Positions 1 through 64,000 of a DNA stretch of 64,000 nt are shown one piece after another. The stretch's first letter is position 1. Each line of letters opens with the position of its first letter. This DNA is from Reyranella massiliensis 521 (lineage in GTDB: Bacteria > Pseudomonadota > Alphaproteobacteria > Reyranellales > Reyranellaceae): assembly GCF_000312425.1 (NCBI RefSeq), contig NZ_HE997181.1:3136729-3200728 (forward strand). Reading direction: 5' to 3'. The translations under genes were made by a program, and so were the position numbers. The notes under the pieces were generated by a model. It was not told the origin of the DNA. It searched no databases and saw only the letters and a list, made by a program, of their open reading frames with translations.

Positions 1-705
1 TGGATGCTCTCCAAGCTGACGGGCGACAAGGCGGCGGTCCGCCTGCGCTGGCCCGTGGACGGGTTCAAGTGGCGCGCCTTCCGCGACATCCTGAAGGTCG
101 GCCTCATCGCCTGTCTGGTAGTGATCCTGACCAACGGCACCGTGCTGGTCGTCACCGGCCTGATCGGTCGCGAGGGCGATGCCGCCATCGCGGGCTACGG
201 CATCGGCAGCCGCCTGGAATACATGCTGATCCCCATCAGCTTCGGCATCGGGGCGACGCTCACCGCGCTGGTCGGCACCAACATCGGCGCAAGGCAGCAT
301 GCCCGCGCCCAGCGGCTGGCCTGGACAGGCGCCTTCATGGCGGGCGGCATGGCCGCCACCATCGGCATCGTCGTGGCGATCTGGCCCGACCTGTGGCTCG
401 GCCTGTTCACTGCCGATCCCGGCGCACTAGCCTCAGGCCGCCACTACCTTACCATCGTCGGCCCGGCCTATGGCTTCTTCGGTGTCGCGATGGCGCTCTA
501 CTTTGCCTCGCAGGGTACCGGCGAAATGTACTGGCCGGTCGGTGCCAACATCACCCGCATCACCATCGCCGGCGGCGGCAGTCTGCTGGCGCTGGACACT
601 TTCAGCTGGGGCGTGTCCGGCCTTTATGCTTGTGTTGCCTTGGGCATCGTCGCCTTCTCGGCGGTGCTGGCCTTCTCGACGACGCGCCGGGCGTGGACAG
701 GCTGA
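1..705 (+). CDS. MATE family multidrug/Na+ antiporter, C-terminal part (cut by window edge)
   Basis: The reading frame is open at the left edge, so the start lies outside the window and only about 234 C-terminal residues (roughly half of a 450-residue MATE protein) are visible. The segment contains about six hydrophobic helices and a pattern typical of the second MATE repeat: a loop with GYGIGSRLEYM, then ISFGIGATLTALVGTNIGAR, the conserved helix 7-8 region. Members of the family export cationic drugs or metabolites through the inner membrane using a Na+ or H+ gradient. It precedes cobF by 51 bases on the same strand. The substrate cannot be told from the sequence. Confidence 0.85.
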   Translation, partial: WMLSKLTGDKAAVRLRWPVDGFKWRAFRDILKVGLIACLVVILTNGTVLVVTGLIGREGDAAIAGYGIGSRLEYMLIPISFGIGATLTALVGTNIGARQHARAQRLAWTGAFMAGGMAATIGIVVAIWPDLWLGLFTADPGALASGRHYLTIVGPAYGFFGVAMALYFASQGTGEMYWPVGANITRITIAGGGSLLALDTFSWGVSGLYACVALGIVAFSAVLAFSTTRRAWTG

Positions 706-756
706 CAGGCGCCGCCTGGTCCGCGTACATATTGTGCCGCAGAAGCGAGGCGGACC

Positions 757-1527
757 GTGAAAAGGATACTCGTCATCGGCATCGGTGCCGGCGACCCCGA
801 CTACATCACCGTGCAGGGCATCGCGGCGCTGAACCGCGTCGACGTCTTCTTCCTTCTCGACAAGGGCCGCACCAAGGGGAAACTGCGGGATGTGCGCGAG
901 GAGATCTGCCGCCGTCACATCGCGCCCGGCCGCGTCCACCGCTTCGTCGAGGCGCCGAGCCCGCCACGCGATCCCCGGCCTGCCGACTACCGCGCCTGCG
1001 TCGACGAATTGAACACTGCCAAACAAGCGGTCTTCGAACGCATGATCGCTGACGAGATGAAGGAGGGCGAGACTGCCGGCCTCCTCGTCTGGGGCGATCC
1101 GATGCTCTACGACAGCACCATCCGCAACATCGAGGCGCTGGTGGCGACAGGCCGCCACGAAATCGACTACGAGGTCTTTCCCGGCATTACGGCGGTCCAG
1201 GCGCTGGCGGCACGGCACAGGATTCCGCTCAATCGCATTGCCGACCCGGTGCTGTTGACCACCGGACGCAAACTGGCCGCAGGTTTTCCCGAAGGCATCG
1301 ACAGCGCCGTCGTCCTGCTCGACGGCGAGGACACCTTTGGACGCTTCGCCGACTCCGCGATCCATGGCGAGATGGAGATCTACTGGGGGGCCTATCTCGG
1401 GACGCCCGACGAAATCCTGATTTCAGGGCGACTGAAGGACGTGGCCGCCGACATCCACCGCAGCCGCCGCGAAGCCCGGCAGAAGCACGGCTGGATCATG
1501 GATACGTATCTGATCCGCAAGGCATAG
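757..1527 (+). CDS. cobF: Precorrin-6A synthase (deacetylating)
   Basis: A 256-residue SAM-dependent methyltransferase of the aerobic cobalamin pathway. The family enzyme methylates C-1 of precorrin-5 with loss of the acetyl group, giving precorrin-6A. The tetrapyrrole methylase signature GAGDPDYITVQ lies at residues 10-20, and a central FPGITAVQALAARHRIP segment is characteristic of the family. Length matches CobF. It is alone here: no other cob genes are visible, so the rest of the pathway must be elsewhere. Presence of CobF implies oxygen-dependent B12 synthesis. It may be co-transcribed with the upstream MATE gene. Confidence 0.93.
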   Translation: MKRILVIGIGAGDPDYITVQGIAALNRVDVFFLLDKGRTKGKLRDVREEICRRHIAPGRVHRFVEAPSPPRDPRPADYRACVDELNTAKQAVFERMIADEMKEGETAGLLVWGDPMLYDSTIRNIEALVATGRHEIDYEVFPGITAVQALAARHRIPLNRIADPVLLTTGRKLAAGFPEGIDSAVVLLDGEDTFGRFADSAIHGEMEIYWGAYLGTPDEILISGRLKDVAADIHRSRREARQKHGWIMDTYLIRKA

Positions 1528-1592
1528 AAACCGAAGCGGAACAACAGAGGGCTGCACTCCTGCGGATGCCTTGGCTGCTTCTTTGTCTCGGT

Positions 1593-1606
1593 TTGATCTG
1601 GATCAT
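1593..1606 (+). promoter_or_regulatory. FNR/FixK-like box upstream of PPK2
   Basis: TTGATCTGGATCAT matches the CRP/FNR-family half-site pair TTGAT-N4-ATCAA at nine of ten defined positions. It lies 77 bases upstream of the PPK2 start. A possible -10 (TATAGT, 1634-1639) follows, placing the box centre about 46 bases before the inferred start point, a little further than the classical -41.5. Prediction only. Confidence 0.45.
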
Positions 1607-1608
1607 TT

Positions 1609-1641
1609 GAAGGCCGGAAGCGCGGCCTTCAACTATAGTTG
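1609..1641 (+). other. Hairpin followed by a 12-bp palindrome in the PPK2 leader
   Basis: A perfect 7-bp stem (gaaggcc at 1609-1615 with ggccttc at 1624-1630, 8-base loop) is followed directly by the perfect palindrome CAACTATAGTTG (1630-1641), which contains the candidate -10 TATAGT. The hairpin may terminate cobF transcription; the palindrome could be an operator. The rest of the 155-base gap shows nothing else. Confidence 0.35.
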
Positions 1642-1682
1642 TTGTTTGGCACCGCTCCGAAGTCTGCCTCAGGGTTGCAAAC

Positions 1683-2807
1683 ATGAAAAAGAAAGACCGC
1701 ACGCACGCAAACGGTCAGCGCCTCGTGAAACACGGAGATGTTGCGTCGTTGCAGTCGTCTCGTTCCATCGAGGAATCGGTCGAGCACGATGCTGTGCAGG
1801 CGGCGGAGTTTTCGAAGGAGATCGCCGTCCGCGACATCCTCGGTCTCATGGTGCCGGACAAGAATCACGAGCTGGCCGACGCTCTTCAGGCGATCATGGC
1901 CGGAGCATCGCCTGACGACGCCATCGCCCTGAAGCGAGCCCTGCAGAGTTCCGAGGCTGAGAAGACCGTCGCGAGCCTCCATCCGGACGAGGAGCTGTCG
2001 GACGACTGGCGACAGGGCGGATATCCCTACCGCAACCTCATGCTCCGCAGGAACTACGAGAAGGCCAAGTATGGGCTGCAGGTGGAACTGCTGAAGCTCC
2101 AAAGCTGGGTCAAGGAGCACAAGCAGAAGATCGTCATTCTCTTCGAGGGTCGCGATGCCGCCGGCAAAGGGGGCACGATCAAGCGGTTCATGGAACATCT
2201 CAATCCTCGCGGCGCGCGGGTCGTTGCCCTCGAGAAGCCCACCGAATCGGAGCGCGGCCAATGGTATTTCCAGCGATACGTCCAGCAACTGCCGACGGCA
2301 GGTGAAATCGTTCTCTTCGATCGCTCCTGGTACAACCGGGCGGGCGTCGAACGGGTGATGGGGTTCTGTACCGACGAGGAATACAAGGAATTCATGCGTC
2401 AGGCGCCGGAATTCGAGCGCAACCTGACGCGCAGCGGGCTCCATCTGATCAAGTTCTGGTTCTCGGTGAGCCGCGAGGAGCAGAGAAGGCGCTTCAAGGA
2501 AAGACAGGTTCACCCTCTCAAGCACTGGAAGCTGTCGCCCATCGACCTGGCCTCGCTGGACAAATGGGAGGACTACACCCAGGCGAAGGAGTCGATGTTC
2601 CAGCATACCGACACGGCCGATGCGCCCTGGACGGTCATCAAATCCGACTGCAAGAAGCGCGCGCGACTGAACGCCATGCGCTATCTGCTGCACCGACTGC
2701 CCTACGAAGGGAAGGATCCCAAGAAGATCGGCGCCCTCGATCCGCTGCTGGTCGGGCGGGCGCACGTTGTCTACGAACGCGGCGAGAACGTGACGCCGGT
2801 TCTCTGA
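1683..2807 (+). CDS. ppk2: PPK2-family polyphosphate kinase
   Basis: A 374-residue protein with an approximately 110-residue N-terminal extension and a PPK2 kinase domain from about residue 115. The Walker A loop GRDAAGKGG is at 156-164 and the Walker B/lid segment LFDRSWYNRAG at 211-221; downstream HPLKHWKLSPID and SDCKKRARLN motifs also fit. PPK2 enzymes transfer phosphate between polyphosphate and nucleoside di- or monophosphates, usually working toward GTP/ATP regeneration from polyP. Length and extension resemble class I, though the class cannot be assigned with certainty. It appears to be a single-gene transcription unit with its own regulated promoter. Confidence 0.94.
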   Translation: MKKKDRTHANGQRLVKHGDVASLQSSRSIEESVEHDAVQAAEFSKEIAVRDILGLMVPDKNHELADALQAIMAGASPDDAIALKRALQSSEAEKTVASLHPDEELSDDWRQGGYPYRNLMLRRNYEKAKYGLQVELLKLQSWVKEHKQKIVILFEGRDAAGKGGTIKRFMEHLNPRGARVVALEKPTESERGQWYFQRYVQQLPTAGEIVLFDRSWYNRAGVERVMGFCTDEEYKEFMRQAPEFERNLTRSGLHLIKFWFSVSREEQRRRFKERQVHPLKHWKLSPIDLASLDKWEDYTQAKESMFQHTDTADAPWTVIKSDCKKRARLNAMRYLLHRLPYEGKDPKKIGALDPLLVGRAHVVYERGENVTPVL

Positions 2808-2879
2808 GGCAACGCGGCAACGGGAGTACGATTACGGCCCGGGCGCCGCCGCGCCTGTCTGCAACGAGAGCGGCGAGGA

Positions 2880-3677
2880 CTACCTCTTCTTTCTTGCCGC
2901 CTGATGGTCGAGGAAGCGCTGCAGCAGTTCGCGGGGTTCGGCAACCTCGTGGGTCTCGGCGAAGATGTCGATGCCACGCTGCACAGCCTGCTCCATCGGC
3001 AGGGTCTCCCAGGCCCGAATGAGCTTCTTTTGCAGCCGCATGCCGCGCACGCTGTTCATCACCATGGATGCAAGCCACTCGTCGACGGCCGCGTCCAAGG
3101 CCTCCGGCGCGACCACGCGCTCGACAAGCCCCCATTGCACCGCCTGCTCGGCCGGGATCATGTCTCCGAGCAGCAGCAGCTGACGCGTGCGGCCCCAGCC
3201 GATGAGGCCGGGAAACAGGGCGGCTTCGACGACGGACGGCATGCCGAACCGCACCTCGGGCATGCCGAGCTTCGCACCGGCGACGGCGACGCGCATGTCG
3301 CAGGCCGCCATGAGTTCCAGCCCGGCCCCGAGCGTGAAGCCATTTACGCGGCCGATCACCGGCACGGGGCAATCGCGCAGGCAGCGGCAGGCTTCGTGCA
3401 CGCCGGTGATGAAAGCCCGGGCCGCGCCCGGTTCGTGCAGTTGCGACAGCTCCTGAATATCCGCGCCACCGATGAAGGACTTCTCGCCCCAGCCGGTGAC
3501 GACCATGCCACGCAATTCCGGGTCCTTGCCCAGACGTTCCACCGCCTCCACGAACTCGCGGATGACGACCGAATTCAGCGCATTGAGCTTCGCGCGGTTG
3601 TCGATGGTGACATGCACGATCCCGGGAAATTCGGGCCGCGCATCATGGCGTACATGGATATGGGTGCCGGTGGACAT
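2880..3677 (-). CDS. Enoyl-CoA hydratase/isomerase family protein
   Basis: A 265-residue crotonase-fold protein. The N-terminal LNALNSVVIREF segment, the oxyanion-hole region SFIGGADIQELS (about residues 87-98) and GFTLGAGLELMAACDMRVA (about 132-150) are diagnostic. Family members add water to, isomerise or hydrolyse acyl-CoA thioesters. The gene lies directly downstream of the LysR regulator on the same strand, and the 94-base gap carries an inverted repeat matching a second one at the LysR promoter. It is therefore probably part of the LysR regulon. The exact substrate is unknown. Confidence 0.9.
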   Translation of the reverse strand: MSTGTHIHVRHDARPEFPGIVHVTIDNRAKLNALNSVVIREFVEAVERLGKDPELRGMVVTGWGEKSFIGGADIQELSQLHEPGAARAFITGVHEACRCLRDCPVPVIGRVNGFTLGAGLELMAACDMRVAVAGAKLGMPEVRFGMPSVVEAALFPGLIGWGRTRQLLLLGDMIPAEQAVQWGLVERVVAPEALDAAVDEWLASMVMNSVRGMRLQKKLIRAWETLPMEQAVQRGIDIFAETHEVAEPRELLQRFLDHQAARKKR

Positions 3678-3757
3678 TGCTGAGGTTCGCTCCAGGAAAT
3701 TCGCCGGCGAACCAATCAGCTTCGGCAGAGACGATCCAAGACTAATAAATGCTGGCG

Positions 3758-3778
3758 GCCATAGCTCCGACCTATGGC
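3758..3778. promoter_or_regulatory. Putative LysR operator upstream of the enoyl-CoA hydratase
   Basis: Perfect 7-bp inverted repeat GCCATAG-N7-CTATGGC, containing the T-N11-A geometry of LysR-type sites. It sits 80 bases before the hydratase start and overlaps the lysR stop codon. The same core, CCATAG-N7-ATATGG, recurs at 4721-4739 next to the lysR start. Confidence 0.55.
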
Positions 3779-4716
3779 GACGCCAGACGAGCTTTCCAGA
3801 TGCCCGTTTCCACCAGCCGTGCCGTGACCTCCAGGATGATCTTCTCGACCGCGCGCACGGCGCGGGTCTGCGGAAGCTCGGCGTGGCCGCACAGGAAGAC
3901 CGAGCGCTGCAAGGAAGGCGACGCGACGCGAGCGCCGGACAGACGCCCTGCAGTCAGGTCCTCGCGCACCGAATTGTAGGAAAGCACCGCGTGGCCCGCC
4001 GCCGCCGCGACCAGCTCCTTGATCTGCGGGATGGCATCCACCTCGACCGCGACGCTGAGCTCGGTGCGTGCCCGGCGGGCATAGTCGTTCAGCAATTCGC
4101 GCAGGCTGTGGGGCCGTCCGGGAATGACGAGTGGAAGGGAGCCAAGCCGAGCGAAACGCAGCGGCTTCGGCGCCAGCCCGCCATGGCCTCGCTCGAAGGC
4201 GCCTTGCGGGCCGATGACGACGAGATCCTCCTCGACGAGGCGACGCGCCTTCAGGCCGACCGTATCGGCTTCGCGAAAGACGAAACCCAGGTCGATCCGG
4301 CCGGTGCGCAGCAACTCGGCCATGTACCCTGTATTGCTCTCGCGCACGCTGAGGGAGACGCGCGGCAGCACGCGCAGCACCTCCTCCACCACGGGCCGCG
4401 TCAGCACCATCGCGACCGATTGAGGGAAGCTCACCGTGACATCGCCGATGATGACCGCGGCATCGCCGAGCAGATCCTCGCGCGCCAGCGCCGCCGATCG
4501 CAGAATGTGGCGCGCGTGGCCGAGCAGCTTCGCGCCCGACTCCGTCACAGCAACACCGCGCGGCATGCGGTGCAGCAGAGGAGACCCGAGTTCGCTCTCG
4601 AGATTGCGGATCTGCGCACTAAGCGCCGGCTGGGCGATACGCAGCCGTTCTGCGGCGCGGGATATCGAGCCTTCTTCGGCGATGGCAACGAAGTAACGGA
4701 GGATACGGAAGTCCAT
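3772..4716 (-). CDS. LysR family transcriptional regulator
   Basis: A 314-residue LTTR. The N-terminal winged HTH covers residues 1-60 (MDFRILRYFVAIAEEGSIS, then RAAERLRIAQPALSAQI); the rest is the periplasmic-binding-like effector domain. I start at the MDFRIL methionine, not 11 codons earlier, because LTTRs typically begin there and because the longer version would run through the inverted repeat at 4721-4739. It is divergent from the Bug-type binding protein gene and upstream of the enoyl-CoA hydratase, both plausible targets. The effector is unknown; with these neighbours a carboxylic acid or acyl-CoA is likely. Confidence 0.92.
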   Translation of the reverse strand: MDFRILRYFVAIAEEGSISRAAERLRIAQPALSAQIRNLESELGSPLLHRMPRGVAVTESGAKLLGHARHILRSAALAREDLLGDAAVIIGDVTVSFPQSVAMVLTRPVVEEVLRVLPRVSLSVRESNTGYMAELLRTGRIDLGFVFREADTVGLKARRLVEEDLVVIGPQGAFERGHGGLAPKPLRFARLGSLPLVIPGRPHSLRELLNDYARRARTELSVAVEVDAIPQIKELVAAAAGHAVLSYNSVREDLTAGRLSGARVASPSLQRSVFLCGHAELPQTRAVRAVEKIILEVTARLVETGIWKARLASP

Positions 4717-4720
4717 CGAC

Positions 4721-4740
4721 CCATAGTACAGACATATGGC
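4721..4740. promoter_or_regulatory. Putative LysR operator in the lysR/Bug divergent promoter
   Basis: CCATAG-N7-ATATGG, one mismatch from perfect symmetry and nearly the same as the site at 3758-3778. It abuts the lysR start, suitable for autoregulation. A small palindrome CCTATAGG (4764-4771) follows toward the divergent Bug gene. Confidence 0.55.
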
Positions 4741-4811
4741 AGCGATCACTAATTGAGCTTTGTCCTATAGGTAAGTACAGCGCAGCTTGGGAGCGTTGAG
4801 GGAGGAACAAG

Positions 4812-5789
4812 ATGCGCATCACGAGGCGCGGCCTGTTGGCTGCGGGATTGGCCACACCTGCCATTTGGTCCGCGGCGGCCCAGGACTGGCCTGCCGGTCG
4901 CACCCTGCGCGTGATCGTCGGCTATCCGGCCGGCGGCCCGACCGACCTCGTGGCGCGGCTCGTTGCGGAAGGACTGCGCGAGGCAATCGGCGCCTCGGTG
5001 ATCGTCGAGAATCGTGGTGGTGCGCGCGGCAGCATCGGAGCAGCTGTCGCAGCGAGAGCCGAACCGGATGGCACGACCCTCTGGCTCGGGCCCGTCCAGA
5101 CGCAGGTCCTCAACCCCCTGCTGATGCGCAACATCAGCTACGATCCGTTGAAGGACTTCGTGGGCGTCGGTACGGTGGCGGCGCTGCCGAACGTGCTGGT
5201 CGTGAATCCGAGCACCCTGAACGTCAGCTCCGTGCAGGAACTGATTGCGCGCGGCAAGCGTGAACCCAATGCCCTCACCTACGGCACCTACGGTCCGGGA
5301 AGCTCGCCCCACATGTTCGCCGTGGTGCTGCAGAAGGTCGGCGGCTTCGAGGCATTGCAGGTGCCCTACCAGGGCAGCGCGCCCGCTTCCAACGCCTTGC
5401 TGTCCGGAGAGATCAGTTTTCTTTTCGACAACATCACCACCGCAGCGGCGCAGGCTCAGGGCGGCAAGGTGCGCGCCTTGGCGGTCACCTCGCGGACGCG
5501 CTCACCCGCCTTGCCCGACGTCCCGACTATGGCGGAAGCAGGCCTGCCGGGCTTCGATCTGAATTTCTGGTTCGCCCTCTACGCTCCGGCCCGCGTGCCT
5601 CAGCCGATCCTGGCCCGGCTGCGCACCGCGCTGGATCGCGTGATGGCCTCGCCGGAATTCGTCCGCCAACTTGCAGCGCGCGGCGCCGAGCCCTTCGCCG
5701 TCCCTGCCGCCGATCTGCAGGGCTTCTTCGAAGCCGAGGCACGCAACTGGGCGGCCCTGGTCCGCGAGGCCGGACTGCAGCCCGAATAG
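4812..5789 (+). CDS. Bug/TctC-type tripartite tricarboxylate transporter substrate-binding protein
   Basis: A 325-residue periplasmic binding protein with an RR-containing N-terminus (ITRRGLL) and a short hydrophobic stretch ending near AAAQD, a likely Sec or Tat signal. The mature start TLRVIVGYPAGGPTDLVAR is the hallmark of Bug proteins, followed by VIVENRGGARGSIGAAV and the VPYQGSAPASNALLSGEI ligand loop. Bug proteins bind carboxylates and related small molecules for TTT transporters or for sensing. No TctA/TctB membrane genes are nearby, the usual situation for orphan Bug genes. A GGGAGGAAC ribosome site precedes the start. Probably regulated by the divergent LysR. Confidence 0.93.
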   Translation: MRITRRGLLAAGLATPAIWSAAAQDWPAGRTLRVIVGYPAGGPTDLVARLVAEGLREAIGASVIVENRGGARGSIGAAVAARAEPDGTTLWLGPVQTQVLNPLLMRNISYDPLKDFVGVGTVAALPNVLVVNPSTLNVSSVQELIARGKREPNALTYGTYGPGSSPHMFAVVLQKVGGFEALQVPYQGSAPASNALLSGEISFLFDNITTAAAQAQGGKVRALAVTSRTRSPALPDVPTMAEAGLPGFDLNFWFALYAPARVPQPILARLRTALDRVMASPEFVRQLAARGAEPFAVPAADLQGFFEAEARNWAALVREAGLQPE

Positions 5790-5799
5790 CGTCGCCGCT

Positions 5800-7560
5800 T
5801 CAGCCGAACGCCTTCTTGCCCGCAACCCAGGTCTCGCTGACCTTGATGTCCGCGATCTTGTCCGGCTCGACTTTGTAGGGATCGCTTTCGAGGATCGTCA
5901 GGTCGGCCTCCTTGCCGCGCTCCAGCGAACCGAGCCGATCGCGCATGCCGATCTGGCCGGCGGCATGCACCGTTACCGCCTTGAGAGCATCAGTCAGCGA
6001 CACTGCCTGATTCTTGCCGATCACCGAATTGTCCAAGGCGCACCGCCGTGTCACGGCAGTCTGCACGAGCTGCAGGACACCGATCTTGGTGACCGGCGAA
6101 TCCGTGTGCAGGGTGAACGGAACGCCCGCCCTGACGCAATCGCCCGCGGCGTCCATGCGGTCCGCTCGCTCTGCTCCGAACAGTATGTCGCGATAGGCTG
6201 CTCCATAGAGATGGACGTGGTTCATGAGGAAGCTCGGCTGAACGCCCAGGGCGCCCATTCGGGCCACCTGGTCCATACGTGCCATGGTGCAGTGTTCGAT
6301 CCGGTTGATCCCGGTCGCAGGATTGGCACCGTAAGCGGCCTCGATGGCGTCCAGGGCGGCGTCTATCGCGGCGTCGCCGTTGGCATGGATCGAAACCGGC
6401 CAGCCAGCTTCCTTCACCTCGGCAACCATCTTCTTCAATTGCGCCGGTTCGTAGTTCAGCTCGCCCTTCGCTCTACCCCCAAGATACGGAACCGTCTGAG
6501 CGGCCGTCTTGGTCTGGTTGGACCCGTCGCCAATGATCTTGATGGCGTAGAAGGACAACAATGAGTTCGGGACCTGCGTCGCCCGCGCGCCGCGGCCAAA
6601 GTCCTTATAAGGATCACCGGCGCTCATCGAGGCGAACATGAGGCTGATGCTCATTCGGCAGGGAGATTGCGCGGCGATGCGCTCGTAGCCCTGGAGTTGG
6701 TCGCCCGTCACCGTCACGCCTGCTTCGTGAACCGCCGTAATGCCCGCCGCCGAATTGCGCTTCAGCCAATCGGCCGTGGCCTTGCCGACGAACTGCGGCG
6801 TAAGCTTGGGAAGGCCGACGAGCATTCTCCGAAGGGCCGCCTCCTCGTCGACCAGACCGTTCAGCTTGCCGTTGGCATCGCGGCGGAACCGCCCGCCACC
6901 GGGCAGCTCCTGTATGTCGTCCGGGATCTTCGCCGCCTTGAGCGCGGCGCTGTTCACCGCGGCGGTATGCATGTTGTTGTAGTAGATCATGATCGGATGA
7001 GTGGCCGACAAGGCGTCGAGCTCCCCGATCGACAGTTCGCCGCCCTGGAGCAGGTTATCGAAGCCGAAGAAGTACAGCCAGTCGTTGGCCGGCGTCTTGG
7101 CGGCCTTGGCGCGCACCGCATCGAACACCGCCTGACGCGTCTTGTAGGTCGGATAGCCGACATCCTCGAACAACGCGGTGATGACCGCGCCGACACCCGT
7201 ATGCTGATGAGGGTCGATCAACCCCGGCAGCAACGTGCGGCCGGCAAGGTCGACGACCCGGGTCGACGTCGTCCTGAGTTTCATCACCTCGGCGTCAGTC
7301 CCCACCGCCACGATCCTGCCGTCGTCGACAGCCACCGCCTCGGCATAGCGATCGGCGCCCGACATCGGGATGATCGTGCCCTTCCGGAAGATCAGATCGA
7401 CTCCGCCTGCCTGGGCTCGGGTTGGCGGCGCAGCTCCGAGCGCCGCCATCCCCGCTCCCGCAGCCAACGCCGATCCAACCATGAAGCCGCGCCGGCTCTT
7501 GCCTGGATAGAAACTGGAGAGATTTGCAAACAGCTCGCCGACACAGCTACGGCACATCAC
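5800..7560 (-). CDS. Tat-exported amidohydrolase (YtcJ-like)
   Basis: A 586-residue metal-dependent hydrolase. A twin-arginine motif KSRRGFM at residues 21-27 is followed by an Ala/Gly-rich segment ending near TRAQA (about 51), indicating export of a folded, metal-loaded enzyme. The metal-binding HxH is in GLIDPHQHTG; VSIHANGDAAID and TLHTDSPV supply further active-site residues of the amidohydrolase_3 group. Such proteins hydrolyse amide or related bonds of mostly unknown substrates. It is convergent with the Bug gene (10-base gap) and divergent from the MDR gene; the 119-base divergent gap shows no clear site. Confidence 0.88.
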   Translation of the reverse strand: MMCRSCVGELFANLSSFYPGKSRRGFMVGSALAAGAGMAALGAAPPTRAQAGGVDLIFRKGTIIPMSGADRYAEAVAVDDGRIVAVGTDAEVMKLRTTSTRVVDLAGRTLLPGLIDPHQHTGVGAVITALFEDVGYPTYKTRQAVFDAVRAKAAKTPANDWLYFFGFDNLLQGGELSIGELDALSATHPIMIYYNNMHTAAVNSAALKAAKIPDDIQELPGGGRFRRDANGKLNGLVDEEAALRRMLVGLPKLTPQFVGKATADWLKRNSAAGITAVHEAGVTVTGDQLQGYERIAAQSPCRMSISLMFASMSAGDPYKDFGRGARATQVPNSLLSFYAIKIIGDGSNQTKTAAQTVPYLGGRAKGELNYEPAQLKKMVAEVKEAGWPVSIHANGDAAIDAALDAIEAAYGANPATGINRIEHCTMARMDQVARMGALGVQPSFLMNHVHLYGAAYRDILFGAERADRMDAAGDCVRAGVPFTLHTDSPVTKIGVLQLVQTAVTRRCALDNSVIGKNQAVSLTDALKAVTVHAAGQIGMRDRLGSLERGKEADLTILESDPYKVEPDKIADIKVSETWVAGKKAFG

Positions 7561-7679
7561 GACCTCGAAGGACTTTCATTGATCACCATACGATAGGGCT
7601 TCCGAGGTCCCGATCCCAGCTCCGATCGGATGTGCTACAGAGCCAATCCATTCCAATGCCAACCGTGGGAGATATCAGT

Positions 7680-8822
7680 ATGGGTGACACCAGCAAGATC
7701 TCGGGGCTGCAGCTTCGATCCCTCATCACCAAAGGCGGCGAGCTGCAATTGTCGCTGGCCAAGGTCGACCTGCCCGAGCCGGGCCCCGACCAGGTTCTGG
7801 TCAAGGTCGAGGCGACGCCGATCAACCCGTCGGACCTCGGCCTGCTCCTGGGTCCTGCGGATCTGACGACCGCCAAGTCGAGCGGCAGCGGCGATGGCGT
7901 TACGGTCACGGCCAAAGTGCCTGCAGCCATCCTGCCCTTCCTGGCGACGCGTCTCGACGAGTCGATGCCCGTCGGAAACGAAGGCGCGGGCACGGTGGTC
8001 AAAGCCGGTTCTTCCGACGCCGCCCAGGCGCTCAAGGGCAAAACCGTGTCGATGATAGGCGGCGCCATGTATGCGCAGTACCGCCTGCTGAAAGCGACGG
8101 ATTGCCAGCCGCTGCCGGCCGGCACGACGGCAGCCGAGGGCGCCTCCTGGTTCGTCAATCCGCTGACGGCACTCGGCATGACCGAGACCATGAAGCGCGA
8201 GGGCCACAAGGCGCTGGTCCACACGGCCGCCGCTTCCAACCTCGGCCAGATGCTGAACAAGATCTGCAACGAGGACGGGATCGGCCTGGTGAACATCGTG
8301 CGCAGCCCGGCGCAGGCCAAGCTGCTGAAGGACATCGGCGCCAAGCACGTCGTCGATTCGAGTTCCGCGAGCTTCAAGGACGACCTCACGCAGGCGCTGG
8401 TCGAGACCGGCGCCACGATCGCCTTCGATGCCATCGGCGGCGGCAAACTTGCCAGCCAGATCCTCACCTGCATGGAGATCGCGATCAACAAGACCGCGAC
8501 GACCTACAACCGCTACGGCTCGAGCGTCCACAAGCAGGTCTATGTCTACGGCAGCCTCGACACCGGCCCGGTCGAGCTGACGCGTAACTACGGCATGGCG
8601 TGGGGTGTCGGGGGCTGGCTGCTGACGCCGTTCCTGCAGAAGATTGGCCGGCCCGACCAGATCCGGCTGCGCGAGCGGGTAGTGAAGAGCCTGAAGACGA
8701 CCTTCGCCAGCCACTACACGCAGACGATCTCGCTGCGGGAAGTCCTCGACCTCAAGAACATCGGCGCCTACGCCAAGCGCGCGACGGGCGAGAAGTTCCT
8801 GATCAATCCGAACAAGGGCTGA
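7680..8822 (+). CDS. Zinc-less MDR-family NAD(P)H-dependent oxidoreductase (quinone-oxidoreductase-like)
   Basis: A 380-residue medium-chain dehydrogenase/reductase. The GroES-like N-terminal domain shows VKVEATPINPSDLGLL and VGNEGAGTVVKAG; the Rossmann half contains ALVHTAAASNLGQMLNKI in place of the usual GGVG loop, and the later IAFDAIGGG motif. Cysteine/histidine zinc ligands of classical alcohol dehydrogenases are absent, which fits the quinone reductase/enoyl reductase branch. I chose the ATG at 7680 (GGGAG about 9 bases upstream) over upstream in-frame starts, whose extra residues look non-coding. Substrate unknown. Confidence 0.85.
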   Translation: MGDTSKISGLQLRSLITKGGELQLSLAKVDLPEPGPDQVLVKVEATPINPSDLGLLLGPADLTTAKSSGSGDGVTVTAKVPAAILPFLATRLDESMPVGNEGAGTVVKAGSSDAAQALKGKTVSMIGGAMYAQYRLLKATDCQPLPAGTTAAEGASWFVNPLTALGMTETMKREGHKALVHTAAASNLGQMLNKICNEDGIGLVNIVRSPAQAKLLKDIGAKHVVDSSSASFKDDLTQALVETGATIAFDAIGGGKLASQILTCMEIAINKTATTYNRYGSSVHKQVYVYGSLDTGPVELTRNYGMAWGVGGWLLTPFLQKIGRPDQIRLRERVVKSLKTTFASHYTQTISLREVLDLKNIGAYAKRATGEKFLINPNKG

Positions 8823-8841
8823 TACCTGCCCCATAAATAGG

Positions 8842-8870
8842 AAGGGCCGGCGCCCGAAGCGCCGGCCCTT
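8842..8870. terminator. Bidirectional terminator between convergent genes
   Basis: Perfect 12-bp stem (aagggccggcgc and gcgccggccctt) with a 5-base loop, A-rich on one side and T-rich on the other, in the 66-base gap between the MDR gene and the ABC binding protein. Confidence 0.85.
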
Positions 8871-8888
8871 TCCGTTTGCAGATGCTGG

Positions 8889-10589
8889 CTACTTGTCGAG
8901 CCAGAAAGTATCGAAGCGCACCACGTCGTAGATGCCGAAATATTCCTGCGGACGGTGGCCCTTCACATAATTGTACCAGCCGTCGTTGATCTTCTCCCAG
9001 GAAACCGGCAGCAGCGGCGGATCCTGCTCCATAATGGCCTCTGCCTGACGGATCAGGTCGAGGCGCTTCTTGGCATCGACCTCGCGGTCGATCTGCGGCA
9101 GAAGCTCGTTGAACTTCGCATTGTCCCAGGACGAATAGTTCTGCGGCCCGGTCTTGCTGTACCAGGCATTGAAGTAGTCTGACGGGTCGAGCAGCGTCGA
9201 GACGATGGCGCCGATGGCGAGATCGAACTTGCCGGTTCGAATGTCGTCGAACCACACCGACTCGACGGCCGTGCGGATATTGCATTGGACGTTGAGCGTC
9301 TGCTGCAACATCGCCTGGATGGCCTGCGACCACAGTTTGAAACTCGCGACTTCGCGCACCAGGTAGTCGAGCCCGGTGATGCCTTTGGCGTGCCCGGCCG
9401 CAGCCATCAGCGCCTTGGCTTCCTTCACCGCAGCCGTCGGGTCGGCCTGATAGCCGATCCGCTTGCTGAGTTCGGGCAACGGCGTGGCGAACTCCGAGAA
9501 GGGATAGATGAAGCCGCCGACCATCATCGGTGCGATATCCTTCACCACGTCGACCAGCACGGGCTTATCGAGTACGAGATGGAAGGCCCGGCGCACCCGG
9601 GGATCGTCGAGCGGCTTCTTCTTGTTGTTCATCCAGGTCGCCTGGATGACGCTCTGGTAGAAGTCGGTGCCCGACATGCCCTGGGTCGCCTTGACCCGGC
9701 GCTGCGATACAGGATCGAGCAGGCGGGCATAGTCGATGCGGCCGGAGAGCAGGCTGGAGCCGAGCTCGGGCGAGAACGGCAGGGCGTGATAGAACTCGAT
9801 GCCGTCGAGATAAGGCAGGCCCTTGTTCCAGTAGTTCTTGTTCTTCTCCATCACCCAGATCTCGGCCTCGACGCGGCGCTGGCTCTTGAACGGTCCGGTG
9901 CCGGGAATGTCGACGACGCGACGCAGGTTGTAGCCGTTATCTTCCAGCGTCTTCTTGCGCACGATCCCATTCCAGCCGCTGGCGATCGCCGACATGATGA
10001 AGTTGGCCGGCCGCGGCTCGGCGAGCTTGAACTGCACCGTGTACTTGTCGGGCGCGGTGATCTCTTCGACCGCGGCAAACAGCGTACTGCGCGGGATGGA
10101 AATACCCTGCGGCGGCTTGGCGATACGGTCGAAGGTCGCTTTCACGTCCTCCGACGTGAAGTCCGCGCCATCGTGGAACTGCACGTCCTTGCGCAGCATG
10201 AACGTGTAGGTCTTGTTGTCCTTGGAGATTTCCCAGCTATGGGCAAGGTCGGGGATGATCGTCTTGCCGCTGTCGCGCGGATCGCGCCGCACGAGATTGT
10301 CGAACATGCAGCCCTGGCTGCCCAGGCTGTTGATGGTGCCCGACTGATGGAAGTCGAAATGCGGCGGCCGCGAGGTGATGCCGTAGCGCAGCACGCCGCC
10401 CGCTTTGGCATTGGGCTCGGGTGCCTTGAGCTGGAATTTCGACCCGTCGAACTCGTTGGGCACGCCCTGCGCCCAAGCATGGAAAGGCAGCCCGAAAGCT
10501 CCTGCTCCACTCATGGCGCCCAAGGCGGCAGCGCCCTTGACGAATTGACGACGGTTTACGCGGGAACGCTTAGACACTTGGTCTGACAT
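8889..10589 (-). CDS. Peptide/nickel-type ABC transporter substrate-binding protein (SBP family 5)
   Basis: A 566-residue periplasmic binding protein. The start at 10589 is preceded by GGGAGGAAC at ideal spacing; the longer frame upstream looks non-coding. A Tat motif NRRQFVKG (about residues 12-19) and an Ala/Gly-rich stretch ending in AWAQG form the signal. The family-5 motif with TYTFMLRKDVQFHDGADFT is clear. It delivers oligopeptides or similar solutes to the transporter whose ATPases start divergently 108 bases away and whose permeases lie beyond them. Ligand not predictable. Confidence 0.92.
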   Translation of the reverse strand: MSDQVSKRSRVNRRQFVKGAAALGAMSGAGAFGLPFHAWAQGVPNEFDGSKFQLKAPEPNAKAGGVLRYGITSRPPHFDFHQSGTINSLGSQGCMFDNLVRRDPRDSGKTIIPDLAHSWEISKDNKTYTFMLRKDVQFHDGADFTSEDVKATFDRIAKPPQGISIPRSTLFAAVEEITAPDKYTVQFKLAEPRPANFIMSAIASGWNGIVRKKTLEDNGYNLRRVVDIPGTGPFKSQRRVEAEIWVMEKNKNYWNKGLPYLDGIEFYHALPFSPELGSSLLSGRIDYARLLDPVSQRRVKATQGMSGTDFYQSVIQATWMNNKKKPLDDPRVRRAFHLVLDKPVLVDVVKDIAPMMVGGFIYPFSEFATPLPELSKRIGYQADPTAAVKEAKALMAAAGHAKGITGLDYLVREVASFKLWSQAIQAMLQQTLNVQCNIRTAVESVWFDDIRTGKFDLAIGAIVSTLLDPSDYFNAWYSKTGPQNYSSWDNAKFNELLPQIDREVDAKKRLDLIRQAEAIMEQDPPLLPVSWEKINDGWYNYVKGHRPQEYFGIYDVVRFDTFWLDK

Positions 10590-10697
10590 GCGCCGTTCCT
10601 CCCTTTTTGGTCTTTTGCAGACCGAGCACTCTATGCTCTGATGGTTTGCCCATCTTCTTGGTGGGCCAAAACTAACACCATAAGTTGAAGGGAGTCG

Positions 10698-11723
10698 ATG
10701 GCGGCGCAAACGATCCTGCAGATCGAGGACCTCCAGACCCATTTCTTCACCGCGGTCGGCACCGTCCGCGCCGTCGATGGTGTGTCCTACTCCTTGAAGG
10801 CCGGCGAGACGCTGGGCGTCGTCGGCGAATCGGGCTGCGGCAAGAGCGTGACGGCTCTTTCCATTCTACGCCTCGTGGCAAACCCACCGGGACGCATCAT
10901 CGGCGGTGCCGTGCGCTTCGAGGGCAGGAACCTGCTGGAGATCAGCGAACCCGAGATGGAACGCATCCGCGGCAACGAAATCTCGATGATCTTCCAAGAG
11001 CCGATGACCTCGCTGAACCCGCTCTACACGGTGGGCAAGCAGATTGCGGAGGCCGTCGCCCTCCATCAGGGGTTGAACAAGCGCGATGCCTGGGATCGCG
11101 CCGTCGAGATGCTGAAGCGCGTTTCCATTCCCGAGCCGGAGCGGCGTGCCCATGCCTATCCGCACCAGCTTTCGGGCGGCATGCGGCAGCGGGTCATGAT
11201 CGCCATGGCGCTGTCCTGCAACCCCAAGGTGCTGATCGCCGACGAGCCGACCACGGCGCTCGACGTCACCATCCAGGCACAGATCCTCGACCTGATGCGC
11301 GAGCTGCAGGAGACGTTCGGCACCGCCATCATCCTGATCACCCACGACATGGGCGTGGTGGCGGAGAATGCCGACCGGGTCGTGGTCATGTACGCCGGCC
11401 GCAAGGTCGAGGAGACCGACGCTGCCCGGCTGTTCGACAATCCGGGCCACCCCTATACGCGCGGCCTGCTGGCCTCGATCCCCCATCTCGACACTGCTGC
11501 GCATAGCGACACGCGGCGCGCCCGACTTAACGAAATCAGGGGCATGGTGCCCTCGCTCTTCAACCTGCCACAGGGCTGCAGCTTCGCCCCGCGTTGCAGC
11601 CTGGCCAGCGACCGCTGCCGGGAGGCCCGGCCGCCGCTCGAGGAGCAGCGGCCCGGCCACTGGATCGCCTGCTGGCATGCCGACAAGGTGCTAGCCGGCA
11701 TGCTCGTTGGGGCCGGCGCATGA
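10698..11723 (+). CDS. dppD: Oligopeptide/dipeptide ABC transporter ATP-binding protein (DppD type)
   Basis: A 341-residue ATPase. Walker A GESGCGKS is at 43-50, the Q-loop glutamine near 100 (IFQEP), the signature LSGGMRQR near 158-165 and Walker B VLIADEP near 178-184. The C-terminal oligopeptide-transporter extension with a Cys cluster ([15 protein letters not shown]) is present; in this family these cysteines can bind an Fe-S cluster. It overlaps the next ATPase by ATGA, so the two are translationally coupled and likely form the heterodimer that powers the transporter. Confidence 0.93.
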
Positions 11724-12721
11724 CGCCGCTGCTCGAAGTCGACGGCCTGAAGAAACACTTTCCCATCCGCAAAGGGTTCTTCAGCCGCGCCTCTGGAAGT
11801 GTCTACGCCGTCGACGGCGTCTCATTCTCGATCGGCCGCGGCGAGACGCTCGGGCTGGTCGGCGAATCGGGGTGCGGCAAATCCACGGTCGGACGCACCG
11901 TGCTCCGGCTTCTGGAACCGACCCAGGGCACCATCAAAGTCGCGGGCCAGGACATCACCCAGCTCGATAGCCAGGATCTGCTGCCCTACCGGCGGCGGCT
12001 GCAGATGATCTACCAGGACCCCTACGCGTCGCTCAATCCACGCATGACGGCCGGCGAGATCGTTGGGGAGCCGCTGCTCGTCCACGATCTCGGCGCACCG
12101 GAAGAACGCAAGGAACGTGTCGCGGCCCTGTTCGAGCGCGTCGGCCTGCGGCCGGAAGCCGTGAACGCCTATCCGCACGAATTCTCCGGCGGCCAGCGCC
12201 AGCGCATCGGTATCGCCCGGGCACTCTCGCTCAAGCCGGAGCTGATCGTGGGCGACGAGCCGGTCTCGGCCTTAGACGTGTCGATCCAGGCGCAGATCAT
12301 CAACCTGCTGATGGACCTGCAGGACGAGTTCAAGCTCTCCTACCTCTTCGTGGCCCACGATCTCGCGGTGGTTGAACATATCAGCCACCGGGTCGCCGTG
12401 ATGTATCTCGGCCGCATCGTCGAGATGACTGATAAGCGGAGCCTGTTCGAGATGCCGCTGCATCCCTACAGCGAGGCGCTGCTGTCGGCCGTGCCGATCC
12501 CCAAGTCGAGCGCCCGCGGCCGCAAGCGCGTGATCCTGACCGGCGACGTGCCGAGCCCGATCAATCCGCCGTCCGGCTGCCATTTCCACACGCGCTGCCC
12601 CTATGCCATGCCGCGCTGCAAGACCGAGGTGCCGGCCCTTCGCGAAGTCATTCCGGGCCACCTCGCATCATGCCATCTGCACGACGGCGGCGTGAGGTCT
12701 CCCCTAGCAGCGGCGTCCTAG
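11720..12721 (+). CDS. dppF: Oligopeptide/dipeptide ABC transporter ATP-binding protein (DppF type)
   Basis: A 333-residue ATPase starting in the ATGA overlap with dppD. Walker [10 protein letters not shown] is at 48-56, the signature [15 protein letters not shown] in mid-protein and Walker [14 protein letters not shown] after it; the C-terminal extension carries [15 protein letters not shown]. Its TAG stop occupies 12719-12721 and shares the palindrome CTAG with the stop of the convergent permease gene, leaving no room for a terminator. Confidence 0.93.
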
Positions 12722-13614
12722 ACCGAACCGCGCAGGCGTGGGTCAAGCAGGTCTCGTATCCCGTCGCCCAGAAGGTTGAAGGCCAGCACCGTGACAGTGA
12801 TGGCGAGGCCGGGAAACAGAACCAGCCACCAGGGCGGCACGAGTCCTGCGTTCAGCGAATCGGCCAGCATGTTGCCCCAGGTCGGCATCGGTGGCGGGAT
12901 GCCGACGCCCAGGAAGCCCAGCGACGCCTCGATCACGATGGCAACGCCGAGATGGGTTGTCGCGAGGATCAGGTAAGGCGCCACGCACTGCGGCAGGATA
13001 TGGCGGAACATCAGGCGCTTGTGCGAGGCGCCGATGCCGCGTGCGGCCTCGACATACTGCATCTCCTTGAGCGACAGCACGACCGAGCGGATGACGCGCC
13101 CGCCGAACGGAATGCGCGTAATGGCAATCGCGACGATGACGGTCGCGAGGCCGCCGCCCAGCGCCATGGCGATGGCCATGGCCAGGATCAGGTCGGGAAA
13201 GGATTGCAGGAACTCGATGACCCTCTGGCTCACCATGTCGAAACGACCGCCGAAATAGCCGCAGGCCAGCCCCCACAGCGCCCCGACCGTCGTGCCGAAC
13301 AACACCGCGCCGAGCGCCACAGTGAGCGACGTCTGGCTGCCGTAGATGACGCGGCTCAGCGTGTCGCGGCCGATCTGGTCGGTACCGAACCAGTGCTTCT
13401 CGTCGGGCGGCTTCTGCATCGCACGAAAGTCGGACTTGAGCGGTGGATAGGGCGCAATCACGGGTGCCGCGACGGCCATGGCGACGATCAAGGCTGCCAC
13501 CACGCCCCAGAAGGCCGAGAACGGCGCGCGGCGAAAGAACGACCCGAAGGTGCGCAGGGCCGCTCGCAGGCGCGATGGCTGGGCGGTAACTGGCGCGGCG
13601 ACGGTCGCTGTCAT
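12718..13614 (-). CDS. dppC: Peptide-type ABC transporter permease (DppC type)
   Basis: A 298-residue inner-membrane permease with about six helices. The N-terminal OppC region includes [21 protein letters not shown], and the ATPase-contacting EAA-like loop is [20 protein letters not shown]. It pairs with the DppB-type permease, overlapping it by ATGA (13611-13614). The gene runs against the dppDF ATPases, an unusual arrangement for a transporter whose genes are normally collinear. Confidence 0.93.
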
Positions 13615-14567
13615 TGGTAGCGGATCCTCGGGTCCAGGAGCGCGATGGTGACATCGACCAGGATGTTCAGCCCCACGAACACCACGGCATAGAGGAACAC
13701 CAGGTTCTGCATGACGAAGACGTCGCGCTCGTTCACGGCCGTGAACATGGCGTAGCCCAGCCCCGGTGTGGCGAAGGCCCGCTCGACGGGGATCGATCCG
13801 GCCAGCACCAGCCCCAGCAGCACGCCCGACAGGGTAATGACGGGCAGGAGCGCGTTGGGCAACGCATGCAGCGCAATCACCAGCTTGCCGTTCAACCCCT
13901 TGGCACGTGCCGTCCGCACATAGTCCTCACGGATCACTTCGAGAAGGCTGGAGCGCGCCATGCGGGCGATATAGGCCGCCTGCCCCAGGCCCAGCACGAC
14001 GGCCGGCCCGATGACGATCTGCAGGTTGCTCCACGGGTCCGCCAGCAGCGAGACGCCGGCCATCGGCGCGCGGTAGCCAAACCAGAAGAGCAGGCCCAGC
14101 ACGATCAGCATGCCGACCCAAAAGCCCGGCACGGCAATGAAAAGGATGCTGGTGAAGCGCGCCACGCTGTCGGCGATGCTGTTGGGGCGCAGCGCGCTTA
14201 TGATCGCGACCGGGATGCCGACGAGCCACGACAGGACCACGGAAATGATGGCGATTTCCGCTGTCAGGGGACCGCGCCGCAGGATCATCTCGGCGACGCT
14301 CTCGGAGCGGAAGAACGAACGGCCGAAGTCGCCGCGCAGGATGTCCCTTACCCAGTTGAGATACTGCACCCACAACGGGTCGCTCAACCCCAGCTCGTCC
14401 ATGTAGTGGGCGCGCTGCTCGTCGGTGAGCTTGGTCATGCCCTCGGCGCCGAAGATCGCGACCAGCGGATCGCCCGGCAGGATACGCATGACCACGAAGA
14501 CCATGATCGATACGCCGACAATCGTCAGCGCGCCGAAAACCAGCCGCCGCGCGACATAGCTGTACAT
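13611..14567 (-). CDS. dppB: Peptide-type ABC transporter permease (DppB type)
   Basis: A 318-residue permease beginning MYSYVARRLVFGALTIVGVS, typical of DppB/OppB, with about six membrane segments and the EAA-like loop YVRTARAKGLNGKLVIALHA. It is the first gene of the minus-strand dppB-dppC pair. Together with the binding protein and two ATPases in this region the transporter is complete. The 85 bases upstream of the start show no obvious operator. Confidence 0.93.
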   Translation of the reverse strand: MYSYVARRLVFGALTIVGVSIMVFVVMRILPGDPLVAIFGAEGMTKLTDEQRAHYMDELGLSDPLWVQYLNWVRDILRGDFGRSFFRSESVAEMILRRGPLTAEIAIISVVLSWLVGIPVAIISALRPNSIADSVARFTSILFIAVPGFWVGMLIVLGLLFWFGYRAPMAGVSLLADPWSNLQIVIGPAVVLGLGQAAYIARMARSSLLEVIREDYVRTARAKGLNGKLVIALHALPNALLPVITLSGVLLGLVLAGSIPVERAFATPGLGYAMFTAVNERDVFVMQNLVFLYAVVFVGLNILVDVTIALLDPRIRYQ

Positions 14568-14652
14568 GGCGTCGCCTCCCTGGGCGGCATTGTCCGATCC
14601 GCCTTCGAGGGCGGTATTTGTCGAGGATTAGGCCATATCCCGCACCGGCGCG

Positions 14653-14968
14653 CTACGCCATCGTCGGCATATCAGCGGCATCGTGCCCATAGAGCCAGGT
14701 CATCGCATCGAGCGAGCGGTCACCCGAGCTCGCCATGGCGGCATCGTGCTCCTGCTGCTTCGGACCGTCGGGCAGATGAAAGCGCACGCGGTTGGCCGCA
14801 CTCGCCTCCTGCAGGCGCGTCGCACGTGGCTTGCGCAGCGCTTCGTAGCCGCTCAAAGCCGCCGGCAGGTCGTCGTCGTCCGGCCGTGCCGACAGGATCG
14901 ACGTCAGCGCGCGGGCAGGGTCATGCCAACCGGCCCGCCCCCGCGATCAGGACGGGGACGTGGCGCAT
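14653..14968 (-). pseudogene. Internally deleted remnant of a FAD-dependent (salicylate hydroxylase-like) monooxygenase
   Basis: Just after the TGA of the luciferase-like gene an ATG at 14968 encodes MRHVPVLIAGAG, the start of a Rossmann FAD-binding site, then runs into a stop. One base-shift away, the next residues would read PVGMTL, completing the expected GAGPVGMT. About 20 bases further a second frame, open from 14946 to 14653, encodes the typical end of the same family: DLPAALSGYEALRKPRATR, then NRVRFHLPDGP and MTWLYGHDA. The roughly 300 or more residues between (substrate domain, GD motif) are missing. So one ancestral gene suffered a large in-gene deletion plus a frameshift. No function is expected. 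Confidence 0.75.
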
Positions 14969-14969
14969 C

Positions 14970-16202
14970 TCACGCCCGTTTCGCCGTCGCTTCCTTCTCG
15001 GCCATCTTCTGCTTAAGCTGCTCCGGCGTCAGCCGGACAATGTGCTCGTTCTGATGGCTGTAGATGTCGTACTTCTGGACATCGAGATCCTCGAGCACGA
15101 TCTCGCGGTTCATCACCTTCTGCTTCCACTGCAGATGCTCGGCCTCGGCGGCGTGGAACTCGGGCATCACTTCCCTGGCGAACAGCTCCAGCGAGGAACA
15201 GATGTCCTCATGGCTGGTCTTGCCGGCTTGGTTCAGCAGGATCACCTGATCGACCCGGCTCGCCTGGAACTGGCGCAGCTTCCTGCGGATCGTCTCGGGT
15301 GAACCGATCAGGCCCGACTCCAGTGCCTTCTTCTCCTCCGGGCCGCCGCGCCAGGCCTGGTATTCCTTCCAGAGGTCGGACGTGCCCGGCGCATCGACGC
15401 CTTTGCGGCCGTAGTAGCTCAACGCGAAGATGAAGAAAGTCCAGCCGGCCGCCTTGGCCTCGGCTTCCTCGTCGGTGGCCGCGCACATGAAGCCCGAGAC
15501 CATCGCAACGTTGGGATTGCTGGGATAGTCCGCGAGCTTCCGCGAGTTGTTCAGCAGGTTGTTGTAGTACTTGTGCACCCAGGCGCGCGCTGCTTCCGGC
15601 GTCACGAAGGTGAAGCCGAGCGCGCCCATGCCCCACTCGCCCGCCTTGCCGATGGTCTGGATGTTCGAGCAGGCGACCCATAGCGGCGGATGCGGCTTCT
15701 GGAACGGCTTGGGAATGACGTTGCGCGCCGGGAAGTCGTAATACTGGCCGTGAAACTCCCAGCTTTCCTTGGTGAACATCGGGACGATGGCCTTTACGGC
15801 CTCCTCCCATCGCTCGCGCTTGTCGCGCACGCGGATGTTGAAGGGATGCAGCTCGGCCGGCCCCGCGGCCTCGCCCATGCCGAGTTCGACCCGGCCGCCC
15901 GACAGCAGGTCAAGCGTCGCCACCTTCTCGGCCACGCGGTGCGGCTGGTTGGTGGTGAGCTGGATCACGCCATGGCCCAGCCGGATGCGCTTGGTGCGCT
16001 GGCTGGCGGCCCCCAGGAACACTTCCGGCGCAGAGGAGTGGGAATATTCCTCGAGGAAGTGATGCTCGACCTCCCAGGCGTAGTCGTAGCCCAGCCGATC
16101 CGCGAGCTCGATCTGCGTCAGCGAGTCCTGCAGGAGCTGGTACTCGCTCTTCTCGCCCCATGGCCGCGGAAGCTGGTGCTCATAGAAAATGCCGAACTTC
16201 AT
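14970..16202 (-). CDS. LLM class flavin-dependent oxidoreductase (luciferase-like monooxygenase)
   Basis: A 410-residue TIM-barrel protein of the bacterial luciferase family. It begins MKFGIFYEHQLPRPWGE, with HHFLEEYSHSSAPEVFLGA and RIRLGHGVIQLTTNQPHRVA typical of the long-chain alkane/luciferase subgroup. These enzymes use reduced flavin from a separate reductase plus O2 to oxidise organic substrates. It starts 9 bases after the hydrolase gene and its stop is one base before the start of the degenerate FAD monooxygenase, so the three formed an operon. Substrate unknown. Confidence 0.9.
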   Translation of the reverse strand: MKFGIFYEHQLPRPWGEKSEYQLLQDSLTQIELADRLGYDYAWEVEHHFLEEYSHSSAPEVFLGAASQRTKRIRLGHGVIQLTTNQPHRVAEKVATLDLLSGGRVELGMGEAAGPAELHPFNIRVRDKRERWEEAVKAIVPMFTKESWEFHGQYYDFPARNVIPKPFQKPHPPLWVACSNIQTIGKAGEWGMGALGFTFVTPEAARAWVHKYYNNLLNNSRKLADYPSNPNVAMVSGFMCAATDEEAEAKAAGWTFFIFALSYYGRKGVDAPGTSDLWKEYQAWRGGPEEKKALESGLIGSPETIRRKLRQFQASRVDQVILLNQAGKTSHEDICSSLELFAREVMPEFHAAEAEHLQWKQKVMNREIVLEDLDVQKYDIYSHQNEHIVRLTPEQLKQKMAEKEATAKRA

Positions 16203-16211
16203 GGCTGCCCC

Positions 16212-17096
16212 TTACGCTGCTTTGCAAAAGGCCGAGATGCTCTCGACCAGCTTCGGCACCATCTCCTTCGGCAGGTCGTGACCCCAGCCGGGATGGACCT
16301 CGATCTTGGCGCCCGGCACGAGGCTCGCGACGTCGCGGCCGCAATCGACCGGCAGCAGCGGGTCGTCGGCGCCATGCAGGACCAGCGTCGGGACCTTCAC
16401 GGTCTTGAGAAGATCGGTGCGCGGACCGGAGGCCATCACCGCGAGATACTGGCGCGCGGCACCTTCGGGATAGTAGCGGCGGTCGACGTTGCGCTCGACC
16501 AGCGCGCGCAGCTCGGTTGGATCGACAGGATACGCCGGACTTCCGATCACGGTGCGCAGCATCATGCCATGGGCGACGAGCTGCTCGCGCGCCGGGCCTT
16601 CCGGCACCGCCGAAAGCATCGCCACGGCCTCGGGCTTGCCCATCGGCAGGCCGGGCCGGCCGCTGGTCGACATGATCGAGACCAGGGAAAGCGTGCGTTG
16701 TGGGTACTTGGCCGCAAGGATCTGCGCGATCATGCCGCCCATCGAGGCGCCGACCATATGGGCACGGTCGATCCCCAGTGCGTCGAGCAGGCCGATCGCG
16801 TCGGCGGCCATGTCGTCGAGCAGATAGGGCGTGTCGACCTTTTCGCCTTTCATCAGCTTGGCGAACGACCCCATCAGGTCGGGCATGCCCCACTTTCCGA
16901 AATCGGTAGAAAGACCGACGTCGCGATTGTCGTAGCGCACGACGAAGAAGCCCTTGGCCGCCAGACCTTCGCAGAACGACTCCGGCCAGAGCGTGAGCTG
17001 TGCGCCCAGCCCCATGATCAGAAGCAGCGCGGGATCGCTTTTCTTGCCGAAGGTCTCGTACTCGATCTCGATGCCGTTGGCCCTAGTCTTCGTCAC
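16212..17096 (-). CDS. Alpha/beta hydrolase
   Basis: A 294-residue hydrolase using a GTG start at 17096, chosen because GGAGG lies 7 bases upstream and homology-like sequence begins there (TKTRANGIEIEYETFG). The nucleophile elbow is GASMGG with Ser118; the acid-region VLHGADDPLLPVDCG and the late His in HPGWGHDLP complete the likely triad. It resembles ester/lactone hydrolases near oxygenases, fitting hydrolysis of a product of the adjacent luciferase-like enzyme. A 22-base gap separates it from the upstream NDUFAF6-like gene. Confidence 0.88.
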   Translation of the reverse strand: MTKTRANGIEIEYETFGKKSDPALLLIMGLGAQLTLWPESFCEGLAAKGFFVVRYDNRDVGLSTDFGKWGMPDLMGSFAKLMKGEKVDTPYLLDDMAADAIGLLDALGIDRAHMVGASMGGMIAQILAAKYPQRTLSLVSIMSTSGRPGLPMGKPEAVAMLSAVPEGPAREQLVAHGMMLRTVIGSPAYPVDPTELRALVERNVDRRYYPEGAARQYLAVMASGPRTDLLKTVKVPTLVLHGADDPLLPVDCGRDVASLVPGAKIEVHPGWGHDLPKEMVPKLVESISAFCKAA

Positions 17097-17118
17097 GCTT
17101 CCTCCGTCTTTCCTCGCG

Positions 17119-17778
17119 TCAGTATGTGCCGCGCTTGGCGGCCCACCAATAGGCCAGCGGCAGACGCAGCGGCCCCATCGGCCTGCCCAGCGAAAGGGCG
17201 GGCAGCAGGATCGGCAGCGCCGCGGGGTCGATCCTGTGGCGCAGCGCACGCGCATCCCCCAGCAACGAGTCGCGCTCCGGTCCCTCACCCATCAGCCACG
17301 CCGCCGCGACGGCGTGTGCCGCCTGCTGCGAGTGGGGATCGGCTGCGCCCAGGACCTGGAGTTCGAGATCGGCGAGCGCGTGGCCTGCGCGCATCACGTC
17401 GAGCGGACCGTCGATCTCTTCCTCCCGCGCGTCGATCAAAGCCCTGAGCTTCTCGACAGTGATTCCATGCCGCCTGACGATTTCGCTCAGCGATTCAACA
17501 ATGGGTTGGGCGCGCGGTGTTCCTGAGCCGGCAGCCTCGGCGACGGCCTCCCGCCACCACTCCAATCGAATGCGCGCCAGCATCGGTTCACGAGTCACGG
17601 TGCGCGTGCGGGCGAGTTCATGGTCGAACGCCAGCAGCGCCAGGAGGCCGGTTCGCGCAGGCTCGGGCGCAAAAAGCGCGGCCAGGAAACGATCGCGGTC
17701 GGCTCCCCGCACGAGGTCGAGCACGTAGCGGTGTGAGGCGTCGGGCGCGCGGTAGGGGCCAATATATGCAGGAGACAT
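17119..17778 (-). CDS. Squalene/phytoene synthase family protein (NDUFAF6-like)
   Basis: A 219-residue, all-helical protein of the phytoene-synthase fold (LLALLAFDHELARTR, RIRLEWWREAV). The two aspartate-rich DxxxD Mg-prenyl-diphosphate sites of true synthases are not seen, and the protein is shorter than a synthase (about 290-350), so it is probably not a carotenoid or hopanoid enzyme. The human relative NDUFAF6 is a complex I assembly factor. Its closeness to the Mth938 (NDUFAF3-like) gene and secDF supports a role in membrane-complex assembly; this is inference. Confidence 0.75.
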   Translation of the reverse strand: MSPAYIGPYRAPDASHRYVLDLVRGADRDRFLAALFAPEPARTGLLALLAFDHELARTRTVTREPMLARIRLEWWREAVAEAAGSGTPRAQPIVESLSEIVRRHGITVEKLRALIDAREEEIDGPLDVMRAGHALADLELQVLGAADPHSQQAAHAVAAAWLMGEGPERDSLLGDARALRHRIDPAALPILLPALSLGRPMGPLRLPLAYWWAAKRGTY

Positions 17779-17887
17779 GCGTGGATAAGCTCAGACCTGC
17801 GACCGTTGAACGCAGGCCGCTATGAGTTTACAATATGACGATCGAGGATTCATCAATCCCATCAACAAGATAAAGGGGATGTTTAAC

Positions 17888-18484
17888 ATGGGCGCCATAT
17901 TTACTTCGCTGGGCCGTACGGTTTCAGCAGGGGTCGTGTTGCTCATCTTGATCGTGATCATTGCAGGCGCCGCGACAGGTCAGATGACCCGTATCGACCA
18001 CGCATGGGGCACGTTTGTCATGCGCTGGCTGCACGTGCTGAGCGGCGTGATGTGGATCGGTCTGCTCTGGTACCTGAACTTCGTGCAGGTGCCGACCATG
18101 CCCAAGATCCAGCCCGTCGAAAGCCGGACCGCGATCACCAAGTTCATCGCCCCCACCGTTCTCTGGTGGTTCCGTTACGCCGCCCTCGCCACCGTCATTA
18201 CCGGCCTGCTGTTGGCCTGGATGAACGGCTACATCGTCCAGGCGCTGACGCTGCGTCCCGGCTTCATCATGATCGGCGTCGGCATGTGGATGGCGCTGAT
18301 CATGGCCTTCAACGTCTGGTTCATTATCTGGCCGAACCAGCAGAAGATCCTGGGCCTCGTCGATGCAACGGCGGAGGAGAAAGCCGCCGCCGCGCCGAAG
18401 GCGCTCTACGCCAGCCGCTTCAACACCATGTTCTCGATCGGCATGCTCTACTGCATGGTGGCGCAGCAGAACGCGCCGATCTGA
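17888..18484 (+). CDS. PuuD-like (urate hydroxylase N-terminal domain) membrane protein
   Basis: A 198-residue integral membrane protein with about five hydrophobic helices. WLHVLSGVMWIGLLWYLNF, the FRYAALATVITGLLL helix and the C-terminal SRFNTMFSIGMLYCMVAQQ match the membrane domain of PuuD. True PuuD carries a C-terminal cytochrome c domain; no CxxCH is present here, so this is a stand-alone membrane domain. I start at 17888 (AAGGGG 9 bases upstream); an in-frame ATG at 17822 would add 22 residues. It sits between two genes usually linked with secDF, on the opposite strand. Function unproven. Confidence 0.7.
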   Translation: MGAIFTSLGRTVSAGVVLLILIVIIAGAATGQMTRIDHAWGTFVMRWLHVLSGVMWIGLLWYLNFVQVPTMPKIQPVESRTAITKFIAPTVLWWFRYAALATVITGLLLAWMNGYIVQALTLRPGFIMIGVGMWMALIMAFNVWFIIWPNQQKILGLVDATAEEKAAAAPKALYASRFNTMFSIGMLYCMVAQQNAPI

Positions 18485-18505
18485 TCGAACGACACCAGCT
18501 TGCGG

Positions 18506-18531
18506 AAACGGCGTCCAAGGGGACGCCGTTT
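18506..18531. terminator. Terminator between convergent PuuD-like and Mth938 genes
   Basis: Perfect 11-bp stem aaacggcgtcc/ggacgccgttt with a 4-base loop, followed by a T-rich tail (ttcattt). Confidence 0.85.
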
Positions 18532-18572
18532 TCATTTGCGCGTCAGGCAGGGATCGACCGACGGGCCGCCCG

Positions 18573-18977
18573 CTACAGCGGAATGAGCGCCGCCGCTACT
18601 CTGCGGCCCTCGGCCAGCAAGACATTGTAGATGCGGCAGGCCGAGCCGGTATCCACCACTTCGAGCGCCATGCCGGCGGCCTTCAAGGCGGCACGCATGT
18701 CCGGCGCGACAAAGACGGCCCGCGCACCGCAGCCCAACACCAGCAGTTCGGTCGGTGTCGCCAGAGCCTGCAGCGGCGACAGCGATTCCAGAGACAGGTC
18801 GCCCGCAGCGGTCACGCCCCACGAAACGGTCGCCGCCGGCGTCACCAGCACCGGCTCGCGCCATTCGCGCTCGCTGATCAGGAAACGGCCGGGACCGTAG
18901 GTGCGAATGTACTGGACCTGCGACGGATCGGGCGTCGGCAGGGTCTTGTCGGCCGGCCCCGGAACCGGCGGCTTCAC
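18573..18977 (-). CDS. Mth938-like domain protein (NDUFAF3 family, DUF498)
   Basis: A 134-residue cytosolic protein starting with GTG inside the GTGA overlap with the secF stop (18974-18977). Features are the early IRTYGPGRFLISEREW segment, LLVLGCGARAVFVAPDMRAALKAAG and the late YNVLLAEGRRVAAALIPL, all typical of the Mth938 fold. The human homologue NDUFAF3 is a complex I assembly factor. Translational coupling to SecF suggests work at the inner membrane insertion site. Its biochemical role in bacteria is not established. Confidence 0.85.
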   Translation of the reverse strand: MKPPVPGPADKTLPTPDPSQVQYIRTYGPGRFLISEREWREPVLVTPAATVSWGVTAAGDLSLESLSPLQALATPTELLVLGCGARAVFVAPDMRAALKAAGMALEVVDTGSACRIYNVLLAEGRRVAAALIPL

Positions 18978-20152
18978 GCCTTGGCCTTCTCCGCCTTCTC
19001 GTCCTCGTGCCGGAACTGCTCCGGCCGCAGGTTCATGTAGACGAGACCGGCGCAGGCGATCCAGATCGACGAGTAGGTGCCGACCACGATGCCCCACAGC
19101 ATGGCGACCGAGAAGCTGTAGAGCACCGGCCCGGCAAACAGCACCAGCGACAGCACCGCCACGAACACCGTGACCGACGTCATCAGCGTACGGGCCAGGG
19201 CCTCGTTGATGCTGAAGTTCAGAAGCTCGATCAGGCCCATCTTCTTGTAGCGCCGCATGTTCTCGCGGACGCGGTCGAAGATGACGACCTTGTCGTTGAT
19301 CGAGTAGCCGGCGATGGTCAGCACGGCGGCGAGGGCCGTCAGGCTGAAGTCGAGCTGGAACAGAACGAAGATGCCGAGCGTCGAGATCAGGTCGTGCAGC
19401 ATGGCGATCAACGCACCGACGCCGAACTGCCATTCGTAGCGTATCCAGACATAGATGACGATCGCGGCCATGGTGGCCAATGCCGCCAGAATGCCGCCGT
19501 GCATCAGCTCGTCGCCGATCTTGGGACCGACCGACTCTGTGCCGCGCAGGTCGTACTTGGCCTCGATTGCGTCTTCGACCAGCTTGATGGCCACCTGCTG
19601 GCACCATTCGGCGCGCTGCTCGTGGGTCATCTCGACCTTGGCGGTTGGGGTGTTTCCGCGCGGCAGCTGGCGATCGAGGATTGTGAGGCCGACACGGCTC
19701 ACGGCATCGCGCCAGTTGGCGCCATCGAGCGGCCGCGGGGCGGTGAATTCCACGTCGCCGGTCTCGGGGGCGCCCGGCTTGACCTGCCAGCCCTCGCCCG
19801 CCCGGCTCTGCATGATGCGCTGGGCACCGGCCACGCATTGCGGGCCGCCATCCTGACGCTGGATGCGGATGAGGGCTGTCGTCGGATCGCCGAATTCCTG
19901 CAGCGAGACTTCGCCGACGCCCAGCCCGCCCACGACGGAGCGCAGATTGTCGAGATGCGCCGGGCCTTCCTTGGCACGCACCTGGATGGCGATGCCGCCC
20001 TTGAAGTCGATGCCGAAGTTCAGCCCGATGAAGAACACAGCCAGCAGCGAGATGATGTTGACCGCCGTCGATGCAATGAGCGCGAAACGGCGCTTGCCCA
20101 GGAAGTCAAACTTTGTGCCGGCGGGAACGAGATGAAGAGGCTTCCACAGCAT
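18974..20152 (-). CDS. secF: Protein translocase subunit SecF
   Basis: A 392-residue inner-membrane protein with six helices. The first helix is followed by the FGIDFKGGIAIQV motif, and the RND-like core has SINDKVVIFDRVREN, both diagnostic of SecF. The first periplasmic loop is long, explaining the size above the usual 300-320 residues. With SecD and YajC it forms the proton-driven accessory complex that pulls exported proteins out of SecYEG. It lies 10 bases downstream of secD and is coupled to the Mth938 gene. Confidence 0.96.
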   Translation of the reverse strand: MLWKPLHLVPAGTKFDFLGKRRFALIASTAVNIISLLAVFFIGLNFGIDFKGGIAIQVRAKEGPAHLDNLRSVVGGLGVGEVSLQEFGDPTTALIRIQRQDGGPQCVAGAQRIMQSRAGEGWQVKPGAPETGDVEFTAPRPLDGANWRDAVSRVGLTILDRQLPRGNTPTAKVEMTHEQRAEWCQQVAIKLVEDAIEAKYDLRGTESVGPKIGDELMHGGILAALATMAAIVIYVWIRYEWQFGVGALIAMLHDLISTLGIFVLFQLDFSLTALAAVLTIAGYSINDKVVIFDRVRENMRRYKKMGLIELLNFSINEALARTLMTSVTVFVAVLSLVLFAGPVLYSFSVAMLWGIVVGTYSSIWIACAGLVYMNLRPEQFRHEDEKAEKAKA

Positions 20153-20162
20153 GGTCAGGGCC

Positions 20163-21833
20163 TCAGATCACGATTTCGGTCGGCCGCCGCCAGCGCACCC
20201 AGGTGGACAGCAGCATGCGCGTGAAGACGGTTGCGGTGAAGAGATGGGTCAGAAGACCGAGCGTCAATGCCGTCGCGAAGCCGCGGATCGGGCCCGAGCC
20301 GAAGCCGAACAGCAGCACGCCGGCAATCAGCGCGGTCAGGTTGGCGTCGATAATGGCCGACATGGCGCGCTCGTAGCCGGTGGCGATGGAACTGAAGGCC
20401 GATCGACCCAGCGCTTTTTCCTCTCGGACGCGCTCGTAGATCAGCACGTTGGAATCGACCGACATACCAACGGTCAGCACCAGGCCCGCGATGCCGGGCA
20501 GCGTCAGCGAGGCGCCCAGGATCGACATGCCGGCAATCACCAGCAGCAGGTTGACCAGCATGGCGAGGTTGGCGAAGCCGCCGAACAGCGGTCCGTAGGC
20601 GATGAACATGAAGAGCGCGACCATGGCCGTGCCGACCAGCGCCGCCGTCGTGCCGGAGCGGATCGCGTCGGCGCCGAGGTCGGCGCCCACCGTGCTCTCC
20701 TGGATGATGCTCAGGGTGGCCGGCAGGGCGCCGGAGCGCAGCAGCAGAGCCTGTTCCTGGGTCTGCTGTGTGGTGAAGCTGCCGGTGATGATGCCGCTGC
20801 CGCCGCAGATCGCGCTCTGCACGACCGGGGCGCTGATGATCTCGCCATCGAGCTGGATCGCCAGCCGCTTGCCGATATTGGCGCGGGTCGCATTGCAGAA
20901 GGCGCGGCCGCCGGCGCTGTTGAAGGTGAAGCTGATGATCGGCCGGCCACCCTGCTGCTGCTCGAAGGTCGACTTGGCATCGTCCAGATCCTCGCCGCCG
21001 ACAACGACGCGCTTGAGCACGGGCAGGCACTGCGGCTGGAAGCGCCGGCAGATCTGGTCCGGCGTCATGCGCGGATTGGCGTTCTGGATGTCTTCCCAGG
21101 CCTTGGGATTGGTGCGCCGCAGCTCCTGCATGCCCTCGCGCGTAGGCACCAGGGACGTCGTGGCCGGTAGGTTCGTCGGGATGTTCTGGCCGGTCGCGGC
21201 CACATCCTCGTTCACCAGATGGAAGGTAAGCTTGGCCGTCTGGTTGATCTTGCGCTTGAGGTCGGTCGTGTCCTTGATGCCGGGGACCTGCAGCAGGATG
21301 CGCTCGTCGCCCTGGCGGACAATGGTCGGTTCGATGGTGCCGGTCTCGTCGACGCGGCGACGCAGGATCTCGATCGACTGATCGATGACTTCCTTCTTCT
21401 TCTTGGCGACTTCCTGGTCCGAATAGGCGAGCCGGATCAGGTCGCCGCTGCCCGAAATGGCAATCGTCGGATCGACCGCGCGGATCGCTTCCAGCGCCTT
21501 CGAGCGCTGGGCTTCGTCGCGCAGGGTGATCACGACGTTGCGGCCGCCTTCGACGTTGACGTCCTTGTAGGCGACCTGCTGCTTGCGCAGCTCCGAACGC
21601 ACCGAGTCGGAAAGGTTGGTCAGCCGCTCGGTCATCAGGCTGCGCAGGTCGGCTTCCAGCAGGAAATGGGCGCCGCCGCGCAGGTCGAGACCCAGATTCA
21701 TGCGGCTCTGGGCGTACCAGCCCGGCAGATGGTCGAGCACGCTCGACGGCAGCAGGTTGGGCAACGCAAACAACACCGCCAGTAGCGTGACGGTGATGAT
21801 GCCGATGGTCTGCCAACGCGGAAGATTGAGCAT
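20163..21833 (-). CDS. secD: Protein translocase subunit SecD
   Basis: A 556-residue protein with an N-terminal helix, a large periplasmic P1 domain (starting MNLGLDLRGGAHFLLEAD) and five C-terminal helices bearing TVGMSVDSNVLIYERVREE, the RND-type motif used in proton coupling. Works with SecF and YajC in protein export. It begins 26 bases after yajC, in the standard yajC-secD-secF order. Confidence 0.97.
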   Translation of the reverse strand: MLNLPRWQTIGIITVTLLAVLFALPNLLPSSVLDHLPGWYAQSRMNLGLDLRGGAHFLLEADLRSLMTERLTNLSDSVRSELRKQQVAYKDVNVEGGRNVVITLRDEAQRSKALEAIRAVDPTIAISGSGDLIRLAYSDQEVAKKKKEVIDQSIEILRRRVDETGTIEPTIVRQGDERILLQVPGIKDTTDLKRKINQTAKLTFHLVNEDVAATGQNIPTNLPATTSLVPTREGMQELRRTNPKAWEDIQNANPRMTPDQICRRFQPQCLPVLKRVVVGGEDLDDAKSTFEQQQGGRPIISFTFNSAGGRAFCNATRANIGKRLAIQLDGEIISAPVVQSAICGGSGIITGSFTTQQTQEQALLLRSGALPATLSIIQESTVGADLGADAIRSGTTAALVGTAMVALFMFIAYGPLFGGFANLAMLVNLLLVIAGMSILGASLTLPGIAGLVLTVGMSVDSNVLIYERVREEKALGRSAFSSIATGYERAMSAIIDANLTALIAGVLLFGFGSGPIRGFATALTLGLLTHLFTATVFTRMLLSTWVRWRRPTEIVI

Positions 21834-21859
21834 GTCGACCTACTGCCCGTCTTTTGCGG

Positions 21860-22285
21860 CTATTTCTTGCCGCCGAACAAGCTGCCCAGCAGGCTCTTGC
21901 GTTCGGGGGCCGGCGGCGCCGGCGGCAGGAGGGGCTTGTCGTCCTCCTCGCTCTCCTTCGGACCGCGCACCGATTCGCCGCGGGCCACGATATCCGTGAT
22001 GGTCTGCTTGATGATGCGAACCCGCACGCCCTCGGCAAGTTCCACCTGGACCTCGTTGTCGGAGATCACCTTGGTGACCAGGCCGATGATGCCGCCGCCG
22101 GTAACGACGCGGTCACCGCGCTTGACGCCCGCCAGCATCTCGCGCTGTGCGCGCACCTTCGCCTGCTGCGGCCGAATCAGCAGGAAGTAGAAGACAACGA
22201 AGATGAGGATGAGCGGGAAAAGCTGGACGAGGAAGTCTCCGCCGCCGCCGCCCGCACCTTGTGCCCATGCCTGGGAAATGAACAT
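21860..22285 (-). CDS. yajC: Preprotein translocase subunit YajC
   Basis: A 141-residue protein with one N-terminal helix (FLVQLFPLILIFVVFYFLLI) followed by RPQQAKVRAQREML and the GDRVVTGGGIIGLVTKV SH3-like segment that define YajC. A Pro/Ala-rich, charged tail extends beyond the usual 110 residues. First gene of the secDF operon and divergent from the DUF815 ATPase; the 123-base gap contains a TATAGC-like element and an imperfect GC hairpin only. Confidence 0.95.
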   Translation of the reverse strand: MFISQAWAQGAGGGGGDFLVQLFPLILIFVVFYFLLIRPQQAKVRAQREMLAGVKRGDRVVTGGGIIGLVTKVISDNEVQVELAEGVRVRIIKQTITDIVARGESVRGPKESEEDDKPLLPPAPPAPERKSLLGSLFGGKK

Positions 22286-22408
22286 CGCTTCCGCCCCCTC
22301 AAGTCTTTCCGGCCGTCGAAAAAAGCGCGCGGACTATAGCGGTCTCGCCCCGCTTTGCAACGCAAGCGCGGGGGGATATGGTCGCCCCCTTTCAAGCGGC
22401 CGGCAACG

Positions 22409-23272
22409 ATGGATCAAGACCTTAAAGCCCTCATTTCACGCATTGCGGAAGCACTCGATCGCCTGGCGCCTCCGGCGCCCCCCAGCGCAGACATCAACGA
22501 AGCCGAAGCCTATGTCTGGCACGCGGCCGGCCACCGCCTCGAAGCCGTGCCCAAGGTCAACCGCGTCAGCATCGACCTGCTGGTCGGCATCGACCGCCAG
22601 AAGGAAATCCTGCTGGAGAACACCCGCCGCTTCGCCAAGGCGCTGCCGGCCAACAATGCCCTGCTCTGGGGCTCGCGCGGCGCCGGCAAGAGCTCGATCG
22701 TGAAGGCCGTCCACGCCCATGTGAACCGCGAGATGGGCGGCCCGCCGGGTCCCTTGGCGCTGGTCGAGATCCACCGCGAGGACATCCCCTCCCTGCCCGC
22801 GCTGCTCTCGATGATCCGCAGCTCGAAGCGCCGTTTCGTCGTGTTCTGCGACGACCTCTCTTTCGATGGCCAGGATGCGGCCTACAAGTCGCTGAAGGCG
22901 GTGCTCGAAGGCGGTATCGAAGGCCGGCCGGACAATGTCGTCTTCTACGCGACCTCCAACCGCCGTCACCTGATGCCGCGCGACATGATCGAGAACGAGC
23001 GCTCGACGGCGATCAATCCGTCGGAGGCCGTCGAAGAGAAGGTGTCCCTGTCGGATCGCTTCGGGCTCTGGCTCGGCTTCCACAATGCCGACCAGGATAC
23101 GTTCTTCGCGATGATCGAAGGCTATGCCGAATTCTACAAGCTCGGCGTCCCGGCCGAGACTCTGCGCAAGCAGGCGGTCGAATGGTCGGTGACGCGCGGC
23201 TCCCGCTCCGGACGCGTCGCCTTCCAGTTCGTTCAGGAAGTCGCGGGACAACTCGGCAAGAAACTGGAGTAG
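22409..23272 (+). CDS. DUF815 family AAA-type ATPase
   Basis: A 287-residue cytosolic P-loop protein. Walker A GSRGAGKSS is at 88-96, Walker B FVVFCDDLSF at about 150, and sensor-like VVFYATSNRRHLMPRDM follows; these sequences define DUF815. The ATG at 22409 is taken because the upstream in-frame residues look non-coding. It is commonly found beside the yajC-secDF operon in alphaproteobacteria, as here (divergent). Biochemical role not established. Confidence 0.9.
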   Translation: MDQDLKALISRIAEALDRLAPPAPPSADINEAEAYVWHAAGHRLEAVPKVNRVSIDLLVGIDRQKEILLENTRRFAKALPANNALLWGSRGAGKSSIVKAVHAHVNREMGGPPGPLALVEIHREDIPSLPALLSMIRSSKRRFVVFCDDLSFDGQDAAYKSLKAVLEGGIEGRPDNVVFYATSNRRHLMPRDMIENERSTAINPSEAVEEKVSLSDRFGLWLGFHNADQDTFFAMIEGYAEFYKLGVPAETLRKQAVEWSVTRGSRSGRVAFQFVQEVAGQLGKKLE

Positions 23273-23285
23273 CCCAGGAGTAGCC

Positions 23286-23891
23286 ATGGAAGATCCCGAC
23301 GACGTCCTGTTCTCGCCTGCGGTCAAGGCGGAGCAGACGCGTCTGGGATCGCGGGCCCAGTTCGAGGGGCGGACCTGGAACACGGAGATCACCGACGATC
23401 TCCGTCAGTTCCTCGGTGTCATCGACACCTTCTTCTTTGCGACAGCGAGCGCCGATGGCCGACCTTATATACAGCACCGCGGCGGGCCACCGGGCTTCCT
23501 GAAGCCGATCGGCAGCCACACGCTGGCCTTCGCCGACTTTGCCGGCAATCGCCAGTACATCTCGCTGGGCCACCTGCGCGAGAACGACCGCGCGCATATC
23601 TTCATCCTGCACTTCGCGACCCAGCAGCGGGTGAAGCTGTGGGGCCGTGCCCGCATCGTCGAGGGCGATCTCGAACTGATGGAGCGGCTGGTCGATCCGC
23701 GATACAGGGCGCGGCCCGAACGGGCCATCGCCTTCACCATCGAAGCCTGGGACATCAACTGCCGCCAACACATCACGCCGCGCTACAGCGAGGCGGAGAT
23801 CGCCCCGGCGGTCAACCAGCTCACCCAGCGGATCAAAGAGCTGGAGGAGGAAGTAGCGCGCCTCAAGGGGGAGACGCCTTCGGACTCCTAG
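23286..23891 (+). CDS. Pyridoxamine 5'-phosphate oxidase-like flavin-binding protein
   Basis: A 201-residue split-barrel protein: FFFATASADGRPYIQHRGGPPGF and the YISLGHLRENDRAHIF strand are typical of the PNPOx-like family with FMN or F420-like cofactor. The C-terminus is a charged coiled-coil-like helix (IKELEEEVARLKGE). It lies 13 bases after the DUF815 gene and is probably co-transcribed. Its TAG stop shares CTAG (23888-23891) with the convergent thioesterase gene. Substrate unknown. Confidence 0.85.
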   Translation: MEDPDDVLFSPAVKAEQTRLGSRAQFEGRTWNTEITDDLRQFLGVIDTFFFATASADGRPYIQHRGGPPGFLKPIGSHTLAFADFAGNRQYISLGHLRENDRAHIFILHFATQQRVKLWGRARIVEGDLELMERLVDPRYRARPERAIAFTIEAWDINCRQHITPRYSEAEIAPAVNQLTQRIKELEEEVARLKGETPSDS

Positions 23892-24373
23892 GCCTTCGCC
23901 TTGGGCCGTACGATCTTGATGGTCGAGGTCGAATGGACGATGAGCCGGCCCTTCTCGTCCTTCAGATCGCCGTCGAGGAAGCCCACCGAGCCGCCCCAGC
24001 GCATGACGCGGCCCTCGGCGTAGACGATCCCCGGCCCCATCGCTTCGAAGAAGCTGATCTTGAGTTCGAGTGTCGGGACCGCAATGCCGAGCTTGCCCTT
24101 CACGATCGCTGCGTTGGCCATTGCCGTATCGACCATGCCGGTCAGGAATCCGCCCTGGCAGATGCGGCCCTGCGAATGACAGAAGGCCGGCACGATCTCG
24201 AAACGAAAACGCGCATAGCCGCGCGCCGAATCGATATCGAGCAGTTCGCCGTTCAAGGTCTTGAGCACTTCCGGCGGATTGGCGCGCAGGGCGGCAAGGA
24301 TCTCCGAATCGTGCACAAGGTCCTTGGAGAAATGCTGGAAATCCGGATGGGCGGACGCAGGTGTAGCAGTCAT
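23888..24373 (-). CDS. PaaI family hotdog-fold thioesterase
   Basis: A 161-residue hotdog protein, start chosen at the ATG in the ATGA overlap (24370-24373) with the MFS gene; the long upstream frame is antisense noise. The active-site-like loop is RICQGGFLTGMVDTAMANAA, and YAEGRVMRWGGSVGFLDGDL matches the PaaI/YdiI group that hydrolyses aryl- or acyl-CoA thioesters. Last gene of the MarR-MFS-thioesterase operon, which is divergent from the oxygenase operon; it may release CoA from pathway dead-ends. Confidence 0.87.
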   Translation of the reverse strand: MTATPASAHPDFQHFSKDLVHDSEILAALRANPPEVLKTLNGELLDIDSARGYARFRFEIVPAFCHSQGRICQGGFLTGMVDTAMANAAIVKGKLGIAVPTLELKISFFEAMGPGIVYAEGRVMRWGGSVGFLDGDLKDEKGRLIVHSTSTIKIVRPKAKA

Positions 24374-25650
24374 GAACGTCGATACCTTGCAAAGAGGGCG
24401 TAAGCGGAAGCGCCGGCCAGGACCAACACGGCGAGATAGGTAAACAGGGCGCGGTAGGCTTCTTCCGGCAAGGCGCCGGTCGTCGCGCCTGCCGGCATGA
24501 ACGACTCCATGATGAAGCCGCTGACCGGCTGGGTGATGCCGACGCCGACGAACACCCAGACATTGATGGAGGTAAGCGAACGGCCGCGCAGGCGGTCGTC
24601 GAACAGCGAGCGGCCATGCTCGATGATCGCCGGGAAGAAATTGGAGAAGAGCCCAAATACCAACAGCACGGCGATCAACGCCGTGGTCGGGATGTTCGAC
24701 CATAGCGCGAGGGTCGTCATGCAGGAGAAGCTGATCCCGGCAAAGACCAGCACCACGGGTCGCGGCGTTCCCAGGCGCGAGGAAAGCCAGCCCGCCAGGA
24801 AGATGCCGACAGTGCCGAGCGCGGCCATGGCGAACAGCAGACGGCCGGTGACGGACGTCCCGAGCCCATGAATGTCGACCATGTAGAGGCCGAGCCAGAG
24901 GCCCCGGATCGCAAAATTGGTCGAGTAGCCGATCAGCGCGGCGCCGATCAGGCCGGGCATCGCGGGATGGCGGAAGATTTCCCCAAGACCGCGAATCACC
25001 GACAGGAGAGACTCGGGTTCGCGCTTCGTCCAGTCGGATCCCGGTGGCGCGTCGCGCACGACGAACAGCATCAGCACCGCCGATACCAGAATGCCGAAAA
25101 TGGCGACGGAGAAACCCCAGCGCCAGCCGATCCAGCCCATGATCCACACGAAGGGCTCCGTGGCGCTGAGATTGCCGATATAGCCCAGCGACATCATCGT
25201 GGCGGAGAGCGTCGCAAAACGCGTCGGCGGCCACCACCGCGCGATCAGCACGATCGCCCCCATGAACACGGCCGACGTACCGAGGCCCAGCACGAACATG
25301 CCGGCCGCCAGTTCCTCGAAGCTCTTGCCGAAGGCAAAGAGCATTCCGCCGGCGACACCCAGAAACAGGGTGAGCGCCACCGTGAGACGCGGCCCGTAGC
25401 GGTCGAACAGCACGCCCGACGGAATCTGCATCAGCGCAATGCCCCAGAAGAACGCGCCCGTCACCGTGCCGAGCTGTTCGGCGCTGAGACCGATCTCGGT
25501 ACGCAACGTCGGCCCCAGCACGCCGGTCACCGACCGGGTGAACTGGCAGAGGATGAAACAGGCGGCGGCAATGGCGAACAACCAGACACGGCCGCGCCGA
25601 ACGGCGGGCGAATCGTAGTCGACGGAGGGAACGGTGGCTGAGGTACTCAC
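24370..25650 (-). CDS. MFS transporter
   Basis: A 426-residue, 12-helix major facilitator. The helix 2-3 loop motif is present as GVLFDRYGPRLTVAL, the N-terminal half carries SVTGVLGPTLRTEIGLS. It lies 10 bases after the MarR gene and overlaps the thioesterase gene by ATGA, so all three should be co-expressed. By position it is the candidate permease for the substrate of the adjacent oxygenase operon; direction and ligand are unknown. Confidence 0.9.
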   Translation of the reverse strand: MSTSATVPSVDYDSPAVRRGRVWLFAIAAACFILCQFTRSVTGVLGPTLRTEIGLSAEQLGTVTGAFFWGIALMQIPSGVLFDRYGPRLTVALTLFLGVAGGMLFAFGKSFEELAAGMFVLGLGTSAVFMGAIVLIARWWPPTRFATLSATMMSLGYIGNLSATEPFVWIMGWIGWRWGFSVAIFGILVSAVLMLFVVRDAPPGSDWTKREPESLLSVIRGLGEIFRHPAMPGLIGAALIGYSTNFAIRGLWLGLYMVDIHGLGTSVTGRLLFAMAALGTVGIFLAGWLSSRLGTPRPVVLVFAGISFSCMTTLALWSNIPTTALIAVLLVFGLFSNFFPAIIEHGRSLFDDRLRGRSLTSINVWVFVGVGITQPVSGFIMESFMPAGATTGALPEEAYRALFTYLAVLVLAGASAYALFARYRRS

Positions 25651-25660
25651 GGGGCGGCGA

Positions 25661-26200
25661 CTATAACGACGCTCTCACCTTCTCCAGCAACTCGATGAGC
25701 AGGCGCGTTTCGGCGGTCGAAAGAGCCGATGCGACGCGCGCCTCGTGCAGACGCACCAGCTTTGCGAAACGCGCCAGGGCTTTGACACCGAAAGGTGTGA
25801 GCGCCAGCGCATGCGTGCGACCGTCGGTCGGCGAACGACGACGCACCAGAAGGCCCCGCCCCTGCAGGCGATCGAGGATGGGCACCAGGGTCGAGCGGTC
25901 GATGCCGAGCGCACGGGCCAGCGCCATCTGGCTGAGGCCGGCATTGCGATCGACCAGCACCAGCAATCCGAACTCCCCCGGCGTCAGTGCCTCGCCGGCG
26001 GCTGCGAAGGTCGCCGCGAAATCGGCAAAGACGGCGGACTGGGTGCGGCGCAGCGCATAGCCCATCAGGGACGGCAACAAGCCGCGATCGAGGTCCCGAG
26101 CAGCGGGCTTGCCGTCAGCCCTCGTTCCGAGGTCTTCTGCAGGCATGGCGAGTGGACGGCCCATGCACGGAGTGGTAGACGGCGATTGTTGGTAGATCAA
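25661..26200 (-). CDS. MarR family transcriptional regulator
   Basis: A 179-residue winged-helix regulator with the DNA-binding core LSQMALARALGIDRSTLVPIL and wing RRRSPTDGRTHALALT. Three in-frame ATGs exist (26200, 26164, 26146); the first leaves just 20 bases to the divergent reductase gene, so a later one may be real. It heads the MarR-MFS-thioesterase operon and faces the seven-gene oxygenase operon, the usual geometry of an aromatic- or phenolic-responsive repressor. The gap contains only a weak inverted repeat (TTGTT...AACAA). Confidence 0.88.
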   Translation of the reverse strand: MIYQQSPSTTPCMGRPLAMPAEDLGTRADGKPAARDLDRGLLPSLMGYALRRTQSAVFADFAATFAAAGEALTPGEFGLLVLVDRNAGLSQMALARALGIDRSTLVPILDRLQGRGLLVRRRSPTDGRTHALALTPFGVKALARFAKLVRLHEARVASALSTAETRLLIELLEKVRASL

Positions 26201-26220
26201 ACAAATTTCGCGCTGATCCG

Positions 26221-27254
26221 ATGAGCTTCAAAGTACGAATCGCCCAGGCCGACCGAACGATCGACGTCCCGACCGGCGCCACCATCCTGGAAGCGGCGCT
26301 CGATGCCGGCATCTCCTATCCGTTCGGCTGCCAGTCCGGCAATTGCGGCGCCTGCAAGTCGCACCTCGTGAAGGGCGAGGTGACGATGGAGGGCTATTCG
26401 GAATTCGCCCTGTCCGACGAGGAGAAGGAACGCGGGCTGATCCTCGCCTGCCGCGCCGTGCCCTGGGAAGACAGCGAAGTCGCCTGGCTCGAGGAAGACG
26501 ATCTGATCGTCCATCCGCGCCGCCTGCTGGCCTGCAAGGTGGTCAGCCTCGACGATGCCACGCACGACATCAAGCGCATTCGCCTCGAAATCGTTTCGGG
26601 CGGGCCGTTCGACTTCTCGGCCGGCCAGTTCGCCTCGGTCACCTTCGAGGGCTGCCCGCCGCGCGACTATTCGATGGCCAACGTGCCGGGCGATCCGATC
26701 CTCGAATTCCACATCCGTCGCACGGCCGGCGGCGCCACCAGCATGCATGTCGCGGAGAAGCTCGCGATCGGCGACAGCGTGCGGGTCGAAGGACCGTTCG
26801 GCCCCTCCTACCTGCGCGAGGCCCATCGCGGCCCGATCATCGCCGTCGCCGGCGGCTCGGGCATGGCACCGATCAAGTCGGTGATCGAGCGGGCGCTGCA
26901 GAAGGAACTGCCGCAGCACATCTACTTCTATTTCGGCGTCCGCACCGAACGCGACCTCTACCTGCACGACCATTTCGCGGCCCTGGCCGAGAAGCACAAG
27001 AATCTGCACTTCGTGCCGGTGCTGAGCGAAGCCGGCCCCTCGTCGCTGCGCAGCGGCCTGGTGCACGAGGCGGTCGCCGCCGATTTCGACGAGCTCGACG
27101 GCTGCAAGGCCTATCTCGCCGGTCCGCCGGTCATGGTCGAGGCGGCAACGCGATTGTTCGAGGACCGCGGCATGCGCCGCATCGATATCCACGCCGATGC
27201 TTTCTACACCGCCGCGGAAATGGCGAGCGCCAACAAGAAGACGGGAGCTGAACT

Positions 27255-27258
<4 letters not shown>
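26221..27258 (+). CDS. 2Fe-2S ferredoxin / FAD / NAD(P)H oxygenase reductase
   Basis: A 345-residue electron-transfer protein. Residues 1-90 form a plant-type ferredoxin with cluster ligands C37, C42, C45 and C77 (GCQSGNCGACK and LACRA); the FAD domain has RDYSMAN at 148-154 and the NAD(P) domain GGSGMAPIKS at 211-220, with YLAGPPVMVEAA near the end. This Fd-FAD-NAD order matches reductases of multicomponent oxygenases (BenC, MmoC) and of CDP-6-deoxyglucoseen reductase. First gene of the seven-gene operon, overlapping the SDR gene by ATGA; it is the natural electron donor to the di-iron protein encoded two genes on. Confidence 0.92.
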
Positions 27259-28187
<929 letters not shown>

Positions 28188-28198
28188 GGAGCGCGACC

Positions 28199-28906
28199 AT
28201 GACCCAGCCGATCATCGTCAAGACCGTCGAAGAGCTGAAGGACGCCCCCGAAGAATATCGCGAGGCCGTGGGCAAGCTGGTGATCAGCCACGCCATCAAC
28301 GAACTCTATGGCGCGCAGGTGTTCGACGAGCCGGCGATTGCCTATGCGCCGACGCCCTACGCCAAGTGGCTGACCTGCCGTGTCGCCATGGAAGAGTACG
28401 GCCATCACGTCCGGTTCAAGCAGCTCGGCGTGCAGATGGGCATACCCGAGGAACGCATGATCCCCGGTGCCGGCAAGCGCCCGCTCTCGATCTTCGAGTT
28501 CCCGCTCAAGACCTGGGAGGAGTTCGTCGCCATCAAGCTGCTGGCCGACCTCGCCGAAATCCTGCAGGTCGAGGACCTCCTGCACTGCACCTTCCATCCG
28601 CTGCGCAACCTGGCGCGCGCCACCATGCCGGAGGAGCGTTTCCACGCGCAGTTCGGCGAGGATTTCACTGCCGAGCTGGTCAAGACTCCCGAAGGCAAGG
28701 CCAGGCTGCAGGCCGCCGTCGACGAGTACTTCCCCTACCTGCCGTCCTTCTTCGGCGGCTCCAAGTCGAGGAACAACGAGATCTTCCGCAAGTGGAACAT
28801 CAAGCAGCGCACCAACGACGAAATGCGCGCCGACTTCATGACGCGCGCGACCGAGGTCGCCGCCAAGTACGGCCTCACGCTGCCGGAGGTCCGGCAGGCC
28901 GCGTGA
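28199..28906 (+). CDS. PaaA/PaaC-type di-iron oxygenase subunit (phenylacetic acid catabolic family)
   Basis: A 235-residue four-helix ferritin-like protein starting at the ATG after a GAGGAG site. All expected iron ligands are visible: E35 (INELYG), E66 and H69 (EYGH), E120 or E125 (LAEILQVED) and E146 and H149 (ERFH), i.e. two ExxH motifs. Family members activate O2 on CoA-bound aromatics (PaaA epoxidase). Unlike the paaABCDE operon there is only one such subunit here and no PaaB/PaaD. Its stop overlaps the start of the next gene (GTGA). Probably the catalytic component fed by the reductase at 26221. Confidence 0.87.
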   Translation: MTQPIIVKTVEELKDAPEEYREAVGKLVISHAINELYGAQVFDEPAIAYAPTPYAKWLTCRVAMEEYGHHVRFKQLGVQMGIPEERMIPGAGKRPLSIFEFPLKTWEEFVAIKLLADLAEILQVEDLLHCTFHPLRNLARATMPEERFHAQFGEDFTAELVKTPEGKARLQAAVDEYFPYLPSFFGGSKSRNNEIFRKWNIKQRTNDEMRADFMTRATEVAAKYGLTLPEVRQAA

Positions 28907-29460
28907 CGCCCGCCGCCGACCTGCCGCTCGCCCCGCTCGACAGGCTGAGAGCGGAAGCGCGTGCCGCGTCGTGGTTCGCCGCCCTCGGCGAACCCTTGAT
29001 CGCAGGCGACCTCGCCGACGCCGAGGCCTACGTCGCCGCGCTGAACCTCGGCGACCTTTCGATAGACCGGGCACATGATTGGCCCGAAGCGGAACGGCTC
29101 CTGAAGTCACCGGACTGGTCATCCGCCTGGTGGGATCGTGAAGAGACCCTGCGACGCACGCTGCTGGGACAGGCGGAAACACTCCATAGAGAGCGGGAAC
29201 TCTGGACGGCGCTCACCGAACTCACCACCGACGTCGGCGAATTCGTGCACGGCAAGGCAGCCACCGCCGCGGCTCGCATGGGGGACGCCGCCAAGGCCTC
29301 CGTTCACGTCGCAGCCGGAGCGGCTTCGCAGGCGGTCTATCAACTCGCCGTCGCGCGGATGGCCGGCGAAACGGCATCGCTCTTCGAAAGCAAGTTCCGT
29401 CTGTTCGCCGCCGGCCGCTGGCCGCTCGGTGTCGTGGGCACTAGGCTGGTCCTCTTCTGA
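28903..29460 (+). CDS. Unrecognised 185-residue protein coupled to the di-iron oxygenase
   Basis: GTG start inside the GTGA overlap with the oxygenase gene, so translation is coupled. I do not recognise a family. The N-terminal half is acidic and Trp-rich (WFAALGEPL, SPDWSSAWWDREE); residues about 95-165 form Ala-rich helices (AKASVHVAAGAASQAVYQLA) and the end is hydrophobic (WPLGVVGTRLVLF). There is no signal peptide, Cys motif or convincing membrane helix. Position suggests an accessory, effector or structural subunit of the oxygenase; this is inference. Confidence 0.7.
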   Translation: MTPAADLPLAPLDRLRAEARAASWFAALGEPLIAGDLADAEAYVAALNLGDLSIDRAHDWPEAERLLKSPDWSSAWWDREETLRRTLLGQAETLHRERELWTALTELTTDVGEFVHGKAATAAARMGDAAKASVHVAAGAASQAVYQLAVARMAGETASLFESKFRLFAAGRWPLGVVGTRLVLF

Positions 29461-29471
29461 GAGGATTTGGT

Positions 29472-30308
29472 ATGTCTTCCTATGCTGCGCCTCCGCGCGC
29501 GACCGGCCGACTGAAGCGCCCCTTCGGCACTCTTTACTATGAAGTCACCGGCAGCGGTCCTGCATTGCTGTTCGCCCATGGGCTCGGCGGCAATCACCTG
29601 AGCTGGTGGCAGCAGGTCGCGCACTTCGCGCCGCACTACACCTGTGTGACGTTCGCGCACCGCGGCTTTGCGCCCTCCGATGCGATCCCAGACGGCCCCG
29701 ACCCGGCGGACTATGCCGGTGACCTTGCTGCTCTCATCGAGCATCTGGAGCTTCCCGATGTCCGACTGGTGGGACAGTCGATGGGCGGCTGGACGATGCT
29801 CGAATACGCGCTCGCCCATCCCGATACGGTTAAGGCGCTGGTGTTGAGTTCGACGTCCGGCACGCTCGACCGTCGCGGCAGCGATCCGTCGGGCGGGCGC
29901 GATTACGATGCGTGGCTGAAGGACGCCGACGCCAAGATTGCCGACGGCATGGCCAAAGGCATTCATCCGGCTGTCGGCGTATCGGCTGCCGAACGTTGGC
30001 CGGCGCTTCACCTTCTCTACCGCAGCATCGACGAGATGGCCGGTGCGCTCGACAAGGCGAAACTGCGCGAGGGCCTGCGCCGCACGGCAACGCGCACGCT
30101 CGCCGACCTGAAGGCGTTCCGCGTGCCGACCTTGCTGATCGCCGGCGGCGAAGACACGGTCTTCCCAGCTTTCCTCGCAAGCGCCATCGCGGCAAACCTG
30201 CCCTGCGGCGAAGCCGAGATAATCTCGGACTCCGGCCACTCGCCATACTTCGAGCAGGCCGCTACGTTCAACGCACGGGTCGACGCGTTCCTCGCGCGAC
30301 AGCGCTGA
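29472..30308 (+). CDS. Alpha/beta hydrolase
   Basis: A 278-residue hydrolase with oxyanion region FAHGLGGNHLSWW, nucleophile elbow GQSMGG (Ser103), an acid in AGGEDTVFPA and the catalytic His in SDSGHSPYFEQ. The pattern resembles ring-cleavage product and enol-lactone hydrolases. It follows the 185-residue gene by 11 bases and lies within the oxygenase operon, consistent with hydrolysing a pathway intermediate. Confidence 0.9.
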   Translation: MSSYAAPPRATGRLKRPFGTLYYEVTGSGPALLFAHGLGGNHLSWWQQVAHFAPHYTCVTFAHRGFAPSDAIPDGPDPADYAGDLAALIEHLELPDVRLVGQSMGGWTMLEYALAHPDTVKALVLSSTSGTLDRRGSDPSGGRDYDAWLKDADAKIADGMAKGIHPAVGVSAAERWPALHLLYRSIDEMAGALDKAKLREGLRRTATRTLADLKAFRVPTLLIAGGEDTVFPAFLASAIAANLPCGEAEIISDSGHSPYFEQAATFNARVDAFLARQR

Positions 30309-30324
30309 CAAAAAGGGGAATGAG

Positions 30325-31326
30325 TTGTTGCAGCTTGGTCGTTTTCCACGCGTCCGTCTTGGGCACCTGCCGACGCCGCTCGAACCCATGACACGCCTCA
30401 CCGACCGGCTCGGCGGCCCGCGCCTCTGGATCAAGCGCGACGACTGCACCGGACTAGCGACCGGCGGCAACAAGACCCGCAAGCTCGAATACCTGGTCGC
30501 CGATGCCGTGAGCCAAGGCGCCGATACGCTGATCACCCTGGGCGCGCTTCAATCGAACCATGCCCGGCAAACCGCAGCGGCGGCCGCCAAGCTAGGCCTG
30601 AAATGCGTTCTCGTCCTCGAAGAGCGTGTCTCGCAGCCGACCGACGCCTATCGCCACAACGGCAATATCCTGCTCGACCGGCTGCTCGGAGCGACGCTGA
30701 AGTACGTGCCGCGCGATACACAGATGGCGGAAGCCGGCGAACGCGCGGCGGACGACGTACGCCGCGCCGGCGGCAAGCCCTACATCATCCCGGTCGGCGG
30801 CTCGAACCCGATCGGCGCGCTGGGCTATGTCGGCTGCGCCGTAGAAATCCTGCAGCAGGCAGCCGATCTCGGCATCCGCGTCGACCGGGTTGTCCATGCC
30901 ACGGGCAGCAACGGTACGCAGGCCGGCCTGGTCGCCGGCTTCGACGGCGTGCGAAGCGGCGTGCGTGTGCTCGGCATCACCGTCGGCCGGTCCCGCAGCG
31001 TCCAGGAGAAGGGTGTTGCCGCCCTGGTCGACGAGACCTGGGTGCATCTCGGCCTCAAGGGCGCGGCGCCGCACGACAATATCGAAGCCAATGACGGCTA
31101 TTTCGGCGAGGCCTATGGCGTGCCGACGCCGGCCATGAAGGAAGCGGTCCAGCTCCTGGCCGAAACCGAGTCCCTGCTGCTGGACCCTGTTTATTCCGGC
31201 AAGGCGATGTCGGGCCTGATCGACCTGATCCGCAAGGGCACGTTCGGCAAAGACGAAAACATCGTGTTCATTCACACGGGCGGCCAGGCCGGACTCTTTG
31301 CCTACGAACCCGCTTTCGCGGCCTGA
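30325..31326 (+). CDS. PLP-dependent D-cysteine desulfhydrase / ACC deaminase family enzyme
   Basis: A 333-residue fold-type II PLP enzyme. The Schiff-base lysine is K50 in GGNKTRKLEYL; LGALQSNHARQTAAAAAKLG and LLDPVYSGKAMSGLI are family landmarks. Closest by eye to D-cysteine desulfhydrase (D-Cys to pyruvate, H2S and ammonia), but ACC deaminase or another amino-acid lyase is possible. TTG appears to be the start codon, with AAGGGGA upstream; no better in-frame start exists. It is 16 bases after the hydrolase and 11 bases before the M81 gene. Confidence 0.87.
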   Translation: MLQLGRFPRVRLGHLPTPLEPMTRLTDRLGGPRLWIKRDDCTGLATGGNKTRKLEYLVADAVSQGADTLITLGALQSNHARQTAAAAAKLGLKCVLVLEERVSQPTDAYRHNGNILLDRLLGATLKYVPRDTQMAEAGERAADDVRRAGGKPYIIPVGGSNPIGALGYVGCAVEILQQAADLGIRVDRVVHATGSNGTQAGLVAGFDGVRSGVRVLGITVGRSRSVQEKGVAALVDETWVHLGLKGAAPHDNIEANDGYFGEAYGVPTPAMKEAVQLLAETESLLLDPVYSGKAMSGLIDLIRKGTFGKDENIVFIHTGGQAGLFAYEPAFAA

Positions 31327-31337
31327 GGGAGGAGACT

Positions 31338-32873
31338 GTGTCCAGGGACAATCCGCGGATCGCCGTTCTCGGCTTCGCCATCGAGTGCAATCGGTTCGCG
31401 CCGGTCACGACGGCGGAAGATTTCGAGCATGACGCCGACATCCGCGGCAACCGCATCGTGAGCGAAGCCCGCTCGGGCAAGTCGATCACCCTGCCCGACC
31501 TGCCGGGCTTCTTTACGGAGATGGACCGCACCGGCGACTGGACACCCGTCCCGCTGCGCGTCGCCCTCGCCCAGCCCGGCGGCCCGGTCGAGGAGAACTT
31601 CTTCAAAGCCTATCTTACCGAGATCGAGGCCAGCCTGAAATCGGTGCTGCCGGTCGACGGCATCTTCGTTGCCTGCCATGGCGCGGCGCTGGCCGAAGGC
31701 ACGGATGATCCCGACGGCGACCTGTTCGAACTGCTGCGCCGCGTGGCCGGCCCCGATGTGCCGATCGCCGCGGTGTTCGACCTGCACGCCAACGTCTCGC
31801 GCCGGATGACCGACAATCTCGACGTCTTCGTGGGCTATCTGGAGAACCCGCACATCGACATCTACGAGCGCGGCGTCGAAGCGGCCAAGCACATGCGCGA
31901 GCTGCTGGCGGGAACGCGCACGGCTGTCGAGATGGTCAAGATTCCGCTGGTGCCGCCGCAGATCGCCCTGCTGACGGCGCGCGGCCCCTACGCCGATCTG
32001 ATCAAGTACGGCCAAACCAAGGTCGGCGGCGATATCCTGAACGTGTCGGTGATGGCCGGCTTTGCCTACAGCGACAGCCCGAAGAACGGCCTCACCGCCG
32101 TGGTGACGGCGCGCAACGGCAATCGCCAGGCCGCCGCCGACCTGTCGCTCGATATCGCCAAGCGCGCCTGGGGCATGAAAGAGCGCTTCAAGCGCGCAAT
32201 GATGTCGCTGGGCGATGCCGTCCAGCTCGCCGTCTCGGTCGGCCGCGACCGACGTCGCAAGCCGATCATTCTCGCAGACGTCGCCGACAATCCCGGCGGC
32301 GGCGGTCGCGGCAACACGACCTATCTGCTGCGCGCGCTCAAGGGCGGCAAGGCGCAGGGTGTCTTCTTCGGCGTCTTCAACGACGCCGCCCTCGCCGCCA
32401 AGGCGCACGAGCTGGGCGAAGGCGCGATCTTCACGGCCTCGTTCAACACCCAGGAACACCAGGAATTCTCGCTGCCCTTCGACTGCGAAGCGAAGGTCAT
32501 CAAGCTGTCGGACGGCAAGTTCGTCGGCCGTCGCGGCGTGCTGAGAAATGTCTCGTCCGACATGGGCCCATCGGCGCTGCTCGACCTCGGCGGCATCCTG
32601 GTGGTGGTCATCAGCATCCGCTGCCAGTGCATGGACCCGCGCCAGTTCGAGATCTTCGACCTCGACATCTCCCAGGCGAGGGTTGTGGTCGTGAAGAGCC
32701 GCGGCCATTTCCGCGGCGGATTCGACGAGTTTTTCAAGCCCGAACAGATCTACGAAGTGGACTGCCCGGGCTTGACGTCCCCGGTCCTGGCGAACTTCAC
32801 CTGGACCAAGCTACCGCGGCCGGTCTACCCGCTCGACGAGGAGACGACCTGGAGTCCACCCGAACGGGGTTAG
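31338..32873 (+). CDS. M81 family metallopeptidase (MlrC-like)
   Basis: A 511-residue protein starting with GTG. MlrC-type landmarks are AIECNRFAPV (metal-region Glu), VDGIFVACHGAA and FDLHANVSRRM, with the later ADVADNPGGGGRGNTTYLLRA and a C-terminal MlrC domain. MlrC is the zinc peptidase that finishes degradation of linearised microcystin; relatives beside amino-acid or amide catabolism genes act on small peptides or amides. Last gene of the seven-gene run and convergent with a crotonase gene. Its presence hints that the pathway substrate may contain an amide or peptide bond. Confidence 0.9.
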   Translation: MSRDNPRIAVLGFAIECNRFAPVTTAEDFEHDADIRGNRIVSEARSGKSITLPDLPGFFTEMDRTGDWTPVPLRVALAQPGGPVEENFFKAYLTEIEASLKSVLPVDGIFVACHGAALAEGTDDPDGDLFELLRRVAGPDVPIAAVFDLHANVSRRMTDNLDVFVGYLENPHIDIYERGVEAAKHMRELLAGTRTAVEMVKIPLVPPQIALLTARGPYADLIKYGQTKVGGDILNVSVMAGFAYSDSPKNGLTAVVTARNGNRQAAADLSLDIAKRAWGMKERFKRAMMSLGDAVQLAVSVGRDRRRKPIILADVADNPGGGGRGNTTYLLRALKGGKAQGVFFGVFNDAALAAKAHELGEGAIFTASFNTQEHQEFSLPFDCEAKVIKLSDGKFVGRRGVLRNVSSDMGPSALLDLGGILVVVISIRCQCMDPRQFEIFDLDISQARVVVVKSRGHFRGGFDEFFKPEQIYEVDCPGLTSPVLANFTWTKLPRPVYPLDEETTWSPPERG

Positions 32874-32912
32874 GATCCGCGTTGCCGAAGGAGGTTCCGG
32901 CAAGCACCCCGG

Positions 32913-33776
32913 TCACGCCTCCGGGATAGGGCCGCCGCCGTTCGGCATCGGTCGACCGGAGTCGCGCCATTCGACGGCCGCGTGAAAACCGCGCTGTTCC
33001 GCGAACTCCTTGAACCAGCGCCCCTCGGCCGAGTGGCGCGTGATGCCGTCGAACAGCGTCGCCAGCGTTTGCGTCGAGCGCAGCCCCATATTGTCGAGGG
33101 CCTGATTAACCATCAGCTTCTGCATCGCCAGATGATTGGTGGGCACCGAAGCGATTCGGTCGGCGAGCGCTTCGACCCGCGCGTCGAGCTGATCGGCCGG
33201 CACGGCTTCGAGCACGAGCCCCCATTCGGCCGCCGTACGGCCGTCGATCTTATCGCCGGTCAACAGCATGCGCTTGGCGCGCTCGACACCCAGGCGATAG
33301 ACCCACATCGCCGTTGTCGGGCATCCCCAGATGCGCGCCGGCATGTAACCGATCTTGGCATCCTCGGCCATGACCACCAGATCGCAACTCAGCGCGATGT
33401 CGCTGCCGCCGGCGACAGCGTAGCCGTGAATCTTGCAGATCGACGGCGTGAGCGAGCGGAACAATGAGAAGAAGTCCTCGGTATTGCGGCTCATCCCGCG
33501 ATAGTCGCGAATCGCATCCCACGAGGGACCGACCTGGTTCCACTCGCTGTTGCCTTCCTCGGCGAACTTCTTCAGGTCATAGCCCGCACAGAAAGCGGGA
33601 CCATCCCCGGCGAGGATGATGACGTGCACGTCGGGATCTGCGTCGGCGCGCTCGACCGCCGCGCGAATCTCGCGAGGCATGCGATCGTCGATGGCGTTGA
33701 GCCGGTCGGGTCGCGAAAGCGTAATGTAAGCCTTGCGGTCCCGCGATTCGTAACGAAGCGTCTGAAAGTCAGTCAT
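32913..33776 (-). CDS. Crotonase/enoyl-CoA hydratase family protein
   Basis: A 287-residue crotonase with PDRLNAIDDRMPREI, oxyanion loop AFCAGYDLKKFAEE and GYAVAGGSDIALSCDLVV. The C-terminal part (GRWFKEFAEQRGFHAAVEWRD) is longer than in standard enoyl-CoA hydratases. Start at 33776 overlaps the tetR stop by 8 bases, so the two form an operon and the upstream longer frame is just tetR read in another frame. Regulated by that TetR by inference; acyl-CoA substrate unknown. Confidence 0.88.
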   Translation of the reverse strand: MTDFQTLRYESRDRKAYITLSRPDRLNAIDDRMPREIRAAVERADADPDVHVIILAGDGPAFCAGYDLKKFAEEGNSEWNQVGPSWDAIRDYRGMSRNTEDFFSLFRSLTPSICKIHGYAVAGGSDIALSCDLVVMAEDAKIGYMPARIWGCPTTAMWVYRLGVERAKRMLLTGDKIDGRTAAEWGLVLEAVPADQLDARVEALADRIASVPTNHLAMQKLMVNQALDNMGLRSTQTLATLFDGITRHSAEGRWFKEFAEQRGFHAAVEWRDSGRPMPNGGGPIPEA

Positions 33777-34437
33777 TGATGGCCTTTCTGGGTTTGGACG
33801 CGGTCGACGAAATCCGGGCTGTCGGCTTTTGATCCAGCAGAAGACGAACGACCCTGATCCATTCTTCAAGCAGGTGGTTGCGATGCGCGCGATTGCGGCG
33901 CAGCACACCGGCCAGAGCGAGGCCGCGCACGAACTCGATCGTCAGAGCGGCGACGGTTGTATAGGCGGGGTGCTCGCGCAACGGCCCGAAGAGGTCGCCG
34001 ACGACGCGTTCGAGATCGCGGCGCGCACGGCTTTCGGCGACGCGAAGGCTTGCGTGCAACTGCTGATCGGTTCGGGCCACGGCCCACAGCTCCAGTTCGG
34101 CCAGATAGGCCGGCTGGGCGAAGGCATCGGCCAGGGCGCGGGTCGCGCGGTCGATCGGATCGACGATATCGGTATGAGACGCCTGCGCGTCGCGCGCGGC
34201 GCTCTCGTTGCGACGCACCAGTTCGTCGACCGTCGCCGCCAGCAACTCTGCATGGGTCGGAAAGTGGTGAAGCAGCGCACCACGGCTCACCCCGGCGCGC
34301 TTCTGGACGGCGACCGTCGTGGTTGCCGCAGTACCCTCTTCCACGAGCGAAGCAACCGCCGCATCGAGGATCCGCCGATGCGTCGCCTCGTGCCGAGAAG
34401 CACGGGTTGAAAGACCGGATTTCCTTTTTGCCGCCAT
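33769..34437 (-). CDS. TetR family transcriptional regulator
   Basis: A 222-residue regulator. The N-terminal HTH covers about residues 15-62 (HRRILDAAVASLVEEG, then VSRGALLHHFPTHAELL); the ligand domain is poorly conserved, as usual. It leads the tetR-crotonase operon. A perfect inverted repeat lies 23 bases upstream of its start, so autoregulation is likely. An acyl-CoA or fatty acid effector would fit the neighbour but is not shown. Confidence 0.9.
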   Translation of the reverse strand: MAAKRKSGLSTRASRHEATHRRILDAAVASLVEEGTAATTTVAVQKRAGVSRGALLHHFPTHAELLAATVDELVRRNESAARDAQASHTDIVDPIDRATRALADAFAQPAYLAELELWAVARTDQQLHASLRVAESRARRDLERVVGDLFGPLREHPAYTTVAALTIEFVRGLALAGVLRRNRAHRNHLLEEWIRVVRLLLDQKPTARISSTASKPRKAIND

Positions 34438-34459
34438 GCGCTATGGCCCTTGTTGTCTA

Positions 34460-34511
34460 ACAGTCACTCCTGACTGTCAAAAATCATCTGACGGTCAAGA
34501 GTGACTGTCAA
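34460..34511. promoter_or_regulatory. Candidate TetR operator cluster
   Basis: Perfect inverted repeat ACAGTCA-CTCC-TGACTGT (34460-34477), followed by two more copies of its half-site in direct orientation: TGACGGTCAA (34489-34498) and TGACTGTCAA (34502-34511). It lies between tetR and the pirin gene. The rest of this 217-base gap shows nothing recognisable. Confidence 0.6.
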
Positions 34512-34654
34512 GCCATGCGCCTATGGCCGAGCCCGCCCGCGCCGGCTTCGAGCGTCCTGCTTTCCTTAGCTTTCCCTCAGGTCGCAGCGCTCCCGGCACG
34601 TCCCCGAGGCAAACGCCTGCACCTGCCGGGCCGTCCTCGCCCCGCCGATGCGCC

Positions 34655-35533
34655 TCAGCGATCGGGCAGCGGGATGAATTCGTCGTCGCCCGGAACCTTG
34701 CCCATGCGCTGGTCGCGCCAGTCCGCCTTGGCCTTCTCGATCCGCTCCTTGTCCGAGGAAACGAAGTTCCACCAGATATGACGCGGCCCGTCCATGGTGG
34801 CACCGCCCAGCAGCATGGCCTTCGCACCCTGTGGCCCGGCAATCGCCTCGACGGTCTGCCCCGGCGCCAGCACCGCAAGATCGCCGACCAGAAGCTGGCG
34901 ATCGCCGACCGTCAGCGCGCCGTCGGCAATGTAGACCGCACGCTCCTGATGGTCCGGCGTGACCGTGAGCTTGGCGCCGGCCGCCGCTTCGACGCCGACA
35001 TAGAAGATCGGCGAGAAATGCGTGGTGGGCGCAATGCGGCCGGCATAGGTGCCGACGATCAGCCGCTGCGCCGTACCGCCCTCCTGCCAGGCCGGCAGCC
35101 GCGCCGCCTCGACATGCTCGAAGGCGGGAGCGGTTTCCTCGTGCGTCTTGGGCAGCGCCACCCAGGTCTGGACGCCGTGCATGCGAAAGCCGGTGGCGCG
35201 CATCTCGGGTTCGGTGCGCTCGCTGTGCACGATGCCGCTGCCGGCCGTCATCCAGTTGACGTCGCCCGGCCGAATCGCCTGCGCATAGCCCAGGCTGTCG
35301 CGATGAAAGATCCCGCCATCGAACAGATACGTGACTGTGGCGAGGCCGATATGGGGATGCGGCCGCACTTCCATGCCGCCACCGACCGGCACGTCCATCG
35401 GTCCGAAATGGTCGAGGAAGATGAACGGCCCGACCATCCGGCGCTTCACGCTGGGCAGTACGCGCCGCACGGCGAAGCCGCCGCCGAGATCGTGGGCCCG
35501 GCCCTGCACCAGCAACTCGATCGGATCGGACAT
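34655..35533 (-). CDS. Pirin family protein
   Basis: A 292-residue bicupin. The N-terminal cupin has the metal-binding RPHPHIGLATVTYLFDG and GSGIVHSER motifs and the pirin lead-in KRRMVGPFIFLDHFGPMDVP. Bacterial pirins include quercetin 2,3-dioxygenases and redox-responsive interaction partners; the role here is open. It is divergent from the CoA-binding synthetase subunit gene with 38 bases between starts. Confidence 0.92.
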   Translation of the reverse strand: MSDPIELLVQGRAHDLGGGFAVRRVLPSVKRRMVGPFIFLDHFGPMDVPVGGGMEVRPHPHIGLATVTYLFDGGIFHRDSLGYAQAIRPGDVNWMTAGSGIVHSERTEPEMRATGFRMHGVQTWVALPKTHEETAPAFEHVEAARLPAWQEGGTAQRLIVGTYAGRIAPTTHFSPIFYVGVEAAAGAKLTVTPDHQERAVYIADGALTVGDRQLLVGDLAVLAPGQTVEAIAGPQGAKAMLLGGATMDGPRHIWWNFVSSDKERIEKAKADWRDQRMGKVPGDDEFIPLPDR

Positions 35534-35571
35534 CTTGTTCTCCCTCTACGCCTGTGCTGCAACGACCGGCC

Positions 35572-37041
35572 ATGACCGATCCCGTACGCGACCTCTCGCC
35601 ATTCTTCGCGCCCAGCAGCGTCGCTGTCGTCGGCGCGGGCGAGCGCCCTACCTCGTCAGGCGGCGCCGTCATGCAGATGCTCCGCCAAGCCGGTTATGGC
35701 GGAAGGGTCGTGCCGGTCAATCCCAGGGGCGGCACGATATTCGGTTACGAATCGGTGACCTCTATCTCGGCAATCGACCGGCCGGTCGATCTCGCAGTGA
35801 TCGTCATCCGGCCCGAGGCCATCCTCGACGCCGTCGGCGAGGCCGCCGATCGCGGCATCCGTAACCTGCTGATCCTTCCGGGCGGGTTTGCGGAAGCGGG
35901 CCCGGTCGGTGTGGCGCGCAATGAAGCGCTGCTCACGCTGGCCGCCCGGCGCGGTCTCACGGTCGCCGGGCCAAATTGCGCCGGCATCGTTCACCTCGAT
36001 CCGGCACGGCGCTTTGCCGCCACCTTCCTGCGCGACCTGCCGCCGGGCAATGTCGCCGGCGCCAGGCATGGGCTCGCCTTTATCTCGCAGTCCGGCGCCC
36101 TGGCCGAAGAGTTCATCGACAAGGCCAATGCACGCGGTCTGCCGTTGATGTCGGTCGTCTCGGTCGGCAATGCGGTGCACCTGGGGGTCGAGGACTATCT
36201 CGGCTGGCTGGGTGACCGGCCGGAGATCGGAGCTGCGCTGCTCTATGTCGAATCGATCGACGACCACGAGCGTTTCCGGGCCATCGCGCGACAAGTGGCG
36301 GCGAAGAAGCCCGTCGTGGCGTTGTTCGGCGGCCGCACCGAGATCGGCGGCCGGGCGGCAGGCGCCCATACCGGCGCGGTCGCCAACGACGATGCCGCCA
36401 TCGAAGCTTTCTGTGCCTCCTGCGGCATCGTCCGCGTCACCAGCCTGCGGCGGCTGCTGATCGCGGCCAAGGCGTTCGGCTGCTTTCCGCAGGGCCTGGG
36501 CCGCCGAGCCCTGATCCTCTCAAACTCGGGTGGGCCCGGTGTGCTTTGCGCCGACCGCGCCGCCCTCGAAGGGCTCGACCTGGCGGCCCTGCCGCCGGAA
36601 ATGGGCGACGTGCTGCGCCAGCAGCTGCCGGCCGAAGCTTCGGTCGCCAATCCGGTCGACCTGCTGGCCGATGCTCGCGAGGATAGGTTCGGACTGACCC
36701 TGGAAGCCGCGATGACTCATGGCGCCCGTGCCTACGACATGATCCTGATGATCCATGTCGTGCCCTTCATGGTCGATGCCCAGCCGGTCATCGAGCGGCT
36801 GGCGGAGCTGGCTGCGGACGCCCGCCTACCTTTGATGCACAGCATGATGGGAACCCTGCCGGGCAAGACCGACTGGTTCGCCACGATGGAACGCACCGGA
36901 GTGCCGATGTTCAACGACGTCGAGGAAATGGCCGAAGCCGCCGGGCTGCTGGCATCCTACCCATCTCTTCGCAGTGCAGCAAACGCAGCATCCGTGAGTG
37001 ATTTACCCCCTGTGACATTTAAAAGTCGAAAGACGCCTTGA
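35572..37041 (+). CDS. CoA-binding acyl-CoA synthetase (NDP-forming)-like protein without ATP-grasp domain
   Basis: A 489-residue protein. Residues 1-140 form a CoA-binding Rossmann domain (SSVAVVGAGERPTSSGGAV, PGGFAEAG); two succinyl-CoA-ligase-like flavodoxin domains follow (LAFISQSGALAEEFID and SNSGGPGVLCAD). The phospho-histidine loop AHTGAVANDD places H266 where the family has its catalytic His. The ATP-grasp beta domain found fused or adjacent in ADP-forming acetyl-CoA synthetases is absent from the protein and from its neighbours. It may pair with a distant beta subunit or act only as a CoA-transferring partner. Confidence 0.83.
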   Translation: MTDPVRDLSPFFAPSSVAVVGAGERPTSSGGAVMQMLRQAGYGGRVVPVNPRGGTIFGYESVTSISAIDRPVDLAVIVIRPEAILDAVGEAADRGIRNLLILPGGFAEAGPVGVARNEALLTLAARRGLTVAGPNCAGIVHLDPARRFAATFLRDLPPGNVAGARHGLAFISQSGALAEEFIDKANARGLPLMSVVSVGNAVHLGVEDYLGWLGDRPEIGAALLYVESIDDHERFRAIARQVAAKKPVVALFGGRTEIGGRAAGAHTGAVANDDAAIEAFCASCGIVRVTSLRRLLIAAKAFGCFPQGLGRRALILSNSGGPGVLCADRAALEGLDLAALPPEMGDVLRQQLPAEASVANPVDLLADAREDRFGLTLEAAMTHGARAYDMILMIHVVPFMVDAQPVIERLAELAADARLPLMHSMMGTLPGKTDWFATMERTGVPMFNDVEEMAEAAGLLASYPSLRSAANAASVSDLPPVTFKSRKTP

Positions 37042-37057
37042 GAGGAAAAATCCTTCA

Positions 37058-37073
37058 TTAACAATTATTTAAC
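37058..37073 (+). promoter_or_regulatory. CtrA box upstream of the M23 peptidase
   Basis: TTAACAATTATTTAAC is an exact match to the full CtrA site TTAA-N7-TTAAC. It lies in an AT-rich island in an otherwise GC-rich sequence, 174 bases before the M23 gene. Confidence 0.7.
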
Positions 37074-37088
37074 CCCTCTTTCACGGGT

Positions 37089-37109
37089 GTTGCATTTTTG
37101 CAACTTTTT
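37089..37109 (+). terminator. Short hairpin with T-tract downstream of the CoA-binding synthetase gene
   Basis: GTTGCA-TTTT-TGCAAC followed by TTTTT; a 6-bp stem with a T tail. It could be a weak terminator or, given its position after the CtrA box, a protein-binding inverted repeat. Confidence 0.45.
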
Positions 37110-37110
37110 G

Positions 37111-37140
37111 TTGGACTTGTAAGTTTTCGGTGGCCAGTAT
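37111..37140 (+). promoter_or_regulatory. Possible promoter of the M23 peptidase
   Basis: TTGGAC (37111-37116) and CAGTAT (37135-37140) with 18-base spacing resemble sigma70 elements, downstream of the CtrA box. A small hairpin tgcccc-aagc-ggggca (37141-37156) follows in the leader. Weak evidence. Confidence 0.3.
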
Positions 37141-37246
37141 TGCCCCAAGCGGGGCACGCGGGGGCATCGGCTTCGGGGGAAGGCGGTGATCGCTATCAGC
37201 CTCAGTTGTCAATGAGTAGCGTTCTAATGGAGAACGGGAGAGGCCA

Positions 37247-38662
37247 ATGGCGTTTACGATGACGCGTCACAAACGCGCCCACCGCTGGCGAACCGTCCGC
37301 AGCTTTCTGGTAGCAACCCTCGCACTTTCCGCTGCTAGTGCAGTAGACGCCACCGGGGCGATGGCCCAGGTGAAGGCCCCGCAAAAGAAACAGCTCAAGC
37401 CGGCGCCCCAGCGGTCTGTGGCTCCCGCCCCCAGCGAAGACGTCCGGTCCTTCTCGGTAGCGGCCGAGGGCTCGGTCGCTCAACAACTTCTCACCCTCCA
37501 GGTCGACCCGGCCGATGCCGAAGCGGCCGCCACGGCCGTCAACAAGGCGCTGAGCACGCCGGAGGTGAAGGCTGCCTCGTCTGGCCGTGCCGTGCTGGAG
37601 GCCCAGGGAGCCGGCCAGCCCAAGCGGCTTGTGTCGCTTCAGCTCTATTCCAACACCTCGCTCGCCGTCGAACTCGCGCGCGGCACCGATGGCAGCTTCG
37701 GCTACAAGCTCGCCCCCAATGCCACCAGGGATGACGACGAGCGTGTTTCGAGCGTCCCCAGCACGGCTGCGGCCGCGCTCCCCGCGGGTCCCGGCGCCCG
37801 CTCGCTGGTCGCGGATTCGATCAAGACGGTCAAGGCCAGCCCGACCACCCTCGCGGGCGTGCTTGCCCCTTCCGGCGCCGCCCCGGCATCGGTCAGGGAA
37901 CTCACGCAGGCCCTGGCCGGCTTCACGTCGGCATCGGCCAAGATCGACATCGTGCAGGGCCGCACGGTCGACGGCGCGCCGCGCGTGCTCGTAGCAAGTC
38001 TGAACGACGGCAAGACCCGTCAGTCCTTCTGGTGGTTTGCCCCTCCCAATCAGCCCGAGGGCTGGTTTGACGATCAGGGCAAGCGTCTGGGCGGCACGGC
38101 GCTCACCGATCCGCGGCCGGGCGCCCGCATGTCGTCGCCCTTCGGTACACGCTACTACTATGGCCGCAAGAGCGGCAGCGGCTTCCATAACGGCATCGAC
38201 TACGAAGGCAAGGTCGGCGAGCCGATCTATGCGGCGGCCGATGGCGTCATCAACCACCAGGGCTGGTACTTCAACTACGGGCGCACGGTGAAGATCAGCC
38301 ACGCCGAGAGCTTCGAAACGCTCTACGCCCACATGTCGCGCTTCGCCGACGGCATGGGCCCCGGCACCCGCGTCCGCAAGGGCGACCTGATCGGCTATGT
38401 CGGTTCGACCGGCCGGTCGACTGGCCCGCACCTGCACTTCTCGGTCATCGTGAACGGCCAGTTCGTCAATCCCCAGCCCTATGTCTCCGAAAATGGCGGC
38501 CACGGCGCCCTGGCCGGCGAGTCGCTGGTCGCCTACCGGCAATGGCAGGGCGAGGTGAAGCGCGCTGCCGACAAGGGCCGCAAGGGGGGCTTCTTCGGCC
38601 GGGCGGACAACGACGCCTGGTCGACCAATCCCTTCGCCTCGAACGCGGCGGACCGCCTCTAA
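37247..38662 (+). CDS. M23 family metallopeptidase (LytM/peptidoglycan endopeptidase)
   Basis: A 471-residue exported protein. The N-terminus has a basic stretch, a hydrophobic segment and an AMA-Q cleavage-like site near residue 40. The M23 domain spans about residues 285-410 with zinc ligands H314 and D318 (HNGIDYEG) and H397 in the HLHF motif (H395, H397), so it should be catalytic. Such enzymes cut peptidoglycan cross-bridges during growth and division. The region between signal and domain is low-complexity, with a predicted stalk. Upstream CtrA box suggests cell-cycle control. AGAACGGGAGAGG ribosome-binding region precedes the start. Confidence 0.92.
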   Translation: MAFTMTRHKRAHRWRTVRSFLVATLALSAASAVDATGAMAQVKAPQKKQLKPAPQRSVAPAPSEDVRSFSVAAEGSVAQQLLTLQVDPADAEAAATAVNKALSTPEVKAASSGRAVLEAQGAGQPKRLVSLQLYSNTSLAVELARGTDGSFGYKLAPNATRDDDERVSSVPSTAAAALPAGPGARSLVADSIKTVKASPTTLAGVLAPSGAAPASVRELTQALAGFTSASAKIDIVQGRTVDGAPRVLVASLNDGKTRQSFWWFAPPNQPEGWFDDQGKRLGGTALTDPRPGARMSSPFGTRYYYGRKSGSGFHNGIDYEGKVGEPIYAAADGVINHQGWYFNYGRTVKISHAESFETLYAHMSRFADGMGPGTRVRKGDLIGYVGSTGRSTGPHLHFSVIVNGQFVNPQPYVSENGGHGALAGESLVAYRQWQGEVKRAADKGRKGGFFGRADNDAWSTNPFASNAADRL

Positions 38663-38790
38663 ACCGCCACAGTCGGACGTGCGCCGCCGTTGCGCGTGCG
38701 CATTGGTTCGCCTAGGAATTGCGCATCGCGCCTGAACGGCCACGCAAGGTGGCCGACGGACGCCAGAGGCAACCACGAGGGAACGAAACA

Positions 38791-39816
38791 ATGCTGAAGA
38801 AGTATATGGCCGCCGGCGCGATCGCCGTCGGGCTGGTCGGTGTCGCCGGAACGGCGCAAGCCGGTAAGGATCTCGATGCCGTCAAGGCGCGCGGCCAGCT
38901 CATCTGTGGCGTCAGCACCGGCGTCGCAGGCTTTGCGTCGGCCGACAGCCAGGGCAAGTGGACAGGTATCGACGTCGATGTCTGCCGCGCCGTGTCGGCC
39001 GCGATCTTCGGTGATTCCGAGAAGGTGAAGTACGTGCCGACCACCGCCCAGCAGCGCTTCACGGCCCTGCAGTCGGGTGAGGTCGACCTGCTCGCCCGCA
39101 CCACGACCTACACGCTGACCCGCGATACCGCGCTCGGCTTCGACTTCACCGGCGTCAACTACTACGACGGCCAGGGCTTCATGGTGAACAAGAAGCTCGG
39201 CGTGAAGAGCGCCAAGGAACTGAACGGTGCGACGGTTTGCGTGCAGCCCGGCACCACCACCGAATTGAATCTCGCCGACTACTTCCGCACCAACAAGATG
39301 ACCTTCAAGCCGGTCGTCATCGAGAAGATCGAAGAAGTCCGTGCGGCCTTCTTCGCCGGCCGCTGCGACGTGTTCACCACGGACGCCTCGGGCCTCTATG
39401 CGACCCGTGCTGCCAACGCTCCGACGCCGGATGACTACATCATCCTGCCGGAGATCATCTCCAAGGAGCCGCTGGGCCCCGTCGTGCGCCACGGCGACAA
39501 CCAATTCGCCGATATCGTGCGCTGGGCCCTCTACGCCATGATCGAGGCCGAGGAATACGGCATCACGTCCAAGAACGTCGACGAGATGCTGAAGTCCGAG
39601 AACCCCAGCATCAAGCGCATCCTCGGCGTCACGCCGGGCATGGGCAAGGCGCTCGGCGTCGACGAGAAGTGGGTCTACAACATCGTCAAGCAGGTCGGAA
39701 ACTACGGCGAAAGCTTCGACCGCAACGTCGGCATGGGCTCGCCGCTCAAGATCGCCCGCGGCCAGAACGCGCTGTGGACCCAGGGTGGCCTGCAGTACGC
39801 CCCGCCGATCCGCTAA
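38791..39816 (+). CDS. aapJ: General L-amino acid ABC transporter substrate-binding protein, copy 1
   Basis: A 341-residue periplasmic protein of SBP family 3. Signal peptide ends in GTAQA-GKDLD (about residue 24). Landmarks are VDVCRAVSAAIFGD, GEVDLLARTTTYTLTRDTAL and PGTTTELNLADYFRTN, all typical of AapJ/BztA. It retains the Arg in the LARTTT ligand-loop, like canonical members. The ATG at 38791 is chosen from an upstream longer frame because the signal peptide begins there. It feeds the Q/M/P transporter encoded downstream. Confidence 0.93.
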   Translation: MLKKYMAAGAIAVGLVGVAGTAQAGKDLDAVKARGQLICGVSTGVAGFASADSQGKWTGIDVDVCRAVSAAIFGDSEKVKYVPTTAQQRFTALQSGEVDLLARTTTYTLTRDTALGFDFTGVNYYDGQGFMVNKKLGVKSAKELNGATVCVQPGTTTELNLADYFRTNKMTFKPVVIEKIEEVRAAFFAGRCDVFTTDASGLYATRAANAPTPDDYIILPEIISKEPLGPVVRHGDNQFADIVRWALYAMIEAEEYGITSKNVDEMLKSENPSIKRILGVTPGMGKALGVDEKWVYNIVKQVGNYGESFDRNVGMGSPLKIARGQNALWTQGGLQYAPPIR

Positions 39817-39840
39817 GACACACGCGACATCCTCACGACG

Positions 39841-39868
39841 AACCGCCGCCCGAAAGGGCGGCGGTTTT
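39841..39868 (+). terminator. Terminator after binding-protein copy 1
   Basis: Perfect 11-bp stem aaccgccgccc/gggcggcggtt with a GAAA tetraloop and T-rich tail. It would limit read-through and allow the first binding protein to be made in excess. Confidence 0.85.
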
Positions 39869-39935
39869 CATTTGGCCTATTGCAATTATTCGATGGAAGA
39901 TCGAGAGGGACGTAGGGGAGCGAGTTGGGTGAGCA

Positions 39936-40964
39936 ATGCGTAGATTGGCTGCGTGGGTCGCCATCGGGCTGGTTGTCGCCGCGTTCGGTAGCGTACGCCT
40001 GGCCCAGGCCGGCAAGGATCTGGATAACGTCAGGATACGAGGCACTCTTGCCTGCGGGCTCGGGACCGGCCTCCCGGGCTTCGAATTCCTCGACAGCCAG
40101 GGCAACTGGCGGGGCCTTGCCGTCGATGTCTGTCGCGCCGCCGCCGTCGCCCTGTTCGGCGATATCGGCAAAGTGAAATACGTGCCGACCAATGCCCAGC
40201 ATCGGTTCACCGTGCTGCAGGCGGGCGAGGTCGACATGCTTCTGGGCAACGCCACCCAGACCCTCGTCCGCGATACCGCCCTCGGCCTCGACTTCACCGG
40301 CATCTACTACTACGGCGGCCAGGGTTTCATGGTGCCGAAGAAGATCGGCGTAAAGAGCGCCAGGGAGCTGAGCGGCGCATCGATCTGTGTCACCGCGGGC
40401 ACCACGACGGAGCTCAATCTCGCCGACTACTTCCGCACCAACAGGATGACTTTCAAGCCGGTCATCCTCGAAAAGGTCGAGGAAGTACGGGCCGCCTTCT
40501 TCGCCGGCCGCTGCGATGTCTATACCGCCGATGTCGCGAGCCTTGCCGCGACCCGTGCGACGACCGCCGCCAATCCCGAGGACTACGCCATCCTGCCGGA
40601 GATCATCTCCAAAGACCCCGCCGGCGCGATGGTGCGCCACGGCGACAATCAATTCGCCGACATTGTGCGGTGGTCGCTCTACGCCATGATCGAGGCCGAG
40701 GAGTACGGCATCACATCCGGGAACGTCGACGAAATGCTGAAGAGCGACAATCCCGCGATCAAGCGCCTGCTCGGCGTGACACCGGGCATGGGCAAGGCGC
40801 TCGGTGTCGACGAAAAGTGGGCCTACAACATCATCAAGCAGGTCGGGAACTACGGCGAGATCTTCGAGCGCAATCTCGGCTCGGGTTCACCTCTCAAGCT
40901 GGCCCGAGGCCAGAATGCGCTGTGGACACAGGGCGGCCTGCAGTACGCCCCACCCGTCCGCTGA
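39936..40964 (+). CDS. General amino acid ABC transporter substrate-binding protein, copy 2
   Basis: A 342-residue SBP family 3 protein, the most diverged of the three copies. Signal peptide ends VRLAQA-GKDLD. It keeps VDVCRAAAVALFGD and AGTTTELNLADYFRTN, but the ligand loop reads MLLGNATQTLVRDT where copy 1 has LARTTTYTLTRDT, losing the Arg that normally contacts amino-acid ligands. Likely a different specificity. It sits between two terminators, so it may have its own promoter. Confidence 0.92.
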   Translation: MRRLAAWVAIGLVVAAFGSVRLAQAGKDLDNVRIRGTLACGLGTGLPGFEFLDSQGNWRGLAVDVCRAAAVALFGDIGKVKYVPTNAQHRFTVLQAGEVDMLLGNATQTLVRDTALGLDFTGIYYYGGQGFMVPKKIGVKSARELSGASICVTAGTTTELNLADYFRTNRMTFKPVILEKVEEVRAAFFAGRCDVYTADVASLAATRATTAANPEDYAILPEIISKDPAGAMVRHGDNQFADIVRWSLYAMIEAEEYGITSGNVDEMLKSDNPAIKRLLGVTPGMGKALGVDEKWAYNIIKQVGNYGEIFERNLGSGSPLKLARGQNALWTQGGLQYAPPVR

Positions 40965-40994
40965 CGGATCCGTCCGTCCCAGGTCAACAGCAAT

Positions 40995-41020
40995 CCGCCG
41001 CCTGAAGGGGTGGCGGTTTT
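40995..41020 (+). terminator. Terminator after binding-protein copy 2
   Basis: Stem ccgccgcc/ggtggcgg (one G-U pair) with a 6-base loop and TTTTCATTT tail. Downstream sequence is shared with the terminator after copy 1, showing common ancestry. Confidence 0.75.
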
Positions 41021-41097
41021 CATTTGGCCTATTGCTTGCAAGCGTGCCGAAGCGGAGACTGGCATCAAGGGAAAGAAATAAAAGGGGGTTTCGTTCA

Positions 41098-42135
41098 ATG
41101 CAGGCTAGACTCATTGCGGCTGCCGTCGGCTTGGCTGCCATCGTCCTCGGTGCCACTGGTCCCGCCCACGCGGGCAAGGATCTCGACGCCGTCAAAGCGC
41201 GCGGCATGGTGAACTGCGGCGTGGGGACCGGCACCGCCGGCTATATGATCGCCGACAGCCAGGGCAAGTGGCGCGGCCTGTCGGTGGATGTCTGTCGTGC
41301 CGTCGCAGCTGCGATCTTCGGCGATGCCGAGAAAGTCAGGTACATCCCGCTCACCTCGCAGCAGCGCTTTACGGCCCTGCAGTCGGGCGAGGTCGACATG
41401 ACCATGGGTAACGCGACCTACACGCTGACGCGCGATACTGCGCTCGGCTTCGATTTCACCGGCGTCTACTACTATGACGGTCAAGGCTTTCTCGTGCCGA
41501 AGAAGCTCGGTGTGAAGAGCGCCAAGGAACTGAACGGCGCCACGATCTGCGTCGCGCCCGGAACCACCACCGAGCTCAACCTCGCCGACTACTTCCGCAC
41601 CAACAAGATGACCTTCAAGCCGGTCGTCATCGAGAAGGTCGACGAGATCCGGGCCGCGTTCTTCTCAGGCCGGTGCGACGTCTATACGACCGATGCCTCG
41701 AGCCTCGCCGCGACCCGGGCCGCGAACGTGCCCGCGCCACAGACGATCGACGACTACATGATCCTGCCGGAGATCATCTCCAAGGAGCCGCTGGGTCCCG
41801 TCGTGCGCCACGGCGACAATCAATTCGCCGACATCGTGCGCTGGGCCCTCTACGCCATGATCGAGGCCGAGGAATACGGCATCACGTCCAAGAACGTCGA
41901 CGAAATGCTGAAGTCCGAGAACCCCAGCATCAAGCGCATCCTCGGCGTCACGCCGGGCATGGGCAAGGCGCTCGGCGTCGACGAGAAGTGGGTCTACAAC
42001 ATCGTCAAGCAGGTCGGAAACTACGGCGAAAGCTTCGACCGCAACGTCGGCATGGGCTCGCCGCTCAAGATCGCCCGCGGCCAGAACGCGCTGTGGACCC
42101 AGGGTGGCCTGCAATACGCCCCGCCCATCCGTTAA
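41098..42135 (+). CDS. General amino acid ABC transporter substrate-binding protein, copy 3
   Basis: A 345-residue SBP family 3 protein starting at the ATG before MQARLIAAAVGLAA; signal ends PAHA-GKDLD. The ligand loop is MTMGNATYTLTRDT, like copy 2 lacking the Arg of copy 1. A 4-residue insertion (PAPQTIDDY) is seen before the shared EIISKEPLGPVVRHGDN region. From there on it is almost identical to copy 1 in DNA, indicating recent conversion. Nearest copy to the permease genes. Confidence 0.93.
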   Translation: MQARLIAAAVGLAAIVLGATGPAHAGKDLDAVKARGMVNCGVGTGTAGYMIADSQGKWRGLSVDVCRAVAAAIFGDAEKVRYIPLTSQQRFTALQSGEVDMTMGNATYTLTRDTALGFDFTGVYYYDGQGFLVPKKLGVKSAKELNGATICVAPGTTTELNLADYFRTNKMTFKPVVIEKVDEIRAAFFSGRCDVYTTDASSLAATRAANVPAPQTIDDYMILPEIISKEPLGPVVRHGDNQFADIVRWALYAMIEAEEYGITSKNVDEMLKSENPSIKRILGVTPGMGKALGVDEKWVYNIVKQVGNYGESFDRNVGMGSPLKIARGQNALWTQGGLQYAPPIR

Positions 42136-42161
42136 AAAAGGCCTGGATATCAGACCGAACG

Positions 42162-42221
42162 GCCTCGATTTGTCCCGTTGCAAGTGGGTAATTCCTACCT
42201 ACACTGCGGTCAAATCGAGGC
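42162..42221 (+). other. Long-loop inverted repeat and possible internal promoter before the permease genes
   Basis: Perfect 11-bp arms gcctcgatttg (42162-42172) and caaatcgaggc (42211-42221) enclose 38 bases. Inside the loop lie TTGCAA and TACACT with 16-base spacing, resembling -35 and -10. It could tune expression of permeases relative to binding proteins. Confidence 0.4.
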
Positions 42222-42271
42222 GAGCATGCCGAACGACGCGGGCCAACCGCGGTAGTCAGGGGGAATAGCGT

Positions 42272-43465
42272 ATGGCAGTCGAGACACTCGGCTCTGCGCC
42301 GCGACGAACCAGAGTAGCGCCGTGGAACGATCCGGTCATCCGTGGCTGGGTGTTCCAGATCGTCGTTGTCGGTCTCGTCGGGCTTCTGGCCTGGTATCTC
42401 GTCAGCAACACCATGGAAAACCTCGCGCGCCAGAAGATCGCGAGCGGTTTCCACTATCTCGAACGCGAGGCTGGCTTCGAGATCGGCGATACGATGATCG
42501 AGTATTCGCCGGCCAGCACCTACGCCCGTGCGATCTGGGTCGGCATCCTCAATACGCTGCGTGTCGCCGTCCTCGGGATCATCCTGTCGACCCTCCTCGG
42601 CACCCTGATCGGTGTCGGAAGGCTATCCCCCAACTGGTTGTTGAGCCGCATCTGCTCCTGGTACGTCGAGGCCTTCCGCAACGTGCCGCTGCTGCTCTGG
42701 CTGTTCCTGTTCTACAAGCTGATCAGCGAGGCTTTCCCCGGACCGCGCCAGGCGATCTCCATGCTGTGGAACTCGGTGTTCCTCAGCAATCGCGGCGTCT
42801 ACTTCCCTGTACCGATGGCCGACCCGATCCATAAGTGGATGGGCTTGGCGTTCCTGGTCGGCATCGCGGCTGCGTTCTTCATCAATCGCTGGGCCAAGAA
42901 GCGCCAGGCCGCAACAGGCCAGCCCTTCCCGATCATGTCGGTGACGCTCGGCGCCATCATCGGCCTTCCCTTCCTGGTTTGGCTGGCCGGCGGTGCGCCC
43001 AGCCACATGAGCTGGCCGGAGCTCAAGGGCTTCAACTTCGTGGGCGGCACCGTCATCCAGCCGGAGTTCACCGCCCTGCTGGTCGGCCTGGTGCTCTACA
43101 CCTCGGCCTTCGTCGCCGAGATCGTGCGCTCGGGCATCCTCGCCCTGCACAAGGGCCAAAGCGAAGCCGCCGCGGCCCTCGGCCTGTCGCGCGGCCAGTC
43201 CATGCGTCTGGTGCTGCTGCCGCAGGCGCTGCGCGTCATCGTGCCGCCGATGACCAGCCAGTATCTCAACATCACCAAGAACAGCTCGCTGGCCATCGCC
43301 ATCGGCTATCCCGACCTGGTCGCCTCCGTGAACGTCACGATCAACCAGACCGGCCAGGCGATCGAGAACGTCCTGATCATCATGGCGGCCTATCTCTCGG
43401 TCAGCCTGTCGATCTCGGCGTTCATGAACTGGTACAACAAACGCATCGCCCTGACGGAGCGCTGA
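42272..43465 (+). CDS. aapQ: General L-amino acid ABC transporter permease (AapQ/BztB type)
   Basis: A 397-residue inner-membrane protein with about eight helices. The N-terminal extension ([11 protein letters not shown], a helix, then [18 protein letters not shown]) is the AapQ/BztB hallmark, and the EAA loop [21 protein letters not shown] contacts the ATPase. It pairs with AapM to form the channel. A 2-base gap separates it from aapM. Confidence 0.94.
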
Positions 43466-43467
43466 GC

Positions 43468-44745
43468 ATGACCGACATGCCAGTTGGCGAACGCCAGCAA
43501 CTCGCCCCTCCCTCGGACGACTCCGGCATCCTGGGCTGGATGCGCAAGAACCTGTTTTCGAGCTGGGGCAACGGCCTCACGACGATCGTCCTGATCGTCG
43601 CCATGGTCTGGATCCTCTCCGGGTTCCTGGAGTGGGCGCTCTTCACCGCCAACTTCACGGCGACGACCGGCAGCGAATGCCGCGGCGGGGGCGCCTGCTG
43701 GGCCCTGATCCGCGAGAAGTTCCGCTACATCTTCTTCGGCTCGTTCCCGTACGAACAGCACTGGCGGCCGCTGTTTGCCGTCATCGCCATGCTCGCGATG
43801 CTGGTGCTGAGCGCCGACCGCCGCATGTGGAACTGGCGCCTGCTGGTAATCTGGGGCGTGGGCTCCTTCATCACCTTCCTGCTGATGTTCGGCCAGCTCC
43901 ACATTCCGCTGAGCCTCTTCCTCGTTGTCGCCTTGGTGGTCGGCGGGATCGGCCTCGCCATGCGCAAAGGCGTTGCGGGCGCGGCCGAGATGAACGCCTA
44001 CTGGGCCGCCGCCGCCATCGGCGCCATCGGGCTGGCTCTGCGCTTCCTTGGCATCCTGCCGGCGTGGAGCCTCGCCATCGCGCCCTTGAGCTATGTCGAG
44101 ACCAGCCTGTGGGGTGGCCTGCCTGTCACTTTGATCCTGGCGACCTACGGCCTGCTCTTTGCCTTCCCCTACGGCGTCCTGCTGGCGCTGGGCCGGCGGT
44201 CCAACCTGCCGCTGGTCAAGGGCCTGTGCGTGGGTTTCATCGAGCTGATCCGCGGCGTGCCCCTGATCAGCCTCCTGATCATGGCCTCGGTGATGCTGCC
44301 GCTGTTCCTGCCCTCGGGCACGACCATCGACAAGTTCCTGCGCGCCCAGGTCGCCGTCATCCTGTTCGCCGGCGCCTATATCGCCGAGGTCATCCGCGGC
44401 GGCCTGCAGTCGCTGCCCAAAGGCCAGTTCGAGGCCGCCGACGCGATGGGCCTCAACTATCCGCAGAAGACATTGCTGATCATCCTGCCGCAGGCGCTGC
44501 GCGTGGTGATCCCGCCGCTTATCAACACCTTCATCGGCTTCTTCAAGGACACGTCGCTGGTGCTGATCATCGGCATCTTCGACTTCCTCAACACGGCGAA
44601 CCAGGCGCTGGTCGATCCCAACTGGGCCGGCTTCCCCGGCGAGGTCTACCTGTTCGCGGCCTTCGTCTACTTCATCTTCTGTTACTCGATGTCGCGATAC
44701 AGCAAGTACCTCGAAGTCGAACTCAACAAGGGTACGCGCCGCTAG
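43468..44745 (+). CDS. aapM: General L-amino acid ABC transporter permease (AapM/BztC type)
   Basis: A 425-residue permease with about ten hydrophobic segments; start at the ATG two bases after the aapQ stop. N-terminal [19 protein letters not shown] and [20 protein letters not shown] are characteristic of AapM/BztC; the EAA loop reads [21 protein letters not shown]. Partner of AapQ in uptake of a broad range of L-amino acids. Confidence 0.94.
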
Positions 44746-44765
44746 GCGCCGTCAGGGAGCATTTC

Positions 44766-45536
44766 ATGGCCGCAACAGCCGCGCGCGATCTGTCGTCGGT
44801 GTCCTCGGTGATCCAGCTCAAGGGCGTCAACAAGTGGTTCGGGCAGTTCCATGTCCTGACCGATATCAATCTCGACGTGAAGGAAGGCGAGAAGATCGTC
44901 ATCTGCGGACCGTCGGGCTCGGGCAAGTCGACCCTGATCCGCTGCATCAACCGTCTGGAGGAGCATCAGCAGGGCGACATCGTCGTGCACGGCGTCACGC
45001 TTTCCAACGACGTAAAGAACATCGAGGCGATCCGCCGCGAGGTCGGCATGGTGTTTCAGTCGTTCAACCTCTTCCCGCACCTCACGATCCTCGACAATCT
45101 TACCCTCGCGCCGATCTGGGTGAAGAAGATGCCGAAGAAGGACGCCGAGGAAATCGCCATGGGGCTGCTGAAGCGCGTGCGCATTCCCGAACAGGCGCTG
45201 AAGTATCCCGGCCAGCTCTCGGGCGGCCAGCAGCAGCGCGTTGCAATCGCCCGGGCGCTCTGCATGCGCCCCAAGATCATGCTTTTCGACGAGCCGACCT
45301 CGGCGCTCGATCCCGAGATGGTGAAGGAAGTGCTCGACGTGATGATCGAGCTGGCGCGCGAGGGCATGACCATGCTCTGCGTTACCCACGAGATGGGCTT
45401 CGCCCGCGCCGTCGCCGACCGTGTGATCTTCATGGATCGTGGCGAAATCGTGGAACAGAACGAGCCAGAGGAATTCTTCGCCAATCCCAGGAACGAGCGC
45501 ACCAAGCTCTTCCTCGGCCAGATCCTCCATCACTGA
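44766..45536 (+). CDS. aapP: General L-amino acid ABC transporter ATP-binding protein
   Basis: A 256-residue ATPase with Walker [10 protein letters not shown] at 48-56, signature [15 protein letters not shown], Walker [15 protein letters not shown] and the H-loop CVTHEMGFA. Closely matches GlnQ/AapP polar amino-acid ATPases. Last gene of the aap cluster, 20 bases after aapM; it powers the AapQM channel served by the three binding proteins. Confidence 0.95.
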
Positions 45537-45591
45537 CAATAGGAGGTGGCGCCTTGGCGCCGCCCAGATCGGCCGCTAGGAATACGATCCC

Positions 45592-46647
45592 ATGAGGATC
45601 CTCGTCACGGGCGGCGCCGGCTTCATTGGTTCGGCCGTCGTCCGCCACATCATCCGCGACACCGACTGGTCGGTCGCCAACGTCGACAAGCTCACTTATG
45701 CGGGCAATCTCGAATCGCTGGCCGAGGCCGGGGCGAGCAACCGCCATCGCCACTACAAGACCGACATTCGCGACCGCCCGGCCCTCACCGCGATCTTCGC
45801 CGAGTTCCAGCCCGACGCCGTGTTGCACCTCGCCGCCGAAAGCCATGTCGATCGCTCGATCGACGGCGCGGCTCCCTTCATCGAGACGAACGTCGGCGGC
45901 ACCTACGTGCTGCTGGATGCGACCCTTGCCTACTGGCGCACGCTCGACGAGGCGGCCCGCGCCCGCTTCCGCTTCCAGCACATCTCGACCGACGAGGTGT
46001 TCGGATCGCTCGGCCCCACGGGCAAGTTCACCGAGACCACGCCCTACGCTCCCAACTCGCCCTACTCCGCCAGCAAGGCGGCGTCGGACCATCTGGTACG
46101 AGCATGGCACCATACGTATGGCCTGCCGACGCTCGCCACCAACTGCTCGAACAATTACGGCCCCTATCACTTCCCGGAGAAACTGATCCCGCTGGTGATC
46201 ATCCGTGCGCTGCGCGGCGAGAGCCTGCCGGTCTACGGCAAGGGCGAGAACGTGCGCGACTGGCTGCATGTCGAGGACCATGCCGAGGCGCTGACCCTGG
46301 TCCTGCGCAAGGGTCGGCCGGGCGAGACCTACAATGTCGGCGGCGACAGCGAGCGGCGGAACATCGACGTGGTGCTCGGCATCTGCCGCCTGCTCGACGA
46401 GATGCTGCCCAACAGCACGACCCGCCCTCATGAAAAGCTGATCCAGTTCGTGACCGACCGGCCCGGTCACGATGCGCGCTACGCCATCGATGCCAGCAAG
46501 ATCAAGACCGAGCTGGGCTGGCGGCCGCGCCATGATTTCGATGCCGGGTTGCGCAGCACCGTACGCTGGTTCCTCGAGAACCGCGGCTGGTGGGAGCGGG
46601 TCATGAGCGGTGCCTATCGCGGCGAGAGGCTCGGACTGACCGGCTAG
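45592..46647 (+). CDS. rmlB: dTDP-glucose 4,6-dehydratase
   Basis: A 351-residue extended SDR. NAD-binding GGAGFIG is at 7-13, the catalytic T133-D134-E135 triplet is in ISTDEVFG, and Y158/K162 in YSASK. It converts dTDP-glucose to dTDP-4-keto-6-deoxyglucose, the precursor of rhamnose and of amino-deoxyhexoses. The downstream users FdtA and FdtB lie 0.4-2 kb away on the opposite strand; rmlA is not in the window. The 55 bases after aapP hold only a GC-rich repeat. Confidence 0.95.
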
Positions 46648-46665
46648 AAAGCGGCGCTCCCGTCG

Positions 46666-46679
46666 TGCAATCGATTGCA
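46666..46679. promoter_or_regulatory. 14-bp perfect palindrome of LacI-operator type
   Basis: TGCAATCGATTGCA, perfectly symmetrical with a central CG as in LacI/GalR-family sites. It lies 19 bases after the rmlB stop and 115 bases before the small lipoprotein gene. No LacI-family regulator is in the window. Confidence 0.45.
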
Positions 46680-46793
46680 GGCGGTTGGTCCGCTGCCGCA
46701 CACATTGATGTCGCCGAATAGCGAAGCCTGCGCTTTCGGTCGCAACCGGCCGGGCGTGCTCGTGTTGATCTCCTGACAGCAAAGGAGACCGCC

Positions 46794-47060
46794 ATGAGAC
46801 CCGTTCTTCGCATCGTCGCGGCGGTGGCGCTCACCGCTTCCGTTGCAGCCTGCGCGTCCGATCCCTATTACGCGCGCAACAACTACAACTACGGTTACTC
46901 TGCGCCGGGCTACGCGTACTCGGCGCCGGCCTATTACCGTTCGCCGGCCTACTACCAGACGACAACCTATTCGTATTCCTCGCCGCAGAGGAACGGCTAC
47001 AGTTCGTACTGGGACTACCAGCGCAACTATCGGGGTATCCACCCTGGTCCGGAGATGTAG
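46794..47060 (+). CDS. Small tyrosine-rich lipoprotein
   Basis: An 88-residue protein with a signal peptide and lipobox SVAAC (Cys at residue 20), so it should be membrane anchored. The mature part has about 17 tyrosines in repeats such as APAYYRSPAYYQ, and no known domain. AAAGGAG precedes the start. Similar Tyr-rich surface lipoproteins are hypothetical in most genomes; function unknown. Confidence 0.75.
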   Translation: MRPVLRIVAAVALTASVAACASDPYYARNNYNYGYSAPGYAYSAPAYYRSPAYYQTTTYSYSSPQRNGYSSYWDYQRNYRGIHPGPEM

Positions 47061-47081
47061 AGGGGATGCCGAAAAGCGAGG

Positions 47082-48185
47082 TCAGGTGCGCAGTGTCTCG
47101 CGCACCACCTTCGCGACCGCATCGACGGCCTCAATCGGCATGTGCGGCCCCATGGGCAGGCTGAGCACCGTCTCGGCCAGCTCCTCCGCCAGCGGATAGC
47201 TGCCCTTGCCCTGTCCCAGGTCGGCATAGGCCTGCTGCAGATGCGGCGGGATGGGATAGTGGATCAGCGACCCGATGCCCTGCTTCTCCAGCGCCTTGAC
47301 GAGGTCGGCGCGGCGGTTGGTGCGCACGACGTAGAGGTGCCAGACGGGTTCGGCCCATTGCGGCACCCTCGGCAAGCCAAGTCCCGGAATGTCGGCCAGC
47401 TTGTCGTCGTAGCGTGCCGCAATCGCCCGCCGGCGTTCGTTCCAGGCATCGAGCTTCGGCAGCTTGGCGCGCAGGAAGGCCGCCTGCAGCTCGTCGAGCC
47501 GCGAGTTGTAGCCGCGCTCAAGATTCACATACTTCACGCGGCTGCCGTAGTTGCGCAGCACCCGCAGGCGTTCTGCGAGCGCTGCATTGTCGGTCGTAAC
47601 CGCACCGCCATCGCCGAAGGCGCCGATGTTCTTGCTCGGGAAAAAGCTGTGGGCCCCTGCGTCGCCCAACGCCCCGGTGCGACGGCCGCGAACGCGCGCC
47701 CCCTGCGCCTGCGCCACGTCCTCGATCACCTTCAGCCCGTGCTTGGCGGCCAGCACCATGATCGCATCCATGTCGGCCGGTTCGCCGTAGAGATGCACCG
47801 GCATGATCGCCCGCGTGCGCGAGGTCAGCGCGGCCTCGATGCGATCGGGATCGATGTTGGGTCCGCCCGGCGTCGGCTCGACCGGCACAACCTTGGCGCC
47901 AACGGCCGTCACCGCCAGCCAGGTCGCGATATAGGTATTGGACGGCACGATCACTTCGTCGCCAGCACCGAGATTCCAGGCGCGCAGCACCAGCTCCAGC
48001 GCCTCAAGGCCGTTGCCCAGGCCGACGCAATGCTTGGTGCCGCAGAAGGCCGCATACTCCGCCTCGAAGGCCTCGACTTCCTTGCCGAGAACGAACCAGC
48101 CCGATTCCATGACCCTTGCATAAGCGGCATCGAGCTCGGGCTTGAGTTCGGCGTAAACGGATTTCATGTCGAGAAAGGGGATCAT
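47082..48185 (-). CDS. fdtB: DegT/DnrJ/EryC1 sugar aminotransferase (FdtB-like)
   Basis: A 367-residue PLP aminotransferase. The PLP lysine is K185 in SFFPSKNIGAFGDGG; VIVPSNTYIATWLA and VIEDVAQAQGA are typical of the sugar-nucleotide class. Its start overlaps the FdtA-type isomerase stop by ATGA, and that pairing predicts transamination of a dTDP-3-keto-6-deoxyhexose to a 3-amino sugar (dTDP-Fuc3N or Qui3N). The stereochemistry at C4 cannot be read from sequence. Confidence 0.9.
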   Translation of the reverse strand: MIPFLDMKSVYAELKPELDAAYARVMESGWFVLGKEVEAFEAEYAAFCGTKHCVGLGNGLEALELVLRAWNLGAGDEVIVPSNTYIATWLAVTAVGAKVVPVEPTPGGPNIDPDRIEAALTSRTRAIMPVHLYGEPADMDAIMVLAAKHGLKVIEDVAQAQGARVRGRRTGALGDAGAHSFFPSKNIGAFGDGGAVTTDNAALAERLRVLRNYGSRVKYVNLERGYNSRLDELQAAFLRAKLPKLDAWNERRRAIAARYDDKLADIPGLGLPRVPQWAEPVWHLYVVRTNRRADLVKALEKQGIGSLIHYPIPPHLQQAYADLGQGKGSYPLAEELAETVLSLPMGPHMPIEAVDAVAKVVRETLRT

Positions 48186-48613
48186 GCGAGCCTCGCTGCC
48201 GCTTCGCGCTGGAACGTCTCGTAGTCGCGCAGATACTCGGCTTCGTCGTAGAGCGTCGAAGCGATGACCAGGATCACCGTGCCGGGCATGAAATCGGTGA
48301 GCTCGTGCCAGACGAACGGGCCGATGTGCAGCGCCCGTCCGGGATCGTCGAGCGTTACCGTCTCCTTCACTTTGCCATCGTCGAGGTGGACCTTGCACGA
48401 GCCGTTCATGACCAGCGTAACGAGGTGCGACTCGCGATGACCGTGCCGGCCTCGCCACTGGTCGGGCGCGATGTCGTGCAGCCAGAAGAGGCGGCGCGGC
48501 ATGAAGCCCAGCCTGTCGTCGAAGGCCAGGAAGTTGATCTTGCCTCGCTCGTCGGCGGCGCCGGGAACGGTGAGCCAGCGGCAGTGACGGGTCTTGAGAT
48601 CCGGTTGGGTCAT
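48182..48613 (-). CDS. fdtA: Cupin sugar 3,4-ketoisomerase (FdtA/QdtA-like)
   Basis: A 143-residue single-domain cupin. RGRHGHRESH places H57 and H59 at the conserved RGxHxH site of FdtA, and ERGKINFLAFDDRLGFMPRR is the family N-terminus. It shifts the keto group of dTDP-4-keto-6-deoxyglucose to C3, producing the substrate of FdtB. It is in the minus-strand run 19 bases after the second EamA transporter gene. Confidence 0.9.
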   Translation of the reverse strand: MTQPDLKTRHCRWLTVPGAADERGKINFLAFDDRLGFMPRRLFWLHDIAPDQWRGRHGHRESHLVTLVMNGSCKVHLDDGKVKETVTLDDPGRALHIGPFVWHELTDFMPGTVILVIASTLYDEAEYLRDYETFQREAAARLA

Positions 48614-48632
48614 GTCAAGAGGATCGGCCTGT

Positions 48633-49553
48633 TCAGCGTTGCATCGTCTGTAGCTTGCGCCATTGCATGTAGACCACGCCGCTCAACGCCACGAGGCCAC
48701 CCACGATCTGGTACGCGTTGGGCATGAAGCCATATGCCATTGACCATAATACGGCGAAAAAGGGCACCAGGTTGACCCAAAGCGACGCGACCGCCACGCC
48801 CAGGCGGCTGGCGCCGACGTTCCAGAAATAGCCGCCGAGGCCGCTGGCGAACACCGCCAGCAGGACAAGCTGCGTCCAGATCCAGCCGTCGGCTTCGCCA
48901 ATCGGCGGGCGCGCCCAACCGGCCGCAACCATCACTAGCGCGAACAGGATCAGCCAGCCCATGGCCGAGAGCGACGCTACGTAGGTGCGGTGGAGCTGGC
49001 TTGCCCGATCGAACCAAGCCTGCGCCTTGAGGCTGTAGTAGGTCCAAAGCGCATTAGAGAGCAGCACGATGAACTCGCCGCCGCCCAGCGTGACCTGGCC
49101 GCGGCCGAACAGGCTGCCCGCCGCGAGGATGGCGCCCCCCAGCACGGTAAGGACCAGCGCCACGCCGAAGCCGGGATCGAAACGCAAGCCGGTCGCCAGC
49201 CGCACGGTGACGGCGGCAACAAGAGGCCCCGCGACCTGCACGGCAGCGGCGGAGATCGGATTGCTGAACTGGATGCCCAGCGTATACATCGCAAAGAAGC
49301 CACCCATGATCAGGCCGAGCAGGAGGAAGCGGCGGAGGCCGACATCGATCCTCAGCGACCGAATCCCCTCGACCGCTGCCACCATCAGTATCAGTACGAC
49401 CGTGGCCAGGGCGGCACGAAGAGCCGACAGGGGGATCAGGTCGAAATGGGCCAGCATGACCTTGCTGATCGGCACGTTGGCGCCCCAGCTCGCGCCCACG
49501 AAGACCATGGCGGCGAAGGCGCCGAGGAGATGGCCGCGGTCGCGCGACGTCAT
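48633..49553 (-). CDS. EamA/DMT family transporter
   Basis: A 306-residue protein with ten predicted helices in two EamA repeats (GASWGANVPISKVMLAHF, and the second half with WNVGASRLGVAVASLWVNLVP). Starts in an ATGA overlap with the preceding DMT gene. DMT transporters export amino acids, nucleosides or other metabolites. Paired with a second EamA gene, it may act with it as a heterodimer or on a related ligand. Confidence 0.88.
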   Translation of the reverse strand: MTSRDRGHLLGAFAAMVFVGASWGANVPISKVMLAHFDLIPLSALRAALATVVLILMVAAVEGIRSLRIDVGLRRFLLLGLIMGGFFAMYTLGIQFSNPISAAAVQVAGPLVAAVTVRLATGLRFDPGFGVALVLTVLGGAILAAGSLFGRGQVTLGGGEFIVLLSNALWTYYSLKAQAWFDRASQLHRTYVASLSAMGWLILFALVMVAAGWARPPIGEADGWIWTQLVLLAVFASGLGGYFWNVGASRLGVAVASLWVNLVPFFAVLWSMAYGFMPNAYQIVGGLVALSGVVYMQWRKLQTMQR

Positions 49554-50485
49554 GGCGACGGGCGCCGCGAGCGCGCCGCCCGCATCTGGCGAAGCTGATG
49601 CAGGCCGATGCCACCCAGCACGACCACGCCACCCGCGAGCTGCAGCCAAGTCGGCTCATGACCGAACAGGGCTGCCAGACCAATGGCAAAGACCGGCGCG
49701 GAATTGGAGAACAGCGACGCGACCGGCACGCCGACCAGCGAGACACCTGTGTTCCAGAGCAGGATGGCAATCGCCACGCCGAATACGCCGACCCAGGCGA
49801 TCATTCCCAGTTCCCCGATCGTCGGTGGACGCACGGGCCAGGTGATGCCGCCTGCTCCCCAGACGACGAGGCACACGATCCCCAGCAGCACGCTTGCCAC
49901 GGTCGACGTGAGCGCCGAGAGCGCGACCTGCCCACGATCGGAGAGCCATTGCTGGGCGCGAATCGAGTACCAGCTCCAGCAGAGCTGGGCGATCACCAGC
50001 AGCGCCTCGCCGCCTTCCAGCCCGTAGCCGCCGGGCTGTCGGCCGGGCGTCCCGGCGACCACGACGATGCCACCCACCACCACCAGAACGAGCGTCGTGA
50101 AGAAGCCCTGAGGTGTGGTGGCGCCCAGCATCAGCCGGGACAGCAGCGTCGCCCAGATCGGCGCACACATGAGCACGATGGCCGCCGTCGCCGGATGCGT
50201 GTTCGCGACGCCGAACGTATAGAACACGGAAAAACCCGTCATTGCTGCGCCGAGCTTCAGCAGTCGGCTCCAGTTCAGCTTGCCGGGCGCCGCAGCCGGC
50301 GGCGTGCTCAGCAACACCGCCAACCACAGGACGGGCAGCCCGAGCAGATAGCGGGCGCCGGAAAGCAACCAAATGTCGTAGTGCTGGGCGAGCGTCGCCA
50401 GGACGGGAATCATCGATCCCCAGATCAGGGCCGCGAAGAGCAGGACGATCGTGGCGCGCCGCAGCGCACCGGCGGACGGGGCCAT
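49550..50485 (-). CDS. EamA/DMT family transporter
   Basis: A 311-residue ten-helix transporter (AALIWGSMIPVLATL at the first repeat, WNTGVSLVGVPVASLFSN in the second). The motifs match the adjacent DMT gene, so the pair is an old tandem duplication. Start at 50485 is chosen because the first helix follows directly; the longer frame overlaps folB. It lies 14 bases after folB. Confidence 0.88.
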   Translation of the reverse strand: MAPSAGALRRATIVLLFAALIWGSMIPVLATLAQHYDIWLLSGARYLLGLPVLWLAVLLSTPPAAAPGKLNWSRLLKLGAAMTGFSVFYTFGVANTHPATAAIVLMCAPIWATLLSRLMLGATTPQGFFTTLVLVVVGGIVVVAGTPGRQPGGYGLEGGEALLVIAQLCWSWYSIRAQQWLSDRGQVALSALTSTVASVLLGIVCLVVWGAGGITWPVRPPTIGELGMIAWVGVFGVAIAILLWNTGVSLVGVPVASLFSNSAPVFAIGLAALFGHEPTWLQLAGGVVVLGGIGLHQLRQMRAARSRRPSP

Positions 50486-50499
50486 CGACGCTGGCCGCG

Positions 50500-50877
50500 T
50501 CAGCTCTGCGCGCGGCGGCGGACCGCCTCGTAACCGACGCGGCAATCCTTGTAGACGTCGGGCTTCTCCGTCGAGACACGCGCCTCGATCACCTGTCGCT
50601 GGGCGAGGCAAAGGTCGAGGATGGCATCGACCAGCGTCTCCTGCAGGTTGAAATGCCGACTCTGGGCCAGCGCAATGATGCCGTCATGGATGACATCGTA
50701 GTTCAGCACGTTGGCGATATCGTCCTCGGCCGCTTTCTCGGGTGGCGCCAGGAAGAGATCGACATTCACGACGACGGCCTGCGGCTTGGCCAGCTCGAAA
50801 TCGTAGATGCCGATCGAGACCTGCAGGCGCAGGTCGCGGATGAAGATGCGGCGGTCCGAAACGGCAGACATGTTCAT
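50500..50877 (-). CDS. folB: Dihydroneopterin aldolase family protein
   Basis: A 125-residue FolB-fold protein. SIGIYDFELAKPQAV, NLQETLVDAI (conserved Glu) and VSTEKPDVY (catalytic Lys region) match FolB. The family enzyme splits dihydroneopterin to hydroxymethyldihydropterin in folate synthesis. Start at 50877 lies in the ATGA overlap with the upstream SDR; a second ATG two codons later is also possible. The coupling to a pterin-type SDR supports a pterin role. Confidence 0.9.
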   Translation of the reverse strand: MNMSAVSDRRIFIRDLRLQVSIGIYDFELAKPQAVVVNVDLFLAPPEKAAEDDIANVLNYDVIHDGIIALAQSRHFNLQETLVDAILDLCLAQRQVIEARVSTEKPDVYKDCRVGYEAVRRRAQS

Positions 50878-51638
50878 TTCTTCTTCTTTTTCTTGTCGAA
50901 GGCGATGTCGCGCGGCCGGCCGGTCAGATGCTCGCCGCTGTCGACGATCAGCGTGTCGCCCGTAAAGCTGGGCGTCGCCACGATGAAACGAAGCGCCCGC
51001 ACGAGATCGTCGGTGGTGACTCCGACCTCGAGCGGGTTGGCGGCATGCTGTTCGGCAAAGCGCGCGTCGGTCTGGCTGCCGCTGCGCAGCGTGAGGCCGG
51101 GGGCGATGCCCGCCACGCGCAGCCGCGGCGCAAAGGACTGTGCCAGCAGGGTCGTCAGCCCCTGCAGTCCGACCTTGGAGAGCGTGTAGCTCAGAAAGTC
51201 GGGATTGAGGTTGTAGAGCTTCTGGTCGAGCACGTTGACGATCAGGCCCCTCTCGTTGTCCGGCAGCTGCCGCGCCAGCGCCTGCGAGAGCAGCAGCGGC
51301 GCGCGCAGGTTGATCGCCATATGCAGATCGAAATCGGCCGCGGTGGCCGTCGGCGCCCGGTCGAGCTTGAACAGCGAGGCGTTGTTGACCAGCAGCGAGA
51401 GGTGAACTCCCGGTACCTGGCACTTCTCGATCAGCGCCTCGGCCTGGCGGGCCGAAGCGAGATCTGCCCGAACCGCCTTAGCCTTGCCGCCGGCGGACTG
51501 GATGGCTTTCACGGTTTCCCGCGCCTCGTCTGCCGATTGGTTGTGATGGACAAAAACGAAGTAGCCATCGGCCGCCAGCGCCATTGCCAGCGCACGACCG
51601 ATCCGCACCCCCGCTCCCGTGACCAACGCACCCTTCAT
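50874..51638 (-). CDS. FolM/PTR1-like SDR (pteridine reductase-type)
   Basis: A 254-residue SDR. TGAGVRIGRALAMAL carries the RIG signature of dihydromonapterin/pteridine reductases, with LLVNNASLFKLD and YTLSK (catalytic Tyr and Lys). Adjacent, translationally coupled folB supports dihydropteridine reduction. The C-terminus ends in six lysines (DKKKKKK) encoded by an A-rich stretch unlike the surrounding GC-rich DNA. Start at 51638; the longer frame upstream is antisense to the neighbouring gene. Confidence 0.85.
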   Translation of the reverse strand: MKGALVTGAGVRIGRALAMALAADGYFVFVHHNQSADEARETVKAIQSAGGKAKAVRADLASARQAEALIEKCQVPGVHLSLLVNNASLFKLDRAPTATAADFDLHMAINLRAPLLLSQALARQLPDNERGLIVNVLDQKLYNLNPDFLSYTLSKVGLQGLTTLLAQSFAPRLRVAGIAPGLTLRSGSQTDARFAEQHAANPLEVGVTTDDLVRALRFIVATPSFTGDTLIVDSGEHLTGRPRDIAFDKKKKKK

Positions 51639-51692
51639 CCTGCGACACCCGCTCTTGGTGACTGAAAGAACGGCGGGTTCTAGCATGCGATC

Positions 51693-52810
51693 ATGACTTC
51701 GTCCTCGTATGAAACCGTAGACTGCGTTGTGATCGGCGCAGGTGTCGTGGGCCTTGCCGTGGCCCGAGCCCTTGCCCTTGCCGGCCGTGAGGTCATCGTC
51801 GTGGAGGCCGCCGAAGGGATCGGCACCGGGACGAGTTCGCGGAACTCTGAAGTCATCCATGCCGGAATCTACTATCCCAAGGGCAGCCTGATGGCCGAGA
51901 CCTGCGTGGCCGGCCGTCGCCTGCTCTACGCCTACTGCGCCGAGCACGGCGTGCCCCACGTCAACTGCGGCAAGCTGATCGTCGCCACCAATGATGAGGA
52001 GAGCGCAAAGCTCGCCGAGATCAAGGGTCGGGCCGAGGCCAACGGCGTCGAGGGTATGCGCCAGCTCAGCGCCAGCGAAGCGATGGCCATGGAGCCCAAT
52101 CTCCACTGCACGGCGGCGCTGCTTTCCGCCAGCACCGGCATCGTCGACAGCCACTCCTACATGCTGGCCCTGCAGGGCGACGCCGAAGAGCGCGGCGCGA
52201 TGTTCGCGTTCCACAGTCCCGTGAATCAGGGCCGAGTCACCGACGCCGGCGTGGAGATCGACGTCGGTGGCGCCGAGCCGATGAAGCTGCGCTGCGGCCT
52301 GGTGGTCAATTCGGCCGGGCTCTTCGCCCCCGCCATCGCAAAAAAATCGTCGGGATGCCATCCAACCACATCCCCGGGACGTACTACGCAAAAGGAAACT
52401 ATTTCACCTTGGCTGGCCGCTCGCCCTTCTCGCGCCTGATCTATCCCGTCCCTGTTCCGGGCGGACTCGGCGTGCACATCACCGTCGACATGGGCGGCCA
52501 GGCGAAATTCGGCCCCGACGTCGAGTGGATCGACGATCTCGACTACACCGTCGATCCCCATCGCGCCGACAAGTTCTATGCCGCAGTTCGCCGCTACTGG
52601 CCTGGCCTGAAAGACGGCGCGCTGCAGCCAGGTTACGCCGGCATCCGGCCGAAGATCGTGCCGCAGGGCGCGCCGGCGCAGGATTTCGTGGTTCAGGGAC
52701 CGGCCGACCATGGCGTTCCGGGGCTGATCAATCTCTTCGGTATCGAATCACCCGGTCTGACCGCCTCGCTGGCTCTGGCCGAGCGGGTGCGCACTATCGC
52801 GACCGTATGA
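51693..52810 (+). CDS. FAD-dependent oxidoreductase (L-2-hydroxyglutarate oxidase-like), interrupted by a -1 frameshift
   Basis: The N-terminal part (to 52346) has [17 protein letters not shown] and [16 protein letters not shown], and the second part (from 52346 in the -1 frame) has [16 protein letters not shown] and [18 protein letters not shown]. Together they make a roughly 372-residue protein close to full-length LhgO/DAO-type oxidases. The break occurs at GCA AAA AAA TCG; slipping back one base gives [10 protein letters not shown], the expected family sequence. Causes may be a sequencing error, a real loss of function, or slippage on A7. Its stop overlaps the next gene (ATGA), and there is no other damage. 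Confidence 0.8.
52340..52346 (+). other. A7 homopolymer at the frameshift point
   Basis: Seven adenines in frame as GCA AAA AAA, which fits the A AAA AAA slippery heptamer. No other homopolymer this long is obvious nearby in this GC-rich sequence. Confidence 0.8.
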
Positions 52811-53637
52811 CATCGGCGCGACGAGGCTTCCTCTCGGCCCTCGTCGGCCTCCTCGGTGGATGCTCTCCCGCGGCGCTTCTCAATACGACGGTCGCACGCG
52901 ACGGGTATATGCTCGCGTCCGACATTCCATACGGCAGCCACCCTCGCCAGAAGCTCGATGTCTACAAGGCCGAAAAGCCGAGGACCGGCGGCAGGAGCGT
53001 CATCTTCTTCTACGGTGGGTCTTGGGATTCAGGCACGAAGAGCGACTATCTGTTCGTCGGTCAGGCGCTGGCCTCGCACGGCGTGACGACGATCATTCCC
53101 GACTATCGCGTCTATCCGGAGGCTCTGTATCCAACCTTCATCGAGGACTGCGCCTTGGCCACGCGGTGGGCAGTCAAAGAAGCCTCGGTTGAACGACTGT
53201 TCGTCGCCGGCCATTCCGCCGGCGGCTACAACGCCATGATGCTTGCCGCCAACACATCGTATCTCTCGGCTGCCGGCGTCGACCGCATGCAGCTCGCGGG
53301 TGCCATCGGGATCGCCGGCCCCTACGATTTCCTGCCGCTCTCGTCGCGCCGCCTTCAGGAAATCTTCGGCGGCCCGGATCGCCGCGAAACCCAGCCCGTT
53401 TCCTACGCGAAGGCGCCGCTGCCCCCTATCCTGCTGTTGCACGGGACGGCAGACACGACCGTGAAACCCTTTAACAGCGAAAGGCTTGCCGCTGCCTGGC
53501 GGCGAACCGATGGCAAAGCCGACCTCAAGCTCTATCCCGGGGTCGACCATATCGAGATCGTCGGCGCCTTCTCGTCGCTCTTGCGCGGACGCGCGCCCAC
53601 CCTCGACGATACGCTCGCTTTCATCGAGCGCACCTGA
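52807..53637 (+). CDS. Tat-type lipoprotein alpha/beta hydrolase (esterase)
   Basis: A 276-residue carboxylesterase-like hydrolase. SARRGFL plus the lipobox LGGC (Cys19) predict a Tat-exported, lipid-anchored protein. The oxyanion region is [10 protein letters not shown], nucleophile S137 in GHSAGG, with GTADTTVKP (acid region) and VDHIEIVG (His). It overlaps the oxidase gene by ATGA and so belongs to the same transcript. Substrate unknown. Confidence 0.9.
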
Positions 53638-53741
53638 TCCGCTTCGCGGAAGGCTAATCTGCCATACGGTCCGTGGGGTGGCGGCAATGCCGCGGCTTCG
53701 CTAATGCTTGGGCAAATTCACCCAGCGGGGAAAACGGCACG

Positions 53742-54716
53742 ATGATCAAGACGCGCTTCACGGAAATGTTCGGCATCAAGCACCCGATCGTACAGGGCGG
53801 CATGCAGTGGGTCGGCCGCGCCGAACTCACCTCGGCGGTTGCCAATGCAGGTGCGCTGGGCTTCCTCACCGGCCTCACCCAGCCGACGCCGGACGATCTG
53901 CGCAAGGAGATCAAGCGCTGCCGGGAGATGACGGATCAGCCGTTCGGCGTGAACCTGACCATCCTGCCGACGCTCGTGCCGCGGCCCTACGGCGAATACA
54001 TCGACGCCATCATCGATTCTGGCATCAAGATCGTCGAAACTGCCGGCAACAACCCCAAGCCCTTCCTGCCCAAGATGAAGGAAGCGGGCATCAAGGTGAT
54101 CCACAAGTGCACCTCGGTTCGCCATGGCATCTCGGCCGAGAAGGTCGGTGTCGATGCGATCTCGATGGACGGCTTCGAGTGCGCCGGCCATCCCGGCGAG
54201 GACGACGTGCCGAACCTCGTGCTGCTGCCGGCCGCGGCCAACGTCATCAAGATCCCGATGATCGCCTCCGGCGGCTTTGCCGATGCGCGCGGTCTGGTAG
54301 CCGCACTGGCGCTGGGCTGCGAAGGCATCAACATGGGCACGCGCTTCATGGCGACCAAGGAAGCGCCGATCCATCAGAACGTGAAAGAGAAGATCGTCTC
54401 CTCCGACGAGCGCAACACGGCGCTGATCCTGCGCACCATGCGCAACACCAGCCGCGTCTTCGGCAATTCCGTCGCCAAGAAGGCGATCGAGATGGAAGGC
54501 GAAGGCAAGACCATCCAGGAGATCGGCCCCTTCGTAGCCGGCGCCAAGGGCAAGGTCGTCTACGAAACCGGCGACCTCGAGCACGGCATCTGGTCGGCCG
54601 GTACCTGCATGGGCCTGATCAACGACATTCCGACCTGCAAGGAGCTGGTCGAGCGCATCGTCAGCGAAGCCGAAGAGATGATCCGCGGCAAGCTCGCCAA
54701 GGCCATCGCGGCCTAA
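53742..54716 (+). CDS. Nitronate monooxygenase family protein
   Basis: A 324-residue FMN TIM-barrel enzyme. GIKHPIVQGGMQWVG at the start, DAISMDGFECAGHPGEDD and IKIPMIASGGFADARGLVAAL are characteristic. Members oxidise alkyl nitronates or act as related FMN oxidoreductases; the natural substrate here is unknown. Start at 53742 preceded by GGGGAAAACGGC. Convergent with the small membrane protein gene (12-base gap). Confidence 0.93.
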   Translation: MIKTRFTEMFGIKHPIVQGGMQWVGRAELTSAVANAGALGFLTGLTQPTPDDLRKEIKRCREMTDQPFGVNLTILPTLVPRPYGEYIDAIIDSGIKIVETAGNNPKPFLPKMKEAGIKVIHKCTSVRHGISAEKVGVDAISMDGFECAGHPGEDDVPNLVLLPAAANVIKIPMIASGGFADARGLVAALALGCEGINMGTRFMATKEAPIHQNVKEKIVSSDERNTALILRTMRNTSRVFGNSVAKKAIEMEGEGKTIQEIGPFVAGAKGKVVYETGDLEHGIWSAGTCMGLINDIPTCKELVERIVSEAEEMIRGKLAKAIAA

Positions 54717-54728
54717 GACAGACGCTGT

Positions 54729-55127
54729 TTAGCTGGCTGGAGGCGCCTTGCGGTGCTTCCACCAGCGCCACAGCAAGCCAATGGCCGGCGGCAACAGGCA
54801 GAGGCCGACCACCATGATGGCGATTGCCGCGAGAAGGCAGTTCCAGCCCCTCCTGATGCCGACCGTACATTCGTAGTCGAAAGCGATGTAGCCGAGCGCC
54901 AGCAGCATGATCGGACTGGCGAACACGGCGACCGCCCAGAGCTTCCAGCCCGGCGCCTCGACGCCCGGCCACCATTGACAGACGTAAGAGCTGACGAAGG
55001 CACCGGCGAGCAGCGCCACGGCGCAGATCAGCCCGGCCTGCGCATCGAGAAACAACGTCCCCGCCGCGCCGCCCACAAGGACGGCGCCAACGAGATGGCC
55101 CATGACGAAGGGATTGATGCGCAGCAT
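54729..55127 (-). CDS. Small four-helix membrane protein, unknown function
   Basis: A 132-residue protein with four clear hydrophobic stretches (GHLVGAVLVGGAAGTLFL; AVALLAGAFVSSYV; LWAVAVFASPIMLLALGY; AAIAIMVVGLCLLPPAIGLL) and a basic tail RWWKHRKAPP. No family recognised. It begins 4 bases after the alpha/beta hydrolase stop on the minus strand, so the two are probably co-transcribed. Confidence 0.7.
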   Translation of the reverse strand: MLRINPFVMGHLVGAVLVGGAAGTLFLDAQAGLICAVALLAGAFVSSYVCQWWPGVEAPGWKLWAVAVFASPIMLLALGYIAFDYECTVGIRRGWNCLLAAIAIMVVGLCLLPPAIGLLWRWWKHRKAPPAS

Positions 55128-55131
55128 GACC

Positions 55132-55929
55132 TCATGACGCGATCAGGCGTGCGACCGCTTCCGGATGACTATCCAGCATGCCATGGTTGGCTCCGGCAAG
55201 CGCCTCCATGCGGGCATTGGGCAGCAGCTTCAGCAGGCCGCGACCAATTGCCTGCACGATCTCTGGACTGCGATCTCCATAGGCCACCAGCACCGGGTGG
55301 TCGAGGGCGCGGAGCTGCTCCGCCGTCGCGGTATCGTTGAAGCTGCTGCGTACGTCGAGTGCGTTGCGCGGAGCATTGGCCTCGAGATAGCCGCGCACGG
55401 GCTCGGGCATGCGCGCGAAGGCACCCTCGCCAAACCAATAGTCGACCATCAGGCGCACGACGGCCGGCTCCCCCACGGCGGCTCGGCTGGCGTAGTTCTC
55501 GAAATGCGCCGTCGCAGGATCGAGAGCGCTCTTGTCATTCGTGAGTTGCAGAGCGCGGAAGAACACCGGCTCGAATAAGACCAGGCGCTCGACTGTTCCC
55601 GTGGTCGCTTGCAGCGCGGCTTGCAGCGCGACCACGCCGCCATAGGAATGGCCAGCCAATCGGACCGGCTGCCCGCAGCTCTCGGCCAGCCGCACCACAG
55701 CGGCGCCCATCAACGCTGCGCGGCCGACCGGCTCGTCCGGCACGCCATCCGATCCACCGTAACCCGGCAGATCGACTGCCAGTACGCGGAAGCGGTCCCT
55801 GAGATGTGGTGCGACCCGCGCCCAGGATCGGCTGTCGCCCGGCGAGCCATGGACCAGCAGCAGCGGCGCCCCCTCGCCTTCGTCGCGATAGGTGAGCTTC
55901 TTGCCCTGGGGCAGATCGAAAGTTGGCAT
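55132..55929 (-). CDS. Alpha/beta hydrolase
   Basis: A 265-residue hydrolase. PLLLVHGSPGDSRSW (oxyanion), GHSYGG with nucleophile S95, VAYGDRSPEIV (acid region) and GANHGMLDSHPE (His) are all present. Start at the ATG 55929, where homology-like sequence begins; the longer frame extends into the MarR promoter region. Divergent from the MarR gene; the 188-base gap holds the 25-bp palindrome. Confidence 0.9.
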   Translation of the reverse strand: MPTFDLPQGKKLTYRDEGEGAPLLLVHGSPGDSRSWARVAPHLRDRFRVLAVDLPGYGGSDGVPDEPVGRAALMGAAVVRLAESCGQPVRLAGHSYGGVVALQAALQATTGTVERLVLFEPVFFRALQLTNDKSALDPATAHFENYASRAAVGEPAVVRLMVDYWFGEGAFARMPEPVRGYLEANAPRNALDVRSSFNDTATAEQLRALDHPVLVAYGDRSPEIVQAIGRGLLKLLPNARMEALAGANHGMLDSHPEAVARLIAS

Positions 55930-56085
55930 CAGCGGGCTCCATTCAGAACCAGTATGGTCGACGCCCGGGTGGGCGTGCAGCAATACGCGATAAACTTGCC
56001 TTGTCTTCAACCGTCTTACATCCCGCGCCGGCCTGCAACAGTCACTGCCCGGTAGCACCAGTTACCGCGGCAACGGCTATTCCCA

Positions 56086-56110
56086 TGTATATACAATTAT
56101 TGTATATACA
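56086..56110. promoter_or_regulatory. Large palindromic operator upstream of the MarR-MFS operon
   Basis: Perfect 12-bp arms tgtatatacaat/attgtatataca around one central T, an AT-rich island in GC-rich DNA, ending 7 bases before the MarR start. Size and symmetry fit a MarR dimer site overlapping the promoter. Confidence 0.75.
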
Positions 56111-56117
56111 GACAATT

Positions 56118-56582
56118 ATGCCGAAAAAGCCACAATCCCCCAAGACGCTTAGGAGCGACGCCCGCAACGCCATTGATGCTTGCGCCGGCTGGAACGTCCG
56201 CGCCGCCGCCCGGCGCATCACCAAGTTCCTCGAATTACGGCTGGAGGCGGCGGACTTGTCCTTCGCCCAGTTCGGCCTCATGGCGGAGATCGCCGCGGCA
56301 TCGGACGACTCGATTTCCGCCCTTGCCGGGCGCATGGGCCTGGACCAGTCCACCCTCTCCCGCACCCTGCGCACGCTGGAGAACGAGGGGCTGGTCGAGA
56401 TCGCCGTCGCCGAAGCCGACCAGCGTCGCAAGCTCGTTTGGCTGACGGAGAAAGGTGCACGGCGCCTCGAAGCAGCGCTCGCGGTCTGGCGCAAGGCCCA
56501 TGCCGAGCTGGAGCGGTTGCTGTCGGTCGATCTCGTGCGTCGCCTGGCCCTCGAAACCGAAGCCCTGGTAGAGGACCGTTGA
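56118..56582 (+). CDS. MarR family transcriptional regulator
   Basis: A 154-residue winged-helix protein with recognition region ISALAGRMGLDQSTLSRTL and wing EAVAEADQRRKLVWLT-like segment. Start at MPKKPQ, after the palindrome; longer in-frame starts would cross it. The MFS gene follows after one base, so this is a regulator-transporter operon. The regulator probably represses its own operon through the 25-bp site. Ligand unknown. Confidence 0.9.
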   Translation: MPKKPQSPKTLRSDARNAIDACAGWNVRAAARRITKFLELRLEAADLSFAQFGLMAEIAAASDDSISALAGRMGLDQSTLSRTLRTLENEGLVEIAVAEADQRRKLVWLTEKGARRLEAALAVWRKAHAELERLLSVDLVRRLALETEALVEDR

Positions 56583-56583
56583 G

Positions 56584-57816
56584 ATGAAGCCGGATACAGC
56601 GACTCTAGACAGTCGCACCGCCTGGGTCGTGGCCTGGGCCGCCCTTGCGATCCTCACCCTGTGCTATGGCGCGCCGCTGATCTCGGTGGTGGCGCTTAAG
56701 CCCATGGCTGCCGACCTCGATGCACCGCGCTCCGGTCCAGCGGCTGCCGGCGCCCTGACCTATCTCGGCGCGGCCTTCGGCGGCATCGTGGCGGGTTGGC
56801 TCGCTGGCCGCCTCGGCATCCGTCGCATCGTGCTGTTCGGCGCGGCCATGATGGCAGCCGGCCTTGTCGTCTCGGCGTCCGGCGGACTCTTCTTGCTCTA
56901 CGCCGGTCACGGCGTCCTGATGGGCCTGTTCGGCACCTCGTGCATGTTCTCGCCGCTCATCACCTATGTAAGCCGCTGGTTCGAACGACGGCGCGGCGCT
57001 GCCGTGGCGTTGATCTCGTCCGGCCAGTCGGTCGCCGGTGCCGTCTGGCCACCGCTCCTGCAGTACGGCATCGACGAGGTGGGCTGGCGCTGGACCATGG
57101 TCCTGTTCGCGGCCTTGGTCGTCGTGGCTGTGGCCGGCCTCACCATCGGTTTTCTGCAGGCCCCGCCCGATGCCACCAGGGCGAGCGGCACCACCGGCGG
57201 CAGTCCGCGCAGCACCGCGAGCCTCGGCCTGTCGCCCAACCTCGTCATGATCCTGCTCATGGTGGCGGTCTTCTGCTGCTGTGTACCGATGGCGGTGCCG
57301 ATGCAGCACATCGTGGCCTTCTGCAGCGACCTGGGATTTGCCTCGCAGTACAGCGCGGCAATGCTCTCGGTCCTGCTGGGCAGCGCCTTCCTCGCGCGCC
57401 AGTTCTGGGGCTGGCTCGCGGACCGGATCGGCGGCATCCAGACCCTGCTCTGGAGTTCGCTCGCCCAGGCCACCGCCCTGGTCGGCTTCCTGCTCACCAG
57501 GGATCAGGCCGCGCTCTTTACGATCTCGGCGGCCTTCGGCTTCGGCCTCTCGGGCCTCCTGCCCGCCTACGTCATCGCCGTGCGCGAATACTATTCCATC
57601 GAGGAAGCGAACTGGCGCATTCCGACGGTGCTGTTCGCTGGGCTGCTGGGCATGGCGGCCGGCGGTTGGGGCGCCGGCCTCCTCTATGATTATTTCGGCG
57701 ACTACATGTCGGCCTTTTCGGTCGGCATGGTCTTCAACATTCTGAATCTCGGCGTGCTTTTCTTTCTGGTCCTGCGCCAGCGGGGGCCACGCCGATTCGT
57801 CCTTACACCAGGTTGA
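56584..57816 (+). CDS. MFS transporter
   Basis: A 410-residue 12-helix major facilitator with the loop motif VAGWLAGRLGIRRIVLFGA (helix 2-3) and WGWLADRIGGIQTLL in the second half. The pattern resembles monocarboxylate/oxalate-type MFS members. Co-transcribed with the MarR gene. Its 3' end overlaps the convergent VOC gene by 14 bases. Confidence 0.9.
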   Translation: MKPDTATLDSRTAWVVAWAALAILTLCYGAPLISVVALKPMAADLDAPRSGPAAAGALTYLGAAFGGIVAGWLAGRLGIRRIVLFGAAMMAAGLVVSASGGLFLLYAGHGVLMGLFGTSCMFSPLITYVSRWFERRRGAAVALISSGQSVAGAVWPPLLQYGIDEVGWRWTMVLFAALVVVAVAGLTIGFLQAPPDATRASGTTGGSPRSTASLGLSPNLVMILLMVAVFCCCVPMAVPMQHIVAFCSDLGFASQYSAAMLSVLLGSAFLARQFWGWLADRIGGIQTLLWSSLAQATALVGFLLTRDQAALFTISAAFGFGLSGLLPAYVIAVREYYSIEEANWRIPTVLFAGLLGMAAGGWGAGLLYDYFGDYMSAFSVGMVFNILNLGVLFFLVLRQRGPRRFVLTPG

Positions 57817-58552
57817 TGCGGCAGCCGCAGACCTCGACCTGCGCCGGCCCGTGCTTGCGGCCGCGCTTCTCCGCCGCCGCCAGCACACGCTCACGGTCGA
57901 CCACGCTGACGTCGTAGGCCGAGATACCCGGTCCACGGCCATCGACCGCCGGCACGAAGCGGATCTGCGAACCATCGAGCCTGATGATGTTGTCCGTGGC
58001 CGGACGATTGAGAATCTTCGACCAGGTCGCCGCCGCCTTGTCCGGATCGTCGTGCTGGATCTCGACGCCGGCCAGGCCATTGGTGACATCCGACCGCGCG
58101 TGCTTCAGCCAATCCTTCTCGGCTGGTGGCCACCACAGGGCCGGATCGGTGCCCTTGGGTGCGAACGTCGTGTCGAGCGACAGCAGCACGCCCGTCGTGT
58201 CCGAGGGATGGAAGTGCGTGTACTGGTACTCAGGCAGGTCCTTCTGGGCGACGGCGCGGACGCCGAGGCCGGTGACGTGCTGGCGTTCGGCCGCGGCGTC
58301 GGGAACCTGAAGGATGACCATATAGCCGCCATCGCCCTTGCGACGCTCGATGTAGCGGCCGGCGGACGTGCCCTCCTGGAAGGGCGTCACGATCTCGAGG
58401 AAGTCGTGTCCGATGGGGCAGACGACGTTCACCAGACCCCACTTGGCCACGCCAGGGTCGCGATAGGCGACCTCGATCCCGAGAATGTCGCACAGTTCTT
58501 CGCGCGAACTTTCGAGGTCCTTGCAGACGAAAACGCACTGCCTCAGTCTCAT
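57803..58552 (-). CDS. VOC (glyoxalase/dioxygenase superfamily) protein
   Basis: A 249-residue protein with an N-terminal VOC module (MRLRQCVFVCKDLESSREE, FLEIVTPFQEGTSAGRY) and a second one (GVEIQHDDPDKAAATWSKIL). The module start and the H/E metal-ligand-like positions are visible, but the activity (glyoxalase, dioxygenase, epimerase or ligand binding) cannot be assigned. Divergent from the LivM-like gene with 43 bases between starts. Confidence 0.87.
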   Translation of the reverse strand: MRLRQCVFVCKDLESSREELCDILGIEVAYRDPGVAKWGLVNVVCPIGHDFLEIVTPFQEGTSAGRYIERRKGDGGYMVILQVPDAAAERQHVTGLGVRAVAQKDLPEYQYTHFHPSDTTGVLLSLDTTFAPKGTDPALWWPPAEKDWLKHARSDVTNGLAGVEIQHDDPDKAAATWSKILNRPATDNIIRLDGSQIRFVPAVDGRGPGISAYDVSVVDRERVLAAAEKRGRKHGPAQVEVCGCRINLV

Positions 58553-58595
58553 CGCTTCGCTCCCATTTCCTGTCGGTTGCCGCTATCGTAGTGCC

Positions 58596-59549
58596 ATGCG
58601 GCCCATGCGAACTATGTATTTGTGGACCATGGGCTTCGTGGCAGCGGCCGCCCTCTCCTTTTGCCTGCCGGATTTTATTGTCTTTCGCTTCACGCAGGCC
58701 GTGATCTGGTCGATCGCGCTCGTGGGCCTCGTCATGCTGTGTGGCGTGAGCGGCCAGTTCTCCTTCGCCCAGGCCGCTCTTTTCGGCATTGGTGGCTATG
58801 GCGCCGCGATCCTCGGTACCCACACACCGCTGTCGACCTACTGGGGGATGGCGCTGGCGCCCGTGCTGGGTTTCGTTGCGGGCTATGGCCTCGGCCGTGT
58901 CGCCGGCCCGCACAATCTATGGACGCAGGCGCTGGTCACTTATGCGTTCGCCATTGCCTTCCCGCAACTTCTGCGGTGGCGACCAATCGAGCAGTGGACC
59001 GGCGGCGTCCAGGGCCTCTATCTCGATTTTCCGACGCCTCCGACAGACATGCTGAGCAACGACCGTTGGGCGTTTTTGATGGCGCTGTCGCTGCTGGCCC
59101 TGGGCCTCTGGCTCACGCACAACCTGATCGGCAGCCGCGTCGGCCGGGCCATGAAAGCGGCGCGCGACCAGGATCTCGCGGCAGCGGCACAGGGGATCAA
59201 GGTCGGCCAGGTGCGCGCCATGGCCTCCGGAATCGCCGGCGCCTATCTCGCCCTCGCAGGCTGCCTTTCGGCCTATCAGTTCGGATTCGTAGGACCGATG
59301 GCCTACAACTTTGCGCTCTCGGTCCAGATGCTGTTCGGCCTGGTTGTCGGCGGCATGTATTCGCTCGGCGGCGCGATCCTGGGCGGCCTGTTCCTGCAGT
59401 TCTTTCCCGACGTCACGGCGGGACTAGGAAAAGGCCTGTCGGCGCTGCTCTATGCCGTGCTGTTGATCGCCGCGATAGTGGCGATGCCGGACGGCGTGGC
59501 GGGCGCTCTGTCCCGCCTCGCCGTCCGGATCAAGCTCAGACGCCCTTGA
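58596..59549 (+). CDS. Branched-chain amino acid-type ABC transporter permease (LivM-like), orphan
   Basis: A 317-residue permease with about nine helices. LCGVSGQFSFAQAALFGIGGYGAA is the LivM/LivH signature in shortened form, and the EAA-like loop is RAMKAARDQDLAAAAQGIKV. No LivH, LivG, LivF or LivJ gene is beside it, so it must join subunits encoded elsewhere or be a relict. It is convergent with a crotonase gene, overlapping it by 14 bases. Confidence 0.87.
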   Translation: MRPMRTMYLWTMGFVAAAALSFCLPDFIVFRFTQAVIWSIALVGLVMLCGVSGQFSFAQAALFGIGGYGAAILGTHTPLSTYWGMALAPVLGFVAGYGLGRVAGPHNLWTQALVTYAFAIAFPQLLRWRPIEQWTGGVQGLYLDFPTPPTDMLSNDRWAFLMALSLLALGLWLTHNLIGSRVGRAMKAARDQDLAAAAQGIKVGQVRAMASGIAGAYLALAGCLSAYQFGFVGPMAYNFALSVQMLFGLVVGGMYSLGGAILGGLFLQFFPDVTAGLGKGLSALLYAVLLIAAIVAMPDGVAGALSRLAVRIKLRRP

Positions 59550-60327
59550 AGACCGGCGCGCGCTTTTCGACGAAGGCGCGGGCCGCTTCTTTGTGGTCTT
59601 CGGTCTCGCCGGTGCGGATCATGCGCGCGGCTTCGCTGTCCAGCGCCTCGGAGAGCGAGCCCTCTTCCGCCACCTTCATGTTCTTCTTCACATGCCACCA
59701 CGCGACGCGCGGACCGGCGGCGAGCTTCTTGGCGAAGGCCATGGTCTCGCTGTCGAGGTTGGCGTCGTCGACGATGCGGTTGGCGAGCCCCAGCTTCTCG
59801 ATCTGCTCGGCATTGAGAATTTCGGCGGTGAAGTAGAGCTCACGCGCCTTGGCCGTGCCGACCAGCTTGTGCAGGAAGTAGTGCGAACCGAAGTCGCCCG
59901 AGAAGCCCACCTTGGCAAAGGCCGTGGTCATGCGCGCGCTCTTGCCGGCGAAGCGCATGTCGGCCGCCAGCGCCAGCGACAGGCCGGCGCCCGCGGCGAC
60001 GCCGTTCACCATGGCGATCGTCGGCTTGCCCATTTCGTGCAGCAGTTCCGAGACGCGCATGCGGATGCGAATGTCGTGCACCTTGTCTTCGTAGGTCTTG
60101 TCCTGGTCACGACCGGCCGCCATCGACTTCACGTCGCCGCCGGCGCAGAAGGCCTTGTCGCCGGCGCCCCGCACCACCACGCAGCCGATGGCGCGGGTGC
60201 CCGCCGCTTCGTTGAGCGCATCGTCGAGCGCGCTCATCATGTCGCGGCTCAGCGCGTTCATGGCATCAGGCCGGTTCAGCACGATTTTCATCACGCCGTC
60301 TTCGACGGTTTTGATCAGGTGGGACAT
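59536..60327 (-). CDS. Enoyl-CoA hydratase/isomerase family protein
   Basis: A 263-residue crotonase. KIVLNRPDAMNALSRDMM, AFCAGGDVKSMA (oxyanion) and GVAAGAGLSLALAADMRFA with KVGFSGDFGSHYFL are typical. The ATG at 60327 is preceded by GGAGG; the extra residues further upstream look non-coding. Divergent from another crotonase gene, suggesting a shared acyl-CoA pathway. Confidence 0.92.
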   Translation of the reverse strand: MSHLIKTVEDGVMKIVLNRPDAMNALSRDMMSALDDALNEAAGTRAIGCVVVRGAGDKAFCAGGDVKSMAAGRDQDKTYEDKVHDIRIRMRVSELLHEMGKPTIAMVNGVAAGAGLSLALAADMRFAGKSARMTTAFAKVGFSGDFGSHYFLHKLVGTAKARELYFTAEILNAEQIEKLGLANRIVDDANLDSETMAFAKKLAAGPRVAWWHVKKNMKVAEEGSLSEALDSEAARMIRTGETEDHKEAARAFVEKRAPVFKGV

Positions 60328-60444
60328 CGACTTCCTCCAAGATTGCGATTCGCTGGGGTTGCGGCGAATGTTTCCCAAACCAACGAGTCACGCAACGACA
60401 TTCCGTCTTGCTGGGCGGAACCGATCATGAGGAGCGTTCGAGCC

Positions 60445-61302
60445 ATGAAATACGAGACCCTGCTGACCGATCTCGCAGACGGCGTGATGACGGTGACCCT
60501 CAACCGCCCCGACAAGCTGAACGCTTTTTCCACGGTCATGAGCCGGGAACTCATCGACTTCTTCCAGAGTGTCAATGCGATGGATGAGGTGCGCGCCGTC
60601 GTGGTGACGGGCGCCGGCCGCGCCTTTTGCGCCGGCGCCGATATTTCCGGCGGCAGCGGTGCCTTCACGGTCTGGAACGATGGCAATGCCCCGCAGAAGC
60701 GCGAGGCCAGCGATTCGATCACGCTTGCGATCTTCAATTGCCTGAAGCCGATCGTGGCCGCGATCAACGGCGCGGCCGTCGGCGTCGGCATCACCATGTG
60801 CCTGCCTATGGACATCCGCTTGATGTCGAGCGCCGCCCGCATCGGCTTCGTCTTCAACAAGCGCGGCATGGCCATGGAAGCCGGAAGCTGCTGGTTCCTG
60901 CCCCGCCTCGTCGGCATGCAGCAGGCGCAGGAATGGGTGATGACCGCCGAATTGTTCGGCGCCGAGGAAGCTTTGAAGGGCGGCCTCGTTCGTTCCGTCC
61001 ATGCGCCCGACGAACTGCTGTCCGCCGCGCAGGCGCTAGCGCGGAAATTTGCTGCCAGCACCTCCTCAGCCGTCGCCGCGGCGGTGAACCGCCGCCTGAT
61101 GTGGAGCATGTGGGGCGCCCAGGACCCGCTCGACGCGGTGACGCTCGACCTGCAGTGCGTCGGCCATCTCGCCGCCGGCGCCGATGCCCAGGAAGGGATC
61201 AAGTCCTTCTTCGAGAAGCGCGCGCCTGTCTTCCCGCTCAAGCCCTCGAAGGACATGCCGCCCTTCGGGCCGTGGGCTCACGCCCTCGACGGCAACAAGT
61301 AG
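60445..61302 (+). CDS. Enoyl-CoA hydratase/isomerase family protein
   Basis: A 285-residue crotonase with TVTLNRPDKLNAFSTVM, AFCAGADISGGSGAFTVW and GAAVGVGITMCLPMDIRLM. The C-terminus (AGADAQEGIKSFFEKRAPVFPL) is standard. AGGAG lies 10 bases before the chosen ATG; another in-frame ATG at 60427 is less likely. It faces the crotonase at 59536 across a 117-base gap without obvious operators. Confidence 0.92.
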   Translation: MKYETLLTDLADGVMTVTLNRPDKLNAFSTVMSRELIDFFQSVNAMDEVRAVVVTGAGRAFCAGADISGGSGAFTVWNDGNAPQKREASDSITLAIFNCLKPIVAAINGAAVGVGITMCLPMDIRLMSSAARIGFVFNKRGMAMEAGSCWFLPRLVGMQQAQEWVMTAELFGAEEALKGGLVRSVHAPDELLSAAQALARKFAASTSSAVAAAVNRRLMWSMWGAQDPLDAVTLDLQCVGHLAAGADAQEGIKSFFEKRAPVFPLKPSKDMPPFGPWAHALDGNK

Positions 61303-61622
61303 ACCCCGGGCGCATTGCCACATCGACGCTTCCGCCCCTGCCGTTCCTGGTTAGGGTCGGGCAAAGGCAGCGATCGGATGAAGGTGGTCTCGGATTCGGC
61401 CATGCGTCGAGTCCGTCCGGCTCCAGAAATCCCGAGCACCGAACGATGCCTGCGTTGTCGATCGACAAATGTCCGAGTTGGGCCAAGAGCGGCAGCGGAC
61501 GGGACCATAGCGGCCCGTTGGTTGAGCGGTTGATCTGCATCAAGGCCGCCTAGAGCCCCGCCTCCTTAGATGCGGCACCAGTCGATACTCAACGGAAACG
61601 AGATTGAGGAGGGGGGAAGTCC
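61303..61622 (+). other. 320-base gap before the arylsulfatase, holding its promoter
   Basis: No convincing coding sequence. It contains the FNR/FixK box at 61530-61543, a -10-like TTAGAT (61566-61571) and the ribosome site GGAGGGGGG near 61607-61615. The remainder shows nothing recognisable. Confidence 0.6.
61530..61543 (+). promoter_or_regulatory. Perfect FNR/FixK box upstream of the arylsulfatase
   Basis: TTGATCTGCATCAA is an exact TTGAT-N4-ATCAA site. With the TTAGAT element at 61566-61571 as -10, the start point falls near 61578 and the box is centred close to -41.5, the class II activator position. Confidence 0.65.
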
Positions 61623-64000
61623 GTGCTTCGATCGGTAATTGCCTCGCTACTCGTAACCTCGTCCTTGACGGTGGTTACTCTCGCTCGGGCTCAGGATGTG
61701 CGCGGCACGCCGGGAGCTCCCAGTACCGTGCGGACGCTGCCTGGCCTGCAATTGCCGGCGCCCTCGCCGCGCTTTACCGGCGCGATCCTGCCCAACGCTG
61801 TCGACAGCACGCCGGCGTGGCCGCCGCAGGTGATGCCGCCGGCCAAGGCGCCCAACGTCCTGCTGATCCTGACCGATGACGTGGGCTTCGCCGCGCCTTC
61901 GACCTTCGGCGGCGTCATCCCGACGCCGACTCTCGACCGCGTCGCCAGCGAGGGACTGCGCTACACTACTTTCCACACCACCGCGTTGTGCTCGCCGTCG
62001 CGCGCCGCTCTGCTGACCGGCCGCAATCACCACCAGGTCGGCTTCGGCAATGTCGCCGAGCTGTCGACCGGCTACCCCGGCTACAATGCCATCATTCCGC
62101 GCGAGACGGCGACGATCGCCGCCACCCTGCGTCAGAACGGCTATGCTACCGCCTGGTTCGGCAAGAACCACAACGTTCCGCCTTGGGAGGCGAGCGCTGC
62201 CGGGCCCTTCACCAACTGGCCGGGCGGCATGGGATTCGACTATTTCTACGGCTTCGTCGGCGGCGACACCAGCCAGTGGCAGCCCGGCAACCTCTTCCGC
62301 AACACCACGCCGATCCATCCCTACAATGGCACTCCGGGATGGAACCTGACCACGGCGATGGCGGACGACGCCATCGGCTACATCCGCCAGAACGTCGAGA
62401 TCGCGCCCAACCGGCCGTGGTTCATCCACTATGCGCCGGGCGGCACGCATGCGCCGCACCATCCCACCAAGGAGTGGGTCGACCGCATTGAGCAGATGCA
62501 TCTTTTCGACGAGGGCTGGGAGAAGTTGCGCGAGCGCATCTTCGAGAACCAGAAGCGACTGGGCGTCATTCCCGCCAACGCCGCGCTGCCGGCCTGGCCG
62601 AGTGAAATGCTCAAGCGCTGGACCGACCTCGGCGACATCGAGAAGAAGCTGTTCATTCGCCAGGCCAACGTCTACGCCGCCTACCTCGCCTATACCGACC
62701 ACCAGATCGGCCGTGTGATCGCCGAGGTCGAGCGGCTGGGGCAGCTCGACAACACGCTGATCATCTACGTCAGCGGCGACAACGGCAGCAGCGCCGAAGG
62801 CTCGGTCAACGGCACGCCCAACGAGGTCATGTACTTCAACGGCGTGTCGCTCGACGCCGAAAAGCAGATGCCGTGGTACGACGTCTGGGGCACCGATCAG
62901 ACCTACAACCACATGGCAGTCGGCTGGACCTGGGCGCTCGGCACGCCCTACCGATGGACCAAGCAGATGGCGTCGCATTTCGGCGGCACGCGCAACGGCA
63001 TGGCGATCTCATGGCCGGCGCGGATCAAAGACCGCGGGGGCATCCGCAGCCAGTTTCACCACGTCATCGACGTTACCCCGACTATCCTGGACCTCGTGGG
63101 CATTCCCCAGCCCAACCTGGTGGACGGCATCGCCCAGCGTCCGATGGACGGTGTCTCGATGGCCTACACCCTGCCGGCAGAGAACAAAGGCCTGCCCTCG
63201 ACGCACACGACGCAGTACTTCGAAATTCTCGGCAACCGCGCTCTCTACCACGACGGCTGGATCGCCAGCACGACGCCGCCGGCGCCCCCATGGGCCAGCG
63301 TGACGGCGCCGCGCCCGGCCGACGTGATGAACGGTTACGCCTGGGAGCTCTACAACGTCGCCGCCGATCCGACCCAGACCAGGGACTTGGCAAAAGCCGA
63401 ACCCGCCCGGCTACGCGCGCTGCAGGAGCTGTTCATCATGCAGGGCGAGCAGAACCAGGTGTTCCCGCTCAACAACTCGATTACCGCGATGGTTGCGCCG
63501 CGACCGGGACCGGCCGCCGGCCGCAAGCAATTCGTCTACACCGGTTCGTCGTGCTGCACGCAGTCCAACGCCGCCCCTTCGATCCTGAACCGCTCCTTCC
63601 GCATCACCGCCGATGTTACCGTGCCCGAGGGCGGCGCGAACGGCATGCTGGTGACCCAGGGCGGCCGCTTCGCCGGCTGGGGTCTCTACCTGAAAGACGG
63701 CAAGCCGACCTTCACGATGAACCTGCTCAACCTCGAACGGCCCAAGTGGCAAGCGCACGACGCGCTGAAGACCGGACAGCACACGATCGTGTTCGACTTC
63801 GCCCTCGAGCAGAAAGGAGACATCCCATTCGGTCACGGCGGCGTCGGCATCCTGTCGATCGACGGACACGAGGCGGCTCGGCTTGCGCTGCCGCACACCA
63901 CGCCCTTCACCTTCGCCTGGGACGAGACGTTCGACGTCGGTCTCGACACCGGGACGCCGGTCGACGACAAAGATTACCAGGTACCGTTCGCCTTCTCGGG
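61623..64000 (+). CDS. Arylsulfatase (3' end outside window)
   Basis: At least 792 residues, open at the right edge. GTG start after an AGGAGGGGGG site; signal peptide to about residue 23 (ARA-QD). Calcium-ligand D85-D86 is in LILTDDVGF, and C123 in ALCSPSRAALLTGR is the CxPSR formylglycine site, so the enzyme is predicted active after FGE maturation. Later GDNGSSAEGSVNGTP and ASHFGGTRNGMAISWP are typical of large periplasmic arylsulfatases with a C-terminal beta domain. It hydrolyses sulfate esters for sulfur supply. An FNR-type box upstream is unusual for this function. Confidence 0.93.
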   Translation, partial: MLRSVIASLLVTSSLTVVTLARAQDVRGTPGAPSTVRTLPGLQLPAPSPRFTGAILPNAVDSTPAWPPQVMPPAKAPNVLLILTDDVGFAAPSTFGGVIPTPTLDRVASEGLRYTTFHTTALCSPSRAALLTGRNHHQVGFGNVAELSTGYPGYNAIIPRETATIAATLRQNGYATAWFGKNHNVPPWEASAAGPFTNWPGGMGFDYFYGFVGGDTSQWQPGNLFRNTTPIHPYNGTPGWNLTTAMADDAIGYIRQNVEIAPNRPWFIHYAPGGTHAPHHPTKEWVDRIEQMHLFDEGWEKLRERIFENQKRLGVIPANAALPAWPSEMLKRWTDLGDIEKKLFIRQANVYAAYLAYTDHQIGRVIAEVERLGQLDNTLIIYVSGDNGSSAEGSVNGTPNEVMYFNGVSLDAEKQMPWYDVWGTDQTYNHMAVGWTWALGTPYRWTKQMASHFGGTRNGMAISWPARIKDRGGIRSQFHHVIDVTPTILDLVGIPQPNLVDGIAQRPMDGVSMAYTLPAENKGLPSTHTTQYFEILGNRALYHDGWIASTTPPAPPWASVTAPRPADVMNGYAWELYNVAADPTQTRDLAKAEPARLRALQELFIMQGEQNQVFPLNNSITAMVAPRPGPAAGRKQFVYTGSSCCTQSNAAPSILNRSFRITADVTVPEGGANGMLVTQGGRFAGWGLYLKDGKPTFTMNLLNLERPKWQAHDALKTGQHTIVFDFALEQKGDIPFGHGGVGILSIDGHEAARLALPHTTPFTFAWDETFDVGLDTGTPVDDKDYQVPFAFS

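Follow-up and report, generated by a model that had tools for sequence, protein, structure and literature searches.

In the bacterium Reyranella massiliensis 521, two of three tandem genes for the binding proteins of an amino-acid importer have nearly identical 3' ends and widely different 5' parts, and comparison with related genomes indicates that recurrent, domain-limited gene conversion of the tails of copies 1 and 3 has occurred independently in separate lineages. The explanation favoured here, to which we give a probability of roughly 0.7, is that these tails have been converted repeatedly, with the front spared for ligand choice and the tail performing a job common to both copies.

The window, meaning the whole stretch of 64,000 nucleotides that was analysed, holds what its genes identify as an AapJQMP-type amino-acid importer in which the binding-protein gene is present in three tandem copies (Table 1). 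A preliminary description of this DNA had placed the array at 38791-42135; those outer coordinates are exact, and the three plus-strand genes are confirmed as open reading frames. The SBP_bac_3 domain scores 65.6, 56.7 and 62.6 bits in the three array proteins (gathering score 26.4), and the gene order, with a binding protein followed by two long permeases and a single ATPase, is the J-Q-M-P arrangement. The names AapJ, AapQ, AapM and AapP rest on domain, length and order, no AapJ, AapQ or AapM model being among the NCBIfam matches listed; the best NCBIfam match of AapP is GlnQ (3.4e-97, under that model's cut-off). In the searches the AapM query started one codon before its ATG and the AapP query one codon after. 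The AapQM permease subunits are unusually long. Terminator-like hairpins follow copies 1 and 2 and have in common an 18-base tail, an exact match to which occurs only twice in the genome. At the first, which is absent from the 5 sites given by a simple terminator scan, the predicted fold of a 74-nt stretch has an energy of -30.9 kcal/mol (z -4.56). Neither an Rfam match nor a sigma-70-like promoter was found within 38500-42400.

Table 1. Features of the importer locus, in window positions
Feature	Position	Strand	Basis or extent
Copy 1, AapJ-type solute-binding protein, 341 aa	38791..39816	+	ORF; SBP_bac_3 4.8e-18
Tail of copy 1, homogenised with copy 3	39442..39816	+	codon 222 (copy 3 numbering) to stop
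GC-rich hairpin then T-rich tail, terminator-like, between copies 1 and 2	39840..39877	+	fold
Copy 2, AapJ-type solute-binding protein, 342 aa, diverged	39936..40964	+	ORF; SBP_bac_3 domain
Terminator-like hairpin and T-rich tail between copies 2 and 3	40995..41029	+	fold z only -1.35
Copy 3, AapJ-type solute-binding protein, 345 aa, adjoining the permease genes	41098..42135	+	ORF; SBP_bac_3
Tail of copy 3, homogenised with copy 1	41761..42135	+	codon 222 to stop
AapQ-type permease, 397 aa	42272..43465	+	BPD_transp_1 4e-17
AapM-type permease, 425 aa from ATG	43468..44745	+	BPD_transp_1 2.4e-21
AapP-type ATPase, 256 aa from ATG	44766..45536	+	ABC_tran 3.1e-38

With the front defined as codons 26-221 and the tail as codons 222-345 in the numbering of copy 3, copies 1 and 3 differ by 20.0% in the front and 1.9% in the tail, as against 25.0% and 15.1% for copies 1 and 2 and 24.9% and 14.8% for copies 2 and 3. 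The claims that the 3' ends of the outer copies differ at about six sites, and that copy 2 and their own N-terminal halves differ widely, are thus both accurate: the last 336 bases hold 6 differing sites, every one synonymous (copy 1 positions 39501, 39513, 39585, 39795, 39807 and 39813), the 124 codons of the tail hold 7 differences, and copy 2 is at least 14.8% away in the tail. The recombination check proposed at that time has been run, and uniform divergence is not seen. The best maximum chi-square breakpoint for copies 1 and 3 is codon 219, and their longest run of agreement spans 63 of 384 polymorphic sites (codons 271-338), compared with maxima in shuffled data that average 13.9 and have their 99.9th percentile at 30; the observed values were reached in 0 of 20,000 and 0 of 2,000 shuffles, and the contrast of front and tail is beyond chance. 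Ordinary conservation of the tail explains part of it, since pairs with copy 2 in the window also have a tail/front ratio of about 0.6. The earlier argument that neighbours should be most similar was unsound, because branching order is not fixed by tandem order, and copies 1 and 3 are closest to each other in the front also. A run of 57 identical bases in the window array at codons 162-180, considered as a second tract, was rejected, since copies 1 and 3 have no significant excess of same-genome similarity there.

Near-identical tandem segments are prone to misassembly and many of the related genomes are metagenome assemblies, and an artefact joining the copies had been named as a possible refutation; that copy 2 intervenes, that the tails differ at 7 sites and that the locus lies on a single contig of 5.79 Mb make this explanation negligible. 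The same pattern recurs in two single-contig relatives, G051 (front 14.3%, tail 5.4%, the copies mutually nearest in the tail and the next genome at 11.3%) and G048 (front 16.2%, tail 7.0%, one copy having its nearest tail in another genome). A recent partial duplication or unequal crossing-over, rather than conversion, might instead have replaced one tail, and two-gene arrays such as crossing-over between outer copies would yield do exist (L058, L060, L061, L072), but copy 2 still stands between the homogenised copies in the window and in eight other three-gene arrays, which renders such an origin unlikely.

The wider comparison drew on a genome scan that found 178 relatives, of which the best 80 were kept, giving 78 loci. 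The first extraction yielded 134 genes, partial, interrupted and stop-less genes being excluded, and the second 26 genes, 13 of them duplicates of earlier genes at zero distance. Trees of 42 genes were built from 16 genomes which, like a further set of 10, were chosen for clear copy 1-side and copy 3-side genes. In the front tree, copy 1, copy 3 and a dispersed orphan copy form three groups with 2 label changes, the minimum, the copy 3 group being weakly supported (79/59); in the tail tree there are 15 label changes, and copy 1, copy 3 and dispersed genes mix by genome. A single tail clade is rejected both for copy 1 (dlnL 298, p-AU 4e-43) and for copy 3 (dlnL 289, p-AU 1e-5), and again at third positions alone (p 3e-5 and 1e-9). 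For the front, third positions alone are compatible with copy 1 and copy 3 clades (p 0.15 and 0.11) and do not themselves recover either as a group, and in a quick front tree of all 134 genes those of copy 1 split into two groups. The front part of the genes thus supports, without proving, the view that copies 1 and 3 are paralogues predating the species compared. The fixed amino-acid differences between them (8 in 16 genomes, 15 in 10 genomes) all fall in codons 26-221, and at sites 274, 277 and 341, variable between genomes, copies 1 and 3 match each other in 10 of 10. At the sites that vary in both lineages, agreement averages 7.9/10 in the tail (10 sites) and 3.0/10 in the front (11 sites).

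Could stronger purifying selection on the tail, acting on protein or codons, produce this pattern with no conversion at all? Copy-2 pairs, too, diverge less in the tail than in the front (ratio 0.52-0.72 in 18 pairs from nine three-gene arrays), and every comparison shows little third-position change near codons 276-305. Constraint cannot, however, bring a copy 1 gene closer to its own genome's copy 3 than to its copy 1 orthologue, and the ratios for copies 1 and 3 in the same nine arrays, 0.09-0.51, all lie under those of the copy-2 pairs. Tails moreover cluster by genome at third positions: in the 10-genome set the tail distance between copies 1 and 3 is 13.9 within and 18.7 between genomes (0 of 5,000 shuffles), and the front distance 31.4 and 31.0 (p 0.70), p values for this set, here and below, being uncorrected across 72 comparisons; sister species, in it and in the 16-genome set, are not independent. 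An unselected count took all first-extraction genes belonging to a group that has two or more copies (120 genes, 38 groups), a group being a genome, or one array where a single locus was available. The nearest relative lies in the same genome for 15 of these genes in the tail (10 genomes out of 38 multi-copy genomes) and for 1 in the front, the mean with shuffled labels being 2.0 for each. Selection of this kind without conversion is therefore very improbable, and the claim that the outer copies have exchanged sequence by gene conversion has strong support, with the process found to recur in the genus. Same-genome tail pairs starred in the 42-gene tree are those of L121, L122, L059, L048 and L060; the window pair is unresolved there and starred at third positions. 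The tail of copy 3 in the window is 2.4% from its counterpart in L040 and that of copy 1 4.8% from its own; tentatively, copy 3 would be the donor and copy 1 the recipient in this genome.

Tail conversion is not universal. In arrays L052, L053, L057, L076, L081 and L108 the tail/front ratios of 0.67-1.13 match or exceed those of copy-2 pairs, and this weakly homogenised set includes the isolates R. soli (L053) and E. aerosaccus (L076); the isolate R. aquatilis (L046) has a moderate ratio of 0.51, and the strong cases L040, L048, L059 and L060 are metagenome assemblies. The arrays excluded from the 10- and 16-genome sets (L049, L050, L052-L057, L062, L065, L066, L069, L072, L073, L076, L081, L084 and L108, among others) are mostly less homogenised. 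Beyond the genus, the tandem arrays L137-L140 (other families) and L141 (a different genus within the family) have third-position tail/front ratios of 0.53-1.09 in 7 pairs, the baseline being 0.63 for copies 1 and 2 and 0.67 for copies 3 and 2, and are not claimed as further cases.

In a structural model of copy 3 the break at codons 219-222 precedes a strand at 232-237 that is taken for the second hinge strand. The homogenised part is accordingly predicted to begin where the chain returns to lobe 1 and to include the last helix of that lobe and, at the C terminus, a helical extension. More distant solved relatives do not have this extension. The diverged part would hold lobe 2 and lobe 1 for the most part, and the two parts are not equal, in the model, to the lobes of the protein. 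The proposal that the conserved half is the permease side and the diverged half the ligand pocket thus survives in part: the pocket motifs do sit in the diverged part of copies 1 and 3, but the modelled break does not follow the lobes.

Under the favoured explanation, the last ~124 codons of copies 1 and 3 have been overwritten repeatedly, in separate lineages, by conversion between the copies, as the comparisons show, and the front ~195 mature codons, with the ligand-contact motifs, are left unhomogenised. Conversion of the front would be weeded out, as it would erase the difference in ligand choice; conversion of the tail would be harmless or useful, the tail doing the same job in both copies, and that job may be to dock on AapQM, the permease they would share. 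Exchange runs between copies 1 and 3 and largely skips copy 2, on the simplest reading because the latter has diverged too far for efficient pairing. A realistic possibility is that conversion is neutral and driven by similarity, the tail being the only stretch similar enough to recombine, with neither selection for specificity nor docking needed. In its favour, conversion largely spares copy 2, which is more diverged, as well as orphans L005 and L006, and conserved tail residues would hold identity high and so feed back on pairing. Against it, the fronts of the two outer copies must at one time have been alike too, so something let the front drift out of reach, and several fixed front differences lie within ligand-motif segments. 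The neutral account and the favoured explanation differ only in what let the front drift.

Binding-protein genes outnumber permease sets in the window genome, with six AapJ-type genes at E<=1e-100, three of them orphans outside the array, and one AapQ match at E<=1e-60; no match to AapQ, AapM or AapP at 1e-5 was found in the 14 kb around each orphan. The three array proteins probably feed one import channel, and since there is a single close AapQ match the suggestion of three specificities on one channel is plausible. An orphan ~1 Mb from the array may take part in conversion: the dispersed orphan has a same-genome excess in codons 256-305, but a single orphan clade is not rejected by the AU test (p 0.126 in 42 rows; 0.424 and 0.258 at third positions alone). 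A glutathione transferase gene beside the orphan was dropped as a ligand clue, being present at only 3 (the window genome, L089 and L090) of the 26 distinct unlinked loci covered, over flanks of unequal length. Some control comparisons in the 10-genome set also reach p<0.05. At third positions copies 1 and 2 have same-genome excesses in codons 222-255 (26.8 vs 30.7, p 0.007) and 162-181 (p 0.034), as do the fronts of copy 2 and the orphan and of copy 1 and the orphan (p 0.033 each), and so do the tails of copy 2 and the orphan at positions 1+2 (13.1 vs 13.8, p 0.004); these excesses count against copy 2 as a clean control. Copy 2, L005 and L006 are not clearly homogenised and presumably serve the same channel, so homogenisation would not be needed for docking. 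A bolder reading, which we think doubtful, is that the C-terminal ~50-120 residues form a docking module that conversion among array and orphan AapJ copies keeps matched within each genome, so that several binding proteins, each with its own ligand, continue to fit a single co-evolving AapQM permease, in the manner of TLR1/TLR6.

Bacteria can carry more binding proteins than permeases, and to our knowledge what fits a binding protein to its permease is poorly mapped. Here the sequence record itself marks, in several natural replicates, a segment kept common while the parts contacting ligand diverge, and tail conversion may be a natural means by which several binding proteins stay matched to a single channel. 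Should this segment prove to be the docking surface, it would supply a compact map open to experiment and a criterion for deciding which permease an orphan binding protein serves; otherwise it stands as a clear bacterial example of conversion confined by function.

HisJ and ArgT are two amino-acid-binding proteins supposed to share one membrane complex, HisQMP, where the window array has three. Enterobacterial ArtJ and ArtI, supposed to share ArtQMP (PMC6640053), are likewise two per complex. The several binding proteins DppA1-5 of Pseudomonas aeruginosa, with distinct substrate profiles, are also reported to use one permease, but that of a dipeptide transporter (PMC12728205). A full-length homologue of copy 3 is the Brucella ovis binding protein 4z9n, residues 8-328 of which match copy 3 residues 25-345, C-terminal extension included, at 57% identity (Foldseek TM-score 0.86 by query length); it was solved with glutathione bound. 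Rhizobium leguminosarum has the same transporter type, AapJQMP, and its orphan BraC3, which uses the Bra complex, is a precedent for an orphan binding protein on another operon's membrane complex; there, however, one AapJ is named for the complex, BraC3 serves Bra and not Aap, and the available sections mention no tail homogenisation in AapJ (PMC2978685). Among the titles and abstract openings listed in searches of one open library, none dealt with gene conversion in AapJ or tandem ABC binding proteins. The closest analogue found appears to be mammalian TLR1/TLR6, where independent conversions are reported to homogenise the C-terminal region of tandem paralogues whose N-terminal parts follow orthology, and shared partners are invoked (Kruithof 2007, PMC2077338). 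Copies 1 and 3 resemble them as tandem paralogues with an orthologous front and a converted C-terminal region, although the TLRs are animal immune receptors affected in all nine species, whereas the window genes encode bacterial ABC binding proteins, with several lineages unaffected and a dispersed copy perhaps involved.

The window genome is a single contig of 5.79 Mb, and many of the named relatives among its best matches are Reyranella. Three tandem AapJ-type binding-protein genes (c1, c2 and c3; codons are numbered as in c3) precede the transporter genes. The Aap names rest on domain, length and gene order; none of the library models shown carries them. AapQ and AapM, of 397 and 425 residues, compare with 212-238 residues in the matched polar amino-acid permease models (NCBIfam).

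Genes of the array and the adjoining transporter
Feature	Coordinates	Remarks
c1	38791-39816	AapJ-type binding-protein gene
c2	39936-40964	AapJ-type binding-protein gene
c3	41098-42135	AapJ-type binding-protein gene
AapQ	start 42272	downstream of c3
AapM	start 43468	after AapQ
AapP	start 44766	after AapM

Six differences, all synonymous, separate c1 from c3 over the last 336 bases, close to the count in the preliminary description, and its wide divergence of c2 and of the c1 and c3 fronts is likewise borne out: c1-c3 divergence is 20.0% of bases in codons 26-221 (the front) and 1.9% in codons 222-345 (the tail), and c2 stands about 25% and 15% away from each of them. Their longest run of agreement spans 63 polymorphic sites (codons 271-338; the shuffled maximum averages 13.9). 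A single breakpoint fits best at codon 219. By itself the contrast between front and tail carries little weight, because each of the three pairs has a better conserved tail than front; c1/c3 tail divergence lies far below that of the c2 pairs. Nor does it suffice to argue that simple duplication would leave neighbours most similar, because position in a tandem array does not determine the order of branching, and c1 and c3 are nearest in the front too. Tail conversion can be settled only by comparing orthologues.

For this comparison 134 AapJ-type genes were taken from the window genome and 78 public loci (from the best 80 of 178 relatives), a second extraction giving 26 further genes, 13 of them repeats. 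The front tree of a 42-row set contains three groups, c1 (support 90/92), the weakly supported c3 (79/59) and a dispersed copy (100/99), with two label changes, the minimum, as against 15 in the tail tree. The log-likelihood of the tail tree falls by 298 units when c1 is held together (p-AU 4e-43) and by 289 when c3 is (p-AU 1e-5). Third positions alone also reject both groups in the tail (c1, p 3e-5; c3, p 1e-9); in the front they reject neither (p 0.15 and 0.11), yet do not cleanly recover the groups, and a rapid front tree built from the full 134 genes splits the c1 genes in two. A genome's shared codon usage might draw its copies together, but c1-c3 third-position distances are alike within and between genomes in the front (31.4 and 31.0) and unlike in the tail (13.9 versus 18.7), so it is not the cause. 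In an unselected set, the nearest relative lies in the same genome for 15 of 120 tails (10 of 38 genomes) and one of 120 fronts; after label shuffling both counts average 2.0 and never exceed 10 and 9, respectively.

Gene conversion between c1 and c3, as originally proposed, is thus upheld by same-genome clustering in the tail and by the rejection of separate c1 and c3 groups there, and we put its probability at about 95%. Starred same-genome pairs in the 42-row tail tree come from loci L121, L122, L059, L048 and L060; the window pair does not resolve there, but third positions alone star it. At L122, in a single-contig genome, the copies differ by 14.3% in the front and 5.4% in the tail, the next genome standing at 11.3%; at L121, on one contig, the values are 16.2% and 7.0%, one copy being slightly nearer to another genome. 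Because such pairs are scattered across lineages, conversion has very probably recurred separately within the genus.

At the amino-acid level, c1 is separated from c3 at 8 positions across 16 genomes (each at least 87.5% constant) and at 15 across 10 genomes (at least 90% constant), all within codons 26-221. At positions 274, 277 and 341 the residue varies between genomes and c1 equals c3 in 10 of 10; the tail therefore changes, but in step within each genome. That selection for ligand difference bounds the conversion is the somewhat favoured explanation.

The c3 structure model (mean pLDDT 85, pTM 0.84) has a match in 4z9n, the glutathione-bound structure of a Brucella ovis binding protein. 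The preliminary description had placed the ligand pocket in the diverged half and the permease-contact side in the conserved half. Its first part stands insofar as the segments we take to carry ligand motifs (around 48-52, 104-112, 155-158 and 199) all fall in the front, where the copies differ. The two halves do not correspond to lobes, because the break at 219-222 precedes strand 232-237, which we take for the second hinge strand, and the tail combines that strand with helix 241-259 and, over residues 267-334, a helical extension. Matching at 1e-5 gave 30 distinct sequences of solved structure; of these only 4z9n reaches the end, the other 29 stopping at or before 272. A role for the tail as a docking module for the permease is possible, though less likely than not.

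Homogenisation of the c1/c3 type is not universal among the arrays compared. Nine window-like three-gene arrays have c1-c3 tail/front ratios of 0.09-0.51, and their 18 c2-containing pairs 0.52-0.72; six other arrays (L052, L053, L057, L076, L081, L108) give 0.67-1.13, and L084 0.60-0.99, though for two L084 genes the nearest tail belongs to the same genome. For c2 itself, same-genome effects are only small. The c2 tails of the window and of L040, L041 and L064 (second copies) lie near c1/c3 tails (support 92), those of other species grouping elsewhere; tail placement suggests an older conversion into c2 of the window clade. In some relatives the last array member is a strongly diverged AapJ-type gene (L050_5, L053_4, L062_4, L069_2), and the second array gene of L085 (7185-8140) appears to be broken, with overlapping matches of 65% to residues 27-155 and of 92% to residues 130-345. 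Outside the family, loci from elsewhere in the class (L137, L138, L139, L140) also carry tandem AapJ-type genes before AapQMP-like genes, with a near-identical patch around codons 286-325 in L139.

The window genome holds six AapJ-type genes (E<=1e-100) versus one AapQ (E<=1e-60), and no AapQ, AapM or AapP match at 1e-5 occurs in the 14-kb stretch around each of the three unlinked copies. Across the 120 bases of codons 266-305, the copy at 4.18 Mb has 3 differences from c1 and 10 from each of its orthologues (L089, L090). Over codons 256-305 in nine genomes, third-position distances are smaller within than between genomes for orphan and c3 (9.8 versus 15.5; 0 of 5,000 shuffles) and for orphan and c1 (10.2 versus 14.0; p 0.002). 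AU tests do not reject a single orphan clade (p 0.126 in the 42-row tail, 0.424 in codons 240-305, 0.258 at third positions). The 4.18-Mb orphan is likely to have participated in conversion; tail comparison finds no c1/c3 tail in the other two. Just upstream of the 4.18-Mb orphan, on the same strand, lies a glutathione transferase gene, an arrangement (L118:6307-8007) found otherwise only at L089 and L090 among the unlinked loci examined; the nearest solved homologue, 4z9n, was crystallised with glutathione.

After c1, and again after c2, comes a GC-rich hairpin ending in a T-rich tail, the two hairpins sharing an 18-base sequence with no other exact copy in the genome; folding is unusual after c1 (z -4.56) and not after c2 (z -1.35). 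Read-through past these hairpins would, we infer, leave binding protein in excess of permease. The 137-nt leader between c3 and aapQ (fold z -2.21; no Rfam match) contains an inverted repeat with 11-base arms (42162-42221).

Among the matches listed in searches of an open literature library, no report of comparable conversion in ABC binding proteins appears; the nearest published parallel found is gene conversion between TLR1 and TLR6 (PMC2077338).
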